This document shows, piece by piece, positions 1 to 32,206 of a stretch of DNA of 32,206 nt. The stretch spans positions 1 to 32,206 of the forward strand of contig JAMWCZ010000006.1 in NCBI GenBank assembly GCA_023819225.1, in the 5' to 3' direction. Source of the DNA: Candidatus Omnitrophota bacterium. GTDB taxonomy: Bacteria; Ratteibacteria; UBA8468; B48-G9; JAFGKM01. The notes under the pieces are model-generated. The model ran no database searches. It saw only the letters and a program-made list of their open reading frames with translations, and had not been told where the DNA came from. The first letter of the stretch is position 1. Each line of letters starts with the position of its first letter. Made by a program: the position numbers and the translations under genes.

Positions 1-63
1 TCATCCTCTCCCTCACCCTTTTATTCCTTCTCCCCATTTGTGGGGAGAGAGTCAGGATGAGGG
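1..63. repeat. C/G-rich imperfect hairpin repeat, copy 1 (may be truncated by window start)
   Basis: ctctccctcacccttttattccttctccccatttgtggggagagagtcaggatgaggg; closely resembles the copy near 26048-26135 (cctcaccttttattccctttcccc ... ctccccaatggggagagggtatgggtgagggg). Confidence 0.7.
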
Positions 64-78
64 ACATCTTCCAGCTTG

Positions 79-108
79 TTGACGGAAGGAATGCTGAAAA
101 GATATAAT
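79..108 (+). promoter_or_regulatory. Probable sigma70-type promoter TTGACG-N18-TATAAT
   Basis: TTGACG at 79-84, TATAAT at 103-108, 18-nt spacer, followed by an SD (aaaggag) and ORF 135-317. Confidence 0.55.
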
Positions 109-134
109 ACTACTGCAAAGAGAAAGGAGCACCT

Positions 135-317
135 ATGGGAAAAAACAGAAATCAAATGAAGAAATTACATAGAAAAAAGATAAAAAAGGCAAAAGAGAAA
201 CTGAAGGAATTTGAAAAAAGAAATATCTCCTTTGCAAAACTGAATCGTCTGGCAAAAAAAATCTTCTGTAAACGGCTTAATTCAGGATATGAGTTCCCTG
301 CAAAAATATCATCCTGA
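135..317 (+). CDS. Small highly basic hypothetical protein (60 aa)
   Basis: ATG with upstream SD agaaaggagcacct and promoter-like elements; about one third Lys/Arg. Confidence 0.55.
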   Translation: MGKNRNQMKKLHRKKIKKAKEKLKEFEKRNISFAKLNRLAKKIFCKRLNSGYEFPAKISS

Positions 318-343
318 ATATAATCTTTATTTCTTATATGTAT

Positions 344-428
344 GGAGAGGTCGCATAGTGGCCGAGTGCGCGCGCTTGGAAAGCGCGTATCCGGAAACGG
401 ATCGTGGGTTCGAATCCCACCCTCTCCG
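344..428 (+). tRNA. tRNA-Ser(GGA)
   Basis: Acceptor stem ggagagg/cctctcc, anticodon loop around GGA (cgcgcttGGAaagcgcg), long variable arm tatccggaaacggat, T-arm gtgggttcgaatcccac; discriminator G; CCA not encoded. Confidence 0.95.
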
Positions 429-555
429 CTTAGAGGGGCAAACAATAGGGATTTGAATGTTGTTTAAAAGATAGAATCTCGTAATCCAACCGGCTAAAAA
501 TAAGAACTTTGTGTATATAAATTAACGATACTAATTAACTTGACAAAGGGATAAA

Positions 556-1275
556 ATGAAATACAATAAGAATATGAGGATACCTGAGAAGATAAAAAGG
601 TTTTATAATGGGCTTTCAAAAAAGAGAAAGGTTATTTTCTGGACATGTATCGGCATTTTTTCCCTTTCTATTATAAGAATCTCTGTATGGTATGCAACAA
701 AAGGCGTCTCTACCAGTTCCAGATACTATCTTAAAAAATTGTATAGTCAGAACCCTGAAGAAAAAAAGTTTGCCATATATGAAGTCGGTAGAATGGGACT
801 TAATCAGTCCATACCTGAACTTGAAAAAATTTTAAGACAAGAGGTATCTCCTGATATTAAAAGGGCTGCCTGCTGGAGTATCGGCAGGATAGATAAAGAA
901 AAACTTGTGGCACTCTTGGACACCACAGAGAAAGAGACCAAAGAGATAGTAATGGAGGCACTGCTGAAGTTAGATAGGAATAATATATCTATACTTCTTG
1001 ATAGGTTCTCTACTGAAGATGAGGAGACAAAGTTTAAAATCATTGCATGGGCAGAAAAGTCAAAAGACAGGGATGTGTATCTGGAACTTTTAAAGATAGG
1101 GGAGATGAAAGAAGAAACAATCTCTGTGAGAAAACACTCACTTGAGATAGCCACAAAAAATCTTCGTTTTATTGACACAGAAAGCACACTCTGGAATATT
1201 TATTATAATGACCCTGAAAAAGAGATGAAAGAGTTTGCCCATACATTGATAAAAGAACTGAAGGAGAAAAAATAA
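556..1275 (+). CDS. HEAT-repeat-like membrane-anchored protein
   Basis: N-terminal TM segment (KVIFWTCIGIFSLSIIRISVWYA) then repeats such as EKKFAIYEVGRMGLNQSIPELEKIL / PDIKRAACWSIGRIDKEKLVALLD. Confidence 0.6.
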   Translation: MKYNKNMRIPEKIKRFYNGLSKKRKVIFWTCIGIFSLSIIRISVWYATKGVSTSSRYYLKKLYSQNPEEKKFAIYEVGRMGLNQSIPELEKILRQEVSPDIKRAACWSIGRIDKEKLVALLDTTEKETKEIVMEALLKLDRNNISILLDRFSTEDEETKFKIIAWAEKSKDRDVYLELLKIGEMKEETISVRKHSLEIATKNLRFIDTESTLWNIYYNDPEKEMKEFAHTLIKELKEKK

Positions 1276-1276
1276 T

Positions 1277-1957
1277 ATGAGAAAACTGGGGTTCACACTT
1301 ATAGAATTACTTGTTGTAATATCCATCATTTCAATACTTGCAGGGCAACTACTGCCTGCACTTTCAATGGCAAGGGAGAAAGGCAGACAGGCAAACTGTA
1401 TAAATAACCTCAAACAGTTTTCTTATGCGATTGAGATGTATTATCAGGACTACTCTGATTATCCACCTTGGCTTTCCTCTTTATATCCATCTTATATCTC
1501 TACAAAAGGGAGTTTTATATGTCTCACTGACAGGGACAGAGGAAAGACAGGGCATGGACAGGAAGCATTTCCAGAAGCAAATGATATACCACCAGAAAAT
1601 ATTCCAGGAGCAGGTTATTCACCACCCTATACAGGTGGTTTAGCAGGATTTAATGATAGGAACCCTGAAATTATTGCCTGCAGTTATATATATGAGTTCA
1701 ACCCTAATGAATGTTATTTCTGGGAGGCAGATAAGTCAGCAGAAATTATTGAGCAGGCAGACAGGGACAGAAACGGGTTTGTTTCCTGGAAAGAGGCACG
1801 TATGTGGCAGGCAGACCACACAGAAAAGAAAGGACAGACACCTATTATTCGGTGCTTCTGGCACTATAAAAACTACCAGCAACGAGTTCTGAACCTTGCA
1901 TTCAGGGACTATAATGTCTACCAGAGCGATGCTGACTGGGAAGCAACTTCACACTAA
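1277..1957 (+). CDS. Prepilin-like (pseudopilin) protein with N-terminal cleavage/methylation motif
   Basis: [47 protein letters not shown]; contains EF-hand-like loop DRDRNGFVSWKE at 1760-1795. Confidence 0.88.
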   Translation: MRKLGFTLIELLVVISIISILAGQLLPALSMAREKGRQANCINNLKQFSYAIEMYYQDYSDYPPWLSSLYPSYISTKGSFICLTDRDRGKTGHGQEAFPEANDIPPENIPGAGYSPPYTGGLAGFNDRNPEIIACSYIYEFNPNECYFWEADKSAEIIEQADRDRNGFVSWKEARMWQADHTEKKGQTPIIRCFWHYKNYQQRVLNLAFRDYNVYQSDADWEATSH

Positions 1958-2878
1958 AAGCATTTCTTTAAACCAGTCAAATGTCTTCTTTATTCCTTCT
2001 CTTATATCAACCTCTGCCTTCCAGCCAGTCATCCTAAATATCTTTTCAGGAGATAGACAACTCCTTTTTATCTCTCCTTTTTTAGGGTCTGTATGAACAT
2101 TTCTTATATCTCTACCTGATGCACTCTTTATATAATCAAATATCTGGTTTACACTTGTCTCTTTCCCTGTGCCAACATTAAAGATACCTGTAACAGGGCT
2201 TTCCATCATTGTAATGTTTGCCCTTATAACATCATCTATATACACAAAATCCCTTGTCTGCTGCCCATCTCCAAATACTATTGGGGTCTTTCCTTCAATG
2301 ATACTGGTAGAAAATATCGCTACGACGCCTGCTTCAGCATGTGCGTTCTGTCTTGGGCCATATACATTACCGTACCTTAAAGAGACAAACTGAAGGTTAT
2401 AAAATGCAGAAAAATACACCATATACTTTTCCACAGTAAGTTTGGATATTCCATAAGGACATAGAGGAAATGGCTCTACTGATTCAGGTGTTGGAAATAT
2501 ATCTGTATTCCCATACATAACACCACCTGTGGAGGCAAATATAAATTTCTTAGGATTTTTCACATTAAGAAATGCCTTGATAACATTCACCGAACCCTTA
2601 ATATTCACATCTATATCAAAAAAAGGGTCTTCTTCTGACTTTCTAACATTTATCTGTGCTGCAAGATGAAAGACAATCTCCGGTTGTTCTTTTTCAAATA
2701 CATCCTTTATCTTTTCATCCCTTATATCCATCTCGTAAAACCGCACCTTCGTATTCAGATTTCTGATATTCCCTGTAGAAAGGTTGTCTACCACACAGAC
2801 ACTATGCCCCATCTCTACAAGATTATCAGTAAGATGACTCCCTATAAATCCACATCCACCTGTCACCAATACCTTCAT
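1949..2878 (-). CDS. NAD-dependent epimerase/dehydratase (UDP-glucose 4-epimerase-like SDR)
   Basis: Rossmann motif GGCGFIGSHL, YGISKLTVEKY active-site region, RYGNVYGPRQ. Confidence 0.88.
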   Translation of the reverse strand: MKVLVTGGCGFIGSHLTDNLVEMGHSVCVVDNLSTGNIRNLNTKVRFYEMDIRDEKIKDVFEKEQPEIVFHLAAQINVRKSEEDPFFDIDVNIKGSVNVIKAFLNVKNPKKFIFASTGGVMYGNTDIFPTPESVEPFPLCPYGISKLTVEKYMVYFSAFYNLQFVSLRYGNVYGPRQNAHAEAGVVAIFSTSIIEGKTPIVFGDGQQTRDFVYIDDVIRANITMMESPVTGIFNVGTGKETSVNQIFDYIKSASGRDIRNVHTDPKKGEIKRSCLSPEKIFRMTGWKAEVDIREGIKKTFDWFKEMLLV

Positions 2879-2893
2879 TTCTTACTACTCCTT

Positions 2894-3865
2894 TCAGTCA
2901 ACAAGTTTTATGTCTTTTATCCAGTGTCTATTTTCTTTATACCACTGGACCGTCTTTCTTATCCCTTCAGGAAGTCCTTTCAACGGCTGCCAGTTAAGTA
3001 ATCTCTTTGCCTTTTCTATATCAGCCCATGTTGCAACAAGGTCTGTCTTTTCAAAATTTTTGTAGTTTATCACCGCCTTCTTTCCAAGTTCTTTCTCAAT
3101 TAAAGAGACCAGTTCATTTATAGAATAGGGATGGTTTCCTCCAAGATTTATTATGTTAAATCCGGAAATATCCAATCCTCTAATAGTCCCTTCTGCAATA
3201 TCATCAACATAGGTAAAGTCCCTCTTCTGACTCCCATCTCCAAAGATTGTAAGTGGAACACCTTCATCTATAAGTTTGATAAATTTAAATACACTCATAT
3301 CAGGCCTGCCTGCAGGTCCATATACGGTAAAAAATCTATAAACAGTAATGTCTATGTTGTATAGATAGTGGTATGTATAACATAAACATTCTGCTGATTT
3401 CTTTGATGCAGCATAGGGAGATATAGGTCTATTAACAGGAAGTTCTTCATTAAAAGGCATATCTTCCCCTGCATAAACAGAAGAACTTGAAGCAAGAATA
3501 AACTTTTTTATTCCAATCTCTTTTGCTATTTCAAGTAGATTTAGAGTTCCTTCAAGATTTGCCTTAAAGTATATAAAAGGGTCCTTTATACTTGCACGAA
3601 CTCCTGCCCTTGCGGCAAGGTTTATAATTGAATCAGGAGAAAAGTCCACTATCACTTTTTTTATATTATGAGAAGATATATCCTGCTTTGTAAAACTGAA
3701 GTTTTTATATTTTATAAGATGTGCAAGTCGCCACTCTTTAAGTCGCACATCATAGTAGTCATTCATATCATCAATACCAACAACTGAAAAACCTCTTTCA
3801 AGCAAGAGTTCACCTACCTTACTACCTATAAATCCACCACACCCTGTTAAAAGTATTTTTTTCAT
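2894..3865 (-). CDS. NAD-dependent epimerase (UDP-glucuronate 4-epimerase-like SDR)
   Basis: GCGGFIGSKV, YAASKKSAE, YRFFTVYGPAGRPDM, GSQKRDFTYVDDIAEG. Confidence 0.87.
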   Translation of the reverse strand: MKKILLTGCGGFIGSKVGELLLERGFSVVGIDDMNDYYDVRLKEWRLAHLIKYKNFSFTKQDISSHNIKKVIVDFSPDSIINLAARAGVRASIKDPFIYFKANLEGTLNLLEIAKEIGIKKFILASSSSVYAGEDMPFNEELPVNRPISPYAASKKSAECLCYTYHYLYNIDITVYRFFTVYGPAGRPDMSVFKFIKLIDEGVPLTIFGDGSQKRDFTYVDDIAEGTIRGLDISGFNIINLGGNHPYSINELVSLIEKELGKKAVINYKNFEKTDLVATWADIEKAKRLLNWQPLKGLPEGIRKTVQWYKENRHWIKDIKLVD

Positions 3866-4554
3866 ATAAGACCGCTTTTTACAAAACTATAATATCTCTC
3901 ATCTCCGATTATTATATGGTCAACCACCTTTATATTCAAGACCTCCCCTGCCTTAACAAGTGTCTTTGTAAACTCTATATCTTCCTTACTTGGTGATGGG
4001 TCTCCCGAAGGGTGATTATGGACACAGATAATTGAAGAGGCAAAATTTTCCATTGCTTTATAAAATATCTCTCTTACAATAGGACTTGCCCGGTTAACCG
4101 TTCCTTCCTCTATTTCTGTCCTGTCAAAGATATTATTTTTAGCATCCATATGAATGACTACAAAAATTTCCTTTTTCAGGTCTCGCATACGTGGTAAAAG
4201 AAGGGAAAAAACATCCTCTGGTCCCGTAATCTTTACCTTTTTTCCCTTAAACTCCTCTTCCTTGAATCTTCTTCCTATCTCTATCGCTGCCTTTATCTGA
4301 CAGAGTTTTGTCTTTCCCAATCCTTTTATATCCTTCCACTTATGAATACTTGTATGACTCATATTACGAAAAGAACCAAACTTTTGCATTATTCTTCTCG
4401 CAATATCCACTGCTGTTTCACCTTTACTACCTGTCCTTATAAGGATGGCAAGGAGTTCTGTATCAGTTAGTTTATGTTCTCCATATTTTAGAAGTTTCTC
4501 GCGTGGCTTCTCATCGTCAGGCCAGTTTTTAATAGGTATACTGTTTCTATCCAT
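3862..4554 (-). CDS. radC: RadC family JAB-domain protein
   Basis: ELLAILIRTGSKGETAVDIARRIM; metalloprotease-type motif HNHPSGDPSPSKEDIEFT; KVVDHIIIGDERYYSF. Confidence 0.93.
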   Translation of the reverse strand: MDRNSIPIKNWPDDEKPREKLLKYGEHKLTDTELLAILIRTGSKGETAVDIARRIMQKFGSFRNMSHTSIHKWKDIKGLGKTKLCQIKAAIEIGRRFKEEEFKGKKVKITGPEDVFSLLLPRMRDLKKEIFVVIHMDAKNNIFDRTEIEEGTVNRASPIVREIFYKAMENFASSIICVHNHPSGDPSPSKEDIEFTKTLVKAGEVLNIKVVDHIIIGDERYYSFVKSGLI

Positions 4555-4562
4555 ATCCTCTT

Positions 4563-5219
4563 CTATGCAAGAAGTGCTGAAATTATACCCACAAGAAAAA
4601 TTCCGTCATATACCCCTGCTCCACCTATACTCATAATACCAGGATAACCTTCAAGATGTGGGAGATTAAGTATATCTGCCCCTATAAGTACTCCAAGCAC
4701 TCCTGAGATATAGGCAACAGGGATTTTATTGCCCGGAGAGAATATAAAGGCAAGGAATACAGCAACTAAAGGTGGAATTAAAGCAGGAATCCTTACCCCT
4801 ACTCCCGGTACAATAGTTGATATATGAAAGCATATAAGTGTTGTGATGATTGTTGCAAAAATAGTTGGAAGAAGTGGTGCCTTTGGTAAGAGATATATAC
4901 ATAAAAGAAGTGGAATAATACAACCGCCTAAATTTATAGCAATTACCTGTTTTGTGTGTTCATAGGGGACCCATGGGAAAAAGTGGAAGAAAGGGAAAGA
5001 AGTTTCAGGAGGTATGATAGTTGCTTCCCTCGTATATAATGGGATATTTATCATACTTCCTATAAGTGATAACAAAATTATCATAAATGCAGATGCTGGA
5101 GAAAGCCCAATCTTCCCAAGTGACAGCCGTATTATCTCAATCTGGATAATAAAAAAGAAGACAGGAAGAAGCAAAATAAAAAGCAAAATTATAAAGATAG
5201 AAAGTGGTAAAAATATCAT
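4563..5219 (-). CDS. DUF1614-like multi-TM membrane protein
   Basis: Several TM segments; conserved-looking GVGVRIPALIPPLVA and GADILNLPHLEGYPGIMSIGGAGVYDGIFLVGI. Confidence 0.7.
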   Translation of the reverse strand: MIFLPLSIFIILLFILLLPVFFFIIQIEIIRLSLGKIGLSPASAFMIILLSLIGSMINIPLYTREATIIPPETSFPFFHFFPWVPYEHTKQVIAINLGGCIIPLLLCIYLLPKAPLLPTIFATIITTLICFHISTIVPGVGVRIPALIPPLVAVFLAFIFSPGNKIPVAYISGVLGVLIGADILNLPHLEGYPGIMSIGGAGVYDGIFLVGIISALLA

Positions 5220-5977
5220 ACAGCAACTCCTTTATCTTTATAGACACCGGGGGGGAAGAAAGAAGCCATCTCTGTCCTTACCCACTCCATTGACTCAGCA
5301 GGTGTCTTTTTCCAATTTGTAGGACAGGTGGAAAGTACCTCAATAAGAGAAAAGCCCCTTTTTTCTATCTGATATGTAAATGCCTTCTTTATTGCCCTTT
5401 TTGTCTTTATAATATCAGGGATAGAGTCAATTTTAGTCCTTTCAATGTAATAGGCACCTTCAATAGTAGCAAGAAGTTCACATACTCTTATAGGGAATCC
5501 GTGCTGATAGGGTTCTCTACCTTTTACAGTTGTCGTTGTCCTCTGTCCTAAAAGTGTTGTAGGTGCCATCTGTCCTTTTGTCATACCATAGACACCATTA
5601 TTAACAAAAATTACTGTAATATTTTCACCCCTTGCTGCGGCATGTATAATCTCTGCAGTTCCTATAGCCGCAAGGTCTCCATCACCCTGATATGTAAATA
5701 CAATACGGTCAGGAAGGCACCTTTTTATTCCTGTGGCAACTGCTGGAGGTCTGCCGTGTGCTGCTTCTGTCACATCAAAATTAAAGTAGTCATAAGCAAG
5801 TACTGCGCAACCGACAGGAGCAATACCTATGGTCTTTTCCCTGACACTTAATTCGTCAATTACCTCTGCAATAATTCTATGGATGATACCATGTCCGCAT
5901 CCAGAGCAGTATATTGTAATGTTGTCCGTCAAACTCTCTGGTTTTCTGTACAGATACTTTTCTGTCTTTTGCAGCAT
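5216..5977 (-). CDS. 2-oxoacid:ferredoxin oxidoreductase beta (TPP-binding) subunit
   Basis: YCSGCGHGIIHRI, AHGRPPAVATGIKR, TYQGDGDLAAIGTAEIIHAAARGENITVIFVNNGVYGMTKGQMAPTT. Confidence 0.92.
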   Translation of the reverse strand: MLQKTEKYLYRKPESLTDNITIYCSGCGHGIIHRIIAEVIDELSVREKTIGIAPVGCAVLAYDYFNFDVTEAAHGRPPAVATGIKRCLPDRIVFTYQGDGDLAAIGTAEIIHAAARGENITVIFVNNGVYGMTKGQMAPTTLLGQRTTTTVKGREPYQHGFPIRVCELLATIEGAYYIERTKIDSIPDIIKTKRAIKKAFTYQIEKRGFSLIEVLSTCPTNWKKTPAESMEWVRTEMASFFPPGVYKDKGVAV

Positions 5978-5978
5978 A

Positions 5979-7052
5979 TCATATCCTCTTTATCTCTTTA
6001 AGAATCTCCTCAGGTGCAGGAACTCCTCCGCCGGGTCTACCATAGAAAAATATATGGACGTCATTCCTTACCGCAAGTTTTACATCCTCTACCATCTGTC
6101 CGCAGTTCATCTCCACAACAAGTATTTTCTTGACCTTTTCTGCAATCCTTTTTAAATGCTCTGATGGATAAGGCCACAGTGTAACAGGTCTGAAAAGACC
6201 TGCTTTTATACCCTGTGCTCTTGCAAGTGTAATTGCTTCAAAGCATATCCTTGCACAGGTTCCAAAACTCACAAGAAGAAGGTCTATATCATTACACATA
6301 TATGTGTGATATAATTGTTCATTTTCAATAATCTTCTGATATTTCCTTGCTATCTTCCAGTTATGGGTTTCAAGAACCCCTGGTGTTAAAAAAAGTGATT
6401 TTATAGAGTTTGGCCTTCTCCCTTTACATCCTGTAAGTGCCCATCTTTTCTTCGGTATCTGTTTTTTCCATGGGAATAGTTTTACTGGCTCCATCATCTG
6501 TGCAATCATTCCATCTGCAAGTACAAGGACAGGATTTCTGTATCTGTCAGCAAGGATAAAAGCAAGATATGTGAGGTCATATGTCTCCTGAACATTCCAG
6601 GGTGCAAGTGTAATAGTTCTGTAATCCCCATGTCCACCACCTCTGGTTGACTGGAAATAATCCGACTGACTGGGTGTTACATCTCCAAGTCCTGGACCAC
6701 CTCTGTTCATATTTATTATCACTGCTGGCAGTTCACAACCAGCAAGATATGATATGCCTTCCTGTTTCAAGGAAATACCAGGAGATGAAGATGATGTCAT
6801 TGCTCTTACACCTGCTGCTGATGCGCCGAAGACCATATTGATAGCAGAAACTTCACTCTCCGCCTGTATAAAAACACCTCCTTCCTCCGGCATCCTTACA
6901 CTCATATATTCAGGGAATCTGTTCTGTGGAGTTATTGGATAACCAGCATAAAACTTGCACCCTGCCCTGATAGCGCCCTCAGCAGATGCCTCACATCCGG
7001 ATAGAATTACACTTTTTATTCTTTTCTGTACCATTCTTCTTCCTGAATCCAT
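5979..7052 (-). CDS. 2-oxoacid:ferredoxin oxidoreductase alpha subunit (VorB/KorA-like)
   Basis: GCEASAEGAIRAGCKFYAGYPITPQNRFPEYM, ESEVSAINMVFGASAAGVRAMTSSSSPGISLKQEGISYLAG. A later Met (MVQKRI..., near 7034) may be the true start. Confidence 0.92.
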   Translation of the reverse strand: MDSGRRMVQKRIKSVILSGCEASAEGAIRAGCKFYAGYPITPQNRFPEYMSVRMPEEGGVFIQAESEVSAINMVFGASAAGVRAMTSSSSPGISLKQEGISYLAGCELPAVIINMNRGGPGLGDVTPSQSDYFQSTRGGGHGDYRTITLAPWNVQETYDLTYLAFILADRYRNPVLVLADGMIAQMMEPVKLFPWKKQIPKKRWALTGCKGRRPNSIKSLFLTPGVLETHNWKIARKYQKIIENEQLYHTYMCNDIDLLLVSFGTCARICFEAITLARAQGIKAGLFRPVTLWPYPSEHLKRIAEKVKKILVVEMNCGQMVEDVKLAVRNDVHIFFYGRPGGGVPAPEEILKEIKRI

Positions 7053-7567
7053 GTTCCGCTGGGAGAATATTTCTTCATAACATCAGCAAAAATCCTTTTG
7101 AATTTAGTAATCTCTCCTGCAGGTACATTGTTTATCTTAAGCAGTTCATCCATCATTATCCTTCTTTGCTGGTTTTCATCGTTCACAATTTTTTTTATCC
7201 TTTTTGCCTTTTCTGGGTCGGAAGGCAAATTCCTCACCACAACAGTGAACTCATTTGTCTCGCCGACAAACCCTTCTTTTTTGTATGTATCCATCTCCTC
7301 ACGCCAGGTATCCATCCTTTGTTTCGCTGCTTTTATCACAGGGGAGTCGGTCTTTATATCCCTTTTTACTTCAACAACCTCCTGGGCATAAGCAACATCT
7401 GTAAATATGAAACGGAATAGATTACTCTGCGGTTTACTCTGTGATGGTGGGGCAAGCAATTCTTCGGCTGCCTTTTCTATCTTTTCTTCCGGAAAGGTCA
7501 CATATACATTTACTATTGCACAGCCAGCAAGCACAAGAACCGATAACAAAAGCCATCCCTTTTTCAT
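7016..7567 (-). CDS. DUF1318 (YdbL-like) lipoprotein/periplasmic protein
   Basis: Signal peptide with lipobox LAGC; GFVGETNEFTVVVRN...IVNDENQQRRIMMDELLKINNV. Confidence 0.6.
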   Translation of the reverse strand: MKKGWLLLSVLVLAGCAIVNVYVTFPEEKIEKAAEELLAPPSQSKPQSNLFRFIFTDVAYAQEVVEVKRDIKTDSPVIKAAKQRMDTWREEMDTYKKEGFVGETNEFTVVVRNLPSDPEKAKRIKKIVNDENQQRRIMMDELLKINNVPAGEITKFKRIFADVMKKYSPSGTWIQEEEWYRKE

Positions 7568-7669
7568 TCTTTCCCCCTTGTTTATAAAAATCTGTTAATC
7601 TCCTTATTTCATTTTACCCTATTTTATCTGGAATAACAACATAGCCCATTGGAACAAATACATAATTTA

Positions 7670-7692
7670 CAGAATTTGAGATAACTTAGGTA
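7670..7692 (+). repeat. Short dispersed motif cagaatttgagataacttaggta
   Basis: Near-identical to 25911-25932 (cagaatttgagatacataggta); both lie near C/G-rich hairpin repeats. Confidence 0.5.
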
Positions 7693-7719
7693 GGAGATAG
7701 AGATGGAAAATTTTAAATT

Positions 7720-7786
7720 CCCCCCCAATGCGACAGTCCGCCAACATCTCAGTGGCGGAGGGGGAGGATAGGTGAGGGTGGAAAGC
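7720..7786. repeat. C/G-rich hairpin repeat with perfect inner stem TCCGCCA/TGGCGGA
   Basis: ccccccc aatgcgacag TCCGCCA acatctcag TGGCGGA gggggaggataggtgagg. Confidence 0.6.
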
Positions 7787-7796
7787 AGAGGAAATG

Positions 7797-7860
7797 TCTC
7801 GCCCTCACCTTACCCCTCTCCCCTCAAGGGAGGGGGGAACTATTTCATCCTCACCCATCT
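7797..7860. repeat. C/G-rich hairpin repeat of the CCCTCACC...CCCTCTCCC type
   Basis: tctcgccctcaccttacccctctcccctcaagggaggggggaactatttcatcctcaccc; resembles copies at 1-63 and 26048-26190. Confidence 0.6.
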
Positions 7861-7931
7861 TGCCCTTACGGGCTCCTGGCATAGAAATACATAATTTGAA
7901 ATATTCAGAAAAAAAATTTAATATATTAGTG

Positions 7932-9164
7932 ATGAAAAGCATAATAAGGGACAGGATATTTATAATAACGGAGGTCCTACTTTATATTGTTGTAACGATT
8001 ACTATAATTCTAACTGCTATGTGGGTAGAACCGGTTGCTACTATAAAATATGCTTTAAGAATTATAATTCCGTTCCTTCTGATTACATACTTTTTCCTGT
8101 TCCTTGTTTTTAGAATAATCCGCTTTTACTACCATTCTCTTCTTCAACAGAAAAATTTTATAGAATTACTTAATGCAGGGCTGATACGGCTTGGAACTCA
8201 TATAAAAATAGATGCCATCTTGAGAGAAAGTTTAGATATATTTCTTAATTTTTACGGGGGAGATAGAGGAATTATTCTTATAATCGGAGAGCGCATTAAA
8301 GAATATACATCAGGTGATATATTGACGGTCAATGTCTCTAAAGAAAATAAATATGCCAGTGAGTTAAACAGAACATATTCTGTCTTTACATTTTCTCCCG
8401 GAAGTATCTCTGGAGAAATAGATGAGAAAATTAAGCAATCCCTTCAGGAATATGCCTTCGGAAATTGCAGAGAGGTAATTATACTACCCGTAGGAGACAG
8501 GGAAAAAACAAATGCGATTGTTATCGTTGGTATCTCAGATTTAAAGAGAAAAAATAAATATATACTATTTGAAGAGACGAAAAATGAGATGGACATCTTC
8601 CTGAGGCACCTTAATATAGAGATTGAAAACGCTATACTACACGAAGAGGTTAACAAGGCATCAATAACCGATGCTCTTACAGGCCTTTATAATAGAAGGT
8701 ATTTTCAAAAAAGAGTAGAACAGGAGTTTGCCAGAGCAAAAAGGGCTGGTTTTCCCATTTCAATTATGATTTCAGACCTTGACAATTTCAAATATTATGT
8801 GGATAGTTATGGGCATCCAAAGGGAGACCAGATACTTTCAGAACTTGGTTCCCTGGTGAAGAACTCTGTCAGGGAAGGTGATGTGGTCTGTCGGTTTGGA
8901 GGGGATGAATTTGCATATCTTTTACCTTTCACATCAAGTGATGAAGCAAAGGTTTTTGCAGAGAGGATTAAAAAAAATGTATCAAAATATGCATTTTTAA
9001 AAGGCGAATCTGAAAAAGAGGTTAATCTAACAATGAGTATAGGAATTGCAACATTTCCAGAACATGGAAAGACCGATGTAGAAATTATAAGCAAAGCAGA
9101 CCATGCACTATTTGCTTCAAAATCTGCTGGCAAGAACAGGATAACAATATACCAGGAGGAATAA
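7932..9164 (+). CDS. Membrane-anchored GGDEF protein with GAF-like region (putative diguanylate cyclase)
   Basis: Two TM segments, then SITDALTGLYNRRYFQKRVEQEFARAKR and REGDVVCRFGGDEFAYLLP. ORF track start 7794 lies in the hairpin repeat; ATG 7932 is preferred. Confidence 0.9.
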   Translation: MKSIIRDRIFIITEVLLYIVVTITIILTAMWVEPVATIKYALRIIIPFLLITYFFLFLVFRIIRFYYHSLLQQKNFIELLNAGLIRLGTHIKIDAILRESLDIFLNFYGGDRGIILIIGERIKEYTSGDILTVNVSKENKYASELNRTYSVFTFSPGSISGEIDEKIKQSLQEYAFGNCREVIILPVGDREKTNAIVIVGISDLKRKNKYILFEETKNEMDIFLRHLNIEIENAILHEEVNKASITDALTGLYNRRYFQKRVEQEFARAKRAGFPISIMISDLDNFKYYVDSYGHPKGDQILSELGSLVKNSVREGDVVCRFGGDEFAYLLPFTSSDEAKVFAERIKKNVSKYAFLKGESEKEVNLTMSIGIATFPEHGKTDVEIISKADHALFASKSAGKNRITIYQEE

Positions 9165-9165
9165 T

Positions 9166-9744
9166 ATGTTAGATTATGTAATTTTATCCTCAGTTATAAA
9201 TATCGGGATTGCCTTTATTCTGATTACTCTCTCGGCGATATTGCTAAAAATAAACAGGAAGAAATTTGTGTATGGAGTAGCACTTTCAGTTATATATACA
9301 GGATTTGCGGTATATTATCTTTGTCTTGTCTTGTTATATCCGCACTCTATCCTACAAAAAACTGTGGCAACTACGATTACTCCTTCAAACATTATAGAGT
9401 ATCAGGAAGAAAAGATAGAAGAGACCGGGGACTTTACTGTAATAATAACCACAGAAGATAATACATTTTCCCTTGCCCCGGATGGTGAATTAGAGATTAA
9501 AAAGGGGATTAAATTCAAGATAGAAAAGGTGGTATATTCGGGTAATCTCGAAAATATTAAAGCGGATATAAGGGGTTTTGCTGGAAATGCAAGAAAAAAT
9601 GACCTGCAGGATATCGGATACTGGGTAACTTATGATGATATGATTAAAAGATATATGGTCAAAGGAGAAAAGGATAAATTTGAAGTAGAGATAAAGGAAG
9701 GGGAAAAACTTATTGGAACTATATATATAAAATTTGTCGATTGA
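9166..9744 (+). CDS. Hypothetical membrane protein
   Basis: Starts 2 nt after the GGDEF stop; two N-terminal TM segments followed by a soluble domain. Confidence 0.6.
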   Translation: MLDYVILSSVINIGIAFILITLSAILLKINRKKFVYGVALSVIYTGFAVYYLCLVLLYPHSILQKTVATTITPSNIIEYQEEKIEETGDFTVIITTEDNTFSLAPDGELEIKKGIKFKIEKVVYSGNLENIKADIRGFAGNARKNDLQDIGYWVTYDDMIKRYMVKGEKDKFEVEIKEGEKLIGTIYIKFVD

Positions 9745-10382
9745 AGGTAAGAATGTATAAAAAAAAAGGTATAATAGTAAGTTTTGAAGGTATAGATGGC
9801 TGTGGTAAGAGTACCCAGGCAAGATTATTTTGTGAGTATCTTGACAAAAATTGTCTGGATTATGTGTTGCTAAACGAACCAGGTGGGACATATACAGGAG
9901 AAAAGATAAGAAAGATTTTGCTTGACAGCAAGAATAATATATGTCCATTAACTGAACTTTTTCTATATCTTGCCAGTCGCAGCCAGCTTGTTGAAGAACT
10001 CATAATCCCATATATTAAAAAAGGAAAGATAGTTGTTCTTGACAGATATATTGACTCAACAACAGCATATCAAGGATATGGCAGGGGAATTTCTTTAAAA
10101 CTTATCAGATATATTCACAGTTTCCTTGTTAGAGATTCCTTCCCTGATATAACATTTCTGATAGATGCACCAGCCAGTGAACTTCTATCGGTATTAAAAA
10201 ACAAAAAGAGGGACAGGATTGAAAAAGAATCCCTGGAATTTCAGAAAAAAGTTAGAGATGGATACCTTCATATTGCGAGACAAGAGAAGAAACGGATAAA
10301 GGTAATAAAAAGAAAAACAGTCCTTCTTACACACAAAGAGATTATAAAAGAGTGGGGGAGATTTATTGATGGACATAGATGA
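9741..10382 (+). CDS. tmk: Thymidylate kinase
   Basis: SFEGIDGCGKSTQARLF P-loop, DRYIDSTTAYQGYGRGI. Start may be ATG 9753. Confidence 0.93.
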   Translation: MKVRMYKKKGIIVSFEGIDGCGKSTQARLFCEYLDKNCLDYVLLNEPGGTYTGEKIRKILLDSKNNICPLTELFLYLASRSQLVEELIIPYIKKGKIVVLDRYIDSTTAYQGYGRGISLKLIRYIHSFLVRDSFPDITFLIDAPASELLSVLKNKKRDRIEKESLEFQKKVRDGYLHIARQEKKRIKVIKRKTVLLTHKEIIKEWGRFIDGHR

Positions 10383-11211
10383 AGCAAAGGAATTTCTTGT
10401 AAAAATAAAAAAAAAGGATAGGATTTCAGGTGCCTATATCATATTTGGAGGCAGCAGCAAAGAGAGAAATGAGTGTGTTATATTTCTATCAAAACTCCTG
10501 CACTGTAAGGAGACACCTCCCTGTGATAAATGCACTGACTGCATACAGATTGAAAACAGGACCCATCCTGATACAAAGTGGATAACTCCTTCTAAAAGCA
10601 CACTCTCAATAGATGATGTCCGGTGGGTAAAAGGAGATATCTATATCACTCCATATTATGGTAGAAGGAAAATATATATTTTTGAGATTAGCTATATGCG
10701 GTCTGAAGCAGCAAATGCCTTTTTAAAAATACTGGAAGAACCACCCTCCTACGGAACACTGATAATTCAGAGTAGTAATATAAACTTTTTTCTGCCCACG
10801 ATTGTCTCAAGATGCCAGAAGATACGGCTTAATTATACTTTACCTGAATATACAGTGCCTATGGAAAAGATATACCAGCAGTTTACAGATATTTTAGGTT
10901 ATGCAAGGGATAAGGATTTTTTCAGATTTTTTAAGGCAATTGACGAATTTGTAACTGAAAGGGACAGGGAGGAGGTAGAAGAAGATACAGGGAAAATACT
11001 TCTGCTTTACAGGGATATTTATCTTAAAAAAACAGGCATCCCTGAAGAATTTCTTATTAACAAACAAATTGATGATAGTTTTTTACCATCTAACAGGAAT
11101 ATACTTGATATAATGGAAAAAATTCTGGAACTTAAAGGGAGAATAAGATATAATATAAACCTGAAATTGGCACTGGACAATCTTTTTTTGCATATAAGTA
11201 GCGGGTTTTAA
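10369..11211 (+). CDS. holB: DNA polymerase III delta' subunit-like protein
   Basis: CKETPPCDKCTDCIQI zinc-like cluster, RRKIYIFEISYMRSEAANAFLKILEEPP, SRCQKIRL; degenerate Walker A (IFGGSSKERNE) as expected for delta'. ATG 10369; ORF track TTG at 10366. Confidence 0.87.
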   Translation: MDIDEAKEFLVKIKKKDRISGAYIIFGGSSKERNECVIFLSKLLHCKETPPCDKCTDCIQIENRTHPDTKWITPSKSTLSIDDVRWVKGDIYITPYYGRRKIYIFEISYMRSEAANAFLKILEEPPSYGTLIIQSSNINFFLPTIVSRCQKIRLNYTLPEYTVPMEKIYQQFTDILGYARDKDFFRFFKAIDEFVTERDREEVEEDTGKILLLYRDIYLKKTGIPEEFLINKQIDDSFLPSNRNILDIMEKILELKGRIRYNINLKLALDNLFLHISSGF

Positions 11212-11216
11212 TTTTT

Positions 11217-11300
11217 GCCGAAGTGGCGGAATTGGCAGACGCGCCAGGTTCAGGACCTGGTGGTGGCAACACCGTTGGGGTTCGACTCCCCACTTCGGCA
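11217..11300 (+). tRNA. tRNA-Leu(CAG)
   Basis: Acceptor gccgaag/cttcggc, anticodon arm ccaggttCAGgacctgg, T-arm ggggttcgactcccc, long variable arm; discriminator A. Confidence 0.95.
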
Positions 11301-11363
11301 TTTTCCTCTTTGAAGGGATTCAAAGAAGTGCTAGTGCGACCAGAGGAGAAGGCAGGAGATTAT

Positions 11364-12710
11364 TTATAATCTGAATCCCATCTTGAAAAGTTCCTTACAA
11401 GTGTTCACAACCTTTTCATCATAACATAAACCTTTCTTTGTTTCTATCTCTTTCAGGGCAGATTCTATACCTAACGCATCTCTGTAAGGTCTGTGTGAAC
11501 TCATCGCCTCAACAACATCTGCAACAGCAAGAATTCTTGACTCAAGCAAGATATTATCATCATCTATACCTTCAGGATATCCACTTCCATCAAACCGTTC
11601 ATGATGCTGAAACACTATTTTTGCCACAGGCCAGGGGAAGTCAATATCTTTAAGTATATGGTATCCCTTAACAGGATGAAGGCGGACAAGTGCCATCTCT
11701 ATATCTGTAAGGGGTCTTGGAGCAGAAAGGATTTCTCCGGGAATATATATCTTGCCTATGTCGTGCAGGATAGAGGCAATTCTTAATCCATCAACAAAGT
11801 CAGAGAGAAAGCCCATCTTCTCTGCTATGGCACAGGCAAGTTTTGATACCCTTCTCTGGTGCTCTGATGTATATGGGTCTTTCTCCGCTATGGTTCTTGA
11901 CAGCGCGCTTACTGTTTCTTCAAGCACCTTTTTCATCCTTCCCTGCATCTTTCTTAAACTTTCTTCTGCAAGTTTGCGCTCCGTAATATCTCTAAGACAG
12001 ATAAGATTGCTCTCCCTTTTACCAAAAACAGTTCTGCTGCCTATGGCTTCCACCCAGAAGGATGTTCCTTTTACATCCCTTACCTGATACTCAACAAGAA
12101 ACTCTCCCTTTCCCGAAGAAATAAGTTTAAAGTCCGTCTTTACCCTTTCAATAAACTGGGGAAGGGCAAGGTCAAAAAATGACTTTTTCTGAGCTTCCTT
12201 TATATCCTTAAATCCGAACATCTCCAGAGCACCAGGATTTGCATAGATAATATTGCCTTCAAGGTCTGTAAGAAAAATCCCGTCAAGAAGGGATTCTGTA
12301 AGCACTCTGTATCTTTCTTCGCTTTCTTTGATAATCTGCCTGTAATTTTCTGCTTCTGTTAAATCCTGTATTGCAAAAAACTGGAGTTTCTTCCCTTTAT
12401 AATTGACAACCTTGCCTCTAATACGAACTATACAATCTCTACCGTCTTTTTTTCTTCCCTTAATAATAGCATCTTCCTTTTCAAACCACTTTTTTCTTTC
12501 TCTCTTGGGTATATCGGGAAAAAGAATAGATATCTCTGCCCCTTCAAGTTCTTCCTCTTTATATCCAAATATATCTGCAAGGTTTTGATTACAGCAAAGA
12601 ATAGTGCCCTGAAAGGACATTATGAAGCCATCATAAAGTGAACGGCAAAAAATATTTGCAAGTTTGTTATTTTTTAGTTCCTGTTTTATCTTTTTTATAA
12701 AATCTTCCAT
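11364..12710 (-). CDS. PAS-PAS-HD-GYP protein (putative c-di-GMP phosphodiesterase)
   Basis: Two PAS regions (ERYRVLTESLLDGIFLTDLEGNIIYANPGALEMFGF); HDIGKIYIPGEIL ... HPVKGYHIL ... HHERFDGSGYPEGI. Confidence 0.92.
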   Translation of the reverse strand: MEDFIKKIKQELKNNKLANIFCRSLYDGFIMSFQGTILCCNQNLADIFGYKEEELEGAEISILFPDIPKRERKKWFEKEDAIIKGRKKDGRDCIVRIRGKVVNYKGKKLQFFAIQDLTEAENYRQIIKESEERYRVLTESLLDGIFLTDLEGNIIYANPGALEMFGFKDIKEAQKKSFFDLALPQFIERVKTDFKLISSGKGEFLVEYQVRDVKGTSFWVEAIGSRTVFGKRESNLICLRDITERKLAEESLRKMQGRMKKVLEETVSALSRTIAEKDPYTSEHQRRVSKLACAIAEKMGFLSDFVDGLRIASILHDIGKIYIPGEILSAPRPLTDIEMALVRLHPVKGYHILKDIDFPWPVAKIVFQHHERFDGSGYPEGIDDDNILLESRILAVADVVEAMSSHRPYRDALGIESALKEIETKKGLCYDEKVVNTCKELFKMGFRL

Positions 12711-12739
12711 TCTTTTAATATACTTTGTTATTTATGTTA

Positions 12740-12767
12740 ATTATATAACATAAAAAAAATTTGTCAA
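12740..12767 (-). promoter_or_regulatory. Consensus promoter TTGACA-N16-TATAAT for the HD-GYP gene, with -10 flanked by inverted repeat ATGTTA/TAACAT
   Basis: On the minus strand: ttgaca (12767-12762), 16-nt spacer, tataat (12745-12740); ATGTTA-TATAAT-TAACAT spans 12734-12751. Confidence 0.8.
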
Positions 12768-12782
12768 GTGAAATTTGTACCC

Positions 12783-12820
12783 TACCGCCCCCGCAGTGGA
12801 TTTCCACTGCGGGGGCGGTA
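12783..12820 (-). terminator. Perfect 18-bp-stem hairpin with 2-nt loop downstream of tRNA-Val; terminator/processing element or mobile palindrome
   Basis: TACCGCCCCCGCAGTGGA-TT-TCCACTGCGGGGGCGGTA, fully self-complementary; no immediate U-run on the minus strand. Confidence 0.6.
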
Positions 12821-12836
12821 CTAAGACTAAGCGGGG

Positions 12837-12909
12837 TGGGCGGTGCAGGAATTGAACCTGCGACCTCTTGCGTGTGAAGCAAGCGCTCTAACCGCTGAGC
12901 CAACCGCCC
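12837..12909 (-). tRNA. tRNA-Val(CAC)
   Basis: Minus strand gggcggttggctcagcggttagagcgcttgcttCACacgcaagaggtcgcaggttcaattcctgcaccgccca; all four arms form. Confidence 0.94.
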
Positions 12910-13922
12910 GGTTTTTTTATTATACCATCTTCTGTGATAAAACCCTTTATAAGATGTGTTGGCGTTATATCAAATGCAGGGTTGTAAACAGGCGCATCAG
13001 AAGGAGCAATTAACCTTCCCTTAATCTTTCTCACTTCTTCCGCATCCCTCTCCTCTACTGGAATATCCTTACCATTTTTTATAGAAGGGTCAAAGGTAGA
13101 ATAAGGTGCTGCTATGTAAAAGTCAACCTTGTGGTATTTTGCCAGAACTGCCAGCGAATATGTCCCTATCTTGTTTGCTGTATCTCCATTTTTTGCAATC
13201 CTATCTGCCCCTGTGATTATCATATCTATCCTTCCCAGATTCATCAGATATCCTGCCATATTATCACATATAAGTGTATAAGGTATACCTGCCTTTTTCA
13301 GTTCCCATGTAGTAAGCCGCGCCCCTTGTAATACAGGTCTGGTTTCATTTACAAACACATTGAATTTTTTCTTCTGTTTCTTTGCAGTAAAAAAGACCGC
13401 AAGTGCTGTCCCATATCCGCTTGTCGCAAGTCCACCGGCATTGCAATGTGTAAGAATGTTCATATTATCCTGTATCAATCGGGCACCATTTACTCCTATT
13501 TTATAACAGCAATCAAGGTCTTCTCTGTATATATTCTCTGCCTCTTTAAGCAATCTCTCTTTTAACCAGGAAATAGACATATCACTAAATTCCTCTAATA
13601 CCCTTTCCATCCGTGAAAGCGCAAAAAAAAGGTTATATGCAGTGGGTCTTGATGTCTTTAGATATTTAATATTACTTTTTATTTCCTTTATAAATCCCTT
13701 ACTGTCTTTTGTATCTATCCTTAATGCGGAAAGGGTAACCCCATAGGCAGCAACACATCCAATAGCAGGTGCTCCCCTGATACTTAAATTTCTTATGGAT
13801 TCCCATACATCTCTTATATTTTTTAGTTCCAGTATTCTTTCTTTTTCAGGAAGTACCCTCTGGTCTATAATATATAACCTTCCGTTCTCCCACCACAATG
13901 TTTTTATTATTGGTTTTATCAT
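12888..13922 (-). CDS. mtnA: S-methyl-5-thioribose-1-phosphate isomerase
   Basis: LSIRGAPAIGCVAAYGVTL, ILTHCNAGGLATSGYGTALAV, ITGADRIAKNGDTANKIGTYSLAVLAKYH. Stop codon lies inside tRNA-Val. Confidence 0.94.
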   Translation of the reverse strand: MIKPIIKTLWWENGRLYIIDQRVLPEKERILELKNIRDVWESIRNLSIRGAPAIGCVAAYGVTLSALRIDTKDSKGFIKEIKSNIKYLKTSRPTAYNLFFALSRMERVLEEFSDMSISWLKERLLKEAENIYREDLDCCYKIGVNGARLIQDNMNILTHCNAGGLATSGYGTALAVFFTAKKQKKKFNVFVNETRPVLQGARLTTWELKKAGIPYTLICDNMAGYLMNLGRIDMIITGADRIAKNGDTANKIGTYSLAVLAKYHKVDFYIAAPYSTFDPSIKNGKDIPVEERDAEEVRKIKGRLIAPSDAPVYNPAFDITPTHLIKGFITEDGIIKKPGGWLSG

Positions 13923-13926
13923 CTAA

Positions 13927-16900
13927 TTACACCATAATATGAAAGGAAGATTCCCCTACTATAATCTTCAGTTCTTCTAAAAAGTCAATATCAGGATTTA
14001 TTGCATAGGTCATCGCTCTTATTTTTACCTTCTTTTTTCCGTCCTTTATAAGGTTAATATAAAGCTGACAGTTACCCTTATTTTTTATAAATAACCCTTT
14101 TAACTTCTCTAATTTTTCATCAGGGAAGGGCAGATTTATATCTACTTCCACACTTGAAATAAACCTATCCTTAGCAGTATTAAGATTTGCCACATCATCT
14201 GCTATAACCGTTATCCCTTCCCTTTTTTCAACTCTACCTTTTACAAAAATCATTCCGCCCTTCCTTATTAATGCAGAGTATGATTCATATACCCGTGGAT
14301 AGAAAAGAACCTTTACCCTGCCCGTTGTATCCTCCATCTCACCCCATCCCATCCTTTCTCCTTTCCTATTGCTTGTTCTCTTTATTTCAGTCAGTATTCC
14401 ACCTATACAGACAGGCATATTTTCTTTTACATCCTCAAGTTCAGATATAGAAACATTTGAGAACATCTTTATTATGGAAGTATACCTTGTTAGTGGATGC
14501 CCTGTAAGATAAACACCCAGCATTTCCTTTTCATAGGAAAGCAGTCTTGTTTCAGACCATTCCGGAAGGGAATTGACAATGTTTCTGTTAACATTAAAAG
14601 TTATGCTATTTTTACCAGCAGTGAATATATTCATCTCTCCTTCACTTTTTTTCTTCTGCATCTTAGAACCACGTTCTATTGCTTCATCTATCATTGCAAA
14701 CAGTTGTGACCTTGGAATTTCTAAATAGTCAAATGCACCTGCCTTTACTAAACTCTCTATTACCTTTTTATTGACACTTCTTAGATTAACCCTTTCACAG
14801 AAATCAAAAATTGATGTAAAGAGTCCCCTTTCTCTTGCCTCTATTATGGATTTTATTGCACCTTCCCCTACATTCTTCACAGCAGAAAGCCCAAAGAGTA
14901 TGTCATTACTGAATATCTTAAACCTTTCATCGCTCTCAGATATATCAGGTGGCAATAACCATATATTCATCCTCTCACATTCATCTATATATCCTGCAAT
15001 TTTATCAAAATTTCCTATTTCACTGTTAAGGAGTGCTGTCATAAACTCAAGGGGGTAATTTGCCTTCAAAAACGCTGTCTGATAGGAAATCAATGCATAG
15101 CCAGTGCTATGTGATTTATTGAACCCGTACCCCGCAAATTTTGCAATCTGTTCAAATATCTTCCTTGCTAATGGTTCAGATACACCGTTTTTCTTCGCTC
15201 CTTCTATAAATAGTCCTCTTTTTTCTTCCATCGCCTCAATATCTTTCTTGCCCATAGACCTTCTCAACTCATCCGCCTGCCCCATAGTAAAGCCAGCGAG
15301 TTGATGAGCGATTTCCATTACCTGCTCCTGATACAGAATCACTCCATAGGTACTTTTAAGGATGGGTTCAAGAGAAGGATGGTCATAAGTGATGCAGGAC
15401 GGGGTTTTTTTTCTTCTTATGTATTCTTCCACCATACCGCTTTTCATAGGACCTGGTCTGTATAGTGCAAGTATTGCAATTAAGTCCTCAAAATTCTGTG
15501 GTTCTATATCCTTAAGAAGTTTCTGCATTCCCTTACTTTCAAGCTGAAATACACCTAATGATTCTCCTCTTGAAAGAAGTTGATATGTATTTTTATCATC
15601 TAAAGGAAATTCTTTTATATCTATTCCCTTCCTTTCTTTTATCAGTTTTAAGGTATCTTCTATAACCGCAAGTGTTTTTAGCCCCAGTATGTCAACCTTA
15701 AGAAGTCCTATCTTTTCTATTGCCTCCATTTCATATTGCGTCGCCAGTTCGCCACTTGAAGCACGGAATAAAGGTGCATACTCATATACAGGTGTTTCTG
15801 TTATAACAAGCCCTGCAGCATGTGTAGAAGAGTGCCTTGCAAGTCCTTCTAATTTCAGGGCAATATCAAAAAGGTTTTTAATCCGTTCTTCACTCTCCAT
15901 AATTTTTTTAATATCGGCATTATGAACTATCTCTTCTGACAGAGTTGCACCGGGTTCAGGAGATATTAACTTTGCCACACGGTCAACCTCAGTATAAGTT
16001 AAACCCAATGCCCTTCCCACATCTCTTACAACTGCACGAGCAGCCATCCTTCCATAGGTTCCTATCTGTGATACATTTTCTTTGCCATATTTTTCTCTTA
16101 TATAGGCAATAACCTCATCCCTACGCCTGTCACAGAAATCAACATCCACATCTGGTAAACTTATCCTTTCAGGATTCAGAAATCTTTCAAATATAAGATT
16201 ATAGGTAAGCGGATTAATCTCTGTAATGCCAAGAAGATAGGCAACTAAACTGCCAGCAGCAGAACCTCTCCCAGGGCCAACCCTTATATTATTTGTCCTT
16301 GCGTAATTTACAAAGTCCTGTATAATAAGAAAATAACTGGAAAACCCCATCTTTTTTATAACTTCAAACTCATATGCTGCCCTTTCTACTATCTCATTTT
16401 TAAAGGTATAATCTTTCAGTTTCTTCCTGCATTCTATCCCGAATTTCTCTTTAAGTCCTTTTATTATTAACTCTTCTAAATAGATATCTGGATTTTTACC
16501 TTCTGGCGGATGGAAAACAGGGAGATGATACCTTCCGACGTCTATCTTAACATTACACCTCTCGCTTATTACCAGTGTATTTTTAAGCGACTCAGGTATG
16601 TCCTTAAAAGCAGCATACATCTCGTCAGATGTTTTAAAGTAAAACTCATCTGTTTGAAACCGCATCCTGTCTTTATCCTCAATATGTGTCTGGGTCTGTA
16701 TACAGAGCAAAACTTCATGGGCAAATGCATCTCCTTTTTTAAGATAATGGCAGTCATTTGTGGCAACAAGCCCTGCCCCTGTCTTTCTTGCTATCTCTAC
16801 AAGTAATTTATTTGCCTTGTCTTGTTCAGGAATTTTGTTTTCCATTACCTCAAGATAAAAATTCTCACGACCAACAATATCCTGATATACACCCACCATT

Positions 16901-17373
16901 TCAACTGCCTTATCTATATCGCCGTTTATAAGGTAGGAGGTAATCTCTCCTTTTAGACAACCGCTCAACACAATAATACCTTCAGAATTTTCTGAAAGAA
17001 TCTCCTTATCTATCCGTTGTGTATAATAATAACCCTCGGTAAAAGAAAGGGTGGAAAGTTTGAGGAGATTCCGATACCCTTTTTCATTGGCAGCAAGCAG
17101 TGTGATATGAAAAGATGCCTCTTTCCTGCTAGTATATTCCTGTTGGAAACGACTACCCGGAGCGATGTACATCTCTGCCCCTATGATAGGTCTTACTCCA
17201 TGTTTGAGTGCCTCTTCATAAAACTTCAACACTCCACCCATAGTCCCGTGGTCTGTAATGGCAAGTGCCCTCATCCCTTCTTTGTGAGCCATTTGTGTTA
17301 CCTGTTCTATACGGCACATACCATCAAGTAAACTGTGTTCTGTATGGAGATGAAGATGTACAAACTCTTTCAC
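13927..17373 (-). CDS. dnaE: DNA polymerase III alpha subunit
   Basis: PHP domain (FVHLHLHTEHSLLDG), VGPGRGSAAGSLVAYLLGIT, LPDVDVDFCDRRRDEVI, FNKSHSTGYALISYQTAFLKANYP, C-terminal OB fold. Confidence 0.97.
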   Translation of the reverse strand: MKEFVHLHLHTEHSLLDGMCRIEQVTQMAHKEGMRALAITDHGTMGGVLKFYEEALKHGVRPIIGAEMYIAPGSRFQQEYTSRKEASFHITLLAANEKGYRNLLKLSTLSFTEGYYYTQRIDKEILSENSEGIIVLSGCLKGEITSYLINGDIDKAVEMVGVYQDIVGRENFYLEVMENKIPEQDKANKLLVEIARKTGAGLVATNDCHYLKKGDAFAHEVLLCIQTQTHIEDKDRMRFQTDEFYFKTSDEMYAAFKDIPESLKNTLVISERCNVKIDVGRYHLPVFHPPEGKNPDIYLEELIIKGLKEKFGIECRKKLKDYTFKNEIVERAAYEFEVIKKMGFSSYFLIIQDFVNYARTNNIRVGPGRGSAAGSLVAYLLGITEINPLTYNLIFERFLNPERISLPDVDVDFCDRRRDEVIAYIREKYGKENVSQIGTYGRMAARAVVRDVGRALGLTYTEVDRVAKLISPEPGATLSEEIVHNADIKKIMESEERIKNLFDIALKLEGLARHSSTHAAGLVITETPVYEYAPLFRASSGELATQYEMEAIEKIGLLKVDILGLKTLAVIEDTLKLIKERKGIDIKEFPLDDKNTYQLLSRGESLGVFQLESKGMQKLLKDIEPQNFEDLIAILALYRPGPMKSGMVEEYIRRKKTPSCITYDHPSLEPILKSTYGVILYQEQVMEIAHQLAGFTMGQADELRRSMGKKDIEAMEEKRGLFIEGAKKNGVSEPLARKIFEQIAKFAGYGFNKSHSTGYALISYQTAFLKANYPLEFMTALLNSEIGNFDKIAGYIDECERMNIWLLPPDISESDERFKIFSNDILFGLSAVKNVGEGAIKSIIEARERGLFTSIFDFCERVNLRSVNKKVIESLVKAGAFDYLEIPRSQLFAMIDEAIERGSKMQKKKSEGEMNIFTAGKNSITFNVNRNIVNSLPEWSETRLLSYEKEMLGVYLTGHPLTRYTSIIKMFSNVSISELEDVKENMPVCIGGILTEIKRTSNRKGERMGWGEMEDTTGRVKVLFYPRVYESYSALIRKGGMIFVKGRVEKREGITVIADDVANLNTAKDRFISSVEVDINLPFPDEKLEKLKGLFIKNKGNCQLYINLIKDGKKKVKIRAMTYAINPDIDFLEELKIIVGESSFHIMV

Positions 17374-17408
17374 AGGACCTCCATAAATCTTTCACGTAGA
17401 TATAAACA

Positions 17409-18578
17409 CTACTTTTTGTTTTTCCCTGTTGAAGCGCGAAGAATTGACTGGTATATCTTCCCTTCTGTCTTAAAAGATGAACTTATGGCAATCTCTACCA
17501 TCTGCATTTCTTTTATGTTTCTAACCCCAAGGGAGCCCATAGAAAGTTTTAGCGCACCCATAAGGTTCTGTGAACCATCATCCACCTTTGCAGGTCCTAA
17601 TAATATCTCTTTAAGTGTGCAGGAGACACCAACCTTAATCCTTGTGCCTCTCGGCAGGTTCTCATCAGATGTTGCCATACCCCAGTGATATCCCTTACCG
17701 GGTGATTCTACTGCCTTGACAAAAGCAGAGCCAATCATAACCGCATCCGCACCTGAAGCAAACGCCTTACATATATCACCGCTGGTTACCATACCACCAT
17801 CTGTAATAATAGGAACATATCTTCCTGTCTTCTTAGAATAGGTATCCCTGGCACTTGCACAGTCCGCTGTGGCAGTTACCTGTGGTATCCCTATGCCGAG
17901 CACCTCCCTTGTAGTACAAGCAGCCCCAGGTCCTATACCAACAAGAAGGCCAGAAATACCTGTTTCCATTAGTTCCATAGCAACATCAAAGGTAACACAA
18001 TTACCCGCAATAATAGGAACTTTTGCTGTTTTGCAAAAAGGAGCAAAATCAAGTGCTTTATAGGAAGAGGATATATGTTTTGCCGTAGTAACCGTTGACT
18101 GTACCACAAATATATCCACACCTGCCTCCTGGCATATCCCGAGAAACCGTTCTGCATACTGGGGAATACAACTTACAGCACAGATAACATTGCCTTTTTT
18201 TATCTCTTCCACTCTCTGTGCTACAAGTTTTTCCTTCACCGGCTCCCTGTAAACACTTTGAATTAGTGCTGTGGACTCTTGATGTGGACTGCTGATAATT
18301 TTTTCTATAACTCCATACGGGTCTTCATATCTTGTATAGATACCCATAAGGTTCAACACACCTATTCCTCCAAGTTTACCCATCTCAACAGCAAATTTTG
18401 TATCACATACACCATCCATTGCAGCAGCAAGCACAGGTATTTTGAGTTTTATACCACTTATCTCTGTTGAGATATCCACATCTTCAGGATTAATGGTAAT
18501 GTTACCCGGCACAAGAGATATATCATCAAATCCATAACAAACCCTTGCTCTTCTATTAACACCTATCCACACAGCCAT
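17409..18578 (-). CDS. guaB3: GuaB3-type IMP dehydrogenase-related protein (no CBS domains)
   Basis: CYGFDDISLVPGN, GLLVGIGPGAACTTREVLGIGIPQVTATADCASARD, YVPIITDGGMVTSGDICKAFASGADAVMIGSAF, GYHWGMATSDENLPRGTRIKVG. Confidence 0.85.
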   Translation of the reverse strand: MAVWIGVNRRARVCYGFDDISLVPGNITINPEDVDISTEISGIKLKIPVLAAAMDGVCDTKFAVEMGKLGGIGVLNLMGIYTRYEDPYGVIEKIISSPHQESTALIQSVYREPVKEKLVAQRVEEIKKGNVICAVSCIPQYAERFLGICQEAGVDIFVVQSTVTTAKHISSSYKALDFAPFCKTAKVPIIAGNCVTFDVAMELMETGISGLLVGIGPGAACTTREVLGIGIPQVTATADCASARDTYSKKTGRYVPIITDGGMVTSGDICKAFASGADAVMIGSAFVKAVESPGKGYHWGMATSDENLPRGTRIKVGVSCTLKEILLGPAKVDDGSQNLMGALKLSMGSLGVRNIKEMQMVEIAISSSFKTEGKIYQSILRASTGKNKK

Positions 18579-19437
18579 CTTTTCTCTCCTTTTTTAGAAT
18601 TGTTATAATTTTAAATACCCTATAAATCTCTTCAGGCGTAAGTGTCTCCACCCTGACATTCATTGAAATATTTTCTTCCTCCAACAGTTTTCTGAACCTC
18701 TCTTTTTCTATGCCAAAGATTTTATGAACAACATTAGATATTTTCTTCCTTCTCAGATTGAAAGCCAGTGGTAAAAACTCCCAGAACTCTTTTTCTTTAT
18801 CTATCTTTATCACAGGCCTTTCCAGAGGAACTATCCTCACTGCCACTGAACTTACCTCTGGTTTAGGGAAGAATACGTCTTTTCTTAAAAGATAACATAT
18901 TTTTGATTGAGAGTAAATAGAAAGAAGGACAGAGATAGCACCATAGTTTTTACTGCCAGGAGATGCAACGAGACGTTCTCCCACCTCTTTCTGTACTGTA
19001 AGAAGTGCTGATTTTATTTTATCTCTCATATCCAGGACTTTAAAAACAATGGGTAAACTGATGTAGTAGGGTGTGTTGCCTATCACTTTGACCTTATTAG
19101 GAAGTAGTTCCCACCACTCGGCCGCTGTTTCAAGAAAGTCCTTTTCTATGAGATGGAAATTAGAATATCCAGAAAACCTTTCTTTCAGGATATCGCAGAA
19201 ATCAGGGTCTATCTCAAATGCATATACATCCTTTACCTTATCTATAAATCCATCTGTAAGTGCGCCCAATCCTGGTCCTATCTCAACCACAATATCATCT
19301 TTTGTCAGTTCTGCAAAAGACAGGAGTTTATCCCTGCTGTTTTTATCTATAAGGAAGTGCTGCCCGAAATACTTCTTCATATTTATATTTTTTGCCTGCA
19401 AAAGTTCAAGGCATTTTCTTAGTGTAAGAAACTCCAT
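18556..19437 (-). CDS. rsmA: 16S rRNA (adenine1518/1519-N6)-dimethyltransferase
   Basis: KKYFGQHFLIDKNSRDKLL, VVEIGPGLGALT, VIGNTPYYISLPIVFKVL. Confidence 0.94.
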   Translation of the reverse strand: MEFLTLRKCLELLQAKNINMKKYFGQHFLIDKNSRDKLLSFAELTKDDIVVEIGPGLGALTDGFIDKVKDVYAFEIDPDFCDILKERFSGYSNFHLIEKDFLETAAEWWELLPNKVKVIGNTPYYISLPIVFKVLDMRDKIKSALLTVQKEVGERLVASPGSKNYGAISVLLSIYSQSKICYLLRKDVFFPKPEVSSVAVRIVPLERPVIKIDKEKEFWEFLPLAFNLRRKKISNVVHKIFGIEKERFRKLLEEENISMNVRVETLTPEEIYRVFKIITILKKERKDGCVDRC

Positions 19438-19456
19438 TATGTATCTCCTCCGACCG

Positions 19457-20485
19457 CTACATTGTTTCTTTTTGCTTAATGCAAAATTTTGTTATCAAAT
19501 CTCCAGTAAGTTTATATGCCTCAATAAAACTGGAAGGGTCTGCGAGCCCCTTATATGCAATATCAAAGGCGGTACCATGCCCGGGGCTTGTCCTTACCAT
19601 TTTCAGGCCTAATGTACAATTGACAAGTTTATCAAAAAAGAATGTTTTAAGCGGTATCATCGCCTGGTCATGATACATCGCTATAACCATATCACACTTT
19701 CCTTCCACTGCCTTCTTGAAGATGGCATCTGCAGGAATGGGGCCTTCACAATCTATCCCTCTTTTATGCAATATCCTTATCGCAGGAATTATTATTTCGC
19801 TTTCTTCCCTGCCAAGTATGCCAGATTCTCCACTGTGGGGATTAAGCGCAGAGATGCCCATTAAAGGTCTTTTTATACCGAGTTTTACCAGAAATTCATA
19901 CCCGGTGGTAACCTTTTCAATGAGAAGTGTTTTGGACAAATTTTTACTTACGTCCTTCAGTGGTATATGTGTTGTTGCAAGCAGTACCTTTATATTTCCT
20001 GCAACCATAACCATAGCATACTTTTTACACTGGAGCCGTTCAGCAAGGAGTTCTGTATGTCCTGCGTATCTAAAACCAGCAAGATGCCATGACTTCTTTG
20101 ATATAGGAAGTGTCAAAAGGCCATCTATCTGCCCTCCCTCCCAGAGTTGAATTGCCCTCTCCACATAAAGAAAGGATGCCTTACCACATATAGGTGAGTC
20201 CTTACCTGTTGGAAATTTTTTATTTCTTATAATTCCTGCTTCATAGATATTAAGACAATTTTCTTTTATCTCGTCTTTTGTTTTTACAACATTAAGTTGT
20301 GCCTTCCCGTAGATGAAATTTTTCTCAATAACAGGGATATCTCCTATAACAAGAGGTATGGCTCCGGGAATTTTTTTAATATATGGAAGCCCTTTCAGAA
20401 GCACCTCGGGTCCTATACCAGAAGGGTCTCCGATAGATATACCTATCACTCTTTTCTTCATCTTATCAACAATCAGAATCCACAA
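19457..20485 (-). CDS. pdxA: 4-hydroxythreonine-4-phosphate dehydrogenase
   Basis: IGDPSGIGPEVLLK, FRYAGHTELLAERL, GISALNPHSGESGILGREE, MYHDQAMIPLKTFFFDKLVNCTLGLKMVRTSPGHGTAFDIA. Confidence 0.95.
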   Translation of the reverse strand: MWILIVDKMKKRVIGISIGDPSGIGPEVLLKGLPYIKKIPGAIPLVIGDIPVIEKNFIYGKAQLNVVKTKDEIKENCLNIYEAGIIRNKKFPTGKDSPICGKASFLYVERAIQLWEGGQIDGLLTLPISKKSWHLAGFRYAGHTELLAERLQCKKYAMVMVAGNIKVLLATTHIPLKDVSKNLSKTLLIEKVTTGYEFLVKLGIKRPLMGISALNPHSGESGILGREESEIIIPAIRILHKRGIDCEGPIPADAIFKKAVEGKCDMVIAMYHDQAMIPLKTFFFDKLVNCTLGLKMVRTSPGHGTAFDIAYKGLADPSSFIEAYKLTGDLITKFCIKQKETM

Positions 20486-20488
20486 TAA

Positions 20489-21301
20489 TCAATCGCAGTA
20501 AAAGACAGGAATTTTTGAATGTAGTTCTTTAAGATAATTGTTAAACTTCTCCTCAAACTTCATATTCTGCAGAGTCATTCTGGCATTAAGGTATAACTGC
20601 TGATAGGAATTGACTTCTTCATGTCTTACATCTTTAAGAAAAACTACAAGATATCTGTTCCCGATTTTAATGGGACCACTGAGTTTTCCCGGAGAAAGTT
20701 TTTCAATCTCAGATAAAACCTCAGACATAATCTCTTCTCTGGAAAGAATCCCTTCCTCTCCCATATCTGTTTCCTTTGTATTATCAAAGGCATTTATAAA
20801 TTCTTGTGCTGATGATTCACTATCAAACCACTTCAGACGGAAACGATAGTAATAATTACCTTTTTCCTTTAACTCTTTCATCTTCGCTGCAATCTCAGGC
20901 GTAGTTATCTCTATCTTATCAACCACATTCTTTTTTATGATGTTCCTGACCTTTATCTTCTCTTCAACTGTCTTTACAAATATACTATAAGGTATATTAT
21001 CTGCCTCCAGTGCCTTGTAAAAAGACACCTCATCGGGAAACCTTTTCTTAATACGTTCTATTTCAAGAGTGAGTTCATCAAGAGAAACCACAATCCCTTC
21101 ATTCTCCGCCTGGAATAGAAGCATCTTTTCTATCACAACATCCCTCAGTGCCTCTTCATAGTCCTTGTTCTCTTCCTTCATCTTCATTCTAACATCGCTT
21201 TCAAAAACAACCTTGTTTCCCACCATCACAACTGATGTATTCTCACAGTAAAGTCCAGATATTACACAGATAAGTATTGCACAGATAATTATCTTTTTCA
21301 T
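20489..21301 (-). CDS. SurA-like periplasmic protein with degenerate parvulin-like region
   Basis: Signal peptide; VVMVGNKVVFESDVRMKM resembles the SurA N-domain; KLSPGKLSGPIKIGNRYLVVFLKD resembles the parvulin C-terminal strand. Confidence 0.65.
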   Translation of the reverse strand: MKKIIICAILICVISGLYCENTSVVMVGNKVVFESDVRMKMKEENKDYEEALRDVVIEKMLLFQAENEGIVVSLDELTLEIERIKKRFPDEVSFYKALEADNIPYSIFVKTVEEKIKVRNIIKKNVVDKIEITTPEIAAKMKELKEKGNYYYRFRLKWFDSESSAQEFINAFDNTKETDMGEEGILSREEIMSEVLSEIEKLSPGKLSGPIKIGNRYLVVFLKDVRHEEVNSYQQLYLNARMTLQNMKFEEKFNNYLKELHSKIPVFYCD

Positions 21302-21314
21302 TGTCCCCTCTCTT

Positions 21315-22193
21315 TTATTTTGACTTCAATCTCTCTACCTTTTCCAAATAAATCCTTATTCTCCCTTTTTCCTTAAGTTTAGCCATCAAAATATCAACCT
21401 CTCCTTTCTTTTTGAAGGAAACTAGCATCTCCTTTATAGATGGCTTTGCCTCTTCAAGTGTAAGCATCCTGCTTTCTGTCTTACCAGCAAGTTTGATGAT
21501 GTGGTACCCTGCCTCTGTTCTTATAATATTTGCAAGTATATCACCAGGTGTCATCCTTGAAACAAGTGCTGCTATCTCCGGCTCAAGTTTTCTTACATCA
21601 ATCCATCCAAGGTCTCCTGCCTTCTCCTTGCTTGCCGATATGGACTCATTCATTGCTATCAACTCAAACGACTCTCCCAAAGAGAGCCGTTTCCTTACTA
21701 CCTCGGCTTTCTCCTGTGTGGGTAGTACTATCTCAAATAACCTTACTTTTTCAGGTATAAGAAACTCTTCCAGGTGGGTATTGTAATACTCTGTTATCTC
21801 TTCATCGGCAACTTTTATCCTTTCAGTGAGAATTTTATCTACATATTCTTTTGCCATGACTTTTATATAATAGTTTTTCATCATATCATCCACATCTCTT
21901 TTCAATCTTCTCTCATATCTTTTTGCTTCCTGGTAGAGAAGTATCTGATTTATATATGTTTCCACAACACTTTTAGGGTCTACTTCCAGCGTCTCCTTAT
22001 ATACTGATGGAGATGACTCCATCTCAACAAGTATATCCTTTATTGTAACTGGATAACCATTAACAACTGCAACTACATTTCTGTTCTTAAAAAACAAAAT
22101 GAAGTATATAAGTCCAGCAAAAATAATTACAAGAGCAGATATAAGTAATACCCTTTTATTTTTTTGAGAAAGTTTAATTTTTATTTTTTTCAT
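21315..22193 (-). CDS. PpiC/PrsA-like peptidyl-prolyl isomerase, membrane-anchored
   Basis: TM anchor, VVAVVNGYPVTIKDI, parvulin domain VRLFEIVLPTQEKAEVVRKRLSLGESFELIAMNESISASKEKAGDLGWI ... AGYHIIKL. Confidence 0.82.
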   Translation of the reverse strand: MKKIKIKLSQKNKRVLLISALVIIFAGLIYFILFFKNRNVVAVVNGYPVTIKDILVEMESSPSVYKETLEVDPKSVVETYINQILLYQEAKRYERRLKRDVDDMMKNYYIKVMAKEYVDKILTERIKVADEEITEYYNTHLEEFLIPEKVRLFEIVLPTQEKAEVVRKRLSLGESFELIAMNESISASKEKAGDLGWIDVRKLEPEIAALVSRMTPGDILANIIRTEAGYHIIKLAGKTESRMLTLEEAKPSIKEMLVSFKKKGEVDILMAKLKEKGRIRIYLEKVERLKSK

Positions 22194-22216
22194 ATTATTA
22201 CCCTGCCTCTTCTTCT

Positions 22217-24382
22217 CTATAATATCTCCTGTCTGTATATTATCTTTCTCTTATTTCTATCATACCAGATAATTAATTTTTTGTCTGCTATAATTTCACC
22301 TTCTTCTATTTTACCATTATTATTTATATCCTGCACCTTATGTCCTACTGTTATAATTTTAAATACATTGCTCCTTACGGTTATAAGGTCTATGATTCTT
22401 GAAAAGATAAGTTCTTTCTCCTTTTCTTCATCTATGAAAAAGTCCATTGTATTGTCCCTGAGATTAAAACCATATTTTGTCATCTCCTTGCTTAAAAGTT
22501 CCTGTAGCGAAGAACCATCGCTATATACCCCGAGTACCTCTGATATGTCTTTATAAGGTCTACCTCTTATTATCGCATCCGCAACATCTTTATCAACAAG
22601 CGGAAGGCACATAAGGACAATATCAGAAGCAGTATTTATATTTATTCTTCCATATGTTGGGTCTTCTGGATTATCTACAACTGTAAATTTATCAATGACT
22701 TTTCTGTCAGTCCCATATTTCCAAAGGTCCAGTGTCTTCCAGTGTTCTCTTTTGTGGATAAAAGAAAGTTCTGATATGGAAACCATTCTGTCATTTTTTA
22801 CAACAAAGGATGTAGGCCAGTTAAATAGCCAGTCAGCCATTCCAAACTCACCACCAATCCATGGCTGGAATGTTATATTGTGTTTTCCCGGGGTGGGTTT
22901 TTGTGGATACCAGTCAAAGATACCTGACATCCTTGGGTCATTCTTACCAACAGTTGTCACAGGAGTATCAACTATATATTCAGTATGCTCTATAAGGTTG
23001 TCCTTGCTGTCATAAAGCCGCATTGTGAAGTCCAGTCCTAAATTGGCAAAGAGAGGTATCTTCCCAAGTATATCATCAATAAAACTTAAGGAGCCAGGAT
23101 TTACAGCAAGTATGGGCTCATAATACTGACAGCCATCTGGCTCTCTTATAGGGAAAGGAAGAAAGATAGGAAGAGGCCCTATCTCTGTAGGAATAATCAC
23201 TATAACAATACTCATCAAATCGCCTATGGTATAGTAAGAACGTGGAGGTATCTTTGTTCCTTTTGGTATAACTATTGAAGCAGCCACAATCTTTTCAAGA
23301 ATACTCTTTACTCTTTCAGGTGCTATATCTGTCTCCCCTTCTGTTATATCATCAAGTATAATTTCTGACTCATCATAGACCTCGTTCCAGAAACCAGAAA
23401 AAAGTGTAACTACCCCTTTTATCTTCCAGTTGCTGATATCAAGAGGTTCTGGATAAGGATTGAAAATTTCTATAAACTGTCCACCTATTTCTCTTAATAC
23501 AATTACATTCCCTATGGTCTCCTTTCTCCACGGTCTAACTGCATCTATTTCATTAAAATAAGGGGTCTTATTTATACCAAAAAGTGTGGTCTTTCCCATC
23601 TGATACTGAGGCGGAACACGGCTCTTATCCCTGTAGGCAGTGATATTAAGGGCTATCTGGGCAGCAACTGTATCTTCATATCCAAGGGACTTCAATGTCT
23701 GAAAGAGTGTTTCAAAAGAAGCATTGTTAAGATTTATCCGTTGATTACCATACCTGTCTACATTTAAATCATATGAAAATGTGGTGATATGGTTTTTAAT
23801 CTTCCTGTATATCTCCTCATTTATGCTATCAGCAAGTTTTACATCAGAAGGGACTATATACCTTCTTTTCTCTCTGTATCCAATAATGTTGTTTGCTCTC
23901 CTTTTACCAATAACATCACTGAAGACATCTATATCCTTTACCGTATGGGTTGGCAACCACATACCTGACCCTCCCGCATAGTTGATATTGACCTTCCCGC
24001 TTTCATCCTCAACCAAAACCGCATATCTTCCTGTAATCGCTCCGTCTCTATCTTTTATATAAAACCATCTACTGTCAGGTACCCCATCATCATTAAGGTC
24101 AACCTCATCGCCTTCAAAGGAAGTTCTCCAGGTATCTGTAAATGCATCATATTCCCTACTGTCATTATCAATTTCCCATATCGCTGTATCCAAACCCAGT
24201 CGTGCAAGACGGTATGCTGCCTTACCTGTAAACATCTTGTAGGATGTCTTCTCCCAGAACTTAAATATAAAAAGCAACATCCCTGTAAAGATAAAAAGGA
24301 GTAGAAGAACCATAAGTGTCAGGATTACAGAGGCACCTTTTTTATTCCACAGGAATTCTGATAAGTTTTTCAAATCTCTCAT
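22217..24382 (-). CDS. GspK-like minor pseudopilin, unusually large (721 aa), with lamin-tail-like insert
   Basis: KKGASVILTLMVLLLLFIFTGMLLFIF N-terminus; RINLNNASFETLFQTLKSLGYEDTVAAQIALNITAYRD and RININTASDIVLMCLPLVDKDVADAIIRGRPYKDI HhH-like segments; FIEIFNPYPEPLDISNWKIKG insert. Confidence 0.78.
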   Translation of the reverse strand: MRDLKNLSEFLWNKKGASVILTLMVLLLLFIFTGMLLFIFKFWEKTSYKMFTGKAAYRLARLGLDTAIWEIDNDSREYDAFTDTWRTSFEGDEVDLNDDGVPDSRWFYIKDRDGAITGRYAVLVEDESGKVNINYAGGSGMWLPTHTVKDIDVFSDVIGKRRANNIIGYREKRRYIVPSDVKLADSINEEIYRKIKNHITTFSYDLNVDRYGNQRINLNNASFETLFQTLKSLGYEDTVAAQIALNITAYRDKSRVPPQYQMGKTTLFGINKTPYFNEIDAVRPWRKETIGNVIVLREIGGQFIEIFNPYPEPLDISNWKIKGVVTLFSGFWNEVYDESEIILDDITEGETDIAPERVKSILEKIVAASIVIPKGTKIPPRSYYTIGDLMSIVIVIIPTEIGPLPIFLPFPIREPDGCQYYEPILAVNPGSLSFIDDILGKIPLFANLGLDFTMRLYDSKDNLIEHTEYIVDTPVTTVGKNDPRMSGIFDWYPQKPTPGKHNITFQPWIGGEFGMADWLFNWPTSFVVKNDRMVSISELSFIHKREHWKTLDLWKYGTDRKVIDKFTVVDNPEDPTYGRININTASDIVLMCLPLVDKDVADAIIRGRPYKDISEVLGVYSDGSSLQELLSKEMTKYGFNLRDNTMDFFIDEEKEKELIFSRIIDLITVRSNVFKIITVGHKVQDINNNGKIEEGEIIADKKLIIWYDRNKRKIIYRQEIL

Positions 24383-24968
24383 AATATCTCTTTCCTTCTA
24401 CCTTGTGTGGAAAAGATGTAATTTCCACCTTTATAAGACGGGGTAGTTCTGGCTCAGTTATATAAGCAGTATTCCATCTATCCTTCCACTCCTTGCCGTC
24501 ATAATAAAAAAGATGAAAACTACTTATATTTTCACCCAATACCTGCGCACCAGGGAAGCCAGCAGGAAAGTTAAAATTGTTCTCTTTCCTGTCTATTCTT
24601 ATAACAGATACCTTTACTTTATTATCCTCTCTGTCAAAGTATATATTGAATTTTGCAAGGTCTGATTCAGGTCCCTCAGAAAAAGGAGATATAAACCTTA
24701 TATACTCACTTTCTCCTTCAAAATCTATTCTCGGGTCTTCTTCACACATAGCAGAAACTAAATACCTTTCCATATAATTAAATACCTTAACTGCTTCTGA
24801 ATAGACCTTCTTCTCACCTACCTGCTTACCAAATCTCAAAAGGGAGCTCTTAAATATCGTTATAGAGGAAAAAACAGCAATACAGAATATAACCAGTGCT
24901 ATAAGAACCTCAAGAAGGGAAAACCCCTTATCTCCTTCTGAAACTTCCTGTAAAATATGTATTTTCAC
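24342..24968 (-). CDS. GspJ-like pseudopilin
   Basis: DKG|FSLLEVLIALVIFCIAVFSSITIFK; position between GspI-like and GspK-like genes. Confidence 0.78.
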   Translation of the reverse strand: MKIHILQEVSEGDKGFSLLEVLIALVIFCIAVFSSITIFKSSLLRFGKQVGEKKVYSEAVKVFNYMERYLVSAMCEEDPRIDFEGESEYIRFISPFSEGPESDLAKFNIYFDREDNKVKVSVIRIDRKENNFNFPAGFPGAQVLGENISSFHLFYYDGKEWKDRWNTAYITEPELPRLIKVEITSFPHKVEGKRYYERFEKLIRIPVE

Positions 24969-25296
24969 TTCTACCTTCTTCCTTTCCTGTAATCTCTATT
25001 TCAACCCTGTAAAGTCCTTCCTTTTCTTCTTTGATATTTACATAATAACTGAACAAAGGGTCTTTTTCATCCACACCACTTATAGAAGAAGGGACAGGCG
25101 GACCATCTGGACTCCCATATACCTCTTCAATCAGCGTAAATAGTTTATCTGCTATCTGTGATGCAATAATATATCTCTTGCTTCTTCCTGAAAGTTTGTC
25201 TATTACAGGATATACCCTTAAAAGATAGAGTATACCTACCGCAAGGATAAAAAAGGCAACCAGTACACTTATAAATGTTATTCCTGTCTTTTTCAT
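24928..25296 (-). CDS. GspI-like pseudopilin with Ser in place of Glu5
   Basis: MKKTG|ITFISVLVAFFILAVGILYLLRVYPVIDKLSGRSKRYIIASQIADKL; H-I-J-K gene order. Confidence 0.65.
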   Translation of the reverse strand: MKKTGITFISVLVAFFILAVGILYLLRVYPVIDKLSGRSKRYIIASQIADKLFTLIEEVYGSPDGPPVPSSISGVDEKDPLFSYYVNIKEEKEGLYRVEIEITGKEEGRSENTYFTGSFRRR

Positions 25297-25300
25297 CTCT

Positions 25301-25741
25301 TTACTTTTCTATGAAACATCTACCTGTAAGGTTATGTAGTACAATCTTTATCTCTTTTCCACCTGCGATATCTCTCACAATAAGATACCCACCTGTCTTG
25401 GCAGTTCCATCTGGATTAAAGACAAGTGGAGAAAACCCCGCTGACCTATCTTTTATTATTATGTGTTCAGGGAGATGATATTCCTTATCCACAGGTTGTC
25501 TGTTCTCCCTTAAAACCACAAACTTTCTTTCATTAAATATAACATAAAACTCCTTTCTCTCATTTACTGCATATTCTCTTGCAAGGTTTGCTATATCAAT
25601 AATCTCATTTGCTGCCCTCTCCAGAACCACTCCCCTGTGATACTTAAGAAAATATGCAGTTGTGGGGACCATCAAAAGTGAAAGAATAAGCAGAGATATT
25701 AGAACTTCTATAACAGAAAATCCATATTTTACCCATCTCAT
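25301..25741 (-). CDS. GspH-like pseudopilin
   Basis: KYG|FSVIEVLISLLILSLLMVPTTAYFLKYH ... ANLAREYAVNERKEFYVIFNERKFVVL. Confidence 0.78.
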   Translation of the reverse strand: MRWVKYGFSVIEVLISLLILSLLMVPTTAYFLKYHRGVVLERAANEIIDIANLAREYAVNERKEFYVIFNERKFVVLRENRQPVDKEYHLPEHIIIKDRSAGFSPLVFNPDGTAKTGGYLIVRDIAGGKEIKIVLHNLTGRCFIEK

Positions 25742-25910
25742 TTACCTTTAATAATAACATATCTCCCCTTATGTATTCCAGCAAGGAGTCTTGCTTCATT
25801 AATTTTCTCTACGGAAATGGTTTGAACTTGTGTATATCAAAACGAGAAAAAACACCGGTGAGAAAGATGCAAAAAGCAAGACGTGACCCCCTTATAAATT
25901 TGTGGGACAG

Positions 25911-25932
25911 CAGAATTTGAGATACATAGGTA
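25911..25932 (+). repeat. Short dispersed motif cagaatttgagatacataggta
   Basis: Near-match to 7670-7692. Confidence 0.5.
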
Positions 25933-26047
25933 ATACCTCCCACATCTTTGAAAAGTTAGAAGATTCTGTGCGGTGACATTTATCTCCCTTACCCTTCATC
26001 CTCACCTTTATCATCCTCCTTCATATAGGGAGGAATTTAAGAATCTT

Positions 26048-26190
26048 CCCTCTCCCCTCACCTTTTATTCCCTTTCCCCGCGCTGGCCCCTCTCTTTTTC
26101 CCGCTCCCCAATGGGGAGAGGGTATGGGTGAGGGGTCTCCTCTCTTTACCCTCGCCCCTCCCAGAGGGGAGGGGGTATGGGTGAGGGGAG
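26048..26190. repeat. Two tandem C/G-rich hairpin repeat copies
   Basis: Direct repeat ggggagagggtatgggtgagggg (26113-26135) and ggggagggggtatgggtgagggg (26166-26188), each preceded by complementary C-rich arms. Confidence 0.75.
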
Positions 26191-26259
26191 AGTTAGGGTA
26201 TTTTTGAACAAAAAATCAGAGGAAAAGGTGTTACCCATATACCCTATCCGTACGGGGAC

Positions 26260-26288
26260 TTGACAAAAATTTTATATTGGTGTATAAT
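26260..26288 (+). promoter_or_regulatory. Perfect consensus sigma70 promoter TTGACA-N17-TATAAT
   Basis: TTGACA 26260-26265, TATAAT 26283-26288, spacer exactly 17 nt. Confidence 0.88.
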
Positions 26289-26308
26289 ATGTATAAACAT
26301 TTACACAT
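26289..26308 (+). promoter_or_regulatory. Candidate operator, imperfect inverted repeat ATGTATAAAC/ATTTACACAT
   Basis: 8 of 10 symmetric positions complementary; sits directly downstream of the -10 over the expected +1. Confidence 0.5.
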
Positions 26309-26327
26309 TATGGAAACAAAAAGGGAT

Positions 26328-27413
26328 ATGAAAGTGAAAAATGAGATAAAAAGGGAGTATGGGATAAGTTTACATTATCAGATAAGACTGAAAATAGAGG
26401 ACCTCTTACAAAATTCCAGTTTTTCGTCAACTGCTATTCCAACGGAAGAGATACTTGCAAAAGATTTTGGTGTAAGCAGGGGAACTGTTAGAAGGGCTTT
26501 AACCGACCTTGTAAATCAGGGGGTTTTATACAGAATTCCGGGTAAAGGAACATTTTTAAATAAAAAAACATTATCAACACAAAAAATAGTTATATTTTCT
26601 CCATGGTTATTCCATAAAGAACCCAATATAGTGGATAATACTTATGAGGATGTGCTTTTAAGAACATTAAGAAAAAAAGTAATGGAAAGGAATTCTACTT
26701 TGATATTGAAAAATCTTTGTGAAGAAGAAATTGAATTTTTAAATGCAACAAAAGAAAGTATTGGAATGATTATTATGAATCCAACAAGGAATCAAAAAGA
26801 GATAATTAAAAGAATTTCTTCATTTTCTATTCCTGCTATTGTAATTGGTGCGAACCTGAAGAGAAAAGATATTGATTATGTTGCATCTGATAATGAAAGA
26901 GGTATGAAAAAAGCGATTGAGTATTTAATCTCACTTGGCATTAAAAATCTATTTTTTATTGGAGGCAGTCCTGAAAGTTTTGACACAGATGAAAGGTTAG
27001 AGTCATTTAAAAAAATATGCAAAGAAAAATTGATAGATTATGATTTTAAAGTTTTTGAAAGTGATGCAAACTGGAGGAATGAAGTAATAAACTTGATAAA
27101 TACTTTATATAAAAATGGGAAGTTACCAGAAGGATTTATTACCGGCGGTATCAATCTTTCTTTATATATATATGAAGGTCTTAAAATGGTCAATAAAGAT
27201 ATCGGTAAAGATATTTCAGTAGTCGGATTTGATGATTTCCCAATCTGTAGAATTCTTTCTCCACAACTAACTACTATAAAGCAACCACTGGAATTGATGG
27301 CAGAAAAAGCAATAGAGTTACTTGAAGAAAGGATAAAAAGCCATAATAAAGATAATAAACAGATAATATTACCAACAGAACTGATAATAAGAAATTCGTG
27401 TAAAAGGAGGTGA
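26328..27413 (+). CDS. GntR-LacI hybrid transcriptional regulator (AraR-like architecture)
   Basis: GntR w[16 protein letters not shown]...[41 protein letters not shown]; LacI-type effector domain ending [39 protein letters not shown] track start 26277 (TTG) overlaps the -10 element. Confidence 0.88.
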
Positions 27414-27454
27414 TGGCAAAAGAGAGAAAAGAGGTAGTAAAAGAGGTAATGTAG
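27413..27454 (+). CDS. Possible 13-codon mini-ORF ([13 protein letters not shown]) overlapping the regulator stop
   Basis: TGATG stop/start overlap; preceded by AAAGGAGGTGAT (27403-27414), the exact complement of the conserved 16S 3' tail. Confidence 0.3.
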
Positions 27455-27489
27455 GTATAAAAAATAAGAAAAAAAGGAGGGAAAGTAAA

Positions 27490-28221
27490 ATGAGAAAGAG
27501 AAAAGGATTTACATTAATAGAGCTGCTGGTAGTGGTAGCAATCATTGCTATTTTAGCAGCAATGTTGCTACCAGCACTGTCACAGGCAAGGGAAAGGGCA
27601 AGGCAGGCAAAGTGTATAAACAACCTCAAACAAATTGGAACTGCTATGTATATGTATCTAAATGACTATGAAGAGTATTTTCCATACGCCCCTGGTATGT
27701 CAAGCAATCCTGTTCACAGGGCATTAGCACCCTATTTAGGATATCCAAATGCACAATATCAGTATGGTGGACCACGTGGTATTTTTAGATGTCCAAGTCA
27801 CAGGCCCACTTACGCAGGTCCTTCTTACTGTATGAATTTATATCTTAAGAGAAATTACTGGCTACATCCTACAACCGTAGATCGTTATCAACCAGTGAAA
27901 CTATCAAAAGTTAGACACCAACACAGGATTATTATGATAGCCGACGGTAAATATAATGGTGACCCTCGCCTTCCTTATAATCGGCTTCTTGACCAGGTAT
28001 ATACCTCTGGAAATCCTGCAGATTATGAATCAGTTATATGGAGAGGGGCAAATTATTCGTGGGGAACTGCATCTCCGAGGCATAACGGCATACTAAATGT
28101 TGTAATGGTTGATGGGCACTGTGAGTCACTGAAACCAGAAGATTTATTTAAAGACGCCACGGATAATCCACCAGGACATGCCACAACGGGATACTATCAC
28201 TTTTACTCTGGTTGGTTTTGA
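27490..28221 (+). CDS. Pseudopilin-like protein with C-terminal H-X9-DG motif
   Basis: [77 protein letters not shown] fits H-X9-DG exactly; SD aaaggaggg. Confidence 0.92.
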
Positions 28222-28249
28222 GTAATCTAAATTAATATTCGATGGGGGG

Positions 28250-31200
28250 ATGATGAAAAAGAAAATGAGAGGGTGGGGTATTTGTATCTTATTAATTTCT
28301 CAGTTTTCTGCCTGTTCTGAGATAAATCTGGAAAAAGGGAAAGACAAAGAAATTGTAAAGATTAAAAAAGAAGCAGTAGAGATAGTTTTGAATACAAACC
28401 CTGCTTATGGCACATTATCAATAAATACAAGCGGTGAAAGAATGCTGGATATTACCCCTGGCTTTGTAAAATTGTATCCGACAGAAGAAAAAGGGAAATA
28501 CAGAACAGTCAATTACTGGATACCAGCAGGAAAACAAAAATTAAAATATTTTATAAACCAGAAAGAAGATAAAACAACAATTATTATCACAAGGGACTTT
28601 GATGGAGATTTTTACATAAAGGATTATGTTATTGTAGAAGAAAATAGTCCCTATATAACATATATTACAGAATCACAAAAGAATAGAGATAATTTTGGTT
28701 TTGAATATATCAACAATTTTAGATTTGCAAATGCAGAAGAGATAATATGGCAGGACAACAGAACCATACCTGAAAACCTTGGAGATTACTGGCAGAAATA
28801 TATAGAAGTAAAGAATTCAAGATGGGTATGCGGATATAACAAAAGTAAAAACAGTGGAGTTTTGATAATTAGGGATTTTGGGTTTGCCCCTGACAGCGCA
28901 TGGCATCATTTCAGGATATACGGAGGACCTACCCTTGCGAGTAAAATCACCCAGAGAGATTATATTACAAGGAGGGAATTTAAACTCATGGTCTTTGAGA
29001 ATAAAAATCCTGAAGAAGTTATAAAAAATATAAGATTCAGGGATGTTCTGCCAAGTCATTATACAATTGCATTTGAAAAAAGAATATATCCACTGTTTTT
29101 TAAGGAGAAACTAATAGAACTTGATGGAGAAATAAAAGAAGATGCATGGTCAAATATACAAAAAGAAAGAGATTTTTATAGATTTGACTGGGGAAAAACA
29201 TGCAATTACTATCAACCAGATAAACAAACTGAATTTCAGGGGTTCTATGATAAACAGAATCTCTATCTTGCTATAAAATGTTATGAGGATAATATAAAAA
29301 ATCTACGTGTGGAACAAAAAACTGGTTCAAAACAGGTATGGACAGATGACTGTGTTGAGATATTTATTCAACCATCTGGTATGGAATATTTTCAATTTAT
29401 AATAAATCCTCTCGGAGAAAAACAGGATAATAAGGGTTTGGTTGATAGTTGGGAGGCAAAAGGTAAAATTTTTGACGACTACTGGTCTGTTGAGGTAAAG
29501 ATTCCTTTGTCATTGTTTGATAGATATCCAAAAGATGGTGAAATCTGGGGATTCAATATCTGCAGAGAAAGGAGACCTACTCCTGAATTGAGCAGTTGGA
29601 ATGCAACATCCGGAAGCAAAGGTTTTCATCAGCCGGAAAAGTTTGGACAATTGGTATTTTCTCCTCAACTATCACCTAAGAAATTAACCATCCTTGAGGG
29701 TAAAGACACCATCGGAGTTTTAGGTGAAATTATTAACTGGAGTAAGGAAACAATAAAAGAACCGGCAAGGATATTAATATCAGTTCCGGAAGAAAAGGCA
29801 CTTGAAAACATATCATTAATTGAACTTGCAAAAGGTGAAAAACATTTTATATCATATATTGAAAAAACCAATATCCAAAAAGGTTACAACATATCATTTG
29901 ATATTACAAGTAAGACAGGTATTGCTTATTACTCACAGACATTCCAAAAGACGGGATACTCTGGACTTGTAAGCAGATTATGGCCTTTATCTTACGGAAA
30001 TATAATGTATATTATGGAAGACAGGGCACAGATTATTCCTTTTCTTTTTGCAAACTATACCGAACAGCTACAAACTTTTTCATTAATAATAGAATGCCCT
30101 GAGGAGATGGAACTTTTATTTTTAAACAGAAAATACAATTTTTCCTATGGACAGTTTTTCCCATTAAGTGATGTTAAAGAAGAGAAGAAATTTAGAGATA
30201 ATCTCCCATATAAAAAGTATACCCTGAACTTTTTAAAACAAATTGGAAAAAGGGCCCTCCCGGTAGATGATGAAGAAAGAAACTATGAAAGGGTAATACT
30301 CCCATTTTATTTAGGAAAAACAGACCTGAAAAATTTCAAGATATACTTTCATCTTGAAAGTGAGGCAATAAAAGAAAAAGACAATCTAATTAATGTTAAG
30401 GTTGTTCCATCTTTCAAAGCGAAATCACCCCGAAATATTGAATCAGGCGTTTTTGACTGGTATTTTGGCGCAATCCAGAACTCATTAAATAACGATGAAG
30501 AAATAAAGGGCGCTGCATCAAAAACTGCATCCACTATTACAGAAAGTGGAATGAATACAATTGTCTACTCTGTATATAATAAAGAAATTAGAGATGCATT
30601 GAATAGGCAGGGAGTAAGGATAAGACCGAGTTTCTGGTGGTTCTGGTGGGATAAGGAATATCTTGAAAAGCATCCAGAAGCATATGCGATTGATTTTGAC
30701 GGGAAAAAAGCAAAATATTTTGGGATTGAGACCGTATGCCCGACAGTTCTAATCAAAGATGAAAAAGCATTTGAAAATACAAAAAAACTTGTTCAGGAGT
30801 TGGTTACAGTAAAAGGAAACGATATATGGCATGATACTGAAGGTCCTAGTGCATGGAGTATATGCTTCTGCGATAGATGTATAAATGAGTTTAAAAAATT
30901 TGCGAAAATACCTGAACAAGAACAACTTGACCCTAAACAGATAAAGTTAAAATATAAAAATGAATGGCTTAATTTTGCTGACTGGCAGCAGGCAGTTATC
31001 TTTGCCAAAGTAAACAAAGCCATAAAAGAAGCAAATCCTGATGCTAAATTTACAAACTATGGAGGGCTGGTAGAACCTGAGCACAGGTGTAACTGGAAAC
31101 TTCTGACAGAAAACAATTCAATTGATATAGCAGGACCATCAATGTATGAACTTTCTTCTGGAACACTGAAATACTGGGAAACAGAAATGAGGGAATTTAA

Positions 31201-31750
31201 AAAGAAAGTAAAAAATCTAAAAGTTACTCCATGGCTGAATAATGAAGCGAGACAAAGAAATTATAAACTCTTAAGGACTCAGGCATTAAAATCTATTACG
31301 ATAGGGACAGATGGATATCACATTTATTATGGACAAATTTTGTTCAGAGATGGAAGAAGGTTATATGACCTGGGGGTTGTAAATACAATCATAAGTGATT
31401 TTGAAGATTTTTTTGTTGCAGGAGAACCATTAAAAGGAGATATATTTGATGATATAAATCAGGACAATTTTTCAATAGATGGATGGAAACTTAATAATGA
31501 AAAGGTCATATTTATTTTCAACCATGATGATAAAAATGAAAAGGCAATAAGGTTCCCTATTCCTTTTGAAATAGGTAAAGAAGAAATTGTTTTTGACTAT
31601 ATGAAAAAGAAAAAAATTCAAGGAAATAAAGAGATATCTATGGTGCTTGAAGATTTGGGGATAGGGGTGGTTTATATAGGAGACGAAAAAAAGTTGCTGG
31701 AAAGAATTAAAGTATGGGGTGACAGCCCCATAAGTTTTTATATAAATTAA
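28250..31750 (+). CDS. Large lipoprotein with CBM9-like domain and glycosidase-like C-terminal region
   Basis: Signal peptide with lipobox (ISQFSAC); CBM9-like LIELDGEIKEDAWSNIQ...EFQGFYDKQNLYLAIKCYEDN...VWTDDCVEIFIQPSG...WSVEVKIPLSLF...WGFNICRERR; barrel-like FDWYFGAIQ...NDIWHDTEGPSAWSICFCDRCINEFKKF...TPWLNNEARQRN. Confidence 0.8.
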   Translation: MMKKKMRGWGICILLISQFSACSEINLEKGKDKEIVKIKKEAVEIVLNTNPAYGTLSINTSGERMLDITPGFVKLYPTEEKGKYRTVNYWIPAGKQKLKYFINQKEDKTTIIITRDFDGDFYIKDYVIVEENSPYITYITESQKNRDNFGFEYINNFRFANAEEIIWQDNRTIPENLGDYWQKYIEVKNSRWVCGYNKSKNSGVLIIRDFGFAPDSAWHHFRIYGGPTLASKITQRDYITRREFKLMVFENKNPEEVIKNIRFRDVLPSHYTIAFEKRIYPLFFKEKLIELDGEIKEDAWSNIQKERDFYRFDWGKTCNYYQPDKQTEFQGFYDKQNLYLAIKCYEDNIKNLRVEQKTGSKQVWTDDCVEIFIQPSGMEYFQFIINPLGEKQDNKGLVDSWEAKGKIFDDYWSVEVKIPLSLFDRYPKDGEIWGFNICRERRPTPELSSWNATSGSKGFHQPEKFGQLVFSPQLSPKKLTILEGKDTIGVLGEIINWSKETIKEPARILISVPEEKALENISLIELAKGEKHFISYIEKTNIQKGYNISFDITSKTGIAYYSQTFQKTGYSGLVSRLWPLSYGNIMYIMEDRAQIIPFLFANYTEQLQTFSLIIECPEEMELLFLNRKYNFSYGQFFPLSDVKEEKKFRDNLPYKKYTLNFLKQIGKRALPVDDEERNYERVILPFYLGKTDLKNFKIYFHLESEAIKEKDNLINVKVVPSFKAKSPRNIESGVFDWYFGAIQNSLNNDEEIKGAASKTASTITESGMNTIVYSVYNKEIRDALNRQGVRIRPSFWWFWWDKEYLEKHPEAYAIDFDGKKAKYFGIETVCPTVLIKDEKAFENTKKLVQELVTVKGNDIWHDTEGPSAWSICFCDRCINEFKKFAKIPEQEQLDPKQIKLKYKNEWLNFADWQQAVIFAKVNKAIKEANPDAKFTNYGGLVEPEHRCNWKLLTENNSIDIAGPSMYELSSGTLKYWETEMREFKKKVKNLKVTPWLNNEARQRNYKLLRTQALKSITIGTDGYHIYYGQILFRDGRRLYDLGVVNTIISDFEDFFVAGEPLKGDIFDDINQDNFSIDGWKLNNEKVIFIFNHDDKNEKAIRFPIPFEIGKEEIVFDYMKKKKIQGNKEISMVLEDLGIGVVYIGDEKKLLERIKVWGDSPISFYIN

Positions 31751-31773
31751 AGAAAGTTGAAACAAAGGGACAT

Positions 31774-31788
31774 AAAGTGTAGCACTTT
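31774..31788 (+). terminator. Weak candidate terminator hairpin AAAGTG-TAG-CACTTT
   Basis: 6-bp perfect stem 24 nt after the lipoprotein stop; no long U-tract. Confidence 0.3.
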
Positions 31789-31830
31789 TATGAATCCCAT
31801 ATTCTATTAGGAACATTATACAAGGGAATA

Positions 31831-32206
31831 ATGTTAATTGAGATACTCATAGAAACAGTTCCAAATTCCTTTTATTTAGGATTTGCGCGCGAGAATAAGT
31901 CATTAAGCATAAAAATCCTGTTAGACCAACTGGATGTAACACTTTCTTCCTTGGCTAAAGTAAAACTGGCAATAGAGGATATCCTTTCTCCCAGTAATTC
32001 TTCAGGTTCTTTCCCTGGGAAAAATCTCCTTTTTATTGATGGATTGGGTAAAAACACAGTGGCTAATTTCCTGGCAGTCGTTGCTGAAAAAGGACAGTTC
32101 CGAATTGCCTCATCTATGAAAAGGCCTGTCAACCCTCTTTTTCAACTCAGATTTTTATCAAAAAGGTTTTATCCCATCCATCTATTCGTGCTTGTAGCAC
32201 ACGATA
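31831..32206 (+). CDS. Open reading frame running off the window end, unidentified (possible partial CDS)
   Basis: ATG 31831, no stop to 32206: MLIEILIETVPNSFYLGFARENKSLSIKILLDQLDVTLSSLAKVKLAIEDILSPSNSSGSFPGKNLLFIDGLGKNTVANFLAVVAEKGQF...; SD-like agggaat. Absent from the ORF track, presumably because it has no stop in the window. Confidence 0.45.
   Translation, partial: MLIEILIETVPNSFYLGFARENKSLSIKILLDQLDVTLSSLAKVKLAIEDILSPSNSSGSFPGKNLLFIDGLGKNTVANFLAVVAEKGQFRIASSMKRPVNPLFQLRFLSKRFYPIHLFVLVAHD

Follow-up and report, generated by a model that had tools for sequence, protein, structure and literature searches.

What does a GspK-type protein of 721 amino acids with an apparent lamin-tail domain (LTD) do, and to which machine does it belong? 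The question is raised by a gene on the minus strand of the window, the 32,206-nucleotide stretch of DNA analysed here, which is part of a 1.52-Mb metagenome-assembled genome (MAG) of an uncultured bacterium that is 92% complete. An earlier note, made from the sequence, described the product as a giant GspK-like pseudopilin in which an LTD is inserted between two helix-hairpin-helix (HhH) segments, and suggested that the insert could give the tip of the pseudopilus a binding surface. The open reading frame and all of the motifs quoted in that note are present. The closest named record to the protein, here called LTD-GspK, is from a Candidatus Ratteibacteria MAG and is 79% identical, while a second, recorded as Candidatus Omnitrophota, is 90% identical across a portion of its length.

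The kinship with GspK is supported by the GspK model NF037980, which matches all 23 homologues of LTD-GspK. The window protein itself scores 14 bits against a curated cut-off of 130 bits, compared with 87 bits for the genome's own 304-aa GspK. When the ComEA-like HhH (residues 140-208) and residues 273-518 were removed, at cut points chosen by hand, LTD-GspK aligned at 99.0% with the profile built from 14 canonical GspKs (about 304 aa, from the window's class), over canonical columns 51-296, from the helix to the C-terminus. The uncut profile gave 98.4%. The protein is thus a GspK homologue, and an unusually long one, as had been claimed: 721 aa lies outside the about 300-350 aa of GspK. In the canonical alignment, the LTD falls between "...DWIDEDDIPRMAGAEATFY" and "...YTPANGPIYNPVEMLLVMG", which corresponds to one loop of the alpha-domain. 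Since the insert-removed protein aligns with the canonical GspKs at 99%, the alignment places the LTD in this single loop. The likeness to GspK (NF037980, PF03934, PF21687) includes the leader, the helix without Glu5, the DESGKxNxN start, the alpha-domain, the INxNTA HhH and the HIJK gene order, in addition to the end-to-end profile alignment after removal of the inserts. The differences are the length, the extra ComEA-like HhH and LTD, and a link to PilB-PilT-PilC rather than to the type II secretion system (T2SS). The N-methylation motif model PF07963 gave no match in the window's GspK.

The proposed placement of the LTD between two HhH segments is too simple. A C-terminal HhH matches HHH_3 in Pfam (residues 579-620, E 8e-9). 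With RINLNNASFETLFQ, at about residue 215, the core of the GspK alpha-domain begins; in the window protein this sequence obtains no separate HhH match. The ComEA-like HhH at residues 147-200, which is N-terminal to the first segment named in the note, had been missed. The latter is matched by TIGR00426 in 21 of the 23 homologues, with a best E-value of 9.7e-9, and its GIG hairpin, which reads GIGEKKF in distant relatives, is eroded to DSINEEIY in the window protein. A recent duplication of the HhH segments was considered, and the profile matches between them within the protein were short. Most homologues outside the window's genus (e.g. L020, L023 and L028) contain an Asp-rich stretch, DDDNDNxxxxDGIDNDGDGxIDExxEGIDEPDEF, between the halves of the first HhH segment. 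This stretch is absent from the window protein and resembles calcium-binding repeats; one of the homologues that contain it matches Cu-binding_MopE and five match acid_disulf_rpt.

Table 1. Features of LTD-GspK and of the neighbouring genes, with positions in the window.
Feature	Position	Strand	Evidence
LTD-GspK, giant GspK-type putative tip minor pilin, 721 aa	22217..24382	-	ORF listing; GspK model NF037980; insert-removed alignment with canonical GspKs
Prepilin leader, residues 1-16, G16 invariant	24335..24382	-	G16 kept in 23/23 homologues; cleavage predicted after G16
Hydrophobic alpha-1N segment, residues 17-40	24263..24334	-	Hydrophobic, never Glu, at mature position 5 (23/23)
Insert 1: GspK "DESGKxNIN" start and ComEA-like HhH, residues 129-205	23768..23998	-	TIGR00426 at residues 147-200, E 1.1e-4; 21/23 homologues
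GspK alpha-domain, first half, residues 214-258 (RINLNNAS...YRDKSRVPP)	23609..23743	-	Aligns with canonical GspK "...VMGYPENLSDALLDWIDEDDIP"
Insert 2: lamin-tail domain (by homology), residues 273-504, with two lineage-specific insertions	22871..23566	-	Pfam in relatives, hhalign, free-LTD HMM
LTD core block 1 (TPYFNEIDAV...GGQFIEIFNPYPEPLDISNWKIKG)	23408..23566	-	hhalign profile alignments
Insertion within LTD, residues 326-368	23279..23407	-	Mean identity 34%; mostly gaps in most distant relatives
LTD core block 2 (SIVIPKGTKIPPRSYYTIGDLM)	23213..23278	-	hhalign; mean identity 65%
Second insertion within LTD, residues 391-449	23036..23212	-	Mean identity 42%
LTD core block 3 (GLDFTMRLYDSKDNLIEHTEYIV)	22967..23035	-	hhalign; mean identity 55%
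GspK alpha-domain resuming, residues 522-570 (WPTSFVVKNDRMVSISELSFIHK...)	22673..22819	-	Aligns with canonical GspK "YTPANGPIYNPVEMLLVMGF"
C-terminal HhH of GspK, residues 578-625 (RININTASD...)	22508..22651	-	HHH_3 E 8e-9; T2SSK E 0.0017
C-terminal pilin segment, residues 656-720 (ITVRSNVFKIITVGHKV...)	22223..22417	-	Aligns with canonical GspK C-terminus
GspJ-type minor pilin	24342..24968	-	TIGR01711 E 2.1e-7
GspI/PilV-type minor pilin	24928..25296	-	PilV TIGR02523 4.5e-5; GspI 0.031; position between H and J
GspH-type minor pilin	25301..25741	-	PF12019 E 1.3e-4
PpiC/SurA-type periplasmic prolyl isomerase 1	21315..22193	-	Rotamase_2 3e-15; adjoins K in all relatives examined
PpiC/SurA-type periplasmic prolyl isomerase 2	20489..21301	-	Rotamase_2 4.5e-6; conserved neighbour

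In the window protein, the LTD model PF00932 matches 24 residues only (302-325, E 0.0034), with a score of 18.2 bits that does not reach the Pfam gathering score of 34.3 bits, so that this protein taken singly gives weak evidence. Among the full-length relatives, 22 of 23 are matched at E<=0.1 (best 2e-6). A profile of residues 268-508 aligned with 20 free-standing bacterial LTDs at 97.0% in hhalign (columns 31-205, 97 columns), as compared with 0.1-1.7% for ten column shuffles and 0.1-2.2% for other parts of LTD-GspK. Most of the signal is in the first block (FIEIFNPY...DISxWxI), and the later, C-terminal blocks alone reached only 20-33%. An HMM built from the free LTDs alone matched all 23 homologues at the place of the LTD (sequence E 5e-9 to 6e-4, in the set of 23). 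Furthermore, the LTD profile of the window's family aligned with the GspK-LTDs of other lineages at 98.5%, and these in turn aligned with the free LTDs at 98.9%. Seven GspK-LTDs from other lineages exceed the Pfam cut-off (L043 45.4 bits, L049 38.5, L040 38.4, L039 37.4, L041 36.2, L044 35.5 and L050 34.7). Because the Pfam matches in the relatives, the hhalign result, the free-LTD HMM and the LTDs at the same place in other lineages agree, the sequence evidence over these four tests is strong that the insert is a real, though divergent, LTD. The earlier note had located it at positions 23220-23505 (residues 293-388), which is the right place but covers only the first half of a domain that starts at TPYFNE (residue 273) and ends at PTPGKHN (about residue 504).

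As in PF00932, an INEI-like strand is followed collinearly by xxFIEIxNP...DIxxWxI, IPPxxYYxIGD, LYDxxxNLIExTxY and TPGxxN. The window LTD differs in that it is about 230 residues long rather than 109, due to the two insertions, in that it resides inside a pilin, and in its score below the Pfam cut-off. Domains of this kind are present in the tails of human nuclear lamins. Compared with the PDB, the free-standing LTDs of bacteria hit the Ig domains of lamin A/C (E 0.002), and by homology the window LTD may have an Ig-like fold. Searching the PDB sequences with a profile of the entire protein returned HhH proteins and chance matches only, and a search with five GspK-LTDs gave no match. AlphaFold2 models had a pLDDT of 30.8 for the whole protein (3 sequences) and 33.1 for the LTD region alone (1 sequence).

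The gene order in the window is H-I-J-K, with the genes for GspH, GspI and GspJ upstream of LTD-GspK. Downstream are two PpiC/SurA-type isomerases, PdxA, KsgA, an IMP dehydrogenase/GMP reductase-like gene, DnaE and MtnA, the names of the last of these genes having been assigned by reading the sequence. The operon H-I-J-K-PpiC-PpiC is kept across the families examined. A gene with a prepilin-type N-methylation motif is also located at positions 27490-28221, flanked by a GntR/LacI-like regulator and a protein of 1166 aa; the whole genome (1.5 Mb) contains 34 such motifs, many of which are in scattered DUF1559/H-X9-DG pilin-like genes.

LTD-GspK had been assigned to the pseudopilus of a T2SS, and this assignment was not supported. 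The window genome has a separate T2SS cluster, F-G-H-I-J-K-L-M, on contig C4, which encodes GspF, GspG, minor pilins, GspK, GspL and a putative GspM. Contig C30 adds GspE and a GspD that scores over the cut-off. The GspK of this cluster has 304 aa and matches NF037980 over its full length (E 1.4e-24). LTD-GspK is not encoded with this GspC-M set, which has its own K. Directly before GspD and GspE, C30 also carries a PilO/Amuc_1100-like gene and a second secretin (L107:178-4669), so the contig may serve two machines. A third set, of PilM-N-O-P-Q-like genes with PilB/PilC, is located on contig C53, where PilC (L106:10760-11988) consists of two overlapping ORFs (frames of 249 and 176 aa), perhaps because of an assembly frameshift or a real split.

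Contig C89, finally, carries PilB1-PilT-PilB2-PilC and two pilins, with a PilT score of 432.6 bits against a cut-off of 319.1. In two families related to that of the window, these genes are found in one cluster with the LTD-GspK operon, PilB1-PilT-PilB2-PilC-pilin(s)-...-H-(I)-J-K(LTD)-PpiC-PpiC (L127, L128, L129 and L131), and a further example at a contig start reads PilC-pilin-H-I-J-K(LTD)-PpiC-PpiC (L130). Similar clusters of LTD-GspK and pilus genes occur in G148, G285, G251, G162 and G299. The cluster genes of the relatives match PilC, PilB and PilT of C89 best and by a wide margin, with PilC at 471-579 bits versus 178-201 for GspF. In the window genome, unrelated genes come after the C89 set and an unrelated regulator comes after H, and the split of the cluster over two contigs therefore appears to be real. 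Thus, PilT and PilB/PilC cluster with LTD-GspK in the relatives and reside on a separate contig in the window genome. From the linkage in the relatives we infer that LTD-GspK is a tip subunit of the C89 machine rather than of the T2SS; with a T2SS that has its own K, its most likely role is that of an HIJK-type subunit at the tip of a retractile filament of the type IV-like kind. The clusters of family f2 (L129 / L078 (G025), L127, L128) also contain a pilin-like protein of 578-606 aa (MNIKKKNGVAIIVVIVLIMLFSAIILSVV...) between the C89-type pilins and GspG/H, which is possibly a second giant minor pilin.

LTD-GspK was identified in nearly all of 35 genomes from the window's own genome to its class (same genus, family, order or class), representing five family-level groups, and was not seen in G005, G020, G027 and G028. 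Two of these, G020 and G027, are from one genus and, like G005, belong to the same order or family as the window genome; G020 and G005 have a C89-type PilC, and the absence from these three genomes may reflect loss, divergence or missing contigs. Outside the class, the free-LTD HMM identified an LTD in 17 of 20 stretches (from 19 genomes) matching the family profile, a fraction that is biased upward since the profile itself contains the LTD; one further stretch, L045, has an LTD that appears eroded by eye. The combination of GspK and LTD, for which a search across genomes had been suggested, hence recurs in 17 sampled genomes from 10 GTDB families outside the class, and is not singular, as had been supposed, but common in undescribed homologues of many lineages. 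The GspK-like proteins outside the class are 636 to over 2200 aa long. Those in L039, L040, L047, L048, L052 and L053 are giants of 1441 to over 2200 aa with more large insertions besides the LTD. We found no paper that pairs an LTD with GspK, nor any on Ratteibacteria and type II secretion, and the architecture appears to be undescribed in the papers covered by the search, in line with the absence from described GspKs that had been noted.

These results point to a modular minor pilin, and the explanation that we favour, and consider reasonably probable, is that LTD-GspK acts with H, I and J at the tip of a PilB/PilT filament, with the LTD as binding head and the PpiC pair assisting. LTD-GspK would be a normal GspK chain, consisting of the leader, the helix without Glu5, the pilin domain and the alpha-domain, to which two inserts have been added. 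Together with GspH, GspI and GspJ, it would make up the HIJK tip complex, which would initiate a type IV-like filament and form its cap. PilB would extend the filament and PilT would retract it; their genes are located elsewhere in the window genome and clustered with HIJK in the relatives. The putatively Ig-like LTD would sit at the outermost tip of the filament; in this position it is plausibly exposed and would most likely bind a surface, polymer or cell-envelope ligand. The two isomerases probably help to fold or stabilise the large periplasmic subunit. That HIJK does not adjoin PilB/PilC in the window genome is counted against this explanation, as are the weak matches of the later LTD blocks by themselves and the LTD of ExeM, which could largely be dispensed with in the degradation of extracellular DNA (PMC6085458). 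The minor pilins HIJK form a tip complex that is capped by a subunit without Glu5 (PMC10191384). Since none of the 23 LTD-GspK sequences has a Glu at mature position +5, as in such caps, and since binding domains are grafted onto the tips of other pili, a ligand-binding module at the tip is our best guess for the LTD.

Alternatively, the LTD could be a ligand-free spacer or cap, the bulk of which keeps the tip subunit out of the filament body. The insertion in GspK has been suggested to serve in size exclusion or capping (PMC7248040), and bulk may be selected for in homologues that have further, different insertions and reach 1572 aa and more. However, the mean identity to the homologues is 55-65% in the LTD core blocks, which is similar to the pilin parts (53-59%) and far above the insertions within the LTD (34-42%). 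This pattern suggests a specific fold or surface, and we consider a mere spacer unlikely. Slightly less likely still is a tip pseudopilin of the T2SS, in which the LTD would recognise secreted substrates or shield the tip of the pseudopilus. The H, I, J and K proteins are named after parts of the T2SS, the GspK models match, the genome has a T2SS, and the HIJK complex of the T2SS is reported to be in direct contact with secreted proteins (PMC10191384). But the T2SS cluster encodes an H, I and J and a 304-aa K of its own, and both kinds of K are retained in at least twelve relatives. In the relatives, moreover, LTD-GspK is linked to a machine with a PilT, and it was in no case seen beside a T2SS-type GspF.

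Equally improbable, in our view, is a DNA-uptake pilus with the HhH and LTD segments as a DNA receptor at the tip, as proposed for ComZ of Thermus. The presence of PilT, of ComEC in the window genome and most of its relatives, and of a ComEA-like HhH are consistent with such a role, as is the fusion of LTDs to DNases and the link between lamin tails and DNA binding (PMC4486849). However, ComEC is nearly universal in the sample and hence little informative, and the alpha-domains of canonical GspKs contain HhH-like parts without a known role in DNA binding. Because of ComEC and the ComEA-like segment, DNA is one possible candidate for the ligand of LTD-GspK, but the hairpin of this segment is eroded in the window protein. 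Finally, it is very improbable that the segment is an unrelated strand-rich insert that resembles the FIEIFNPY...DISGW motif by chance, since the low Pfam score and the 24 residues covered in the window protein are outweighed by a whole-domain profile match with clean negative controls, by collinear blocks at the same place in homologues above the Pfam cut-off and by the free-LTD HMM matches in all 23 homologues.

Modular pilins are known to be diverse. The extra non-pilin domain of LTD-GspK is seen in sequence profiles, and its presentation at a pilus tip would resemble that of the binding modules grafted onto PilB and PilC of Streptococcus sanguinis, which differ in being C-terminal modules of the vWA and lectin types on short pilins (PMC8179133, PMC9934059). 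The published survey of modular pilins, which covers 264 architectures, used the N-methylation motif as its key (PMC8179133, PMC9934059). ComZ of Thermus thermophilus is likewise a GspK-like minor pilin with a large inserted domain and a proposed tip receptor, but its insert, which is proposed to bind DNA, is a beta-solenoid between the last two pilin strands, whereas the LTD is placed in the alpha-domain (PMC6561018).

Two other systems were compared. Verru_Chthon cassette protein A (TIGR02600) is a large pilin-like protein of a four-pilin cassette. It gives short local matches in 18 of the 23 homologues, but the window protein scores 19.4 bits over 30 residues against a cut-off of 332 and none of the homologues is near the cut-off; sought as a parent family, it was present in no sampled genome. 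In G148, the genes close to LTD-GspK that resemble PilM, PilO and a secretin give weak matches to the models of the Akkermansia Amuc_1098-1102 pilus-like locus (NF042912, NF038287, NF045709), at 7e-43 for Amuc_1101, 5e-11 for Amuc_1100 and 3e-36 for Amuc_1098, and each of these falls far short of its curated cut-off. The Amuc_1100-like gene on C30 of the window genome matches at 5e-5. A kinship of the LTD-GspK-linked machine with this locus would be only a lead.

More tentatively, and with rather less confidence than in the tip assignment, we suggest that these genes (two PilB, PilT, PilC, HIJK and the PpiC pair) may define a distinct and widespread class of retractile type IV-like filaments, in which a tip receptor built into GspK, the LTD, would replace the separate adhesin PilY1 of the classical type IVa pili. 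To our knowledge, the ligand is known for no bacterial LTD. Bacterial LTDs are without an established role (PMC6085458), and what they do is an open question for which LTD-GspK offers an LTD at a defined and conserved site, within a protein that can be given a predicted position in a machine. The location in one loop also provides a precise truncation for probing the function of the pilus. For genomes of this kind, HIJK genes should not be taken as parts of a T2SS unless the presence of a second, canonical set has been checked for. The architecture points to a way in which phyla that have received little study may provide their pili with a binding head.
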